The notes under the pieces are model-generated. The model was not told the origin of the DNA. It did no database searches and saw only the letters and a program-made list of their open reading frames with translations. This document shows positions 1-39,749 of a stretch of DNA of 39,749 nucleotides, in pieces. Source of the stretch: Fibrobacter sp. (GTDB lineage Bacteria; Fibrobacterota; Chitinivibrionia; Chitinivibrionales; Chitinispirillaceae); assembly GCA_012523595.1 (NCBI GenBank), contig JAAYIG010000211.1, positions 1 through 39,749 of the forward strand, read 5' to 3'. Positions within the stretch are counted from its first letter, which is position 1; each line of letters starts with the position of its first letter. The position numbers were made by a program, and so were the translations under genes.

Positions 1-96
1 ATCGAAGGTTTTTACAATTGCAAAAGGATTCATTCTACTTTGGGATATTTATCACCAGCAGAATATGAATCTGTCAAACGGAAGAAAATTGCTTAG
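1..96 (+). CDS. IS3-family transposase OrfB, C-terminal fragment (5' end outside window)
   Basis: The first 31 codons, open from the window edge to a TAG at 94-96, read IEGFYNCKRIHSTLGYLSPA and then EYESVKRKKIA. The pattern YN-x-KR-x-HS-x-LGY-x-SP-x-EYE is the signature C-terminus of the rve-type DDE integrase domain of IS3-family OrfB, next to the last catalytic Glu region. The enzyme carries out cut-copy-paste transposition of the element. The stop codon overlaps the stop of the convergent gene on the minus strand (93-95). Whether the full transposase is intact cannot be seen here. Confidence 0.85.
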   Translation: MEGFYNCKRIHSTLGYLSPAEYESVKRKKIA

Positions 97-126
97 TCAC
101 GTGTCCATTTTTTCGGGGCAATTCCA
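1..126 (+). mobile_element. Right end of an IS3-family insertion sequence (truncated by window edge)
   Basis: The transposase C-terminus (1-96) is followed at once by GTGTCCATTTTTTCGGGG (101-118) and a terminal CA near 126. IS3-family right inverted repeats commonly have this layout: GTGTCC, then T-rich sequence, then GGGG, ending in CA just past the orfB stop. The element's outer end is placed at about 126 by that resemblance. The left end and target duplication lie outside the window, so the boundary is inferred. Confidence 0.6.
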
Positions 127-515
127 AATTTTTCAGCACTCTCATTCAAAGTCCGCTTTCGGTAAACTTCCTTGTATTGTTCTGGTGTTAATACCTTTTT
201 TGCAATATTGCGTATAGTTTGCCTTGATTCATATTGTCTTTTAAATGTCTTTGTAAGGCTTTTTTCATCCTTGTAGAACAATATTGTTTCTTGGTCGCCT
301 TTTGTATTCTTTTTTGATTTATTAAGTTTTTCTATTATCCCAAATAGAAGGGGGAGCAAGAATTTGTGCCCCTCTGCATTGGCTTTATTTGCAATTTCAG
401 TCCAAGCATATAAATACCTCTGTAGTTCTTTAGTTCCCGCATCCGTAAGGCTTTCTTTGGTGATTAGAGCGATTATATGCCTGTATAGTTTTATAGCCTT
501 TTCCTGGCTTTCCAT
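93..515 (-). CDS. Hypothetical protein, probable 3' part of a frameshifted gene with an IS-derived C-terminus
   Basis: A 140-residue Lys- and Glu-rich soluble protein with no family I recognise. An AAAGGAGG lies 11 bases before its ATG, so it could start alone. However, the same frame stays open upstream to the A7 run at 591-597, and joins the 553-720 reading frame if one A is removed. I therefore think it is the larger, distal part of one roughly 210-residue gene. Its last ten residues (GIAPKKWTRD) are translated from the IS3 terminal repeat (93-126), so the original C-terminus was replaced when the element inserted. Codons are strongly A/T-biased (many AAA, ATT, TTT) compared with genes beyond 1083, suggesting foreign origin. 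Confidence 0.5.
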   Translation of the reverse strand: MESQEKAIKLYRHIIALITKESLTDAGTKELQRYLYAWTEIANKANAEGHKFLLPLLFGIIEKLNKSKKNTKGDQETILFYKDEKSLTKTFKRQYESRQTIRNIAKKVLTPEQYKEVYRKRTLNESAEKFGIAPKKWTRD

Positions 516-552
516 TGTTTCTGCAACCTCCTTTGCTTGGTCTAATATTTTA

Positions 553-720
553 TCAGCCTGCCGGCGAGTTGTAACACTCTTTAAAAGATCTTTTTTTCAC
601 ATCGGAAACATTCAAACCGTCAACAATGCGATTAAAATCTTCCTTTGCCTTTTCAAGGCGCGCTGTTTCCGCTTGGTGGAGTTCAACTAAAGTCTGAAGC
701 TGTTTTTTTGAAGGTCCCAT
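553..720 (-). pseudogene. 5' fragment of the frameshifted hypothetical gene
   Basis: From ATG at 718-720 the minus strand encodes 55 residues beginning MGPSKKQLQTLVELHQAETA, a likely coiled coil, then reaches the run of seven A at 591-597 and soon stops at 553-555. Deleting one A at that run joins this frame to one that continues as KDLLKSVTTRRQADKILDQA and runs without a stop into the 140-residue ORF. The simplest reading is a one-base insertion in a homopolymer: mutation, phase variation or a sequencing error. No function is recognised. Confidence 0.5.
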
Positions 721-1082
721 TTGCTTCCTTTCGCCTGAAAGCTGTTTCGCGGTGAGAAGAAGGGAAGCCCGGCGCGAATTTTCGGGTTATCGGTGATCAG
801 CCTATCCCTGTTTAAATTTACATTTTTCAAAAAGGCATTCTGAAAGTTTGCACAGGGATTGGGTTATGGTTGGCAGAGACCTGAAAACAGCAATGGAGAA
901 AATTGAGCAAGAAATCCATGGTTAGTAAAAATCATCTTCAGGAAAAAACCAAACCAGTTCACAAGCTGCTATAAGCGCTGTAATCAACGGTAATACTGTA
1001 GGTGGATCAATCCTCACAGGATTTCCGCTTGCGGTAATCACACTTTCATTTATTCGCGGCCGGAAACTCGATTAACTATGAG
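721..1082. other. Gene-poor stretch, probably decayed sequence
   Basis: There is no convincing gene. A 19-codon plus-strand ORF (865-924) and a second open frame ending at 1074-1076 are too short to support. The latter's end reads GGSILTGFPLAVITLSFIRG, which is membrane-like and hints at a gene remnant. No promoter or terminator is evident. Confidence 0.4.
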
Positions 1083-3656
1083 TTACCTCCCAAAACTCAA
1101 TCTTAAAACTTCCTCTCTTTCCTCTTTTCTCACCTTCAGAAGTAATACTCCAGCACTCATCTCTGATTTAAAGGTGAAATTGTAATTTCCGGATTTTAAT
1201 TGTCCGTTACAGAGATTCTTTACCAGTCGCCCACTGAGATTAAAAAGTCCTATTTTATACAAACCATCAGAAAGTACATTGAGCCTGATATTGTTTTTAT
1301 CCAGAACAGCCGAAATCAACCTGTTTGTACCCCTTGATGGTTTCGAAACGGTTCTGATTCCGGTATTATCGGTTTTGATAGAGATATTATCAAAGTAAAA
1401 AATTGTACTCCTGTTCGCCCCGCCCAGATCAAAGGAGAGACGGGCAGATGGTGTTGAGGCGGAATCCATTACAAATGGAATTGTAAATGTCTGAAATTCA
1501 TTTGAAAGGCCGATCTTCCTTGACACATTTCCGAAAGTACCGCTGCTTCCCAGGAACAGGTTAAAAGAATCACTGCTCTCTGATCTGGCATCAAAGGAAA
1601 GGACATATGCCTTTCCCTTAACAAGTGGTATGTTGCCCTGAAAAAACTGTACGTTCCATTCATATGGACCGCCATTTACCACTGTATATTTGAGTATACC
1701 ATTTTCAATCACCTGTGTTCCCTCTGCAGAGTTATCCTCACTCCAGGTGCTGAATGTCCATCCGGTTTTGCCCTCCGAAAAATCGCCATTGACAAGCAGC
1801 TCCTCTGCAGAAACAAAAAGGGCTCTGATATCAAGATCCCTGTTTACTGTAACCCTGATAGTGGATGTCTTTGAACTGTCATCACCGCTCCATCCCGCAA
1901 AGGTCCAGCCGCTTCTGGCAGTGGCAGTAAGAGTTACCTCTGTTCCCTCTGCAATACGGATACTTTCAATTGAACGCGTTACGGTGCCTCCTCCGACTGC
2001 ACTTGTAAGCAGAGTATAATAATTCAGCCGGGGCAGCACAGTGATTGAATCTGTTGAGAGGACAAAATGTAACATGCTGTATCCCGGAAGTGTATATGTA
2101 AAGGAGTTTTCCGTTATTAAGGATACATTGTTTTTAGGATTTATTGCCGTATCTCCTTTTGCCAGACCGTATACAACACCCGAGAGGTATTTTTTTGTCC
2201 CCTCAATTTTAAGAGATGCAGGAGTGTCGGTTGCTTTTTTATTGATGATAATAACATGCAGAAACTTTTCGTTTCCTGATTCCACTGACGAATAGATTGA
2301 GTATCTAGTGGAATCAGCGTTTACTGAAGGCACAAGCATATCTCCGAAACCGTTCATATAACCATCTATGTTTCTGAATAGTTTAAAAGCCTGAGCAAGA
2401 AAATTTACAGGGGCTACATGAAGATTCGCCGTATAGATACCCTCTCGTGCGAAGATTCCCAGAACATCTGCAAGTGCAAGTCCCCCGGACCAGTGATTTG
2501 ATGCGCCATAGCTGTATTCAGTAACGGCAAGTTTCGTTTCTGGATACCACTGATCTATGGATCTCTTTACTCTTGGCAGCAGATTAAGAGGGTTACCTGA
2601 GTTAAGATCCATTATCCAGCTATCTTCTTTGTAATCAGGGTCCCATAAGGATCTGGGCGCCTGGAGTCTTGCCTCTATCGCACCTGATGTTGTATCGTCT
2701 CCGGTGATCCGTTTTCCGTCACCTCTTGCTTCAGGGTACCAGTGAATCGCCAGGACATCGAGCAGTCTTAAACCAGCAGCATCTGACTTCTTTTTCATTT
2801 CTCCAAGGTATGCCGATATTGCCCAGTCGTAAGTAGAACTGAACAGACCCCAGTCTACTGCATCTGTGAAATCGTGCATTTCCCAGTACCCCCAGGATTC
2901 CAGGCCGAAAATCTCAGCAGTAGGATCAACCGCTTTTACTGCGGAGGCAAGAGAGGCTGACTTGTCGATGATCTGCTGTGCGGTCACTTTGACAGGGAAG
3001 ATTCTGGGATGAGTGTTGTTCCACAATCCCGGTTCATTGTCCAGGCAGAAGGCTTTAACTCCACCCTGAGATGCTGTACCATACAGTTGAACCAGATTGT
3101 ATATGCATTCATCAATATATACAAAGTAATCTGTTAAGTCCGGGCTGAGTGAAAAAGATGATCCCTTCCTGAATACCACTTCTTTCCATCTGGATGAAGG
3201 GGCAGCTTCGTTTTCTGAAACCGGCCCATCTGTATCCGCTGCAACAAAACCAGCCATCGGCAGTTGAATGATCGGGAAACGCCCATTTGAGCGGGTGTAT
3301 TCAAAAAATGTTCGCAGTGTGCCAAGTGGTTCAGCCGGTGCTGTAAGCGGGTTACTTGTCAGCCAGTTATCACTGTTATGCTGCCAGTCGGCCCCGGCAC
3401 TGGATGCATTATTTTCCCAGTTATAACCTGTCAGACGGTTTCCACCCAGGCGATCTGAGGTCAGGTTGAGATCAGTTAGCGAGGAATATATAGCAGGACT
3501 TTGTGCAACAGCATTGATTCCGTAAATGTATGGGCTGATGGCTTTAGATGGACCTTCAGGAAATACCTTAAATTGGAGTTCTTGTGCTGAAATGTAGATC
3601 GGTAAAAGGGAGAATAAATAAAGAATTGCTTTGATCCTGCTGTAGCTGTTTACCAT
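1083..3656 (-). CDS. Secreted GH44 endoglucanase/xyloglucanase with CBM-like and T9SS-type sorting domains
   Basis: This 857-residue protein has a signal peptide (1-24) and a GH44 catalytic region (about 28-535). The presumed acid/base is Glu208 in LDNEPGLW and the nucleophile is Glu380 in LAVTEYSYGA, about 170 residues apart as in other GH44 enzymes. A divergent InlB B-type repeat follows (about 550-614, GWTFAGWSGDDS), then a beta-sandwich carbohydrate-binding-like domain (about 620-762, starting LLVNGDFSEGKTGW). The C-terminal module (about 780-857, YKIGLFNLSGRLVKN, then LLLKV) resembles a type IX secretion type A sorting domain. GH44 enzymes cleave beta-1,4-glucans and xyloglucan outside the cell. 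The start is supported by AAAGGA six bases upstream. It is divergent from the DUF4423 regulator, across a promoter region with repeated motifs. Family assignment is firm; the exact substrate is not. Confidence 0.9.
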   Translation of the reverse strand: MVNSYSRIKAILYLFSLLPIYISAQELQFKVFPEGPSKAISPYIYGINAVAQSPAIYSSLTDLNLTSDRLGGNRLTGYNWENNASSAGADWQHNSDNWLTSNPLTAPAEPLGTLRTFFEYTRSNGRFPIIQLPMAGFVAADTDGPVSENEAAPSSRWKEVVFRKGSSFSLSPDLTDYFVYIDECIYNLVQLYGTASQGGVKAFCLDNEPGLWNNTHPRIFPVKVTAQQIIDKSASLASAVKAVDPTAEIFGLESWGYWEMHDFTDAVDWGLFSSTYDWAISAYLGEMKKKSDAAGLRLLDVLAIHWYPEARGDGKRITGDDTTSGAIEARLQAPRSLWDPDYKEDSWIMDLNSGNPLNLLPRVKRSIDQWYPETKLAVTEYSYGASNHWSGGLALADVLGIFAREGIYTANLHVAPVNFLAQAFKLFRNIDGYMNGFGDMLVPSVNADSTRYSIYSSVESGNEKFLHVIIINKKATDTPASLKIEGTKKYLSGVVYGLAKGDTAINPKNNVSLITENSFTYTLPGYSMLHFVLSTDSITVLPRLNYYTLLTSAVGGGTVTRSIESIRIAEGTEVTLTATARSGWTFAGWSGDDSSKTSTIRVTVNRDLDIRALFVSAEELLVNGDFSEGKTGWTFSTWSEDNSAEGTQVIENGILKYTVVNGGPYEWNVQFFQGNIPLVKGKAYVLSFDARSESSDSFNLFLGSSGTFGNVSRKIGLSNEFQTFTIPFVMDSASTPSARLSFDLGGANRSTIFYFDNISIKTDNTGIRTVSKPSRGTNRLISAVLDKNNIRLNVLSDGLYKIGLFNLSGRLVKNLCNGQLKSGNYNFTFKSEMSAGVLLLKVRKEEREEVLRLSFGR

Positions 3657-3714
3657 ACGTTGTCCTTTCCAGAATTATCAGGATTTATAAATGGTTTTGT
3701 TTATCAAGGAATAC

Positions 3715-4118
3715 TGTTCACAAATCATCAGATAATTAATAGACATAAAAAAATCGGTACAGGTTAATATAAACAAATTTTTCCAGAAAAAAGGCTTTTT
3801 TTCTGGAAAAAGTCACTGATAGGTGGGAAAACTGTTCACAATTTAAATGAATATTATTGAAATTAAGTATACAATGAATAATTTTATATTCGTTCAACAG
3901 TCAAAGGCAGATTTGTTAAAAAGGGTTATTTCGATAAATAAATCAGGGTGGTTTTAGATATTGCTGCTTATGTGTGATTGGAAAGCTACGTGTCTGCTGG
4001 AAATAAAGTTTAGTGTTCACTTTCATATTAAATAAATTATTTAGAAATTTGATAAAACTTACAAAGAGCCTGCATTTGCGGAATATATAGTTGCAAAATG
4101 AATGATATATGTTCACAA
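3715..4118 (+). promoter_or_regulatory. Four-copy TGTTCAC direct-repeat cluster (candidate operators)
   Basis: TGTTCACAA occurs at 3715-3723, 3833-3841 and 4110-4118, and TGTTCACTT at 4014-4022, all on the plus strand. The first two share the longer ACTGTTCACAA. Three exact 9-mers plus a near match in about 400 bases is far more than chance in one intergenic region. The copy at 4110 sits just upstream of the candidate -35 of the regulator gene. These are inferred binding sites, possibly for the adjacent DUF4423 protein. Confidence 0.5.
3778..3811. repeat. Perfect 15-bp inverted repeat with 4-base loop
   Basis: TTTTTCCAGAAAAAA (3778-3792) is repeated as its exact reverse complement at 3797-3811, separated by GGCT. 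It lies about 120 bases upstream of the GH44 start. It could act as an operator, or as a hairpin in a long GH44 leader. No gene ends nearby that it could terminate. Confidence 0.6.
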
Positions 4119-4123
4119 AAATA

Positions 4124-4153
4124 TTGGTAAGAACAGGTTTACTGGTGTATATT
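4124..4153 (+). promoter_or_regulatory. Candidate promoter for the DUF4423 regulator
   Basis: TTGGTA (4124-4129) and TATATT (4148-4153) are separated by 18 bases, giving a start near 4160 and a leader of about 25-40 bases. Identified by eye only. Confidence 0.35.
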
Positions 4154-4185
4154 ATTAAAAGCTTTTATCTGTTTCAAGTACCGTC

Positions 4186-5028
4186 ATGAAAGAGAAAATG
4201 TCCCGTATCTCCATATTTGACTACCTGGATTATCGTCTGTTCCTTAAAGATGCATTTGCGCGGCTAAAGGAGGAAGATCCCTCTTGTACTTATCGAAAGA
4301 TTGCATCCAGGCTTGGGCTGGGATCAATCGGGCACATAACATGGATTCTCCAGGGGAAAAGAAATCTTACTCTCAAAAAAGCCGGCAGATTTGCAGAACT
4401 GTTGAATCTCAATAATAAAGAGGAAGAATATCTCAAAGCTCTGATATCCTATACTAACACCAGATCACATGCAGAAAAAATAGAATCGTTTGAAAGAATT
4501 GCCTCTGCCCAGAAATCCCAGAAACGGATTGTCAATAAAGAGCAATACGAGTACTGGAGCAAATGGTACTATTCGGCTATGAGGGAATTGGTTGCAATTC
4601 ACAAAATATCAAGTGATTATAAAGAAGCTGCCAGATTGCTTATACCCAGGATTACACCTGCTGAAGCTGAAAAAGCGTTAAAACTTCTTGAACGACTGGG
4701 CTTTATAGTCCTTGATAAACGCGGCTATTACAGGCGGGTGGATAAGGTATTGACTATAAATGCCGAGTGGGGTGTACTTGCTGTACGTCAGCATCAGATT
4801 GAGATGCTTGAACTTGCAAAACATGGACTTGAAGAGATCCCCAGAGAAGATCGGGATATCTCTTCCATAACCATGAGTATGTCAAGAGAAAGGTTTGAAC
4901 AGGTAAGATTGATGATGCAGGAATTCAGGGAGCAGCTAATTACTCTTGCCCGTACGGATCCCCACCCGCAGAGGGTTTATCAGGTCGGGCTTCAGGTGTT
5001 CCCTTTATCAAAGATGCCGGAGGACTGA
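4186..5028 (+). CDS. TIGR02147 / DUF4423 family DNA-binding regulator
   Basis: This 280-residue cytoplasmic protein begins with the family hallmark ISIFDYLDYRLFLKDAF. A helix-turn-helix-like segment follows at about residues 30-70 (YRKIASRLGLGSIGHITWIL, then LKKAGRFAELLNL), similar in layout to Xre-type domains. The rest matches the DUF4423 region of TIGR02147 proteins, which are abundant in Fibrobacter and in some predatory or deep-branching bacteria. A second ATG at 4198 puts the hallmark four residues in, as is usual for the family, and has a weak AAAGAG before it, so the true start may be 4198. Its stop overlaps the ATG of the downstream lipoprotein (TGATG), indicating translational coupling. 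It probably controls that lipoprotein and/or the divergent GH44 gene; this is inference. Confidence 0.85.
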   Translation: MKEKMSRISIFDYLDYRLFLKDAFARLKEEDPSCTYRKIASRLGLGSIGHITWILQGKRNLTLKKAGRFAELLNLNNKEEEYLKALISYTNTRSHAEKIESFERIASAQKSQKRIVNKEQYEYWSKWYYSAMRELVAIHKISSDYKEAARLLIPRITPAEAEKALKLLERLGFIVLDKRGYYRRVDKVLTINAEWGVLAVRQHQIEMLELAKHGLEEIPREDRDISSITMSMSRERFEQVRLMMQEFREQLITLARTDPHPQRVYQVGLQVFPLSKMPED

Positions 5029-6251
5029 TGAAGTACAGGACAGTATTTTGCTTTATGATAATTTTTGCTATTTCAATTTTTTTATTCCGGTGCTCTTCTC
5101 TGGCAGTAAATGAAGGAGGAGGAGCAACGGAAACGGTCAATGCAAGAGTGATCACTCCCTCAGGAATTCCTGACTCAGGTGTTTCAGTATACCTTATCGA
5201 TGCTGGGAACTGGGTAGAGAAGAGGCGTCTTGATCTGCCGGTTGTGATTGACAGTGCCATAACGAACAGAGACGGGTTCTTCACTTTAAAGTACGATTCA
5301 GGTACTGTCTGCAATCTTCAGGCTGATGGAAGAGATGGGGCTGCTTTCATACCTGGTTTCAAGGCAGATTACGATTCCATATTGGTAATAAGACTTAAGC
5401 AGAAAGCTACTCTTAACGGCAGGATCGATTCTTCAGGGCTCCGTATAAGCAGAGCCGAGATATTCGGCACACTCTACTCTATCTCTGTTCAGGGGCAGGA
5501 TTTCACTGTTCCCGGAATTGCACCGGGAGATTATCCGATTCTTTTCAGGACACAAGACAATATCTATGCCGGATACAGCTTTGCTTCAATTGATGAGGGC
5601 CAGACTGAGCAGATCAGTTTCAGTTTCAGCGCAGAAACAGTTCTGGTTGATGATTTCGAAAGTGCATCTGAATTCTACGGGCTTTCCAGGATGGGGAAAA
5701 TGACAGGAGGAGACTGGTACAGCTATTGTGATACTGTCAAGTCTTCACAGATACATTCTGCGCTGACTGCAGTTGTTGAGGATGGATCTGGATTTTCTGG
5801 AGGAAAATGCTTGCGTGCTGACGCAGTTCTTGGCAATTCAGAAGAAATTGCCGCCTTTGCGGGAGTAGGGGTAAATATCGGCACCGCAGGCAGAAGTTAT
5901 GACTTCAGCAATGTAAAGTCATTCTCCTTTTTTGCCCGGGGAAACTGCAGTATCAGATTCAGTGCTGAAAGCAGGGTTATTGATGATCTTGGAGGGGGAC
6001 AATTACATTTTGGCAAAGAGATTCAATTGACAGACACCTGGACTGAGTATGTAATACCTGTAAGTGAACTGCTTGTACCGGTGTGGTCAGAGGTGATTAA
6101 TCAGGGTATTACCTGGGATGATGCAAAAAAGTCTATTCTACGCTTAGAGTTTGATTTTCCTGTGAGTCTCAATGTCTCCGGTGACACACTTACTCTTCAA
6201 CTTGATAACCTGTACATAAACGGTGTCGGCATAGGAAATATACTTCCTTAG
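5028..6251 (+). CDS. Probable surface lipoprotein with carboxypeptidase-regulatory-like and carbohydrate-binding-like domains
   Basis: This 407-residue protein has an N-terminal hydrophobic segment ending FLFRCSS. The Cys near residue 22 may be lipidated, although Arg at -1 is atypical for a lipobox. Residues about 36-115 (VNARVITPSGIPDSGVSVYL, then NRDGFFTLKYDSG) resemble a carboxypeptidase regulatory-like beta-sandwich. Residues about 205-400 (VLVDDFESASEFYG, then TWTEYVIPVSEL and LDNLYINGVG) resemble the CBM11/CIA30 galactose-binding-like fold. It starts inside the stop codon of the DUF4423 gene, so the two are made together. The arrangement suggests an envelope sugar-binding or sensing protein linked to its regulator. 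No enzymatic motif is seen. Confidence 0.75.
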   Translation: MKYRTVFCFMIIFAISIFLFRCSSLAVNEGGGATETVNARVITPSGIPDSGVSVYLIDAGNWVEKRRLDLPVVIDSAITNRDGFFTLKYDSGTVCNLQADGRDGAAFIPGFKADYDSILVIRLKQKATLNGRIDSSGLRISRAEIFGTLYSISVQGQDFTVPGIAPGDYPILFRTQDNIYAGYSFASIDEGQTEQISFSFSAETVLVDDFESASEFYGLSRMGKMTGGDWYSYCDTVKSSQIHSALTAVVEDGSGFSGGKCLRADAVLGNSEEIAAFAGVGVNIGTAGRSYDFSNVKSFSFFARGNCSIRFSAESRVIDDLGGGQLHFGKEIQLTDTWTEYVIPVSELLVPVWSEVINQGITWDDAKKSILRLEFDFPVSLNVSGDTLTLQLDNLYINGVGIGNILP

Positions 6252-6324
6252 AGGAAAAAACTGTACCGGCACATGGTATTCTTATACTTCAGTTTATGTC
6301 AAATGGCACTGCCGGGTATCAACA

Positions 6325-7893
6325 CTATTTTTCCAATACCCACTTCTTTACATCCCGCTTTTCCCTTGTTTTCCCCACTACAAGATAAACACCCGGACCA
6401 ACCTTTCCCCGGGTCCTTATCCTATTCAGGTCTGAACCGGTTGACATTGAATTGCCGGAGAAACGGGTGATAATTCTGCCCTTAATGTCGCAGATTATGA
6501 ATTCTTCAACCGGTTTTGCTGATGTAAAAGTGATGCTCTTTCTTCGGGATCTGTCAGATACCGATGACGAAACCTGGGAAAGTGAATCATCGATCATATA
6601 ATAAACAGAATCGGAACCTGTGACAATGCAGGGGCGGGCGCGGAAAGAAGGTCCTTTTACCACAGATGCAATCTCCTCTGCTGTCCAGGTTGTCTCAGGA
6701 ATCAAACTGCCAAACCGCCAGTTCTTAATGGAACTATCGCTTACGTGGCGAAGAAAGCCCTTATCCAGTATCCAGAGAGAATCACCATCGGTTCTTACAA
6801 GCTGCGGTCTCTCCTCCCAGTCCGGACCCTCCTTAATGGAGTTAAGCATCGAGTCATTTACCGGTATCCTGTCCTGGAAATCATCGAAATGCCAGAGTTC
6901 CTTTCTGCTTTGTACACTTACAATTGTCCGCTTTACACCGTCAGGAATTTCAGGAGCACAGGTGATGGTTGCCGGACATCCGTTAAGAAGAACCGCAGAA
7001 CTGTCCCGGGTATCTAATCCATAGGCATATATCACATGCTCCGTATTATCCATCAATGAATACGGTGTGGGAAGAGAAAACCCCAGACTGCAGTATCCAC
7101 GCAGGTCGCAAAGGTACTGACGACTTTCATTGGCTGTCAATTGAACCATTACAGCCCCGGAACTGCCTTTTTGACCACCAATATAGAGCTGAACCTCTAT
7201 TGACCTCTGATCATCATTTCTATCCTGTGCCCATCCACGGAGAATCTGACAGTCAACTGTTTCAAGCCGGCCGACAGGCGGGGCATTGTCAGTATCATTC
7301 ACACTGCCGCCGGGATTATGAAGCCAGCGGTAGTAGCAATGCTCTGAGTCTGTCAGGTATGTGTAGATACGGTCATACTGAGATGAAGAGTGTGCAGCGA
7401 TGTAAGCCACACCATCGGTGACTCTTACCACGACAGTTGCATGTGTCCCCGTACCGTATTCATTACTGTACATAAGCACATCACCGGGCCTTATCTCAGG
7501 TGGGGGAGGAAGCATGTACCCGATGCCCAGATCGGTCCATCCATGGTAAGTCTTGAGACACTTCTGAAGTTTGTCTGCTCCTATCTCTTCCCTGCCGCAC
7601 GGGTATCCTCTGCAGATACCATCCCCCTGATTCAGATCTTTGTGGCCGCCTTCAAGAATGCATTGCGAAACGAAGTTTGCACAGTCTCCGCCATGTGATG
7701 CATAACCGCAGTAGGATGTTCCCCAGTATGACCAGGGGGTGCAATCGATGTAATCACCGCACTCATGGTTTGGAGTTTCCCAGTATTTCTGTGCATAGGA
7801 GACCACATCATCGATATTGTACTCTGCGGATGACATGAAAAAGAATCCTGGGATAAACAGAAGCAAGTTTATGTAAAGCGTTTGTCTTCTCAT
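6325..7893 (-). CDS. Secreted amidase-domain (Amidase_6-like) protein with T9SS-type sorting domain
   Basis: This 522-residue protein has a signal peptide (about 1-23) and a Cys/His amidase domain of the PF12671 type (about 25-195). Cys71 lies in GGDCANFVSQC, His151 in GTGTHATVVV, and His168 is a possible third residue. A beta domain of about 100 residues follows (LRGWAQDRNDDQRSIEVQLY, then HVIYAYGLD), seen in other secreted hydrolases. The C-terminal 70 residues (EEFIICDIKGRIITRFSG, then GVYLVVGKT) look like a type IX secretion type A sorting domain. It probably hydrolyses peptide or amide bonds outside the cell; the substrate is unknown. The ATG overlaps the stop of the upstream HEAT-repeat gene by 4 bases, so the two are coupled. 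It is convergent with the 5028-6251 lipoprotein gene. Confidence 0.8.
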   Translation of the reverse strand: MRRQTLYINLLLFIPGFFFMSSAEYNIDDVVSYAQKYWETPNHECGDYIDCTPWSYWGTSYCGYASHGGDCANFVSQCILEGGHKDLNQGDGICRGYPCGREEIGADKLQKCLKTYHGWTDLGIGYMLPPPPEIRPGDVLMYSNEYGTGTHATVVVRVTDGVAYIAAHSSSQYDRIYTYLTDSEHCYYRWLHNPGGSVNDTDNAPPVGRLETVDCQILRGWAQDRNDDQRSIEVQLYIGGQKGSSGAVMVQLTANESRQYLCDLRGYCSLGFSLPTPYSLMDNTEHVIYAYGLDTRDSSAVLLNGCPATITCAPEIPDGVKRTIVSVQSRKELWHFDDFQDRIPVNDSMLNSIKEGPDWEERPQLVRTDGDSLWILDKGFLRHVSDSSIKNWRFGSLIPETTWTAEEIASVVKGPSFRARPCIVTGSDSVYYMIDDSLSQVSSSVSDRSRRKSITFTSAKPVEEFIICDIKGRIITRFSGNSMSTGSDLNRIRTRGKVGPGVYLVVGKTREKRDVKKWVLEK

Positions 7894-8843
7894 TTCCCGG
7901 AATCTCTGCTTCTCTTAAGAATTTTGCCGGCGGTATCACGGACTCTTCTGTCGGAATCCTGAGTTTGCGCTCTGCGAATTGATTCCATTGCCCTGGAGTT
8001 TCTTCCGGCAAATTTCCCCAGTGTTTCTAGTGCCCGGATTCTGGTCCATTTATCCGGAGAGCTCCGGGCTATTCTATCCAGTGCATCAGCAGCCGTATTT
8101 TCTTTTCCCATTCTTGCCAGAGTTCCTGCGATTGTGATTTTGCGGTCATCCGGGAGATCATTATATGACAGTGCTTCTGTTAAGGCCGCCGATTCATCCG
8201 GGCCGCCAATCTCTCCCAGTGCCCATGCCACACAGTCAAGACAGGCCAGGTTTGAAGGACTCCTGCGGAATTTCTGGTCATTATAAGCGTTTAACAGTAC
8301 CTTGCGGTTATCATCTTTTTCCCCGAATGAGACAAGTGAGATTGCAGCCTGAATCCGCACCGGATGACTTGCAGAGGTTAAAAGACTTTTGAGGTAGAGG
8401 ATATTCTTATATGCATCGGAATCATCCATTTGACTGGTCTGTATGAGTGTCTTTATCATAACGATGGCTGCAGGCCCGGTCTCATCTTCAGGTGCTTTAT
8501 CAAGAATATCCCTGGCGGCTTTAAGTGCCAGTTCGATATTGGGACCGTCTGCATAGCCAAGCCGTTCAAGGGCTTCACGCACCAGTCCGGGATCATTTCT
8601 GTTTTTATGAAGGTAATCTATCCAGTGTTGAAATGTCCGTCCTACTTCGGCCTGTTTTTCCCGGATTCGCCGGGAGGCTTCATCTCCGGAATGAACTTGA
8701 CGAAAGAAACCTGTGCTTTTGCCGTCGATGATTATATGGCGGAACTTTCCCTCTCCGGGAATCTCGAATGTTTCTGCCATGAGGATTGCTGACTGGAGAA
8801 TAAGAATCAGCCATATACTTGACACAATGCGGGACTTCTTCAT
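7890..8843 (-). CDS. Exported HEAT-repeat protein
   Basis: This 317-residue protein begins with a signal peptide (MKKSRIVSSIWLILILQSAI, cleavage near AMAE). From about residue 125 it consists of paired helices typical of HEAT/PBS-lyase repeats: HPVRIQAAISLVSFG, CVAWALGEIGGPDESAALTE, KWTRIRALETLGKFAG, DSDRRVRDTAGKIL. Such repeats form protein-binding solenoids and have no catalytic role of their own. It is the first gene of a two-gene unit with the secreted amidase, overlapping it by 4 bases. It may act as a periplasmic partner or scaffold for that enzyme, but only the coupling supports this. An AAAAGGAG lies rather far (about 12 bases) from the ATG. Confidence 0.75.
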   Translation of the reverse strand: MKKSRIVSSIWLILILQSAILMAETFEIPGEGKFRHIIIDGKSTGFFRQVHSGDEASRRIREKQAEVGRTFQHWIDYLHKNRNDPGLVREALERLGYADGPNIELALKAARDILDKAPEDETGPAAIVMIKTLIQTSQMDDSDAYKNILYLKSLLTSASHPVRIQAAISLVSFGEKDDNRKVLLNAYNDQKFRRSPSNLACLDCVAWALGEIGGPDESAALTEALSYNDLPDDRKITIAGTLARMGKENTAADALDRIARSSPDKWTRIRALETLGKFAGRNSRAMESIRRAQTQDSDRRVRDTAGKILKRSRDSGK

Positions 8844-9006
8844 GCTTCTGAGGACTCCTTTTCAAAAACGGATCAATCCTGATTTCCGGGAGGATACCGC
8901 TAACGGTAAAAATAGGTGTACAATGGTTTGGCAGGCAAGCAGATTGGGGGATACGGGAGAGAACGGGAGTCAAAAAAAAAAAATATTCCTGGCTTGGATT
9001 TTTTTG

Positions 9007-10134
9007 TTATTGCTGGATTGTCAAAAAGACGTTATCCTGTACCCTTGTAAGGAATTCATGGATGGAAAACAATGGTTTCCTGAAGAAATTCAGGTCTTTT
9101 CTTGATTTCCTGTCCTTAACAAACCTTATTACTTCCGGAAAATATTCCAAAGCGATAATACCTGCAGCCAATGTCTCATCATTTCTCTGGAAGACTTTTT
9201 TCAGCATCGAAAACATGATCTCATTGAACCGCAGTGTCGGGAGAAGAAGTCCGGCCTCAAGAAGTGCCCACACCCTTATAATCTGTAAAGCTGCAGATTT
9301 CATCCCCTCAGATGTCAGAAAGCCGGCCCAGCTCAGGCGTGTTCCGAAAGAGAAGAAAGAATACATGCAGAAGATGAAAAGAAAGAGCAGCCAGAACCTT
9401 AGAGGGTGAATCAGGGGTTTTACAGAACGTTTCCATAAGGAAATGGACAGGGTTAACAAACCAGCCAGAGACAGGATAATCCTGAAATCCTGAAAAATAA
9501 ATAGGAGCAGGCAGAAAGCAAGAAGGGAAATTGACCCGATGATGTGACGGGGAGCAAAACCCCTGAGTTGAAATCCGGCTCTTTGTTTCCCGGAGATTTC
9601 CATAGAGTCAAGGATTCTAAAAACCAGAGGCACTATGATCCCGATTATGCTTCCAAAAAGGACGGATGCTGCTGCCATGAAGGGGATCTGGTAAAAGACA
9701 GAAAAATTATGAACTACAAGGAAATACACTGTGACAAGCTGACCTGCGTTATGAAACAGCGCACCCGTTATTCCTATCCCGACAGTCCCCAGAAGTCCTT
9801 TGCTGCCCAGAATTCTCCACACTGCACCCATAGCCAGAGTTGCAGTGATTCCTCCGCTGAGACTGAGTGCCAGAGTAAGAAAGGAGAAGCCAAAGTAGAA
9901 TCCGGAAATCCATGATCTTAGAATTGTGTAAAGAACCGCGTCGGCAGTACCGTATTTGATAATCCAGATCATGGTGACAGCATTCGCGAGACCTGGTTTC
10001 AGCCATGGAAAAAATGGCAGTCTGGGGAAAAAAAACTCCAGTGCGTTTAAAGCCACGGCAACAAGCAGCCAGACGGCTTTACGGATAGTGTCCGGGGTGA
10101 TCTGGTTTTCAGTGTGTGACTGCATCGGGTCCAT
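9007..10134 (-). CDS. Gx-transporter (PF07456) fused to an EcfT-like membrane domain
   Basis: This is a 375-residue polytopic membrane protein. Residues about 15-175 match the Gx transporter / 'heptaprenyl diphosphate synthase component I' family: PFFPWLKPGLANAVTMIWII, then FGFSFLTLALSLSGG and GALFHNAGQL. The family name is historical, and the proteins look like substrate-binding membrane components of ECF-type uptake systems. Residues about 205-375 have further membrane spans and a C-terminal amphipathic region (LAAGIIALEYFPEVIRFVKD) resembling the transmembrane EcfT/CbiQ component. The family's ARG-type coupling motifs are not clearly present. The N-terminus overlaps the upstream NusG-domain-II gene by 26 bases. 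No ATPase component is nearby. The substrate is unknown. Confidence 0.7.
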   Translation of the reverse strand: MDPMQSHTENQITPDTIRKAVWLLVAVALNALEFFFPRLPFFPWLKPGLANAVTMIWIIKYGTADAVLYTILRSWISGFYFGFSFLTLALSLSGGITATLAMGAVWRILGSKGLLGTVGIGITGALFHNAGQLVTVYFLVVHNFSVFYQIPFMAAASVLFGSIIGIIVPLVFRILDSMEISGKQRAGFQLRGFAPRHIIGSISLLAFCLLLFIFQDFRIILSLAGLLTLSISLWKRSVKPLIHPLRFWLLFLFIFCMYSFFSFGTRLSWAGFLTSEGMKSAALQIIRVWALLEAGLLLPTLRFNEIMFSMLKKVFQRNDETLAAGIIALEYFPEVIRFVKDRKSRKDLNFFRKPLFSIHEFLTRVQDNVFLTIQQ

Positions 10135-10483
10135 TTTTCTCTGATGCCTTGATTGAGATCAGTATCCGGTTGGGAACACAAACGATTTGGCTTCTGGCAT
10201 GGCTGATCGAGCCGGAAAGGACACAGATCTGGTGAGGGCAGGGGGAACTGAGAACCGAAACCTTACCCTGCTTTATCATGATTGTCAGAGGGCCGTTTTC
10301 ACCGGTTACTTCGAAAATTCTGTCTTTGTCAACAGGGTATTCCGCCAGGATATGGTTTCCTCTGTTTATCACAACTCTTCCGGGAGTTACTGATTTAAGC
10401 ACCGGAAAGGTAAACACTGCTCCTGAAAGTACAAGGACAATCAGTATGGCATCTACCCAGGTAAAACGCCTCAGCGGAATCAT
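10109..10483 (-). CDS. NusG domain II-containing exported protein
   Basis: This 124-residue protein has one N-terminal membrane anchor (about 9-28) and a small beta domain matching the NusG_II family: residues about 80-113 contain CPHQICVLSGSISHARSQIV, with the characteristic CPxxxC pair, and then PNRILISI. It is probably anchored facing the periplasm, and is unrelated in role to transcription factor NusG. NusG_II and Gx-transporter genes are often neighbours in bacterial genomes and may be linked to flavin or redox systems. That context is from general knowledge, not visible here. The downstream Gx gene overlaps its 3' end by 26 bases. Confidence 0.8.
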   Translation of the reverse strand: MIPLRRFTWVDAILIVLVLSGAVFTFPVLKSVTPGRVVINRGNHILAEYPVDKDRIFEVTGENGPLTIMIKQGKVSVLSSPCPHQICVLSGSISHARSQIVCVPNRILISIKASEKNGPDAVTH

Positions 10484-10869
10484 ATTCTTGATCGGTGCTC
10501 TCTGTTATGGTATAGTATTGTTATTGTTTACGTTAATCTTTCGACTCATCTTCAAGACCATGCACAGGATATGTATTACGATTTCCTTTGCGGATCATTA
10601 ATATACGGTATGCTTTAATGAATTCAGTAATCTGCAAGGCAAGTTCGGTAAAAAAGAAACAGAGCAGAGTGGAGGTGGGAAGAGTGGTTCTGGACATCTC
10701 TGCGCTTCTTCTGCTTGCAAACTGGCTGATCAGCAGGGTTTTTCATCTTCTCTGAATTTTCCCTAAATGAATGTTTTTTTGTTTCTCTTTTCGGAATCGG
10801 TATCGGTATCGAATCCTGGTCTTTTACAGCTAATATTCCGATTCGAATACTGACCTCGTTTGAAAGAGA
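10484..10869. other. Intergenic region with only weak small-ORF signal
   Basis: This stretch lies between the NusG_II gene start and the end of the 603-residue gene. It contains one possible 45-residue plus-strand ORF (10618-10755), listed separately, and an imperfect tandem GGTATC repeat near 10800. No clear terminator or RNA gene is seen. Confidence 0.4.
10618..10755 (+). CDS. Possible small membrane protein (45 aa), weak call
   Basis: ATG to TGA encodes MNSVICKASSVKKKQSRVEV followed by a hydrophobic stretch, LDISALLLLANWLI, and ends SRVFHLL. The basic N-terminus followed by one hydrophobic helix resembles a small membrane protein. However, no ribosome binding site precedes the ATG, and no family is recognised, so it may be chance. 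Confidence 0.2.
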   Translation: MNSVICKASSVKKKQSRVEVGRVVLDISALLLLANWLISRVFHLL

Positions 10870-12681
10870 CTAATCTTCTATAAATCTTGCTGCCCAGCTC
10901 CGTACATTTTTACCGTTAAGAATATGAAATTTTCTCAGACGGTTAAGTGTCTCTCCTGAAAAAGAGTTCATTGGAATCCATACAAGATGCTTTTTCAGTT
11001 TTGAAGCAATGCTTTTCAGTACCGGACCGGGTTTCTTTGCTGCTATGTAACCCACATTTTTTTCCGAGCTGAAAAGTAATGCTCCATAGGTCAGTCGTGT
11101 GGCGAGATCAGGGAAATCCATGCCAGAGGTCATGCTGAAAATATCCGGGATAGTTCTGGGAGGAAAGAGAAGCGAAAGTCCCCCGTAGTGGCATCTGGCA
11201 ATACCCGGCCCGATCAGGTTCTCCATAGGATCTGTTGCATAAAAGGTTAACGTAGACTCCTCATTGTGTTCTGCGTACCAGGTGGCGCGGTGCGGATACC
11301 TGTGGTCATTTTTACTGTCGAATATGATCACCACCGTGTCAATTTTACCCTTTGATGGCGGAAGTTCCTTGACATAAATGTCACCTGTGTGCCAGTTCCG
11401 CAGTGTCTCCCGGATATCTATGCCATCCTTTACTGATGTGGTAAACTTCTCGGATCTGATCAGATCCTCCATCAGGACTCTCAGAGTCTTGTTCCGCACA
11501 AAGCTGTTGAAACTCTCGATTCTGCGGTCTTCGGGAATATGGGAGCACATACCCATGGGATTCCAGGAATAACGGTATCTCTTTTTTCTTTCGATCGATG
11601 GATCCGGTTTTATGGAAATTGACCTCCAGTACATCTGGAAATCCCTGAACAGGTTCACTGAATCGAATCTGCCCCATTCAGGAATGAGAATCCGGTCAAT
11701 GCCCGTACCGATCAGCTCGTTTCTGTTTACTGCCGGAATATAGGGGTAATAGCGTGCACTTTTCAGGATTCGCACAGCATAGGCGTTTCCTCCCACTCCT
11801 TTTGCTGCCTCTACTATGTCAAACAGATCCGGAATTATCCTTCCGGACATGACCGTGATATTACGCAGAAAAGTGAGAGCCGCCTGAATTCGTACAGGGG
11901 AGAGGCTCATGACCTCATCCTTGCTGTCGAAGTACTGGTCTCTTGTCTCTCTGAAAAGATCCTTTACCGATTCCACGATATCGAAAGGAGGGGCGAATGG
12001 ATCGTAGCGCTCCTTTTCATATTTACCAGTGATAAATGGAAGTTCTCCAAGAGCAAAGTAAAGATGATCGGGGTTTATCAGCCCGGAAAGAATCGAATAC
12101 GAACGCTCTTCATCGAAGCGCATGTTGTATGTCTTTTCCTGCCTGAAATGGAAGATTGTCCTGACAAAATTCCTGTAATGAAGAAGGACAAGGATATTCT
12201 TGTACCCGGCTTCAAGCTGGTGAATCCTTCCGGCCATATATTGACATTCGATATCATCCGGAGAACCCTCTTCAGGTAATCCTGCGGCCTTGAGGCAGAG
12301 AGTGTTATAAATGTCGATACCGATCCGTGTTTCCATATATTCATCGGGGAGCGGTGCGAGGAGTCGAGGGACTCTGAGTTCCGATGATCCTATGCAGAAG
12401 GAGGGAATATGATGCAGGCTGCTCTGACGAATGCTCTCTACGGCTGCGTCGCAGGGATCAACCGGGATATAGAAGAGAGGCTCGGAATATCCTCGTGCCA
12501 CGACCGCGCTTATCAAGGGAAGGTTTTCAATTGCTGCGGAGATGTGGTCCTGGAACACTGACGGAATATCCACAGCTACGCAGTCATACTTTCCTTTAAG
12601 AAACAGCTCCCGTACCTGTCTAGCGAAAGTCAGTTTACCGTGAAGGTATGGGATAATTTCTACATTTCCGGTAAGTTTCAC
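10870..12681 (-). CDS. Uncharacterised protein paired with a MoxR-type ATPase; TraB/PrgY-like N-terminal region
   Basis: This 603-residue, largely soluble protein has no signal peptide. No family is recognised with confidence. The first ~190 residues follow the layout of the TraB/PrgY (TIKI/EreA-like, also DUF5682) group: an early His (YLHGKL, His14), a following helix and strand (VRELFLKGKYDCVAVDIPSV), then a late YMAGRIHQLEAGYKNILVLL with His/Arg (LHYRNF) where TraB proteins have the M-x-x-R-I and VVGxxH motifs. Some catalytic-looking positions are altered, so activity is uncertain. The C-terminal half is Arg/Tyr-rich with a strand-rich segment (about 445-520, DTVVIIFDSKNDHRYPHRAT). Its start overlaps the ATPase stop by 4 bases, so the two are probably made in fixed ratio and work together. 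The function is unknown. Confidence 0.65.
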   Translation of the reverse strand: MKLTGNVEIIPYLHGKLTFARQVRELFLKGKYDCVAVDIPSVFQDHISAAIENLPLISAVVARGYSEPLFYIPVDPCDAAVESIRQSSLHHIPSFCIGSSELRVPRLLAPLPDEYMETRIGIDIYNTLCLKAAGLPEEGSPDDIECQYMAGRIHQLEAGYKNILVLLHYRNFVRTIFHFRQEKTYNMRFDEERSYSILSGLINPDHLYFALGELPFITGKYEKERYDPFAPPFDIVESVKDLFRETRDQYFDSKDEVMSLSPVRIQAALTFLRNITVMSGRIIPDLFDIVEAAKGVGGNAYAVRILKSARYYPYIPAVNRNELIGTGIDRILIPEWGRFDSVNLFRDFQMYWRSISIKPDPSIERKKRYRYSWNPMGMCSHIPEDRRIESFNSFVRNKTLRVLMEDLIRSEKFTTSVKDGIDIRETLRNWHTGDIYVKELPPSKGKIDTVVIIFDSKNDHRYPHRATWYAEHNEESTLTFYATDPMENLIGPGIARCHYGGLSLLFPPRTIPDIFSMTSGMDFPDLATRLTYGALLFSSEKNVGYIAAKKPGPVLKSIASKLKKHLVWIPMNSFSGETLNRLRKFHILNGKNVRSWAARFIED

Positions 12682-13607
12682 TGCTCATTCTCGTCTGAGT
12701 CTGGATTGAGTTCATCATCATCTGTGAAGAAAAAATCGCCCATGCTCATCGAAGGGAGGTGCTCTCCTGATAGTTTTCTTCTGGCGGCCAGGTTTTCCAT
12801 GTCAAGCGCTTCCTTGCCGAGAATCTGTAAAACCGCCTTGTTGAAAACCTCCGCTGCTTTGATATCCCTTTCTGCCTGCCCAAGTTTCAGGGAGTACCGC
12901 ATGATGTTTATCCCGTCACGGATCGAGTAGGGAAGGTCTAGTCTATGTGCTTTCTGGAGAAATTCGATGCAGAGATCCAGTATTTCTTCGCTGGAAAAGG
13001 GGATGTTGTATTTCAGGATCTTCAGTTCATCTTCTCTGTCCGGAAATGGGATCTGGATTCCAGGCTGCAGTCTGGACATGATATAATCCGGGATTTCGAA
13101 TGTAGAGGAGTCCTCGTTCATGGTGACAGCGGCTCTGAAATCCTTGTGTGCCGTGATAGTGATCCCTGCTACAACCGATTCCACTGTCCTGCGATTGTCA
13201 AACAAACCAGCCAGAGAAGCCCAGGACTTCTCCGACATTCTGTTTCCCTCATCCAGAATTCCAACTCCTCCTGTCAGTACCGCTGAAAGCAGAGGGCTGG
13301 CATGGTAACTTATTTTGCCCTGTTCGGAAAGCACAGGAGTAACAAGGAGATCTTCCGGACGTGTATCGGAAGTACACTGCATCACGTAAACATCCTGCCC
13401 CCTGCTTCTGGCTGCTGCTATAGCCAGAGTGGTTTTGCCGATTCCGGGAGGTCCGATGATACGGGGGACAAGGGGAAAATCCTGATCGGAGAGAACAAGC
13501 CAGCAGGCAAGCAATTGCCGCATAGACTCAGATTGCCCGATCCACTCGATATTTCCTTTGAGGGGATGGGAGAGTGTCAGTTCGACATTATCGATTGTCA
13601 GTTTCAT
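12678..13607 (-). CDS. MoxR-type AAA+ ATPase
   Basis: This 309-residue protein has Walker A GPPGIGKTT (about 52-60), Walker B GVGILDEGNRM (Asp-Glu about 119-120), a sensor-1-like TMNEDSS and an arginine finger MSRLQPG. That is the AAA_5/MoxR arrangement. These ATPases remodel or activate partner proteins, typically a neighbouring gene product. The C-terminal tail is acidic (DDDELNPDSDENEQ). I chose ATG at 13605-13607 because AAGGA lies five bases upstream and it clears the upstream stop. A longer form from 13646 would overlap the CsgG-like gene. It sits between the CsgG-like and 603-residue genes, with a 4-base overlap with the latter. No VWA-domain gene, the usual MoxR partner, is adjacent. 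Confidence 0.85.
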   Translation of the reverse strand: MKLTIDNVELTLSHPLKGNIEWIGQSESMRQLLACWLVLSDQDFPLVPRIIGPPGIGKTTLAIAAARSRGQDVYVMQCTSDTRPEDLLVTPVLSEQGKISYHASPLLSAVLTGGVGILDEGNRMSEKSWASLAGLFDNRRTVESVVAGITITAHKDFRAAVTMNEDSSTFEIPDYIMSRLQPGIQIPFPDREDELKILKYNIPFSSEEILDLCIEFLQKAHRLDLPYSIRDGINIMRYSLKLGQAERDIKAAEVFNKAVLQILGKEALDMENLAARRKLSGEHLPSMSMGDFFFTDDDELNPDSDENEQ

Positions 13608-13615
13608 CGTTTTCC

Positions 13616-14602
13616 TTACTTGAAATAGCGCCTGACTTTCGACCAAAGATCATCCTCTATAGTTTCTATGATCTCATCAAACGCATTTAAAAAAGGGGTT
13701 TCATCATGCCAGTGTCTGTCCCCTGTTCGCTCTATGTTTACAGCTACCAGGGGGGAAGAAGCTGAAGGCGAGTTGAATATCGAAAGTGTGATATTGGCGG
13801 TTCCTCTGTACTGATTGAGAATATCCGGACTCTTCCTGTATGAATTCAAATGTATCTTTATCACTTTCGTGTTGCATTTACTGGATGCCAACTGGCTTTT
13901 TGTGGCTGGAATTACTTTTCTGTCCAGGGCTTCTTCCAGAGCATCTGCGAGGTCTTCCTCAAGCTCTTCCTTTTTATCCGGATCAAGAACAAATCCGATT
14001 ACTGATTTGTCAAGTTTGAGCCGTTCCATGTAATATGAACCATTGCACGGCAGATCATCCTGTGGCTCTCTGGATGCTTCAACTGGGGGGGCTTTGTTCT
14101 CTGCAATGACTTTGCTGGAAGAAGCTACCTGCCCTCCAGCAATTTTACGGGCAATCTCGGGAATTATTTTAACTACATCCTCAATTTCTCCTTTTACATC
14201 TTCGGAAACGACCTTTTCCATTTTTCCTGTCTCGACATTTACACTCCTCACATTGACCATAAACATGGATCCAAGCTTGCCAATAGAACCGGTTATAAGT
14301 CTCTGTACTCCCAGCATACGACCGATCTCCACCATACAACCCTGTTCAGCACAGGTCAAACCGGATTGCTGAAATCCCTGCTCCTTTAAGACTTCCTGCA
14401 TCTGTTCCCGCTCCATCACATCAACCATGCCGGTAGAGAAGAACTCATTCCGGAGCCGGTCAGAAATCAGTTCCGTTTCTCCTTCGGAAACTCCATTTGT
14501 GTTTTTAAGTGTCAGGATTGCGATCTTCAGTTTTTTATCCTGCTGTTCGGCCGAAACAGCCAATGTGCAGATAACCAGAATGTAACAGATAATCTTTCTC
14601 AT
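13616..14602 (-). CDS. Exported CsgG/LpoB-like protein with second alpha/beta domain
   Basis: This 328-residue protein has a signal peptide (MRKIICYILVICTLAVSA). The N-terminal domain (about 22-165) resembles the CsgG / LpoB nucleotide-fold family: LKIAILTLKNTNGVSEGETE, then LRNEFFSTGMVDVMERE, MQEVLKEQGFQQSG and LGVQRLITGSIGKLG. A second domain (about 180-328) has a long acidic helix and ends TIEDDLWSKVRRYFK. It has no clear lipobox, so it is probably periplasmic. The start at 14602 is preceded by GAGAGGGG four bases upstream; an earlier in-frame start at 14629 lacks this. It is the first gene of a compact unit: the ATPase ATG follows its stop by 9 bases. CsgG-like proteins often accompany envelope assemblies; the role here is not known. 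Confidence 0.75.
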   Translation of the reverse strand: MRKIICYILVICTLAVSAEQQDKKLKIAILTLKNTNGVSEGETELISDRLRNEFFSTGMVDVMEREQMQEVLKEQGFQQSGLTCAEQGCMVEIGRMLGVQRLITGSIGKLGSMFMVNVRSVNVETGKMEKVVSEDVKGEIEDVVKIIPEIARKIAGGQVASSSKVIAENKAPPVEASREPQDDLPCNGSYYMERLKLDKSVIGFVLDPDKKEELEEDLADALEEALDRKVIPATKSQLASSKCNTKVIKIHLNSYRKSPDILNQYRGTANITLSIFNSPSASSPLVAVNIERTGDRHWHDETPFLNAFDEIIETIEDDLWSKVRRYFK

Positions 14603-14929
14603 TAATCCCCTCTCAATAATATTTTTCAATTGAGAAAAAACAGGACAGGGTCAGTATAAGCCGGAGTCAGTGAACCCCTGTTGCAATAAAGATGAAAATA
14701 CTTTTTTCAACGTGAAAGAAAACGATGCTTTTAGTTTCGGTATCTGAATTATCTGTATTTATAACCAGAAAAAAACAGGAACAGATCCTTTCCCCTTGCT
14801 AAACAAAGGAAATCATTTGATACTGCGAGAAAGCGAATTATTTTAAAGCAATCTCAATCTGTTAATCGCCAAACGGGATTGCCAACCAATACCCGCTTCT
14901 CTTTCACTGATAAAAAATCTGGAGAATCA
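14603..14929. other. Divergent intergenic region between CsgG-like gene and sensor kinase
   Basis: AT-rich and without a plausible gene. It presumably holds the promoters of both flanking genes. I see no convincing repeat or hairpin. A TTG-started extension of the kinase to 14879 was not adopted. Confidence 0.4.
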
Positions 14930-16459
14930 ATGGGAAATGTCCTCCGTGTATTGATAATTGAGGATTCCGACAATGATGCGGCTATTCTTGAAAGAGAATT
15001 ACGCAAAGGTGGGTTTGACCTTTATCCCAGACGTGTTTACTCTGCGGAACAGATGTGTCAGGCACTTCAGGAAGATATCTGGGATGTAGTGCTTTCAGAA
15101 TATATGATTTCCGGGTTTAGTGCTCTTGAAGCATTGAAAGTACTTAAAGAAAATGGAAAGGACCTGCCATTTATAATAGTTTCCGGAAAAGCCGAAGAAG
15201 AAACAGCAGTTTGTGCCATGAAAGCCGGAGCTCATGATTTTATCAACAAAGGTAAATTGGCAAAGCTTGTACCTGTTGTAAGTCGGGAACTAAATGACGC
15301 AGAAGTGCGCATCAAACATAGAGCCGCTGAACTGGACCGCATTCAAAGTGAGGAAAAATACCGTTATCTTGTTGAGAGCATAACCGATGTGTTTTTTGCG
15401 CTCGATATGGAACTTCGCTGTACTTTCTGGAACAAAGCAGCGGAAAAATTGACAGGTATACCTGTCAAATCAGCTCTGACCCGTAAATTCATGGAACTTT
15501 TTCCTGAGCATGAGTCGGTTTCAGATTTATTGCGTGCTGCCTTAAGAAGCAGAAAACCATTCTTTTCTAAACTTACTACAGAGAAAGAAGACTGTATCAG
15601 TTATTTCGAGATGAATGCCTTTCCCACAGAACATGGACTCTCTGTTCTTTTAAGAGATGTAACTGAAAGGAAAAGAGCTGAAATTTTAAATTATGAGCAG
15701 TTGGAAATGAAGAGGCAACTGTCTCAGACGCAGGAGATCCGTTTACTTGGGCTCCTCACTTCCGGTGTCGCTCATGAAGTGAGAAATCCTTTAAACGCCA
15801 TATCTGTGGTGCTGGAGGCTTTGTTTCAGGAAATTGGTGACAATCCCGAATATCTTCCATATAAAGAGCATGTCCTTGTTCATGTGGACAGACTGAAACG
15901 ATTGATGCAGGATCTTCTTGAACTGGGAAAACCTATAGAGAGATCAAAAATAGTCAGCCGCTCAATTACCGGGATTATAAAAGAATCAGTATCGCTGTGG
16001 AAAAGCACTGGTTTTCATGAAAAGGCAAAAGTTGTTCTGGAGCTTGATCCTGAAGAAAACCTGTTCGTGATGGGTGATCCGCTCGAGCTTCAGCAGGTAT
16101 TCATGAACCTTCTGGAGAACGCTTCTCAACACAGTCCCGAGGGTTCGGAGATAACAATAGTTCTGGGAAAGAAAGGTAAATTCATCTGTATCGAAATTAT
16201 TGACAGAGGAAGAGGAATAAATAGGGAGGTACTGGGACGGATCTTTGAACCCTTCTTCACAACCCGTAAAAAGGGAACAGGGTTGGGGTTATCTATTGTA
16301 AAACATATAATCGAGGTACACAAGGGTACAATAACACTGAGGAATAACGAACCTCCTCCTGGCTGTACAGTTGAGGTTCTGCTGCCATCATGCAGCGATC
16401 TGTCCTTAGAGGATCAAAATGAGCCGGAGAACAGCTCCACACTGCTTCCGGCCCTATAA
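14930..16459 (+). CDS. Receiver-PAS sensor histidine kinase with Glu at the phospho-acceptor site
   Basis: The 509-residue cytoplasmic protein starts with a receiver domain (about 4-120: VLRVLIIEDSDNDAAILERE, then WDVVLSEYMISGFSALEALK and FIIVSGKAEEETA). The usual Asp in DVVLSDY is Glu57 here, so normal phosphorylation is doubtful and a fixed phosphomimetic state is possible. A PAS domain follows (about 145-250). A HisKA domain has the H-box SGVAHEVRNPLNAI (His282), and an HATPase has the N-box LLENASQHS (Asn397), IIDRGRGI, and FFTTRKKGTGLGLSIVKH. The catalytic core is therefore intact. ATG at 14930 has GGAG five bases upstream. No membrane segment is seen, so it senses an internal or partner signal. 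No cognate regulator is adjacent; two orphan receivers lie at 19174-20165. Confidence 0.85.
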   Translation: MGNVLRVLIIEDSDNDAAILERELRKGGFDLYPRRVYSAEQMCQALQEDIWDVVLSEYMISGFSALEALKVLKENGKDLPFIIVSGKAEEETAVCAMKAGAHDFINKGKLAKLVPVVSRELNDAEVRIKHRAAELDRIQSEEKYRYLVESITDVFFALDMELRCTFWNKAAEKLTGIPVKSALTRKFMELFPEHESVSDLLRAALRSRKPFFSKLTTEKEDCISYFEMNAFPTEHGLSVLLRDVTERKRAEILNYEQLEMKRQLSQTQEIRLLGLLTSGVAHEVRNPLNAISVVLEALFQEIGDNPEYLPYKEHVLVHVDRLKRLMQDLLELGKPIERSKIVSRSITGIIKESVSLWKSTGFHEKAKVVLELDPEENLFVMGDPLELQQVFMNLLENASQHSPEGSEITIVLGKKGKFICIEIIDRGRGINREVLGRIFEPFFTTRKKGTGLGLSIVKHIIEVHKGTITLRNNEPPPGCTVEVLLPSCSDLSLEDQNEPENSSTLLPAL

Positions 16460-16468
16460 AATGTAAGC

Positions 16469-16717
16469 TTAGGTTCCGGTTACAGTGGGGCCCCCACGGG
16501 TTTTTGTGGTTGGTTTGGTTGCGCCGGGTTTTGATGCCCACCAAATCGCAAAAGCAACAATCACAAGTAAAAGAATTACCCAGAACCACCACCATCCCGA
16601 TGTTGCTCCTGCTCCATCAACATCCTGAACCGGTTCCTCCGGAGCAACCTGAGCCAGTAACTGAACAGGCAGTAGTACTAAAGACAGTAAGAAATACTTT
16701 ATCCATTCCAGATACAT
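16469..16717 (-). CDS. Small exported or membrane protein (82 aa)
   Basis: It starts with a hydrophobic signal or anchor segment (about 5-22, WIKYFLLSLVLLPVQLLA). A short acidic stretch follows (EEPVQDVDG), then a Trp-rich transmembrane helix (SGWWWFWVILLLVIVAFAIW, about 40-60) and a short Thr/Lys tail. AGAGGAGG five to six bases before the ATG is a strong ribosome binding site, which supports a real gene despite its size. It is convergent with the sensor kinase (stops 9 bases apart) and lies just downstream of the ACP-like gene. No family is recognised. Confidence 0.65.
   Translation of the reverse strand: MYLEWIKYFLLSLVLLPVQLLAQVAPEEPVQDVDGAGATSGWWWFWVILLLVIVAFAIWWASKPGATKPTTKTRGGPTVTGT
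16485..16505 (+). terminator. Candidate terminator of the sensor kinase gene
   Basis: GTGGGGCCCCCAC (16485-16497) can form a 5-bp GC-rich stem with a 3-base loop. It is followed by GGG and TTTTT (16501-16505), 25 bases after the kinase stop. It overlaps the 3' end of the convergent small-protein gene. The stem is short, so this is a modest call. Confidence 0.4.
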
Positions 16718-16779
16718 AAATTCCTCCTCTGAGATTTTAGAGTTCTCCTCCTATTGAAAAGAGCAAACAAAGAGCCATG

Positions 16780-17034
16780 TCAGGCTGCCTTGCTGTAATC
16801 TCCAGTGGTGTTCCGGACTTTCTTTTTGATAAGGGTTATAAAATCTCTTATCGAATGAACCTTATCCAGATCCTCCCCTTCAAATTCAATGCCGTATCTC
16901 TTCTCTACCTCAAAGCTGAAATTAATATGATCGTGAAAGTCCCTGCTAAGAGTCTCAAGCCTTGTCCTCAGGCTTATCCTGTCAGAGGATACCTGGAAAT
17001 ATTCAGCAGTAAAATCCAGAAAATCACTTTCCAT
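16780..17034 (-). CDS. Acyl carrier protein-like protein lacking the carrier serine
   Basis: This 84-residue protein has the helical layout of acyl carrier proteins, with the clear helix II-III segment FEVEKRYGIEFEGEDLDKVH and then SIRDFITLIKKK. Where ACPs carry the phosphopantetheine serine (D-S-L), this protein reads D-F-H (Phe33), so it cannot be modified in the usual way. It may be a structural or regulatory ACP homologue. I chose ATG at 17034, with GGAGG ten bases upstream. A TTG at 17058 is in frame but less likely. It lies downstream of the DUF502 gene and upstream of the 82-residue membrane protein, all on the minus strand. Confidence 0.6.
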   Translation of the reverse strand: MESDFLDFTAEYFQVSSDRISLRTRLETLSRDFHDHINFSFEVEKRYGIEFEGEDLDKVHSIRDFITLIKKKVRNTTGDYSKAA

Positions 17035-17148
17035 CAATACAAAACCTCCGATATCCAAAAAAAAATCTTCGATACCATTAAAGAATTCGCTTTATGGCTA
17101 GATTTATGAATGGAAAAAGTATGTGCCGGGTAAAGGGAAATGAGGAAC

Positions 17149-17829
17149 CTAAATGTTTTCTTCAGTTTTCATCAATACTTGCCGGATATTGGCTGTAGCT
17201 GCATCAGGATGCTTGACCATGCCTCCGGTAAGCACCATTTTCACGGCATCTTCTACACTTATATTAAGAGGAAAAATCTTCTCCGATGGGACTACCGCCA
17301 GAAAGCCGCTGGTAGGATTGGGGGTAGTGGGAATAAAGACGGTAAATAATTTCCTGCCGGAGTTGTCAGGAGAATCGGGCATCTCTCCGGTATTGAAGGC
17401 TACAGCCCAGATACCAGGAGAGGGGTATTCCACAAGAACGGGTTTGGTTAGAAAACTGTCCTTCTTTACCACAAACAAATCGATAACCTGACGCACTGCA
17501 TTATAGATTGTGTTTAAACCTGGAATTGCGATAAACAGGGAATCGAGACTTTGTATAAATGCCTTTCCAATGATGCTCTTCACGATAAAGCCCATCAGAA
17601 CCATCAGTGAAAAAAGTAGCAACCCTGCTATAACCTCTGAGGAAATGACCACAAAGGGGATGTCTCTGTAAACCCGGGGAAGAAATATCAGGACATTCTT
17701 CAGAAAATCCTCTACCATCTTGAAAAGGAAAACAAGCAGGTAACCAGATACAATCAGGGGGAGAAGGGCAAGCAGTCCCTGTATGAAATAAGCAAAGATC
17801 TTTTTATGCAGTTTTTTAATATAAGCCAT
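17149..17829 (-). CDS. DUF502 family inner-membrane protein
   Basis: This 226-residue protein has two N-terminal transmembrane segments (about 14-38 and 60-85) and the hallmarks of DUF502: GLLALLPLIVSGYLLVFLF, IPGLNTIYNAVRQVIDLF, then VEYPSPGIWAVAFNTGE and FIPTTPNPTSGFLAVVPSEK. The family is widespread in Gram-negative bacteria and of unresolved function. AGGAG lies upstream of the ATG, rather far at 11 bases. The Ca2+/Na+ antiporter gene lies 67 bases upstream on the same strand, so the two may be co-transcribed. Confidence 0.9.
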   Translation of the reverse strand: MAYIKKLHKKIFAYFIQGLLALLPLIVSGYLLVFLFKMVEDFLKNVLIFLPRVYRDIPFVVISSEVIAGLLLFSLMVLMGFIVKSIIGKAFIQSLDSLFIAIPGLNTIYNAVRQVIDLFVVKKDSFLTKPVLVEYPSPGIWAVAFNTGEMPDSPDNSGRKLFTVFIPTTPNPTSGFLAVVPSEKIFPLNISVEDAVKMVLTGGMVKHPDAATANIRQVLMKTEENI

Positions 17830-17896
17830 TTTTTCAAATTCTCCTCTGGATCAAGTGACATCCGGAAGCACTCTCTGCCATTAATCCAGGGTAATA

Positions 17897-18820
17897 CTAT
17901 TTGGGCCAGATAAGGAAAAGATAGCTGCCGTATAACAATACTAAAAGCATACCTCCCGCGCGTCCGATCCTGAGTTTTGGCCACATCAGAGGCAAAAGAA
18001 GTGCCGAAGTGCCAAGCATAAATGCAAGATCCAGAACCTGGATTCCTCCAGTCTTAACCTGACCAAAAAACGGGGCCACTCCCAGAATACAGAGTATGTT
18101 AAAAATATTGGACCCGATTATGTTTCCTATCGCAATGTCATCTTCCCCCCGTATCCCGGCAACCACCGATGTGGCCAGTTCAGGAAAGCTGGTTCCTGCC
18201 GCGACAATGGTCAAACCGATTACAGCCTGACTTACCCCCAGGTATGTGGCCAGCTTGACAGTTCCATTCACCAGTAAATTTGAACCGGCAATAAGCATAC
18301 CCAATCCGGCAACCACAAACAGGAGATCAAGAAGAGGGGATTTACCGGTACTGACGGGGATGTCCGCAGAAGCATTTTCTTTTCTGGAAAGATGAACCGA
18401 AAGAATTATATAAGCGATAATACCAGTGGCTAATATCGCCGCTTCAGGTCTGGAGATCACCCTGTCCCTTAAAAACAGGACCAGCACTAAAGACACTGCT
18501 ATCATTATCGGGGCATCGGTTCTTAAAATCTGATTCTTGACTTTCAGTGGTCTCACCAAAGCGGCAAAACCCAGAATAACCGCTACATTGAATATGTTGG
18601 AGCCGACTACATTTCCCACTACTATATCTCCGAGACCGTTGTAGGCTGCCTTGGCACTGACAACAAGCTCCGGGGAACTTGTTCCGAATGCTGCAACCGT
18701 CAACCCAACCATCAGTGGAGTCATCCCGAATTTCAGAGCCAGCGAAGCACTGCCCCTGACAAGACCCTCTGCACCAAAATAAAGTAACACCAGACCCGCT
18801 AAAATCATGGCTGCAATCAT
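17897..18820 (-). CDS. Calcium/sodium antiporter (CaCA family, YrbG-like)
   Basis: This 307-residue, roughly ten-helix membrane protein is built from two inverted halves. Each carries the alpha-repeat ion-binding motif: VGLTVAAFGTSSPELVVSAK followed by GNVVGSNIFNVAVILG, and IGLTIVAAGTSFPELATSVV followed by GNIIGSNIFNILCILG. The two acidic residues in the SPEL and FPEL motifs coordinate the cation. It exchanges Ca2+ for Na+ or H+ across the inner membrane. Length and layout are normal for the YrbG group. GGAGA precedes the ATG by about eight bases. It is upstream of the DUF502 gene on the same strand. Confidence 0.95.
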   Translation of the reverse strand: MIAAMILAGLVLLYFGAEGLVRGSASLALKFGMTPLMVGLTVAAFGTSSPELVVSAKAAYNGLGDIVVGNVVGSNIFNVAVILGFAALVRPLKVKNQILRTDAPIMIAVSLVLVLFLRDRVISRPEAAILATGIIAYIILSVHLSRKENASADIPVSTGKSPLLDLLFVVAGLGMLIAGSNLLVNGTVKLATYLGVSQAVIGLTIVAAGTSFPELATSVVAGIRGEDDIAIGNIIGSNIFNILCILGVAPFFGQVKTGGIQVLDLAFMLGTSALLLPLMWPKLRIGRAGGMLLVLLYGSYLFLIWPK

Positions 18821-19173
18821 ATATTCTTCTCCTGCCCGGCGTACTTATTCTGGTAAGGCGAATTCTGTGATATCAGAAACGGAGAGAATTCGGGAGTAAA
18901 ATGCCGGAATGTCTGAATTAAGAATATTGAAGATACTACGAAATCAATCCAGGTTTATTTTTAACATATTCTCCACAGTACTTAAACCGCGGAGAACTCA
19001 TTTTAACTCTGTATCCGGTTTTGTGTGTTTTTTGCACATACAATTCTGGATACAGATATTAAAATAAATCTTTTTCCCACATTCATTATCATTTTAAATC
19101 GGGTTAATCAATAGTAACCGTTTCAAACCAATATCATTCTTTTTCCAGACTTGAAATCGAGGTAATCCTTTAA
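18821..19173. other. Intergenic region with an imperfect hairpin
   Basis: This 353-base AT-rich stretch lies between the antiporter start and the response regulator end. It contains TCTGTATCC (19008-19016) and its exact reverse complement GGATACAGA (19048-19056), with further partial pairing inside (TTGTGTG/CACATACAA). The hairpin could end the response-regulator transcript or act as an operator. No gene is seen. Confidence 0.45.
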
Positions 19174-19548
19174 TCAATCAAGGTTATATACACCAATTTC
19201 TTTGAGCAGATCTCTTATCAGAAAAGCAGAGACGGGTTTTTCAAGAAAGCAATATGCTCCGGCAAATATCACCTTTTCACGGATCCTGTTGTCGTCAAAA
19301 GCTGTAAGTACTATTACTTTGCTTTGTGGAGAAAGGTTTTTGACAAATTCCACAATCTTCAACCCATCCATCTCTGCGGTCCCGGACAAACACAAATCCA
19401 CTATCACAGCTTCATAATGTTGCTCTTTAAGGCGATATAGTGCTTCTGAGACAGTCTGGCTCGTGTCTACAGCAACATCATTACTGCTTAAAAGTTTCTT
19501 ATAGGCAAGAAGGATACTCTCTTCATCATCAGCCAGAAGAATTCTTTT
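19174..19548 (-). CDS. Single-domain response regulator
   Basis: This 124-residue protein consists only of a receiver domain. It has the acid pocket LLADDEES, a phospho-acceptor Asp in VIVDLCLSG, the conserved Thr in VLTAF and the Lys in FLEKPVS. There is no output domain, so it must signal by protein contact or phosphotransfer. I chose the ATG at 19548, which starts MKRILLADDE as its paralogue does; the 11-residue extension from 19581 has no support. It is a clear paralogue of the divergent gene at 19785, sharing the LLAxxKLLS, VDLxLSGT and FxEKPVS segments. Confidence 0.9.
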   Translation of the reverse strand, partial: KRILLADDEESILLAYKKLLSSNDVAVDTSQTVSEALYRLKEQHYEAVIVDLCLSGTAEMDGLKIVEFVKNLSPQSKVIVLTAFDDNRIREKVIFAGAYCFLEKPVSAFLIRDLLKEIGVYNLD

Positions 19549-19784
19549 CATGATCTGAGCAATGCGCAAAAGAAATGCCATCTCATATGATATTGAAATA
19601 AGTGCTTACATCCGGTGATCACATGAATTATTTTTATTTACCCCTCACGTCATTCCTCACCTGATAGGTATTCCACCAGGACTACTTGGAAGATTTAATT
19701 TGCCCAGAGATATTTTTCCACTGCAGGGGTTCACACAGGCTATGAGAAATGATATACTGAAAGAAGCTTCACGTGAGGATCTTA

Positions 19785-20165
19785 ATGGATAAAAAACGCA
19801 TTTTAGTGGTAGATGACGAGGAGGCAATTCTCCTTGCGTTCCGGAAACTCCTCAGCCGCCCCAATGTGGAAGTGGACACATGTGAATGCATTGAGGACGC
19901 AAAGAGAAACCTGGATTCAATCTACTATGATGCGGTTATAGCTGACCTCAGGCTCTCAGGTACTCTTGGACAAGAGGGATTTGAAATTATCTCTCATATC
20001 AGAAGTAAATCAAAGGAAACCAGAATTGCTCTTATAACAGCCTATGGCAGCAGCGGGACGCTTGAGAAAGCCATGAGCCTCGGTGCAGATTTCTATTTTG
20101 AAAAGCCGGTTTCGATGCAGAACCTTAATGAAGTGCTTAAAAGCATTGGAATCAGAGAATCATGA
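19785..20165 (+). CDS. Single-domain response regulator, paralogue of the divergent one
   Basis: This 126-residue receiver domain starts MDKKRILVVDDEEAILLAFR. The phospho-acceptor is Asp in VIADLRLSGT, with Thr in LITAYG and Lys in FYFEKPVS. There is no output domain. ATG at 19785 follows GAGG by six bases; the in-frame GTG at 19773 overlaps that site and is unlikely. It shares a divergent promoter region of about 235 bases with its paralogue. Its stop overlaps that of the convergent threonine aldolase gene by 6 bases. Confidence 0.9.
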   Translation: MDKKRILVVDDEEAILLAFRKLLSRPNVEVDTCECIEDAKRNLDSIYYDAVIADLRLSGTLGQEGFEIISHIRSKSKETRIALITAYGSSGTLEKAMSLGADFYFEKPVSMQNLNEVLKSIGIRES

Positions 20166-21203
20166 TCTGGTGATCTGGCGGATATCTTCACAAAGCATCT
20201 CTATATCTTCTTCTCTTGTATTCCAGGAACACATGAAGCGACTGCAGCCCGTTGCAAAAAAGTTGTGAAAAATCCAACCCCGGTCTCTAAGCTCTTTTTC
20301 CAAATTACTCTCCATGCTTACAAACACAGCATTTGCTTCAGGCGGATACATCACCCTGATCTCTTTAAAGCCGCTGAGACGTTCAGAAAGTAATCTTGCA
20401 TAATGATTGGCATTTTCAGCATTCTTAAGCCAGGTCCTACTCTCTATAAGATCTACCCAGGGGGCAGTCATGAAACGCATTTTTGATGCCAGTTGTCCAG
20501 CCTGCTTGCAATGATATTCGAAGTCTGTGGCAAGACTGCGGTTGAAAAACACCACAGCCTCACTGTATGCAAGACCGTTTTTGGTGCCCCCCAGGCAGAG
20601 AACATCCACACCTGATTTCCAGGAGATCTCCGAGGGGTGTACTTTCAGAGAAGCTACGGCATTTGCAAACCGTGCTCCATCCATGTGAATAAAAAGCCCG
20701 TATTTCCGTGCCAGCTTGTTAATCGACTGGAGCTCTTCCGGAGAATATACAGTTCCGGCTTCTGTAGATTGTGTGATACTTAGCACATGAGGTCTCGGGT
20801 AGTGAATATCTTTCCTTTTGACAATTCTTGCCTCAACCGCGCTGAGATCGATTTTCCCATTTGCACCAGGAACAGTAAGGAGCTTGGCTCCATTGGAGAA
20901 AAATTCGGGGCTTCCACACTCATCTGTTTCTATGTGTGCCATCTCATGGCAGATTATGCTATGGTATGGACGGCAGATAGAGGAGAGAGCAAGGGAGTTT
21001 GCCGCTGTGCCATTAAACACAAAGAAGACATCACAATCGCACTGAAAAAACTCCCTGATGGCATCTGAGGCCTTCCTGGTCCAGATATCTTCTCCATAGG
21101 ACTCGCTGTAACCATGATTGGCTCTGATCATGGAATCGAGCGCTTCAGGGCAGATTCCGGAACAGTTATCACTTGCAAATTGAGGTCTGGCCTCGGGAGG
21201 CAT
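20160..21203 (-). CDS. ltaE: Low-specificity L-threonine aldolase
   Basis: This 347-residue PLP enzyme of fold type I cleaves L-threonine or allo-threonine to glycine and acetaldehyde. Visible family features are FASDNCSGICPEALDSM at the N-terminus, GTAANSLALSSI in the cofactor-phosphate loop, HIETDECGSPE, the HMDGARFANA segment with the cofactor-binding Asp, and the Schiff-base Lys in LGGTKNGL. The form is the smaller LtaE type seen in proteobacteria and Bacteroidetes. I chose ATG at 21203 (GGAG eight bases upstream) over a GTG at 21212 inside the PAP2 stop. It is the last gene of the gmd-DUF3108-PAP2 group. Confidence 0.85.
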   Translation of the reverse strand: MPPEARPQFASDNCSGICPEALDSMIRANHGYSESYGEDIWTRKASDAIREFFQCDCDVFFVFNGTAANSLALSSICRPYHSIICHEMAHIETDECGSPEFFSNGAKLLTVPGANGKIDLSAVEARIVKRKDIHYPRPHVLSITQSTEAGTVYSPEELQSINKLARKYGLFIHMDGARFANAVASLKVHPSEISWKSGVDVLCLGGTKNGLAYSEAVVFFNRSLATDFEYHCKQAGQLASKMRFMTAPWVDLIESRTWLKNAENANHYARLLSERLSGFKEIRVMYPPEANAVFVSMESNLEKELRDRGWIFHNFFATGCSRFMCSWNTREEDIEMLCEDIRQITRS

Positions 21204-21208
21204 GATTT

Positions 21209-21805
21209 TCACTCCGCTGTTACGCCGCTTTCCTCAGGCAGAGGGGACTTTTTTTGATTGTAAAGCCTGATTACGAAGAGATAACCCCTGTAGACTCCAA
21301 ATGCAATTATGATTCCGAAAACCGCTCCACCGAGAACATCGAAGGGATAATGTACACCAATGTAAATCCGGGATAAACCGATAAGAGATGCAAAGAGGAA
21401 AAACCAGATGTATTTCCCCGGGTAAAAGAAGGAAAAAAGTGCAGCTTGTGCAAAGATATTCGTAGCGTGAGATGAAGGGAATGAAAATGTTCTCCTCAAA
21501 CCCTGGAGGAATATTCCCCCTTCAAGCATTACATCCGGGTGGCAGGGCCTAAGCCTGCCCACAAGAGGCTTAATTACTTTGGAAGAAATCGGGTCTGTAA
21601 GTGCTACTGTGACTATTGCCAGAAATAGCACGATCAGGGCTTTTTTCTTCTGGGATCTGATAAAAAGTACTGCTCCCAGGATTGCAGGAATGATCCAGTA
21701 TTTTGGCTCTGTAATAGTGACAAAGAAAAAATCCAGAAATAGGCAGGACAACTGCGAGTTGAAGAACAGAAACAGCGCCCTGTCAATTGAGAGGAGAAAT
21801 TCCAT
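21209..21805 (-). CDS. PAP2-family membrane phosphatase
   Basis: This 198-residue protein has about five or six transmembrane helices and the complete three-part PAP2 signature: KPLVGRLRPC (K-x6-RP), FPSSHATN (PSxH) and SRIYIGVHYPFDVLGG (SR-x5-H-x3-D). Such enzymes remove phosphate from lipid phosphates or diphosphates in the envelope, for example undecaprenyl diphosphate or lipid A. The substrate cannot be told from sequence. The gene starts 11 bases after the DUF3108 stop, with no clear ribosome binding site. With gmd upstream, a role in lipid-linked sugar or envelope recycling is reasonable but inferred. Confidence 0.9.
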   Translation of the reverse strand: MEFLLSIDRALFLFFNSQLSCLFLDFFFVTITEPKYWIIPAILGAVLFIRSQKKKALIVLFLAIVTVALTDPISSKVIKPLVGRLRPCHPDVMLEGGIFLQGLRRTFSFPSSHATNIFAQAALFSFFYPGKYIWFFLFASLIGLSRIYIGVHYPFDVLGGAVFGIIIAFGVYRGYLFVIRLYNQKKSPLPEESGVTAE

Positions 21806-21816
21806 GGTTCTAAATA

Positions 21817-22737
21817 TTATCCGGAGGTTTGGGTTCGGGAACGATTTTTCCAGATCAGTTTGGCATTGATTGTACCGAATTTGATTTTGGACTTGATCAG
21901 CACCGGCGTTTTATATTGGTCATCGGTAACCCATACTTCAAGTTTGTCTCTCTTGTTGAAAGCTCTTCCCTCACCTGCCAGCTTTGGTTCAAGCCGTATG
22001 CAATTAAACACTCCTGCATCCACTTCGATTGTTTTTTTCTCTCTGACATTGAAAAAAATGGGATGGACCTTGGAGTGGATAAAGAGATTGAGGGTAAAAG
22101 TATCTCCGGGCGAAAAATCCATGGCACGGATATAATGAAGAATCGATATGTAGTCATGGATAAACTGCGGGGTTTCAAGACTTCTGAAATTCCTCTCCTG
22201 AACATAGGTTTTGCCCCCGGCCTGGTCGTAAAGAATGTATCCGTCAGCTTTATACCTTTTCCCTTCCCGAAGATGCTGCTCAAAGAAGACCGGATAGAGC
22301 CCGTCAGCATCAACAACAGACATCACATAGTCCCGCATGCGGTAGAAAGCACTTATAAAGTTGTTGGAGAGTGCTTTTCCACCCAGACGAATTGTACGAT
22401 TCCGGGGATCGGGCTCAGTAGTGAGCACTACGAAACCAGCTTTGAAAGGCCCCCAGGCAACATCATAAACCAGTGTTTCCGGTTCGCAGGGTCTCTTTTT
22501 TTCGATAAATCTTAAAGAGGACTGCGGACCGGTGACGTTGTTTACGTTTTTTACAGAGTCGATGTACTGCTGCTTGAAGAGAAAAACGTCGACCTCTTTT
22601 GCGGCATCCTGCCATTTTATCTCCACTTTATCGACTTTAGCAATAGTAAATGAATGGCAGGCGAGCAGGAAAAAAAACGCAGCACTGGCAGCAGGTATCC
22701 GCATTGGTATCTTATGCCTGAAAAAGCGCATTCTCAT
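21817..22737 (-). CDS. DUF3108 domain lipoprotein
   Basis: This 306-residue protein has a hydrophobic N-terminus ending FFFLLAC, a plausible lipobox with Cys27. Residues about 85-300 match DUF3108: ETLVYDVAWGPFKAGFVVLT, then YRMRDYVMSVVDADGLYPVF, FNCIRLEPKLAGEG and LEVWVTDDQYKTPVLIKSKI. These form an extended beta structure, usually in the periplasm. The family's role is unclear and is thought to concern the outer membrane or envelope. The ATG overlaps the gmd stop by one base (TAATG), so it is co-translated with gmd. Confidence 0.85.
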   Translation of the reverse strand: MRMRFFRHKIPMRIPAASAAFFFLLACHSFTIAKVDKVEIKWQDAAKEVDVFLFKQQYIDSVKNVNNVTGPQSSLRFIEKKRPCEPETLVYDVAWGPFKAGFVVLTTEPDPRNRTIRLGGKALSNNFISAFYRMRDYVMSVVDADGLYPVFFEQHLREGKRYKADGYILYDQAGGKTYVQERNFRSLETPQFIHDYISILHYIRAMDFSPGDTFTLNLFIHSKVHPIFFNVREKKTIEVDAGVFNCIRLEPKLAGEGRAFNKRDKLEVWVTDDQYKTPVLIKSKIKFGTINAKLIWKNRSRTQTSG

Positions 22738-23786
22738 TATACTTCGTTACTACCTTTCATTATAGAATCGTAATCGGCCCTGACCATAATTTCCACCAGT
22801 TGGTCAAAGTTGACTTCCGGTTTCCATCCCAGAGCCTTTCTTGCCTTGTTTGAATCCCCCAGAAGCTGTTCGACTTCCGTGGGACGGTAATACTTGGGAT
22901 CGATACGCACCACTACTTTCCCGCTATTGGTGTCGATACCGGTCTCCTCAACACCTTTGCCATTCCATTCGATAGGCATAGAGAGCAATCCAAATGCCTT
23001 TTCAATAAATTCTCTGACAGAATGCATCTCTCCGGTAGCGATCACATAATCATCAGGCCTGTCCTGCTGTAGCATTAACCACATCGCCTTAACAAAATCC
23101 GGAGCATATCCCCAGTCACGTCTGGCATCGACATTTCCCATGTACAGGCAGTCTTTCTTTCCGGCCTTGATAGATGATGCCCCGATGGTGATTTTACGGG
23201 TGACAAAGCTCTCTCCTCTGCGGGGTGACTCATGATTGAAGAGAATTCCGTTGGACGCATGCAGGTTATAAGCTTCCCTGTAGTTTATAACTATCCAGTA
23301 GGCGTAAAGTTTAGCAACCGCGTATGGTGAACGCGGATAAAATGGTGTCTTCTCGCTCTGAGGGACCTCCTGTACCTTTCCATAAAGTTCTGATGTGGAT
23401 GCCTGATAGAACCGGCATTTCAAGCCGGTCTCCTTTAGGGCATCCAGAAGTCTCAGTGTACCTACCGCATCAACATCTGCAGTATATTCCGGAACTTCAA
23501 AAGAAACCCTGACATGTGATTGAGCAGCCAGATTGTAGATCTCATCGGGCTGCACCTTCTCTAACATACGGTTCATGTTGCTGCTGTCTGACATATCGCC
23601 GTAATGAAGGAAAAGGCTGGTGCTTTTTCCATGAGGATCTTTGTAAAGATGGTCGATCCTGCGCCTGTTGAAGTAACTGGCACGCCTGATCATTCCATGG
23701 ACCTCATAACCTTTTTCCAGAAGCAGCTCTGTAAGATAAGATCCATCCTGGCCGGTAATTCCTGTAATCAAAGCGGTTTTCTTCAT
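22737..23786 (-). CDS. gmd: GDP-mannose 4,6-dehydratase
   Basis: This 349-residue short-chain dehydrogenase of the extended type converts GDP-D-mannose to GDP-4-keto-6-deoxymannose, the first step to GDP-fucose, GDP-rhamnose or GDP-perosamine. The NADP-binding loop is GITGQDGSY (9-17), followed by [10 protein letters not shown] and RRRIDHLY. The catalytic set is Thr131/Glu133 in ASTSELYGK with Tyr155 and Lys159 in [26 protein letters not shown] is the substrate-binding segment. Length is standard. AGGAG lies seven bases before the ATG. It is the first gene of a four-gene unit. No partner reductase (fcl or rmd) is in the window. Confidence 0.97.
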
Positions 23787-23798
23787 GAATTCTCCTGA

Positions 23799-23827
23799 TG
23801 GCTATTTAAGAAAGTGTAAAATAGCCA
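23799..23827. repeat. Inverted repeat in the gmd leader
   Basis: TGGCTATTT (23799-23807) is matched by its reverse complement AAATAGCCA (23819-23827) with an 11-base spacer. The left arm lies 13 bases before the gmd ATG and just upstream of its ribosome binding site. It could form a translation-modulating hairpin or be an operator. Confidence 0.45.
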
Positions 23828-23842
23828 ATATACAACCGATTC

Positions 23843-23859
23843 TGATTGATAATCAATCA
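23843..23859. repeat. 17-bp palindrome TGATTGAT-A-ATCAATCA
   Basis: Perfect 8-bp arms around one central base, in the short divergent region between gmd and the penicillin-binding protein gene. The form is typical of a dimeric regulator operator. The regulator is unknown. Confidence 0.45.
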
Positions 23860-23908
23860 CTGCCCCGTTAAGGTAAAACATTTATGCAGATCCCGGAAAA
23901 CTTATCTG

Positions 23909-23925
23909 GGATCAACTGTTGATCC
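23909..23925. repeat. 17-bp palindrome GGATCAAC-T-GTTGATCC
   Basis: Perfect 8-bp arms around one central base, ending 7 bases before the candidate -35 of the penicillin-binding protein promoter. A transcription-factor operator is the natural reading. Confidence 0.5.
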
Positions 23926-23932
23926 GTATAGT

Positions 23933-23960
23933 TTGACTTGCCTGCGCTTCGGGCTATATT
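23933..23960 (+). promoter_or_regulatory. Candidate promoter giving a near-leaderless PBP transcript
   Basis: TTGACT (23933-23938) and TATATT (23955-23960) have a 16-base spacer. The ATG begins at 23970, so transcription would start two or three bases before it. No ribosome binding site precedes the ATG, in keeping with leaderless translation. Confidence 0.5.
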
Positions 23961-23969
23961 TTTACGGTC

Positions 23970-26210
23970 ATGGATCCTGTAATATTTTCCTCTGATCATA
24001 CAAAGAGTGCCGGCCAGGGTAAAATTTTGGGAAAGATCATTCTGAGCATGTTTTTTGCATTCATCTTTCTCTTTTCCGCATCTGTTGCCACCGGATCGTT
24101 TTTTCTTTATAGACTCTATCAGACGCTTCCAACGCTCAATCAGATGCAAAATATTGAGCAGCGGCTGGTTACAAAGGTTCTGGGCAGGGATAAATCGCTA
24201 ATACATGAATTCAGCATAGAGAAAAGATACTGGGTCCCTTTAGAGAAAATCCCCATGGATCTCCAGAACGCGGTGATTGCAATTGAAGACAGACGCTTTT
24301 ACCGTCACTGGGGAATAGACGTAAAAAGAATATTCGGGGCCATAATAGTGAATATGTCCAGGGGAGGGTATGCTCAGGGCTTCTCGACAATCACTCAGCA
24401 GCTTGCCAGGAATGTCTATCTTACCTCGCATAAGTCAATCACCCGTAAATTAAGAGAAGTGCTTACCGCCATTCAGCTTGAATCCTGCTACACGAAAAGA
24501 GAAATACTTGAATTGTATCTCAACCAGGTCTATCTGGGCGCAGGTGTTTACGGTGTTGAGGCTGCCAGTGAGTATTATTTCAGCAAACACTGCTCTGAGC
24601 TCAGCATTGAGGAGTGTGCTCTTCTTGCCGGACTAATCCAGCTCCCGGAACGGTACCGCCCTGACAGGCAAGCCAATATTTTACGTATCACCCAGCGACG
24701 CAACATTGTTTTAAAGGCAATGAAGGATCTTAAATTTATTGACCGTAATACCGCTTCCCAGACTGCCCACCTGCCGGTTGAGTGCAGGATAACCAAACCC
24801 GTTCAGGGCAAGGGACAGTACTTCATGGAAATGGTAAGGAAATATGTATCTGATAAGTACGGTGATGAGATGCTTTACAATGGAGGACTGACAATTCACA
24901 CCACTCTTGATCCTGTCGCCCAGGATTCAGCCGAACAATCCTGTGCACGTCAGATCGCCAGTCTTCAGAAACGCCTCAACCGTATATTCCTTGACAGTAC
25001 CAGAGCAGACCGGAAACTCAAAATTAAGCGGGAAACATTTCTTGCCTCCTTCGATTCCATCTATGCATTGCATGAGGAGGAGTTTTCAAAGTTTCCAGAC
25101 TCCATCAAACTTCGTCAGGCTCAGATCTCCGTTGTCGCTCTGGATGTCCAGACAGGTGCAATCCGGGCTCTCATAGGAGGGAGAAATTTCCAGGAGAGTA
25201 AATTCAACCGGGCACTCCATGCCAGGCGCCAGCCGGGTTCTGCTTTCAAACCTTTTGTCTACACTGCTGCCCTGGAAAATGGATTTACACCCGCCTCTGT
25301 GGTTCTCGATCAGCCGATAACCTTGATGACCGATAATGGAGAGTGGCGCCCTGAAAATTATGACAAGGTCTTCAATGGCCCGATCACTATCCGAAGTGCA
25401 CTTGGTAAATCAGTCAACCTGGTGGCAATACAGGTGCTTAACAAAGTAGGTGCTCACAAGGTCATTGAATATGCAAGAAGAATGGGGTTGAGGCACGAAA
25501 TGAATCCTGTTCCGGCACTGGCAATAGGGGCCTGCCAGGCTACTCCGTTGGAGCTTACCTCTGCATATTCCATCTATGCCAATGGAGGAATACTGGCTAA
25601 GCCATATTGGATTGAGAAGATTGTGGACAGGAGCGGACGGGTGCTTGAGTCGCACACCCCTGATGAAAAGGAGGTGCTCTCTCCTCAGACTGCCTTCCTG
25701 ATGGCATCACTTATGAAGACTGTAGTATGCTGCGGAACCGGAGCCTCTATTCCGGGGCTGGGCTTTACACGGCCTGCTGCAGGGAAAACCGGTACTACAA
25801 ATGACTATTCCGATGCCTGGTTCGTGGGTTTTACTCCCCAGATCGCATGCGGCGTATGGGCTGGAGTTGATGAGCGAAGACCACTTGGTACAGGCGTCAC
25901 AGGATCTATCGCGGCTATTCCAGTCTGGGTCAGAACCATGATACCTCTCCACGAAGGTCTTCCAGTAAAGGATTTCCAAAAGCCGGAGGGGATAAAAACA
26001 GAGACCATCTGCCGTGAATCCCATCTTGTAGTAAATGATCACTGTCCCAAAGGAGTCGTGGAATTTTTTCTTGGGGAAAGCAAGCTTGACACCTGCGATA
26101 TTCACGGGGTCAGAGGGAAAAGAGGAGACAACATGATGAAGCTTTTCAGCACCCCTCAGATTGAAAAGAAATCCTCCTCGGATAAGAAGAAGAAGCGAAT
26201 GATGTTTTAG
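23970..26210 (+). CDS. Class A penicillin-binding protein 1A-type (bifunctional transglycosylase/transpeptidase)
   Basis: This 746-residue inner-membrane protein polymerises and cross-links peptidoglycan. One membrane anchor (about 20-48) is followed by a GT51 glycosyltransferase domain (about 60-245: IAIEDRRFYRHWGID with catalytic Glu106, then QGFSTITQQLARNVYLT and REILELYLNQVYLGAGVYGV). The transpeptidase domain (about 385-660) has nucleophile Ser424 in GSAFK, Ser481-Val-Asn483, and Lys606-Thr-Gly in AGKTGTTNDYSD. All motifs are intact. The tail is Lys/Ser-rich (KKSSSDKKKKRMMF). No ribosome binding site is visible, and the promoter suggests a leaderless mRNA. It is divergent from the gmd operon. 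Confidence 0.95.
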   Translation: MDPVIFSSDHTKSAGQGKILGKIILSMFFAFIFLFSASVATGSFFLYRLYQTLPTLNQMQNIEQRLVTKVLGRDKSLIHEFSIEKRYWVPLEKIPMDLQNAVIAIEDRRFYRHWGIDVKRIFGAIIVNMSRGGYAQGFSTITQQLARNVYLTSHKSITRKLREVLTAIQLESCYTKREILELYLNQVYLGAGVYGVEAASEYYFSKHCSELSIEECALLAGLIQLPERYRPDRQANILRITQRRNIVLKAMKDLKFIDRNTASQTAHLPVECRITKPVQGKGQYFMEMVRKYVSDKYGDEMLYNGGLTIHTTLDPVAQDSAEQSCARQIASLQKRLNRIFLDSTRADRKLKIKRETFLASFDSIYALHEEEFSKFPDSIKLRQAQISVVALDVQTGAIRALIGGRNFQESKFNRALHARRQPGSAFKPFVYTAALENGFTPASVVLDQPITLMTDNGEWRPENYDKVFNGPITIRSALGKSVNLVAIQVLNKVGAHKVIEYARRMGLRHEMNPVPALAIGACQATPLELTSAYSIYANGGILAKPYWIEKIVDRSGRVLESHTPDEKEVLSPQTAFLMASLMKTVVCCGTGASIPGLGFTRPAAGKTGTTNDYSDAWFVGFTPQIACGVWAGVDERRPLGTGVTGSIAAIPVWVRTMIPLHEGLPVKDFQKPEGIKTETICRESHLVVNDHCPKGVVEFFLGESKLDTCDIHGVRGKRGDNMMKLFSTPQIEKKSSSDKKKKRMMF

Positions 26211-26406
26211 GTGTTGAAGAAATGGGAGGCTCACGATAGACGAGAGTCTCACGTGGAATCGCGGAGAAAAGAGAGAAAGAGAATTAAGTTAGATTTAACA
26301 ACCACAATCATTTAAATACAGCGACTAAATAAGATCTTCAGTGCTTGTCAGAAACCATCCTCCCGCCGTATCTTCATAATATTTTTATTTCTATTCATGC
26401 CCTGAT

Positions 26407-27549
26407 TTATTCCTTTTTTACCGGTACCTCATCCGGGCATCCATCCTCATCTTTGTAGCCATTGACAATTTCCTTTTCATGGGGACAGATGTCATCTTTA
26501 TCTAAAATACCGTCTTTATCATTATCATCATCCGGACATCCGTCATCATCCCTGAACCCATCCATGTCTTCTGCCTGATCTGGGCATTTGTCTTCTGAGT
26601 CATAGATTCCGTCCTTATCATTATCGAAATCTGGACATCCATCCTGATCTTCAAAACCATCCAGATCCTCAGCTATATCCGGACACGCGTCCTTTTTGCT
26701 CTCTATTCCATCCTGGTCGGGATCATTGATTTTTATCTCCATATCGACCTCACTGATAAGCCCGATAGAGAGCCCATCCTTGCCTTTGCCTTTGAGGGCT
26801 TCGCTTTGTCCATAGTTGTAGGTCTGGTTATCTGTCATCATAAAAAGCGGATCTGCGCTGATATTTGTGTTGTCAATTTGGACGTAGTAGTTATTAGGGA
26901 GGCGGTTTCCAAAGAAATCATTGAAAACGATTCTTGACCTTCGGGATTCCTCTCCAGCCCAGACTCCATACTCTTTGTTATTGAAAAGAATGTTGTGGCT
27001 GACCAGTACTTCGCTTCTTGCGGAGAGCATTATTCCGCTGTAACCGTTTTCTGCGATAATGTTATGTTCAATGGCGGTTTTGATACTTCTGGAGGACTCG
27101 CAGAAGATACCGGACCAGCCGTTGCGGTAGATAATACAGTTGCGGATGTAGGGGAGGGAGACCAGACATTGGATTCCGGTACCTTTATTGTCTCTTATAA
27201 TGCAGTTTTCAATTACAGGTGAGGTGTTTTCACATTTAATACCAGTGCCTCCATTTTCAATTACAAAGTTTTTTATTGTTGCCTGGTCTGCTCCTGTTAC
27301 CACAGGATCCTTTTTATTTCCCTGGATTCTGGTCAGGGACGATGATTCACCTATCAGAAACACATTATCTTTAAGGGTGACAGTTTCCCTGTAGAGTCCT
27401 TTTTTAACAAATACAGTGTCGCCTGAATCTGCTTTATCAAGTCCGGCCTGTATACCCGGAGCATCTTTGGGCACTACTATTGTTTTTCCGGATACAGAAA
27501 GAGCTAATGACAGGACAGTTGCGAGGATCAGAACCGGTGTTAATCGCAT
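26407..27549 (-). CDS. Secreted right-handed beta-helix protein with thrombospondin type 3 repeats
   Basis: The 380-residue protein has a signal peptide (MRLTPVLILATVLSLALSVS). A parallel beta-helix of DUF1565/PbH1 type follows (about 25-225: GIQAGLDKADSGDTVFVKKG, then PVIENCIIRDNKGTGIQC and IEHNIIAENGYSGIML). The C-terminus (about 275-375) has three Asp-rich repeats with D-x-D-x-DG and CPD signatures (DPDQDGIESKKDACPD), typical of calcium-binding thrombospondin type 3 repeats. In many bacteria such repeats precede an OmpA domain, which is absent here. The start at 27549 has GGGGG about five bases upstream; a longer ORF from 27591 does not. It is probably an extracellular carbohydrate-associated or structural protein. 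Confidence 0.8.
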   Translation of the reverse strand: MRLTPVLILATVLSLALSVSGKTIVVPKDAPGIQAGLDKADSGDTVFVKKGLYRETVTLKDNVFLIGESSSLTRIQGNKKDPVVTGADQATIKNFVIENGGTGIKCENTSPVIENCIIRDNKGTGIQCLVSLPYIRNCIIYRNGWSGIFCESSRSIKTAIEHNIIAENGYSGIMLSARSEVLVSHNILFNNKEYGVWAGEESRRSRIVFNDFFGNRLPNNYYVQIDNTNISADPLFMMTDNQTYNYGQSEALKGKGKDGLSIGLISEVDMEIKINDPDQDGIESKKDACPDIAEDLDGFEDQDGCPDFDNDKDGIYDSEDKCPDQAEDMDGFRDDDGCPDDDNDKDGILDKDDICPHEKEIVNGYKDEDGCPDEVPVKKE

Positions 27550-27678
27550 AAGTCCCCCTTTGTCTAATCGATTTTTAGGTAAAAACTGCAATACTTAATT
27601 ATATATGTAATCTAAGTTATTGTCATCAGAGAGGCAATTCAGTACTGGAAAAGTCAAGGGGAAATGGTAAAAAGAGAG

Positions 27679-27708
27679 TTGCAATGCTGATGCAGGAAAA
27701 TGTATAAT
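27679..27708 (+). promoter_or_regulatory. Candidate promoter for the SAP/Rho-N small protein
   Basis: TTGCAA (27679-27684) and a consensus TATAAT (27703-27708) with an 18-base spacer. The predicted start near 27715 leaves a leader of about 50 bases to the ATG. Confidence 0.5.
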
Positions 27709-27766
27709 ATGATGAGTATTTTAATTCCCTTCCGAAACAATCATCAATTCAGAAAAAGGAGTGATT

Positions 27767-27955
27767 ATGGTGCAGCTTGCCGAGATACGGAAAAAAGCCA
27801 GGGAGTTGGGAATTTCAGGTGCGAAGATGAAAAAGGATGAACTGATTCAATCTATTCAGAAAGCTGAGGGGAATTTTCCCTGTTTTAAATCGGCACAGAC
27901 TGATTGTGGTCAGATGGATTGTTGCTGGCGTGAAGATTGCCTTCCTAAGAAATGA
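27767..27955 (+). CDS. Small SAP / Rho N-terminal-like protein (62 aa)
   Basis: The first ~35 residues (LAEIRKKARELGISGAKMKK then DELIQSIQKAEGN) form the helix-extended-helix of SAP/Rho-N domains, which bind nucleic acid. The Cys-rich tail (FPCFKSAQTDCGQMDCCWRE, then DCLPKK) matches a recurring small-protein family that ends in a WRxDC motif. The tail might bind a metal; that is inference. ATG at 27767 is preceded by AAAGGAG five bases upstream; a GTG at 27761 overlaps that site. It lies just upstream of the ilv leader but has its own promoter. Confidence 0.75.
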   Translation: MVQLAEIRKKARELGISGAKMKKDELIQSIQKAEGNFPCFKSAQTDCGQMDCCWREDCLPKK

Positions 27956-27972
27956 TTTTAGTAAGAAAGAAG

Positions 27973-28001
27973 TTGCTTTTTTCTCAGTTTTTATTTACAT
28001 T
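27973..28001 (+). promoter_or_regulatory. Candidate promoter of the ilv-leu operon leader
   Basis: TTGCTT (27973-27978), a 17-base spacer and TACATT (27996-28001). Transcription would begin at about 28008, the first base of the leader-peptide ATG, which has no ribosome binding site. The match is moderate. Confidence 0.4.
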
Positions 28002-28007
28002 AAATTC

Positions 28008-28109
28008 ATGCGTATGAAAAGCCGAATCAATAGTGTAATTCTAAGTGCTGTCCTGCTTGTAGTAGGCGTGGTAGTAATTGTTCCCGCCAGAAGGGAAACG
28101 GGCATTTAG
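28008..28109 (+). CDS. Branched-chain amino acid attenuator leader peptide
   Basis: This 33-residue ORF (ATG at 28008, a second ATG at 28014, TAG at 28107-28109) contains 15 Val, Ile or Leu codons. Thirteen of them fall in the 16-residue run VILSAVLLVVGVVVIV, and the peptide ends PARRETGI. It is the same kind of peptide as the E. coli ilv leaders IlvL and IvbL. It sits directly before a terminator hairpin and the ilvB gene. When charged Val/Ile/Leu tRNAs are short, the ribosome would stall in the run and leave the downstream antiterminator free. There is no ribosome binding site, so translation may be leaderless. Confidence 0.85.
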   Translation: MRMKSRINSVILSAVLLVVGVVVIVPARRETGI

Positions 28110-28170
28110 AGCATACGCTTAAAAAGGTAAAAATAAGGCCCGTTTCCCTCGAGGGAAACGGGCCTTTCTG
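28081..28170 (+). promoter_or_regulatory. Ribosome-mediated transcription attenuator of the ilv-leu operon
   Basis: GGGAAACGGGC at 28093-28103, inside the last codons of the leader peptide, is an exact copy of the right arm of the terminator hairpin (28153-28163). It is therefore complementary to the left arm (28138-28148). Pairing 28093-28103 with 28138-28148 gives an antiterminator; a ribosome that finishes the leader covers 28093-28109 and lets the terminator form. A smaller early hairpin, TTCCC (28081-28085) with GGGAA (28093-28097), could serve as the pause structure. The mutually exclusive structures and leader composition are seen directly; the mechanism is by analogy with enterobacterial ilv operons. 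Confidence 0.85.
28137..28170 (+). terminator. Attenuator terminator hairpin
   Basis: A perfect 28-base palindrome (28137-28164) has arms GGCCCGTTTCCC and GGGAAACGGGCC around TCGA. It is flanked by AA upstream and TTTCTGTTTTG downstream, giving a very stable hairpin with a T-rich tail 27 bases after the leader-peptide stop. Confidence 0.9.
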
Positions 28171-28272
28171 TTTTGTTAAAGGATAATTTCTTGATTGTTC
28201 GGGGCGGAGGTCGTATTTTACACTGTTTTGATCTGCCCCGGATCGTCTGTCAATGAACTATTGGAGGATGCT

Positions 28273-29997
28273 TTGAGGAAGACAGGTGCGCAAATTGTTG
28301 TTGATGCCCTGATCAGGGAGGGTGTCGAGGTTGTTTTCGGATATCCGGGTGGTGTGGTTATCCCTATTTTTGATGTCCTTTATGATACAAAAGAGATCAA
28401 ATTTATCCTGACCAGGCATGAGCAGGCTGCCGCACATGCGGCTGATGGTTATGCAAGGGCCAGCGGGAAAGTTGGAGTTTGTCTGGCTACTTCGGGACCG
28501 GGAGCAACAAATCTTGTGACAGGTATTGCCACCGCTTATCTCGACTCTATCCCCATGGTTGCTATCACCGGCCAGGTTGCTTCGTGGCTGCTTGGTTCAG
28601 ATGCATTTCAGGAAGCGGATGTGGTCGGGATCACAAGACCCATAACCAAGCACAACTTTCTTGTCAAGTCGGTGGAAGAACTGCCGGGAATAATTAAGAA
28701 GGCTTTTCACATAGCATCAACAGGAAGACCCGGGCCGGTGCTTGTGGATATACCTGCGGATATCTCCAGATCTGTTCATGAGGACTATAAATATCCGGAT
28801 TCTGTCAAGATACGCAGCTACAAACCTAATCTTGTCGGCAATCTCCGTCAGATAAAACGGGCAGCAGAGGCTATTGAGGCTGCTCGTAAGCCGGTGATTT
28901 TTGCCGGTGGCGGGATTATACTTTCCGGGGCCCATGAGGAGCTCAGGACTTTGGCTGAAACCACCAATATTCCTGTGACTACCACATTAATGGGGCTTGG
29001 GGCTTTTCCTGGAGATCATCCTCTTTTTATTGGTATGCCCGGGATGCATGGATCGAAGACCGCGAATTTCGCTCTTCAGGAGAGTGATCTTATCATCTCT
29101 GTGGGTGCGCGTTTCGATGACCGGGTGACAGGTTTTGTGGCAAAATTCGCTCCCAATGCAAAAATAATTCACATGGATGTTGATCCGGCGGCCATATCAA
29201 AGATAATTGAGGTTGACATTCCGGTTGTGGGTGATGCTAAAAATATTCTGACATCTCTTAATAAATTTGTCAAACCCAGGCAGCCGGATGAATGGAACGA
29301 GTTGATCAACACCCGTAAGGGCAGCAGGCTTTTTAACTATACTCAATCGCAGACTGAGATAAAGCCGCAATGGGTGATAGAGCAGCTTCAGAAGCAGGTC
29401 GGTAATGATGCTATCATCTGTACTGAGGTGGGTCAGAACCAGATGTGGACTGCGCAGTTTTACAAATTCACAAAACCCCGCACTCTTATCACATCTGGAG
29501 GTCTGGGGACGATGGGGTTCGGGCTGCCGGCAGCCATGGGCGCGGCGCTGACAAATCCGGGTGTTCCTGTGATCGATATTGCCGGTGATGGATCTATACA
29601 AATGAATATACAGGAACTGGCCACTCTGGCAGTGGACCGGATCCCGGTCAAGATTCTTATCCTCAACAACACTTATTTGGGGATGGTGCGTCAGTGGCAG
29701 GATCTGTTTCACAATAAGAGATACAGTGCGACGTGTCTTCGCGGTGGTGTCCTTTGTAATGAGTGTGCCGGTACACAGAAGTGTAAGCGCAACTATGTCC
29801 CTGATTTTGTGGCTCTTGCCAACAGTTACGGCATTAAGGGATTCAGGGCAGAGGAAGTGGGGCAGGTTGAATCGGTTATAAAAGAGGCGCTTTCCATCGA
29901 CGGGCCTGCGCTTATGGAGTTTATGATTCCGCCGGAAGAAAATGTGTTTCCGATGGTTCCGGCTGGCAAACCGATTGATGAGATTCTGGAGGGATAA
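28273..29997 (+). CDS. ilvB: Acetolactate synthase large subunit
   Basis: This 574-residue thiamine-diphosphate enzyme condenses pyruvate with pyruvate or 2-oxobutyrate, the first common step to Val, Leu and Ile. Catalytic Glu50 lies in TRHEQAAAHAADGYA. The TPP/Mg motif starts at Gly438 (GDGSIQMNIQELATLAVDRI) and ends NN. A Cys-rich insertion at 488-504 (CLRGGVLCNECAGTQKC) with four Cys lies where most homologues have a short loop. I chose TTG at 28273 because GGAGG lies exactly five bases before it and the protein then begins MRKTGAQIVVDALIREGVEV, the usual N-terminus. The longer frame from 28195 adds 26 unlikely residues. It is controlled by the attenuator upstream, and ilvN follows after one base. 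Confidence 0.95.
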   Translation: MRKTGAQIVVDALIREGVEVVFGYPGGVVIPIFDVLYDTKEIKFILTRHEQAAAHAADGYARASGKVGVCLATSGPGATNLVTGIATAYLDSIPMVAITGQVASWLLGSDAFQEADVVGITRPITKHNFLVKSVEELPGIIKKAFHIASTGRPGPVLVDIPADISRSVHEDYKYPDSVKIRSYKPNLVGNLRQIKRAAEAIEAARKPVIFAGGGIILSGAHEELRTLAETTNIPVTTTLMGLGAFPGDHPLFIGMPGMHGSKTANFALQESDLIISVGARFDDRVTGFVAKFAPNAKIIHMDVDPAAISKIIEVDIPVVGDAKNILTSLNKFVKPRQPDEWNELINTRKGSRLFNYTQSQTEIKPQWVIEQLQKQVGNDAIICTEVGQNQMWTAQFYKFTKPRTLITSGGLGTMGFGLPAAMGAALTNPGVPVIDIAGDGSIQMNIQELATLAVDRIPVKILILNNTYLGMVRQWQDLFHNKRYSATCLRGGVLCNECAGTQKCKRNYVPDFVALANSYGIKGFRAEEVGQVESVIKEALSIDGPALMEFMIPPEENVFPMVPAGKPIDEILEG

Positions 29998-29998
29998 G

Positions 29999-30481
29999 AT
30001 GGGTACACATACTATATCAGTGATGGTTGAGAACCACAGCGGCGCTCTTTCCAGGATAGCCGGGCTCTTTTCCAGCAGAGGCTACAATATCTCAAGTCTG
30101 ACAGTTGCCGAGACAGAGGACTCTTCGGTTTCACGGATGACCATAATAGTCGATGGTGATGAGAGTGTTCTTGAACAGATTGTAAAGCAGCTTAACAGGC
30201 TTGTAGATGTAATCAAGGTTATTGACTTTGGCGATGATCCGATCGTGGAAAGAGAGATGCTTCTTATCAATATCGATTCCTCCAAGGCAAACCGTCATGA
30301 GATTGTTGAACTGGGTGGGATATTCGGAGCGCGAATAGCATCCGTCTCCCCGACATCAATTACATTTGAGATGACCGGGACAAAGAAATCCATAGATGAT
30401 TTCATGATGATGGTGAAGCCTTACGGAATTAAAGAGGTGGTCAGGTCAGGGACAATCGCTATTGCTCAGGCTAAGAAATAG
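29999..30481 (+). CDS. ilvN: Acetolactate synthase small (regulatory) subunit
   Basis: This 160-residue protein has an N-terminal ACT domain (MGTHTISVMVENHSGALSRI, then AGLFSSRGYNISSLTVAETE) that binds valine and confers feedback inhibition. A C-terminal ALS_ss_C domain follows (VEREMLLINIDSSKANRHEI, ending RSGTIAI). ATG at 29999 follows the ilvB stop by one base, and GGAGG lies six bases upstream inside ilvB. A longer frame from 29942 has no ribosome binding site and would overlap ilvB. Length is typical. This symbol is also written ilvH. Confidence 0.97.
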   Translation: MGTHTISVMVENHSGALSRIAGLFSSRGYNISSLTVAETEDSSVSRMTIIVDGDESVLEQIVKQLNRLVDVIKVIDFGDDPIVEREMLLINIDSSKANRHEIVELGGIFGARIASVSPTSITFEMTGTKKSIDDFMMMVKPYGIKEVVRSGTIAIAQAKK

Positions 30482-30549
30482 ATTGTTGGAGGACCCTCCG
30501 GGCCCGTTTCCAGCTTAATGTTTACACTTTTTCAGAAGGAGCCCAATTT

Positions 30550-31650
30550 ATGGCTATAATCGATTTCGGCGGAAAAAAAGAAGAAGTCATCACCCGCAAG
30601 GAGTTTACTCTTGCTAAAGCCAGAAAAACACTTAAAGGTGAAACTATCGCCATCATCGGTTACGGTGTGCAGGGTCCCGCCCAGGCATTGAATCTCAAGG
30701 ACAATGGCTTTAATGTCATTGTCGGACAGGCGAAAAAGTTCAGGAAAGACTGGGATCGCGCAGTTAAGGATGGGTGGGTACCAGGTAAGACTCTGTTTGA
30801 CATCGGAGAGGCAGCCCAGAAAGGAACAATAATCCAGATGCTTGTTTCGGATGCAGCGCAGATGGCAATCTGGCCTACTATCAAGAAATACCTGACACCA
30901 GGAAAGGCGCTGTATTTTTCTCACGGTTTCTCTATTGTATATAAGGAACAGACAAAGGTCATTCCTCCAAAGGATATCGATGTTATTCTCGTTGCTCCAA
31001 AGGGAAGCGGAACCTCAGTACGCAGGAATTTCCTGAATGGAGCCGGGATCAACTCCAGTTACGCGGTTTTCCAGGATGCTACCGGCAGAGCTGAAGAGCG
31101 CTGCATTGCAGTTGGTATTGGGATTGGATCAGGGTATCTGTTCCCGACAACATTCCAGAAAGAAGTATACAGCGACCTTACGGGTGAGCGGGGAGTTCTG
31201 ATGGGTGCACTTGCCGGAATTATGGAGGCACAGTATGATGTGCTCCGTAAAAACGGCCATTCTCCCAGTGAAGCTTTCAACGAAACAGTTGAGGAACTGA
31301 CACAGAGTCTGATCAGACTGGTTGACGAAAACGGAATGGACTGGATGTACTCAAACTGCTCAGCAACTGCTCAGCGCGGTGCGCTTGACTGGAAGCCGAA
31401 GTTTAAGAAGGCTACGCTGCCCGTTTTCAAGGAACTTTATGATTCCGTCAAGAGTGGCAAGGAAACCAGAAGAGTTCTGACTGTCTGCGGAAAGCCCAAT
31501 TATAAGGAACTATTGGACAAAGAACTATCTGCAATGGGTAACTCGGAGATGTGGCTGGCGGGTAAGGCAGTAAGGAGCCTGCGCCCGAAAGAGAAGGCCA
31601 AAGAGATATCCAAAGCAACAAAGGGTATCGCTGGCCGCGGTAAAAACTAG
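30550..31650 (+). CDS. ilvC: Ketol-acid reductoisomerase
   Basis: This 366-residue enzyme isomerises and reduces acetolactate or acetohydroxybutyrate with NADPH and Mg2+. The N-terminal Rossmann motif is IAIIGYGVQGPAQALNL (GxGxQG). The Mg-binding acidic motif is SDLTGERGVLMG, with further KARI-C features (EAQYDVLRKNGHSPSEAFNE, then YSNCSATAQRGALDW). It is somewhat longer than the common ~330-residue class I form. Its opening and coenzyme loop (VGQAKKFRKDWDRAVKDGW) look like the Bacteroidetes/fungal branch. AAGGAG precedes the ATG. It follows ilvN after 68 bases. Confidence 0.95.
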   Translation: MAIIDFGGKKEEVITRKEFTLAKARKTLKGETIAIIGYGVQGPAQALNLKDNGFNVIVGQAKKFRKDWDRAVKDGWVPGKTLFDIGEAAQKGTIIQMLVSDAAQMAIWPTIKKYLTPGKALYFSHGFSIVYKEQTKVIPPKDIDVILVAPKGSGTSVRRNFLNGAGINSSYAVFQDATGRAEERCIAVGIGIGSGYLFPTTFQKEVYSDLTGERGVLMGALAGIMEAQYDVLRKNGHSPSEAFNETVEELTQSLIRLVDENGMDWMYSNCSATAQRGALDWKPKFKKATLPVFKELYDSVKSGKETRRVLTVCGKPNYKELLDKELSAMGNSEMWLAGKAVRSLRPKEKAKEISKATKGIAGRGKN

Positions 31651-31665
31651 TATATCCGGATAAAG

Positions 31666-31693
31666 GCGCCCCCTGGTTAAGGGGGGCGCTTTT
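31666..31693 (+). terminator. Candidate internal terminator between ilvC and leuA
   Basis: GCGCCCCC (31666-31673) pairs with GGGGGCGC (31682-31689) around an 8-base loop, preceded by AAAG and followed by only four T. It may end part of the transcripts after ilvC and lower leuA-ilvE expression. Confidence 0.6.
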
Positions 31694-31718
31694 GGAGGCC
31701 GGAAGTATAAGAGGATAT

Positions 31719-33299
31719 ATGAAAGACAAAGTCTTGATTTTTGATACGACCCTGCGTGATGGCGAGCAGGCTCTTGTTTCCAGTTTGTCAGTTGAGCAGA
31801 AACTCAGAGTGGCCAGACAGCTTGCCAGACTCAATGTGGATATTATTGAGGCAGGTTTTCCGGTTTCTTCCCCTGGTGATTTCCAGTCGGTCACAAGCAT
31901 CGCACGTGAAATAAAGGGACCTATAATCTGTGGGCTTGCCAGAGCTGTGGAAAAAGATATCCTGGCCTGCGCGCGTGCCATTAAACCGGCGGAGCAGTGC
32001 CGTATCCATACTTTTATCGGTACTTCGGGTATTCATACAGAGAAAAAGCTGCGCAAGACTGAAGGTGAAATACTGGAAATTGTAAAGGGATGTGTCCGTC
32101 TTGCCAGACGCCATTGCGGAGATGTGGAATTTTCTCCCGAGGATGCGGGCAGGACCGGAGTTGATTTTCTCTGCCGTGTTGTGGAGACCGCTATAGATGC
32201 TGGTGCAGGTACAATAAATATTCCTGATACTGTGGGCTATACCACACCGGAGCATTTTGCCAAAATAATTGACGAATTGTTCAACAGAGTGCCTAATATT
32301 GATAAAGCGGTAATTTCCGTGCACTGCCACAATGATCTGGGAATGGCCACAGCGAACTCTCTTACAGCGGTTTTGCATGGCGCGCGCCAGGTGGAATGCG
32401 CAATCAACGGTATTGGTGAGAGGGCGGGTAATGCCGCGCTGGAAGAGGTGGTGATGGCGATAAAGGTGAGGAAGGATCTTTTCGGTCTTTCCACATCTGT
32501 AAATACACGCGAGATCATGCGAACAAGCAAGCTCGTCAGAGAACTCTGTCACATGCCGGTGCAGCCAAACAAAGCTATAGTGGGATCCAATGCTTTTTCC
32601 CATTCCTCCGGAATTCATCAGGACGGAGTGCTCAAGGAAAAGAAAACCTATGAGATAATAACACCACAATCGATCGGCTTGAAGGAAAACAGGATGAACC
32701 TGACCAGCCGTTCCGGAAGCCACATGGTCAGATCACGTCTTCTGGATCTGGGGTACAGTGAGGTTGAGGCCGGTTCCGAGGACATTTACAAACGCTTTAA
32801 GGAATTGGCAGATAAGAAAGGTACAGTGTACGATGATGATCTTATTGTGCTTATGGAATCAAAGAGCAGTGAAGATCTCAAGGACAGGTTTGTGCTCGAG
32901 ACCTTAAATGTGTCAAGCGGGAGAGGGACTATCCCCACTGCCACCGCAAGGATCCTTGTTGATGGAAAGCTCTACAGTGAGGCGGCCTGCGGTGACGGGG
33001 CGGTTGATGCGGCAACAAAGGCAATCGACAGGATTGTCGGATACAAGATCAAAATAGACAACTTTCATCTGGAAGCCGTGACTGAAGGCCGCGAAGCCCA
33101 GGGGCGGGTTTCTATTGTGGCCAGGTCCGATGAGGGGGTTTTTAACGGTGCAGGAACCAGTACCGACATCGTTGAGGCGTCGGCACTGGCATATATGGAT
33201 GTTGTAAACAAGATAGCCAGGATGAAGAGATTCAAACGTAAGTTACCAGCAGCGGCAGTTAATTCGGCCGCTGATAAAAAATCGGAGAAGGGTGCCTAA
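31719..33299 (+). CDS. leuA: 2-isopropylmalate synthase
   Basis: This 526-residue enzyme condenses acetyl-CoA with 2-oxoisovalerate, the first committed step of leucine synthesis. The N-terminal HMGL-type TIM barrel shows LIFDTTLRDGEQ (metal-binding DTTLRDGEQ motif), ISVHCHNDLGMATANSLTAV (HxH metal ligands) and AINGIGERAGNAALEEVVM. SSGIHQDGVLKEKKTYEI marks the linker. The C-terminal LeuA allosteric domain (about 390-510) allows leucine feedback inhibition. I chose ATG at 31719, with GAGG five bases upstream; the TTG-started extension lies in the terminator region. leuB follows with no gap. Confidence 0.95.
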   Translation: MKDKVLIFDTTLRDGEQALVSSLSVEQKLRVARQLARLNVDIIEAGFPVSSPGDFQSVTSIAREIKGPIICGLARAVEKDILACARAIKPAEQCRIHTFIGTSGIHTEKKLRKTEGEILEIVKGCVRLARRHCGDVEFSPEDAGRTGVDFLCRVVETAIDAGAGTINIPDTVGYTTPEHFAKIIDELFNRVPNIDKAVISVHCHNDLGMATANSLTAVLHGARQVECAINGIGERAGNAALEEVVMAIKVRKDLFGLSTSVNTREIMRTSKLVRELCHMPVQPNKAIVGSNAFSHSSGIHQDGVLKEKKTYEIITPQSIGLKENRMNLTSRSGSHMVRSRLLDLGYSEVEAGSEDIYKRFKELADKKGTVYDDDLIVLMESKSSEDLKDRFVLETLNVSSGRGTIPTATARILVDGKLYSEAACGDGAVDAATKAIDRIVGYKIKIDNFHLEAVTEGREAQGRVSIVARSDEGVFNGAGTSTDIVEASALAYMDVVNKIARMKRFKRKLPAAAVNSAADKKSEKGA

Positions 33300-34364
33300 A
33301 TGAAAAGCTACAATATTGCATTGATACCGGGAGATGGAACAGGTCCTGAGGTACTTCGGGAGGGAGTAAAGGTTCTGGAGGCTGTTTCGAAGCGTTACGG
33401 AATAAAGTTGAATTATACTGATTATGATTTTGGCGGTGATCGCTACAATCGGACCGGGGAGACACTTCCTGATTCCGCAATCGAGGAGTTTCGCAAACAT
33501 AACGCAATTTACCTCGGGGCTATAGGGCATCCGGATGTTAAACCTGGTATTCTTGAACTTGGCATACTTCTCAAACTGAGATTCGCACTTGACCAGTACA
33601 TCAACCTTCGTCCGGTCAAGCTCTATCCCAATGTTGAAACTCCGCTGCGGGACAAGGGGCCGGAGCAGATAGATTTCGTGGTCATAAGGGAGAATTCCGG
33701 CGGGATCTATACCGGTATGGGCGGGGCTGCGATGGTTGGAACCTCTCAGGAGATAGCCACACAGGTGATGGTTTACTCGCGCAGCGTGGTAGAAAGGTGC
33801 ATACGGTACGCTTATGAATATGCACGTAAGAGGAACAAGAAGAAGCTTCTGACACTTGTTCACAAATGTAATGTGCTTACGTATGCAGGTGATCTGTGGG
33901 TGCGCACACACAATGAGGTGGGGGAGAAGGACTATCCCGATATCAAGAGGGATTACAATCATGTGGATGCCTGCACCATGTGGATGGTGAAAAGTCCGGA
34001 GTTCTACGATGTAATAGTGACAGAAAACCTCTTTGGTGACATCATAACAGATCTTGGTGCCATGATCCAGGGTGGTATGGGCATAGCTGCTGGTGGAAAC
34101 ATAAACCCTGAGGGAGTTTCGATGTTCGAGCCTATCGGGGGGAGTGCTCCCAAGTACACAGGTCAGAATGTGATCAATCCCCTTGCGGCAATCTGTGCCG
34201 GGGCTATGATGCTTGAGACACTTGGAGAGAACGAGGCCAGTGCAGCTATTGACAAAGCGGTATATGATGCCCTTTCTTCCGGCAAGATAAAGAGTATGTC
34301 GGCTGGACGAATGGGAATGAGTACTACCGAAGTTGGAGACCTGATAGCATCGATGGTTTCCTGA
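33300..34364 (+). CDS. leuB: 3-isopropylmalate dehydrogenase
   Basis: This 354-residue NAD-dependent beta-decarboxylating dehydrogenase makes 4-methyl-2-oxopentanoate for leucine synthesis. Family marks are [33 protein letters not shown], the substrate Lys/Asp segment [17 protein letters not shown], and [20 protein letters not shown] followed by [14 protein letters not shown]. The form resembles the shorter archaeal/actinobacterial branch. Related enzymes (isocitrate, tartrate or 3-methylmalate dehydrogenase) are hard to separate by eye, but the position directly after leuA argues for LeuB. The ATG begins one base after the leuA stop. leuCD is not adjacent. It may also serve the citramalate route. 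Confidence 0.88.
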
Positions 34365-34390
34365 ACAGATGTTTTATCGGGCAGAAAAGT

Positions 34391-36025
34391 ATGAAAAACA
34401 AAAAACAATCCGTATCTCTTTATGATACCACGTTACGTGATGGAAATCAGGCACTGGGGATCAGCTTTTCCCTGAGTGACAAACTTCGCATAGCCGAAAA
34501 ACTCGATGAGTTCGGGATACACTATATTGAAGGAGGCTGGCCCAATCCCACCAGCCCGATTGACACCGAATTTTACAGAGAGGTATCCAGGGCAGGGTTC
34601 CATGCGAAAATCGCAGCCTTTGGCAGCACAAGAAGACCGGGGTGTAAGAGCGAGGATGATCCTTTTCTGAGGAATCTGGTGGAGACTGGAGTCCCGGTTG
34701 CTACAATATTCGGTAAAAGCTGGGGTCTGCACGTTACCCATGTCATAGGTACCGATAAAGACGAGAACCTCAGGATGATAACCGACTCCGTCAGATTTCT
34801 GAAAAAGAACATGGAAGAGGTTATCTACGATGCGGAGCATTTCTTTGACGGATACAAGTCTGATCCACAGTATGCGATAAGCACCCTTATGGCAGCCGGT
34901 GAAGCAGGTGCAGACTGTATAGTGCTCTGTGATACCAATGGTGGTGTTCTGCCCGATGAACTTGTTGCAATATTTTTGGATGTCAAATCGAAAATCCCGA
35001 CACCGCTTGGTATCCATGCTCATAACGATTCCGGCTGTGCAGATGCAAATTCATGTGTGGCAGTAATAAACGGAGCGGTTCATATTCAGGGCACGATCAA
35101 CGGACTTGGGGAGAGATGCGGTAATGCCAATCTCTGCACAATTATCCCGAATCTTCAATTGAAGAGAGGGTTTCCGCTGGTGACCCCACAGCAGCTCAAA
35201 ACTCTTTCGTCACTCTCGGTATTTATCGCTGAGATTGCCAACGTCATTCCTGATATCCGGGCGCCGTATGTGGGTAAAGCGGCCTTTTCTCACAAGGCTG
35301 GTGCTCATGCTGACGGGGTGCGTAAAGTGAGGGAGTCTTTTGAACATGTATCTCCCGACTGCACCGGTAACGAACGTCAATTTGTCGTATCAGACCAGGC
35401 GGGATCCGGGACCATGCTGGAGAAGCTTGAGACAATTCGTCCCGGGCTGAATAAGAAAGATCCGGATGTAAAGAAGCTTCTCTTGAGAATCAAGGAGCTT
35501 GAGTCTCAGGGATATCAGTTTGAGGCGGCTGAGGGATCTTTTGAACTGATTGCCAGGGAGATGCTGGGACAATTCCGGGAGCCTTTCATCGTAATGGGTT
35601 TCAGGGTAATTGAGGAGAAGAAGGAAAACGGAAAAGTTTTTTCCGAGGCGACTATAAAGATAAAGGAAAATGATGTTTTCGAACACACCGCTGCTGAAGG
35701 TGACGGACCGGTGAATGCGCTTGATAATGCTCTGCGTAAGGCTCTGATCAAGTTTTATCCTTCGCTTAGCAAGGTGAAGCTGGAAGACTTTAAAGTGAGG
35801 GTACTCGATGGCAGGGATGGCACGGAGTCGAAGGTCCGGGTGCTTATTGAGTCATCAGATGGTATCAGCAGTTGGGGAACTGTAGGAGTTTCCACAAACA
35901 TCATCGAAGCTTCCTGGCTGGCCTTGATCGACAGTCTTAAATACAAGCTCATGAAGGACAAATTCATGATTAATACCGGCAAATCAGAGATAACATCTGA
36001 GATTTGTCAAGCTGCTGTCAAATAG
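34391..36025 (+). CDS. cimA: (R)-citramalate synthase
   Basis: This 544-residue relative of LeuA condenses acetyl-CoA with pyruvate to citramalate, giving a threonine-independent route to 2-oxobutyrate and isoleucine. The barrel has SLYDTTLRDGNQALGISFSL (note DGNQ instead of DGEQ), GIHYIEGGWPNPTSPIDTEF, the ligand motif LGIHAHNDSGCADANSCVAV and GTINGLGERCGNANL. The IEGGWPNPxxP segment and TLRDGxQ-x-xGI pattern match the TIGR00977 citramalate synthase group. A C-terminal LeuA-type regulatory domain (about 420-530) is present. There is no strong ribosome binding site before the ATG. It lies between leuB and ilvE in the same direction. Confidence 0.9.
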   Translation: MKNKKQSVSLYDTTLRDGNQALGISFSLSDKLRIAEKLDEFGIHYIEGGWPNPTSPIDTEFYREVSRAGFHAKIAAFGSTRRPGCKSEDDPFLRNLVETGVPVATIFGKSWGLHVTHVIGTDKDENLRMITDSVRFLKKNMEEVIYDAEHFFDGYKSDPQYAISTLMAAGEAGADCIVLCDTNGGVLPDELVAIFLDVKSKIPTPLGIHAHNDSGCADANSCVAVINGAVHIQGTINGLGERCGNANLCTIIPNLQLKRGFPLVTPQQLKTLSSLSVFIAEIANVIPDIRAPYVGKAAFSHKAGAHADGVRKVRESFEHVSPDCTGNERQFVVSDQAGSGTMLEKLETIRPGLNKKDPDVKKLLLRIKELESQGYQFEAAEGSFELIAREMLGQFREPFIVMGFRVIEEKKENGKVFSEATIKIKENDVFEHTAAEGDGPVNALDNALRKALIKFYPSLSKVKLEDFKVRVLDGRDGTESKVRVLIESSDGISSWGTVGVSTNIIEASWLALIDSLKYKLMKDKFMINTGKSEITSEICQAAVK

Positions 36026-36090
36026 AATACTGCGCGCCGTTCCTCAGGGCCGGAGCGTGAAACATTAGTTTCCTTTTTAAGGGAAGTATT

Positions 36091-37128
36091 ATGAAAAACA
36101 TCGATTGGCGGAATCTGGGATTCAAGTATACTCAGACGGATTGTTTTGTCACCTGCAGCTACACAAACGGCAGATGGGGTGAGATTGAGATAAAGACCGA
36201 GCCTGAGCTGCGCTTTCATCTTGCTGCGACCTGTTTCCATTATGGTCAGGCCTGCTTTGAGGGAATGAAGGCATTTACACAGCTTGACGGGACAGTAGCG
36301 GTTTTCAGGCCTGAAATGAACGCGGCCAGAATGCAGGCCACAGCGGAGCGTCTGATGATGCAGGCTCCTCCGGAGGAACTGTTTCTGGAGGCTGTTAATG
36401 AACTTATACTACGTAACATTGAGTGGGTTCCTCCTTACGGTACAGGAGCCAGTCTGTATGTAAGGCCTTTGCTTGTGGGATCCAGTCCCCACATTGGCGT
36501 GCATCCTTCAGAGGATTATCTGTTCCTGGTCCTATGCATGCCCGTTGGTCCTTATTACAGGAACGGATTTGCGCCTGTTAATGCTTATATACAACGTGGT
36601 TACGACAGAGCAGCCCCCAGAGGTGTTGGACATGTCAAGGCTGCCGGAAATTATGCTGCCGGGATGCTGGGTGATTATGACGGGAAGGCAAAGGGGTACC
36701 CGATATGTCTTTATCTTGATTCCGCTACTCATCAGTACATCGATGAGTTTGGGACATCAAATTTTCTGGGGATCGCAAAAGACAACAAGTATGTCACACC
36801 CGCTTCATCATCGATTCTGCCATCCATCACCAACAGCAGTCTCCAGGTGATAGCATCCGACTTCGGCATGAAAGTGGAGAAACGGCAGATTCCTGTAACT
36901 GAACTCCCTGAGTTTGCAGAGGTTGGCGCCTGTGGAACAGCGGCAGTGATCACACCGGTCTACTCGATAACCGATGGGGACAAAGTGTATACTTTCGGCA
37001 AACAGGACGAAGCAGGTGAGACACTGACCAGGTTTTACAAACAGATTCAGGGGATTCAGTACGGTGAACTGGAAGATAAACATCAGTGGATGGTTCCGGT
37101 TAAAACCCTCTCGACTGCAAATGTTTGA
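36091..37128 (+). CDS. ilvE: Branched-chain amino acid aminotransferase
   Basis: This 345-residue class IV PLP aminotransferase of the group II (BCAT) type carries out the last step to Val, Leu and Ile using glutamate. Visible motifs are YGQACFEGMKAF, ASLYVRPLLVGSSPHIGVHP, the Schiff-base Lys183 in GHVKAAGNYAAGML, the FGTSNFLGIAKD segment and EVGACGTAAVITPVYSI. Length is normal. AAGGGAAG lies about five bases before the ATG. It closes the ilv-leu unit and is followed by a hairpin shared with the convergent acyltransferase gene. Confidence 0.95.
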   Translation: MKNIDWRNLGFKYTQTDCFVTCSYTNGRWGEIEIKTEPELRFHLAATCFHYGQACFEGMKAFTQLDGTVAVFRPEMNAARMQATAERLMMQAPPEELFLEAVNELILRNIEWVPPYGTGASLYVRPLLVGSSPHIGVHPSEDYLFLVLCMPVGPYYRNGFAPVNAYIQRGYDRAAPRGVGHVKAAGNYAAGMLGDYDGKAKGYPICLYLDSATHQYIDEFGTSNFLGIAKDNKYVTPASSSILPSITNSSLQVIASDFGMKVEKRQIPVTELPEFAEVGACGTAAVITPVYSITDGDKVYTFGKQDEAGETLTRFYKQIQGIQYGELEDKHQWMVPVKTLSTANV

Positions 37129-37138
37129 CCAAGCTTTA

Positions 37139-37166
37139 GAAAGCGGTGCCTGATGGTGCCGCTTTC
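37139..37166. terminator. Candidate bidirectional hairpin after ilvE
   Basis: GAAAGCGGTGCC (37139-37150) can pair with GGTGCCGCTTTC (37155-37166) around TGAT, as a 12-bp stem with two G-U pairs in the middle. It starts 10 bases after the ilvE stop and overlaps the stop of the convergent gene. There is no long T-run, so termination strength is uncertain. Confidence 0.5.
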
Positions 37167-38367
37167 ACAAGTATCCTCTTTTTTCAAACTCTTCGTAGTT
37201 TTTTAGGTATCGCAGGTAATAGACCCACTTCATCGGGCTCTTCTTATTGAGTAAGAAACGGACGTATTTGTCTTTGTGCCTGAATTCAAACAGGTCTTTT
37301 TTCTGTACAACACAATCCTCGATTTCTGATACCGGCCAGGATACTGTTCCTGACGCTGTTTCAAGGCTCAGAGTATCACTTGTAAGCACAGCCTTACCGG
37401 TGTCTGAGTTAACAAATGTACGTTCGTCGTTTTCATTCTGAAGAGTTACGTTTTCAGTTATGGCAAGGATTCCGGAACCGCTGCTTGTTTTTTCTTTCAC
37501 TCTCTCTCTGTGCATATCAGCCCAATCTTTCAGATCGTGCAGAGAATTTGTGTCTTCCCTGACTCCTTTCAGTCTGCAGTGAGCGTCGATTTCCCATGAC
37601 TTTCCACATGATACACAGTTAATGATGTTTCCCCCGGTCTGCAGCGTATCTTCACTTCCGCAATGCATGCATATCCAGACAAATCTTTCCAGACCTTCGG
37701 CCAGTCTTACACCTGAAAAGGGGTACTGGAGGTTCTGAGGATCCTTGATGTCATTCTGGTAAATGGAGGACTTAATTTTTTCGAAAAGCTCATCACTTGA
37801 TATACCCTGGAATTCCTGCGGATCATGCACTTTCATCTCAACCGTGATTTTTCCTTTGCGGATTGTCTCTGCCCACCAGGGTTTAGAAAGAAAATTCCCC
37901 CTCAGCCTGACAGTTACCAGAGGACAATTCATTTTCATCACCAGTTTTTCCAGACCTTTGTAAAGCAGTTGAGTCTCACCGTCCCAGGTGGTCTGGCCTT
38001 CGGGAAAAACACAGACAGGGTATCCCTCTTTAAGCCGCTGAAGAGTGGCTTTCATTGCCTTGTAGTCGGATGCACCTTTACGTTTGGGGATACAGCCGAT
38101 ATTTTTCAGGTACCACTGTGATATACCCTTTCCTCTGAACCCGTCATCGTTGACCATTATGGAAAAAGGCCAGGGACTGTACTGACCAACCATCCAGGGA
38201 TCGAAAAATGTCCCGTGATTTGCCACTACAAGAAAAGGAGGTCTGGGAAAGCGCTGAGAATCGGGTGTGAGACTGTAGTTGTATTTCTTCCGAAGGTACA
38301 GTGCGTTAAATGACTTGGAAAGGATATTCCAGATGAACCATCTTGATGCATATTGCAGTTTTTTCAT
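37165..38367 (-). CDS. PlsC-type acyltransferase with zinc ribbon and C-terminal PH-like region
   Basis: This is a 400-residue protein. The first ~215 residues form a lysophospholipid acyltransferase domain with NHGTFFD (catalytic NHx4D) and VCVFPEGQTTWDG (FPEG substrate motif). It probably acylates lysophosphatidate or a related lipid at the membrane. Residues about 230-255 hold a CxxC-CxxC zinc ribbon (CMHCGSEDTLQTGG, then CVSCG). The last ~100 residues (about 300-400: GSGILAITENVTLQ, then VSWPVSEIEDCVVQKKDLFE) look like a PH/GRAM-type beta domain. The acyltransferase call is strong; the zinc ribbon is unusual. It is convergent with ilvE and downstream of ychF. Confidence 0.85.
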   Translation of the reverse strand: MKKLQYASRWFIWNILSKSFNALYLRKKYNYSLTPDSQRFPRPPFLVVANHGTFFDPWMVGQYSPWPFSIMVNDDGFRGKGISQWYLKNIGCIPKRKGASDYKAMKATLQRLKEGYPVCVFPEGQTTWDGETQLLYKGLEKLVMKMNCPLVTVRLRGNFLSKPWWAETIRKGKITVEMKVHDPQEFQGISSDELFEKIKSSIYQNDIKDPQNLQYPFSGVRLAEGLERFVWICMHCGSEDTLQTGGNIINCVSCGKSWEIDAHCRLKGVREDTNSLHDLKDWADMHRERVKEKTSSGSGILAITENVTLQNENDERTFVNSDTGKAVLTSDTLSLETASGTVSWPVSEIEDCVVQKKDLFEFRHKDKYVRFLLNKKSPMKWVYYLRYLKNYEEFEKRGYL

Positions 38368-38405
38368 GACCTGTCCTGATCAGTGTTTCTATACTGTTAA
38401 TCATT

Positions 38406-39491
38406 TCAGGGATTTGCCCTGAAAAGGATGATGTCTCCGTCTTTTACAATGTAATCTCTTCCTTCAGAGCGGATTTTTCCTGCAGCTCTCAATGCCTGTT
38501 CTGATCCCAGTTCCACCAGATCTGAAACAGTGTAGACCTCAGCACAGATAAAATGATCCTGGAAGTCGGAATGTACTGTTCCTGCTGCATTGTAAGCGTT
38601 CGTTCCTGACTTTATGGTCCAGGCATGGAGTTCTTTTTTGTTTACGGTAAAGAATGTCTCCAGACCAAGAAGCTTGTAAGCGGCACGGGCAAGGGTGTCA
38701 AGGCCGCTTTCTGTGATTCCAAGAGATGATAAAAACTCATGCCGGTCACCTTCCGGGAGTTCAGCAATCTCAGCTTCGATCTTTCCACAAAGAAAAATAC
38801 AATCTCCGCCTGTTTTAACAGCACACTCCTGCAGCAGATTCCGATCCAGCGGAGACAGGGCTTTTTCCCCTGTGTTGCCAAGCAGAAGAACAGGTTTCTG
38901 AGTCAGAAAGCCGAAACTTTTTATGGAGTGGAGCATTTCAGGACTGAGATCTATTTTACGGATTGGCACTCCGGATGAGAGATTGTTTACAATTAACTCA
39001 AGGCTGGATAACAGGAGTTCGTGCTCTCTATCCTGAGACTTGTTTTTTGAGAGTTTAGTGAGGCTTTTCTCCGCGGTATCAAGGTCTTTAACAATCAATT
39101 CAGTCTCTATTGTGTCGATATCTCTTTCGGGATCTATTGATCCGTCAACGTGCACAACGCTGGAGTCTTCGAAGAGCCTCACCACATGAATGATCGCGTC
39201 AACTTCCTTTATATGCCCCAGGAACTGATTCCCCAGACCCTCACCCCTGCTTGCACCTCTAACAAGCCCGGCAATATCGATCAGTTCAATGAGGGCTGGA
39301 ACGACCCGACCAGTTTCAATGCAGGAGGTTATCTGACTCAGCCGCTCATCTGGAACCTCCACAACACCATGGTTTGGCTCTATTGTGCAGAATGGATAGT
39401 TTTCTGCAGCCGCTTTGCCGGAGCAAAGTGCGTTGAAGATTGTTGATTTACCTACATTTGGTAAACCGATGATTCCTGCTTTAAGTCCCAT
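38406..39491 (-). CDS. ychF: OBG-family ATPase YchF
   Basis: This 361-residue P-loop protein of the TRAFAC/OBG group binds the ribosome and prefers ATP; it is linked to oxidative-stress control in other bacteria. Motifs are Walker A GLPNVGKST, YPFCTIEPN (switch I region), G3 DIAGLVRGASRGEGLGNQFL and the altered G4 NTGE, which explains the ATP preference. The C-terminal TGS domain includes ELHAWTIKSGTNAYNAAGTV and ends GDIILFRANP. Length matches the family (about 363). It is divergent from the partial gene at 39633. Confidence 0.96.
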   Translation of the reverse strand: MGLKAGIIGLPNVGKSTIFNALCSGKAAAENYPFCTIEPNHGVVEVPDERLSQITSCIETGRVVPALIELIDIAGLVRGASRGEGLGNQFLGHIKEVDAIIHVVRLFEDSSVVHVDGSIDPERDIDTIETELIVKDLDTAEKSLTKLSKNKSQDREHELLLSSLELIVNNLSSGVPIRKIDLSPEMLHSIKSFGFLTQKPVLLLGNTGEKALSPLDRNLLQECAVKTGGDCIFLCGKIEAEIAELPEGDRHEFLSSLGITESGLDTLARAAYKLLGLETFFTVNKKELHAWTIKSGTNAYNAAGTVHSDFQDHFICAEVYTVSDLVELGSEQALRAAGKIRSEGRDYIVKDGDIILFRANP

Positions 39492-39632
39492 CTTATACCC
39501 ATTCTGGATTTATATTAGTTGCGGGCGGGATATCATAAAATACCACATGTAACAGCCCTGTCTCAATTATTGCTTTCATCCGGCGTGTTCCTTCCTGCGG
39601 GGATCTGGTCGTACCTTTTTTATGGGGTGATT

Positions 39633-39749
39633 ATGAATAGAAAATTCGAACTGCGCTCAGTCATGCCGGTTTTGAAGGAAGTGAAGATTTTTTCCGGGTT
39701 TGAGGATTCCCAGATAGAGAGGATCTGCGGAAATTGCACGATTCTGGAA
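39633..39749 (+). CDS. Start of a probable cyclic-nucleotide-binding-domain (Crp/Fnr-like) protein, truncated by window end
   Basis: Thirty-nine codons are visible: MNRKFELRSVMPVLKEVKIF then SGFEDSQIERICGNCTILE. The pattern L-K-x-V-x-I-F-x-G-F-x-D-x-x-I-E-x-I is typical of the opening helix of cNMP-binding domains. GGGG lies about five bases before the ATG. Whether it ends in a DNA-binding domain, a kinase or nothing more cannot be seen. Confidence 0.6.
   Translation, partial: MNRKFELRSVMPVLKEVKIFSGFEDSQIERICGNCTILE

Follow-up and report, generated by a model that had tools for sequence, protein, structure and literature searches.

The window analysed here, the whole 39,749-nucleotide stretch of the Fibrobacter sp. 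contig JAAYIG010000211.1 (assembly GCA_012523595.1), carries three genes closely packed on one strand, as the initial annotation had described, which encode a CsgG/LpoB-like exported protein, a MoxR-type ATPase (hereafter MoxR) and a 603-residue protein (hereafter TBL) (Table 1). The reported 4-base overlap of the MoxR and TBL genes (12678-12681) is present, whereas the gap between the CsgG-like and MoxR genes measures 8 bases (13608-13615) rather than 9. TBL is a gene and not a chance frame, since conservation of the frame extends to copies with 31-33% identity in other members of the phylum and with 30% on a Neochlamydia plasmid.

Table 1. Features at the MoxR–TBL locus (positions in the window)
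Feature	Position	Strand	Basis or remark
CsgG/LpoB-like exported protein, 328 aa	13616..14602	-	CsgG Pfam 33.3 bits; outside the conserved core
MoxR-type AAA+ ATPase (309 aa), encoded first in the conserved pair	12678..13607	-	AAA_5/AAA_3 Pfam
TBL (603 aa), encoded second in the conserved pair	10870..12681	-	GTG start; kept beside MoxR
TBL residues 1-195: DUF5682-like, likely TIKI/TraB-type fold	12097..12681	-	hhalign and fold comparison
TBL residues 196-366: middle part, mainly helical	11584..12096	-	AlphaFold2 model
TBL residues 367-446: best-conserved stretch, candidate ring-contact element	11344..11583	-	conservation; AlphaFold2
TBL residues 447-603: alpha/beta domain at the C-terminus, tentatively RNase H-like	10873..11343	-	invariant residues; model
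NusG_II-domain protein, downstream neighbour conserved within the order	10109..10483	-	83.1 bits
Hpre_diP_synt_I-family membrane protein, downstream neighbour conserved within the order	9007..10134	-	96.5 bits

The conserved unit consists of two genes, MoxR and TBL, and not of three. In Fibrobacterota, the phylum of the window, 167 genomes were covered; TBL is present in 42 of them and the MoxR of the pair in 43. All 42 TBL genomes fall within these 43, leaving a single genome (G023) with MoxR and without TBL. The pair recurs in two other phyla, with TBL in 56 of 77 genomes of one and 20 of 64 of the other, and the Neochlamydia plasmid carries both genes. MoxR lies upstream of TBL on the same strand in 89 of 95 locus rows (some places are included twice, under two locus numbers), and in the other six TBL is cut by a contig end or starts within 181 bases of one. 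At two loci (L104 and L086) the genes stand about 1 and 3 kb apart. One neighbour table relied on a simple gene caller that misses some MoxR and TBL genes, and the pair was followed in the other locus tables. MoxR and TBL have closely correlated distance matrices over 73 distinct pairs and similar trees; the r of 0.965 is a value that vertical inheritance alone would also give.

The ATPase passes the Pfam cut-offs for AAA_5 (57.5 bits; cut-off 22) and AAA_3 (33.6 bits; cut-off 27), and its closest solved chains are Midasin, CbbQ and NorQ. The P-loop, the DE pair and the other nucleotide-site residues show no variation across nine aligned relatives, and the motif DE[GAI][NE]R is found in all 73 sequences and the strict P-loop pattern in 65. 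In the NorQ subfamily, a GRXLL/I motif in the helix-2 insert grips the NorD finger, according to PMC13036017. This feature of the NorQ/CbbQ subfamily is found in 1 of the 73 MoxR sequences, and its position is occupied by DL[LIV][VIL][TV]PVL in 68. In-frame TGA flags on four MoxR rows were dropped, the three that were checked being ordinary end stops.

MoxR ATPases have so far been understood through their VWA partners, and our searches support the proposal that, for this MoxR, a TraB/DUF5682-like protein stands where an adjacent VWA partner would be expected. No VWA_2 gene above the cut-off lies on the contig of the pair, the four of the same genome all being on other contigs, and VWA_CoxE gives no match in that genome at E 0.01. 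The sole VWA_2 signal in the window, in a HEAT-repeat protein (7890-8843), stays below the cut-off, with 15.8 of the required 27 bits.

TBL as a whole has no match among the Pfam, NCBIfam and PADLOC models, the last searched at E up to 1 and presumably including McrC. Searches of PDB sequences with phmmer and a profile returned nothing apart from two spike-protein matches (E 0.25 and 0.41), taken as chance; no relative was matched in phages, and none of 55 pattern matches in viral contigs is a relative. For the N-terminal region, a single pairwise hhalign comparison with 11 DUF5682 proteins gave an alignment confined to residues 5-102, with a probability of 81.5 and an E of 1.2e-5. No TBL member passes the DUF5682 model itself (PF18934, cut-off 26 bits), which is matched at E up to 1 by two of 27 members, at best with E 0.08 and 11.7 bits. 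In the fold comparison, the N-terminus ranks Tetrahymena complex IV chains highest (Z 9.2-10.1), and the top 20 contains HopBA1 (Z 7.5), ChaN (Z 7.2), the C-terminal part of PMT, EreC (Z 6.5), RRSP and Bcr135; six TIKI/TraB superfamily chains form a coherent set at Z 6.0 to 7.5, a level that a common arrangement could also reach. The label of a TraB-like N-terminus was accordingly a fair guess, with weak but coherent backing from the DUF5682 profile match and the fold comparison.

The catalytic set of the TIKI/TraB superfamily is 2His/2Glu (PMC6254334). TBL, whose N-terminus may share the fold of the TIKI/TraB/EreA/ChaN superfamily, does not keep this set at the positions given by the DUF5682 alignment, and the expected catalytic residues are eroded at the three positions placed: H14 is found in 66 of 77 sequences and an acid at position 38 in 31 of 78 (both placed by that alignment), and H168 in 29 of 78 (placed by eye). 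The N-terminal domain is probably not an enzyme. Two other assignments were set aside. Eleven of 27 TBL members match Ribonuclease_T2 at E up to 1, the best of them at 0.00056; these matches were taken as chance because the one member examined closely scores 13.6 bits where 26 are required and the TBL of the window has none. Fold matches to NrdR, MCM and histone folds were read as a common helix arrangement, since they cover the helical middle part of TBL.

The C-terminal half is the best-conserved part of TBL. Mean identity over 73 sequences is 0.589 for residues 367-446 as compared with 0.332 for residues 1-195, and the AlphaFold2 model gives residues 367-446 a pLDDT under 50 and no confident fold. 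Thirteen residues are identical in all 78 distinct near-full-length sequences, which were drawn from 95 matching frames: C379, S380, D385, E389, D419, D422, R424, R428, E471, H472, E475, S476 and H586. The end of the protein is also fixed: all 73 distinct frames with the FHxLNG motif pattern end 18-22 residues past the start of the motif, and nine further frames, in which the last letters of the motif vary, have a similar end point.

Genome co-occurrence, gene adjacency, the Neochlamydia pair and the matrix correlation, together with the lack of an adjacent VWA gene, the fixed C-terminus of TBL and the precedents of NorD and McrC, lead us to favour, with somewhat better than even confidence, a two-gene remodelling machine, with TBL as the partner in the position that a VWA protein usually occupies. 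MoxR would, like its family, form an ATP-driven ring, and TBL would be its dedicated partner, replacing the VWA protein of most MoxR pairs (NorD, CbbO) or McrC of McrBC. The conserved C-terminal half of TBL, through the 367-446 stretch and the fixed C-terminus, may dock on the ring, which could then twist or pull the docked protein, while the more variable TIKI/DUF5682-like N-terminal domain would recognize the client. Neither MoxR nor TBL shows a leader or membrane segment by eye, and the client is therefore probably cytoplasmic. Both a NorD-like C-terminal contact and a non-VWA partner that inserts a finger into the pore, McrC, have precedents in PMC13036017. As in NorQ/NorD and CbbQ/CbbO, an ATPase of the CbbQ/NorQ kind is accompanied by a dedicated partner gene whose product has a strongly conserved C-terminus, but no model finds a VWA domain in TBL and all but one of the MoxR sequences lack GRXLL/I. 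Against the two-gene machine we count the genome with MoxR alone, the two loci with spaced genes, the correlation also expected from vertical descent, and the residues E, H, S, D and C that never vary in TBL, which would suit an enzyme as well.

The co-travel of MoxR and TBL in several bacterial phyla points to a remodelling machine with a partner of an undescribed kind. It is conceivable, though we hold this at somewhat under even confidence, that TBL represents a further class of MoxR partner, neither VWA nor McrC, which joins a TIKI-type pseudoenzyme domain to a new, nearly invariant ring-binding or catalytic C-terminal domain and serves a conserved task in at least four phyla. A recurring pair without VWA would show that the ring can couple to a different partner fold, and the working of such rings could be tested on a small system of two proteins. 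The searches made found no named system for the pair, in agreement with the initial annotation, and no paper on a pair of this type was found from the DUF5682, TraB, EreA and VWA angles, within a scope that left out most subscription papers and preprints; for YehM together with YehL, two genome papers came up.

Several other readings were weighed against the two-gene machine. TBL could be an enzyme whose C-terminal half holds the active site and which the MoxR ring gates or feeds, as McrB does the McrC nuclease. Invariant residues of the kind found at the 13 positions from C379 to H586 are a pattern usual for active sites, and integrase cores, Argonaute, RuvX and the C-terminal half of UvrC recur among the best-ranked neighbours of the C-terminal model. 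However, Foldseek gives that model no match at E 0.001 or better, its VIA Z values with integrases, RuvX and Argonaute are about 3 to 3.6, and the top value for the 447-590 region is 5.1, with the PepQ N-domain. The RNase H acids, mapped by eye, are incompletely conserved, with only D455, where the first strand ends, being kept, as D in 69 and as E in 8 of 78 sequences, and we consider this reading rather unlikely. McrB/McrC likewise combines a ring ATPase of the broad class with a non-VWA partner (PMC13036017), but TBL has no McrC-like match in PADLOC. It is improbable that the pair is an incomplete DUF5682-type set, completed by a VWA or other partner encoded elsewhere. The order AAA, DUF5682, VWA is found in E. 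coli (yehL-yehM-yehP), Iodobacter, Hymenobacter, Deinococcus and Rhizobium; the locus resembles yehL-yehM-yehP-yehQ of E. coli K-12 in that after the AAA gene comes one whose product has a related N-terminal region (residues 5-102), and the four VWA_2 genes elsewhere in the genome could supply the partner. Nevertheless, nothing is detectable in common between TBL and DUF5682 proteins such as YehM past residue 102, no DUF5682 gene is present in any of 60 relatives searched, and no VWA, SWIM, DUF4132 or DUF5691 gene was found beside MoxR–TBL. One of the four VWA_2 genes lies about 2 kb from a different MoxR (contig C198), and no VWA gene was recognized by eye around the plasmid pair. The shared N-terminal region and gene order would make MoxR–TBL a lead on the uncharacterized DUF5682/YehM family.

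Under the proposal of the initial annotation, the three genes form an ATPase system whose envelope arm rests on the CsgG-like protein, which has a hydrophobic leader (read by eye) and for which the CsgG half of the CsgG/LpoB label holds: CsgG (PF03783) passes its cut-off of 20.8 bits, covering residues 18-110 with the first half of the profile, whereas LpoB falls just below its own (20.6 against 22.3 bits). Close packing in the window and a CsgG-like gene at the same position in five other genomes, from several families, speak for such a system. Yet the gene is present at 6 of 41 Fibrobacterota loci (G165 is not among them) and the CsgG profile is found at none of the MoxR–TBL loci of other phyla, so the predicted co-occurrence is retained for MoxR and TBL and not for the set of three. 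Sister loci also disagree (L006 without and L077 with the gene; L074 without and L076 with it), and at 18 of 41 loci the position upstream of MoxR is taken by a DUF2225 gene. The CsgG-like protein is an occasional neighbour only, and the three-gene reading, largely refuted as a general statement and very improbable, could still hold in lineages with the gene. We give still less credence to an anti-phage or conflict module, which would fit the plasmid copy, the patchy presence in the phylum and the proposal, in PMC7159879, that MoxR-vWA ternary sets are conflict systems. Against it, TBL has no PADLOC match and no variable effector domain was seen; the pair is mostly present in one copy per genome and evolves slowly and congruently, and its flanking genes are constant in Nitrospina-type loci.

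In the window, the genes for a CsgG/LpoB-like protein that carries a leader, for a MoxR-type ATPase and for TBL, a 603-residue protein, lie head to tail on the minus strand, in a genome of 4.1 Mb that is 99.5% complete. The 4-base overlap reported in the initial annotation was reproduced, and the gap proved to be 8 bases rather than 9.

Coordinates of the three genes and of other features noted in the window and at a solitary MoxR locus
Feature	Contig	Position	Strand	Observation
CsgG/LpoB-like	C211 (window)	14602-13616	-	328 residues
MoxR-type ATPase	C211	13607-12678	-	309 residues
TBL	C211	12681-10870	-	603 residues
Spacer	C211	10484-10869		Mere spacer downstream of TBL
Response-regulator-like	C211	19174-19581	-	Similar to the next, divergently placed
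Response-regulator-like	C211	19773-20165	+	Similar to the preceding
Exported protein	C211	6325-7893	-	522 residues; putative cysteine-type amidase resemblance, by eye
Solitary MoxR (L148)	C16 of genome G023	4489-5433		Of the pair's kind, without TBL; then a long TPR-like gene on the opposite strand

The conserved unit is the two-gene pair of MoxR and TBL. Among 167 genomes of Fibrobacterota, TBL is found in 42 (E 0.001 or better) and the MoxR of the pair in 43 (E 1e-40 or better), and comparison of the lists places all TBL genomes within the MoxR genomes. The exception, G023, has the MoxR gene and an upstream DUF2225 gene, with an unrelated opposite-strand gene at the place expected for TBL. 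TBL also occurs in 56/77 genomes from the phylum of a Nitrospina-titled genome and in 20/64 from that of a Gemmatimonadetes-titled one, and a Neochlamydia plasmid carries it next to an AAA gene. Of 95 locus rows, 89 have a same-strand MoxR gene upstream of TBL; in the remaining six, TBL is split between contigs or stands at a contig end. One genome (G172) carries two full TBL copies, and in another (G173) the full copy is closely followed by a short C-terminal remnant with a TAG.

The CsgG-like third gene is not core, and the three-gene unit of the initial annotation thus reduces to MoxR and TBL. Of the 41 Fibrobacterota loci, a profile of the CsgG-like gene detects it at 6, and it detects none at the loci of other phyla. 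A DUF2225 gene lies upstream of the pair at 18/41, and two loci carry both the CsgG-like and the DUF2225 gene, some loci holding too little upstream sequence to reveal either. An exported protein of ~300 residues, which the window lacks, follows TBL at 24/41 loci. Proteins of the NusG_II and Hpre_diP_synt_I families are common downstream neighbours within the taxonomic order to which the genome belongs. At Nitrospina-type loci the pair stands alone, flanked by constant neighbours, mostly on the opposite strand.

The N-terminal domain of TBL (residues 1-180) is well folded by AlphaFold2. In a profile of 27 relatives, residues 5-102 align with 11 DUF5682 proteins (E 1.2e-5 for a single comparison), with no similarity past residue 102. 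VIA-align ranked Tetrahymena complex IV chains first and then, amid unrelated rows, HopBA1 (Z 7.5), ChaN (7.2), PMT (6.7), EreC (6.5), RRSP (6.3) and Bcr135 (6.0); PMC6254334 lists four of these six among the structures of the TIKI superfamily. They form a coherent set, every Z of which lies below the level that would exclude a common arrangement. The TraB-like N-terminus proposed initially gains weak support from the fold ranks and the DUF5682 alignment. Foldseek gave no match at E 0.001. H14, aligned with DUF5682, is His in 66/77 sequences and Tyr in 11/77; position 38, likewise aligned, is acidic in 31/78; and residue 168, a second candidate placed by eye, is His in 29/78. The incomplete conservation of these positions speaks against most members being TIKI-type hydrolases. 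Separately, model m04dc32e5fade (residues 1-183) is matched best by 8b6h chain DQ (Z 10.1), a subunit of Tetrahymena mitochondrial complex IV, a hint that this complex may contain a TIKI-like subunit.

Conservation lies chiefly in residues 200-603, which hold most of the 65 positions conserved at 97% or more among 78 sequences. Mean identity is 0.33 (residues 1-195), 0.59 (367-446) and 0.53 (447-603), and C379, D385, D419, D422, E471, H472, E475, S476 and H586 are identical in all 78. Neither AlphaFold2 model gives a confident fold for 367-446; pLDDT is ~80-92 across much of 447-578 when the C-terminal part is modelled from residue 200. Its weak, recurrent fold neighbours are integrase cores, Argonaute, RuvX, ribosomal uS11, the PepQ N-domain and pantothenate kinase, which have a ribonuclease H-like motif in common; the scores are too low to claim such a fold for TBL. 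The C-terminus ends at a nearly identical point in every sequence.

As a MoxR-class protein, the ATPase is ordinary. For the window TBL, the Pfam, NCBIfam and PADLOC models gave no match at E up to 1; it passed none of the family tests applied, and the literature searched yielded no paper on the pair. The initial remark was likewise that no named system with the set of three was known. From the gene pairing, we infer that TBL is the partner of the MoxR ring, which may hold it in place of a NorD-type VWA protein. According to PMC13036017, the NorQ pore holds a finger of NorD, NorQ also touches the last residues of NorD, and McrC is a precedent for a partner lacking a VWA domain. At the place of the NorQ GRXLL/I insert motif, 68 of 73 MoxR sequences of the pair have a different conserved sequence, as expected if the ring grips another partner. 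The main rival is that TBL is an enzyme gated by the ring. A VWA partner supplied in trans is possible but less likely, since VWA_CoxE has no match in the window's own genome and its VWA_2 genes all lie on contigs other than C211.

The DUF5682 sets offer a comparison. In E. coli, the DUF5682 protein YehM is flanked by the MoxR protein YehL and the VWA protein YehP, and plasmid DUF5682 loci keep the same AAA - DUF5682 order. A VWA gene is next or near in four of the five plasmid loci with annotated neighbours, whereas none is listed for the others. Two rhizobial plasmid loci (L127 and L128) read AAA - DUF5682 - DUF4132, with no adjacent VWA gene listed, possibly a further VWA-free arrangement.

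Follow-up and report, generated by a model that had tools for sequence, protein, structure and literature searches.

The region upstream of ilvB in the 39,749-nucleotide stretch of Fibrobacterota DNA analysed here (the window) is very probably a ribosome-mediated transcription attenuator for the supply of isoleucine, valine and leucine. Its three sequence elements, a leader peptide ORF, a terminator and a copy of a terminator arm at the end of the ORF, are real and occur far beyond chance. We describe the anatomy and conservation of this region directly, and from them infer its transcription start, its termination and its response to amino acids. The window, probably from the order Chitinispirillales (class Chitinispirillia), belongs to a 4.1 Mb assembly that is 99.5% complete, and all its features below lie on the plus strand unless noted.

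The leader ORF (28008–28109, ATG to TAG, without a Shine-Dalgarno sequence) encodes the 33-residue peptide MRMKSRINSVILSAVLLVVGVVVIVPARRETGI. Fifteen of the 33 residues are Ile, Leu or Val, and 13 of these fall at residues 10–25, a density that none of 2000 dinucleotide shuffles of 27956–28272 matched (shuffle maximum, 11 per 16 residues). Across 33 loci, these three amino acids make up 43% of the leader in frame, as compared to 21% and 8% in the other two frames. The control codons GGC GTG GTA GTA ATT GTT (G V V V I V; 28065–28082) stand 9–14 codons ahead of the stop; when the leaders are aligned on their stop codons, Ile, Leu or Val codons have a frequency of 0.70–0.91 in the stretch from −13 to −9 and are nearly absent between −6 and −2. 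In many loci the peptide's C-terminus is RETG followed by a single residue; this is an RNA arm (segment 2, below) read in frame.

Four segments make up the leader RNA. Segment 1 (28040–28060) lies within the ORF and has segment 2 as its partner. Segment 2 (28089–28109), the 5′ arm of the antiterminator, overlaps the last codons and the stop; its core, GGGAAACGGGC (28093–28103), exactly repeats 11 bases from the terminator's right arm. Fold and duplex computations assign segment 3 (28135–28148) as both the left terminator arm and the 3′ arm of the antiterminator, and segment 4 (28153–28166) is the right terminator arm, behind which an interrupted T-rich tract (TTTCTGTTTTGTT) runs to about 28175. 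The terminator stem (28135–28166) begins after a 25-base spacer from the end of the ORF and consists of 14 perfect pairs closed by a TCGA loop; in 500 shuffles of 27956–28272 no perfect stem of this length arose, the longest reaching 10 bp. The first-pass annotation had reported a 33-codon ORF with 15 branched-chain residues, 13 of them in a 16-residue run, and an exact 11-base copy of the right arm in its last codons, and we recover both as described. The perfect palindrome it reported is likewise present, but is 32 bases long rather than 28, because the TCGA loop is itself palindromic.

To ask which structures these segments favour, we folded the leader with and without a ribosome in place, a check close to the one suggested in the first-pass annotation, which proposed folds with and without 28093–28109 blocked. 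The leader fold has a z-score of −4.6, the 2:3 duplex of the window is computed at −22.9 kcal/mol, and the minimum-free-energy structure of the full leader combines 1:2 with 3:4. In constrained folds with assumed footprint sizes, a stalled ribosome yields 2:3 and a ribosome at the stop yields 3:4. The two mutually exclusive RNA structures originally proposed are thus supported by these folds, and also by the 2:3 partner-swap test that follows. One point against this model is that the terminator outweighs the antiterminator at equilibrium, which means that the switch must be kinetic.

In the swap test, the end of each ORF was paired either with its own left terminator arm or with the arms of other loci. 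Own 2:3 pairs averaged −19.1 kcal/mol as compared to −15.9 kcal/mol for swapped pairs, with 0 of 20,000 permutations as good (whether all loci or one per genus were used); own 1:2 pairs, between the first part of each ORF and segment 2, averaged −15.9 against −13.7 kcal/mol, with 6 of 20,000 as good (one locus per genus), so that support for 1:2 is weaker than for 2:3, and in both tests some effect of shared ancestry may persist. The antiterminator and terminator arms co-vary between genera, and the changes are threefold: most loci carry CGGG in segments 2 and 4 and CCCG in segment 3, whereas two (L009 and L014) carry CAGG and CCTG, respectively. Among the loci listed, segment 2 ends no more than about 6 nt from the end of the stop codon. 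The 2:3 pairing is weak in three loci of genus g11, and a good 2:3 pairing is absent from L029, where leader and terminator are present. Because the 1:2 stem inside the ORF adds to 2:3 and 3:4, the region has the full four-segment layout of a trp/ilv-type attenuator: an ORF rich in codons for the pathway's products, a terminator, the 2:3 and 1:2 pairings, and the matching placement of control codons and stop. The 1:2 stem, together with the leaderless promoter geometry and downstream promoter discussed below, is added here to the first-pass description.

We next compared the regions upstream of orthologous ilvB genes at 35 loci of the window's order. An Ile/Leu/Val-rich leader ORF with a terminator was present in 33 of these; the exceptions, L113 and L114, belong to one genus and have neither element upstream of ilvB. 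Lack of conservation among relatives had been named in advance as grounds for rejecting the attenuator, and the outcome was instead positive, with leader and terminator in 33 of 35 regions and arms that co-vary. The guess that the DNA was Fibrobacterota-like also proved right. Two further families of the phylum carry a leader before ilvD (G167 and G166); in G167, ilvB follows as the next gene of the operon. By contrast, the other, more distant families examined (f8–f12, Fibrobacter-type) showed no such leader near ilvB, so the suggested comparison across Fibrobacterota gave conservation throughout most of the window's order and none seen at ilvB in these five families. These families have a more divergent IlvB (about 46–51% identity), and a search of Fibrobacter-type genomes reaching as far as about 5 kb ahead of ilvB found no leader before another first gene. 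Our leader detector fires on 29 of the 33 ilvB leaders and on 0 of 63 ilvD, trpE/pabB, hisG and hom loci from 13 relatives.

Two other leaders were seen during this comparison. A MAG labelled Kiritimatiellae (L032) has a branched-chain leader ORF and terminator around 3600–3843, by a similar ilvB-ilvN-leuA-cimA cluster; the resemblance to an attenuator is suggestive, its 2:3 duplex is weak (−10.2 kcal/mol), and horizontal transfer or misbinning of the cluster is possible. A second, distant ilvB paralog in G015, G005 and G001 (L144, L145 and L146) is preceded by another, unrelated attenuator-like leader, with a Val-rich ORF whose stop codon lies inside CCG(TCA)TAGGGG, a copy of the arm of the terminator.

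A divergent minus-strand gene lies to one side of the leader region and ilvB to the other. The acetolactate synthase large subunit gene ilvB (28273–29997; TIGR00118, over cut-off) probably starts at the TTG at 28273 behind GGAGG, as comparison of relatives indicates, and this start replaces the mechanical ORF start at 28195. Family models identify ilvN, ilvC, leuA, leuB, cimA and ilvE downstream (29942–37128), confirming the seven-gene ilv-leu-cim operon of the first-pass annotation as ilvB-ilvN-ilvC-leuA-leuB-cimA-ilvE. Separately, the window's IlvB has a Cys-rich insertion, CX6CX2CX5C, between RQWQDLF and PDF (motif CLRGGVLCNECAGTQKCKRNYVPDF), which could bind a metal or an iron-sulfur cluster; it is found in most of the order, has lost its cysteines in L008, has similar counterparts in L032 and L051, and is absent from most other phyla scanned. 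Ahead of the leader, 27761–27955 encodes a 64-residue protein that combines a Rho_N-like domain with a Cys-rich tail and is also conserved upstream of ilvB in L002, L008, L011 and L024.

The palindrome might be nothing other than the ordinary terminator of this small Rho_N-like gene, with the ORF an accident. The gene is on the plus strand, ends 180 bases ahead of the palindrome and is kept upstream in a few relatives. However, by tblastn it is found upstream in only 5 of 30 loci of the order (the window included), and leader and terminator persist where it is missing; moreover, the arm copy changes together with the terminator arm, and the enrichment in Ile, Leu and Val is frame-specific, which argues against an accidental ORF. 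We regard this explanation as exceedingly improbable. That the peptide regulates ilvB at the level of translation, or works in trans, rather than governing termination, is highly unlikely: peTrpL of S. meliloti provides a precedent for trans action by a leader peptide (PMC7298713), but the conserved RETG C-terminus corresponds to the RNA arm and changes together with segment 3, and the Shine-Dalgarno sequence of ilvB (28263–28267) is about 95 nt past the terminator, outside the conserved pairing.

A further alternative accepts the attenuator and concerns only its 5′ end, which could be an ordinary 5′ UTR wrongly taken as leaderless. The predicted promoter P1 (27973–28001) consists of TTGCTT (27973–27978), a 17-nt spacer and TACATT (27996–28001), and would place the transcription start at about 28007–28009, at the leader ATG. 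In the window alone P1 is a weak match (83 of 200 shuffles are equally good), and families f3, f5, f6 and f7 have 17–39 nt between the −10 box and the ATG (67 in L029), some with SD-like sequence; both points favour a 5′ UTR. Within the window's family, however, the −10 box ends 6–9 nt from the ATG at 15 of 22 loci (shuffled expectation, 9% for 4–9 nt), the strongest promoters (TTGACA/TAAATT) are among the loci with this geometry, and an SD-like word precedes the leader ATG at 1 of 22 loci. Families f2, f13 and f14 have a similar 5′ end geometry, or nearly so. Because the −10 box lies 6–9 nt from the ATG and no Shine-Dalgarno sequence precedes it, the leader mRNA of the window's family is probably leaderless, and we consider an ordinary 5′ UTR there unlikely.

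A second promoter-like element, P2 (28191–28219), consists of TTGATT (28191–28196), 17 nt and TATTTT (28214–28219). The pattern TTGA(T/C)-N-N16–18-TATTTT immediately follows the terminator at 20 of 33 loci, as compared to 0.05 expected in shuffles. On its plain reading, P2 would be a promoter that bypasses the attenuator and gives unattenuated expression; it could instead be a protein-binding site (operator).

Judged from its sequence, the leader would almost certainly work like the classic E. coli attenuator. RNA polymerase would start at 28008 or one to two bases off, and therefore the ribosome would load directly on the 5′ AUG. When charged tRNA is ample, the ribosome would reach the stop at 28107 and cover segment 2, allowing the 3:4 terminator to form. 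When branched-chain tRNA is short, it would stall on the Val and Ile codons at 28065–28082 and cover segment 1, so that segment 2 could pair with segment 3 and polymerase would read through into ilvBNC-leuAB-cimA-ilvE. In the absence of translation, 1:2 and 3:4 would form and transcription would end. Transcription from P2, which lies past the terminator, would provide basal expression that escapes attenuation. We lean, by a small degree, towards a broader proposal: that four-segment branched-chain attenuators with a leaderless leader mRNA are ancient and conserved in much of Fibrobacterota, arose independently of those of Proteobacteria and Actinobacteria, and are coupled to a bypass promoter that is itself conserved and sits just past the terminator.

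These data place ribosome-mediated attenuation of branched-chain amino acid synthesis in a phylum of polymer-degrading anaerobes. The probably leaderless leaders of the window's family contrast with those of its sister families, which have a 5′ UTR, and this contrast would make it possible to ask how the architecture of the 5′ end affects the timing of transcription and translation in attenuation; the leader is also usable for annotating branched-chain operons in uncultured genomes.

The E. coli ilvBN and ilvGMEDA attenuators combine multivalent control by Val, Leu and Ile with four-segment logic, and their leaders are translated from a 5′ UTR with a Shine-Dalgarno sequence; the window shares the four-segment logic and, as predicted from its codons, the multivalent control, but has no Shine-Dalgarno sequence and probably no 5′ UTR. 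Its 5′ end and layout have a parallel in ilvL of C. glutamicum ilvBNC: the transcript begins a single nucleotide away from the start codon of the leader, and a branched-chain-rich leader before ilvB is accompanied by a terminator, an antiterminator and an anti-antiterminator (PMC11857589). That leader has 15 residues rather than 33 and precedes a smaller operon in a distant phylum; we saw no shared sequence, and the parts of the source consulted describe no P2-like element behind the terminator (PMC11857589). At ilvB1 of M. tuberculosis, as predicted for the window, a ribosome at the stop codon of a branched-chain uORF masks the antiterminator arm, although two alternative structures and LVVI control codons are described there, in another lineage (PMC13236596). 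The RNA 5′ end of S. meliloti rnTrpL (trpL) is likewise the AUG of its leader ORF (PMC7298713), in this case a 14-residue Trp leader that also acts in trans. Finally, the ilvB-OMG, ilvB-II and Leptospira ilvB RNA motifs, from several phyla, have uORFs rich in branched-chain codons upstream of ilvB, those of ilvB-OMG and Leptospira being proposed (PMC10272879). Their likeness to the window lies in the description of the uORF; an Rfam scan of the window returned no family at gathering score, and neither T-box nor ppGpp riboswitch among matches up to E = 10. The best sub-threshold match, PyrG_leader (34.4 bits; gathering, 65), follows the generic terminator shape and was rejected. A 2010 survey, before which leader-peptide systems were known only from Proteobacteria and Actinobacteria, added Firmicutes (PMC2965389), and our search, confined to open-access literature, found no report of leader-peptide attenuation in Fibrobacterota. 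The mechanism is therefore a known one, nearly leaderless forms in Proteobacteria and Actinobacteria included, and the system described here adds a member to it with features specific to this lineage.
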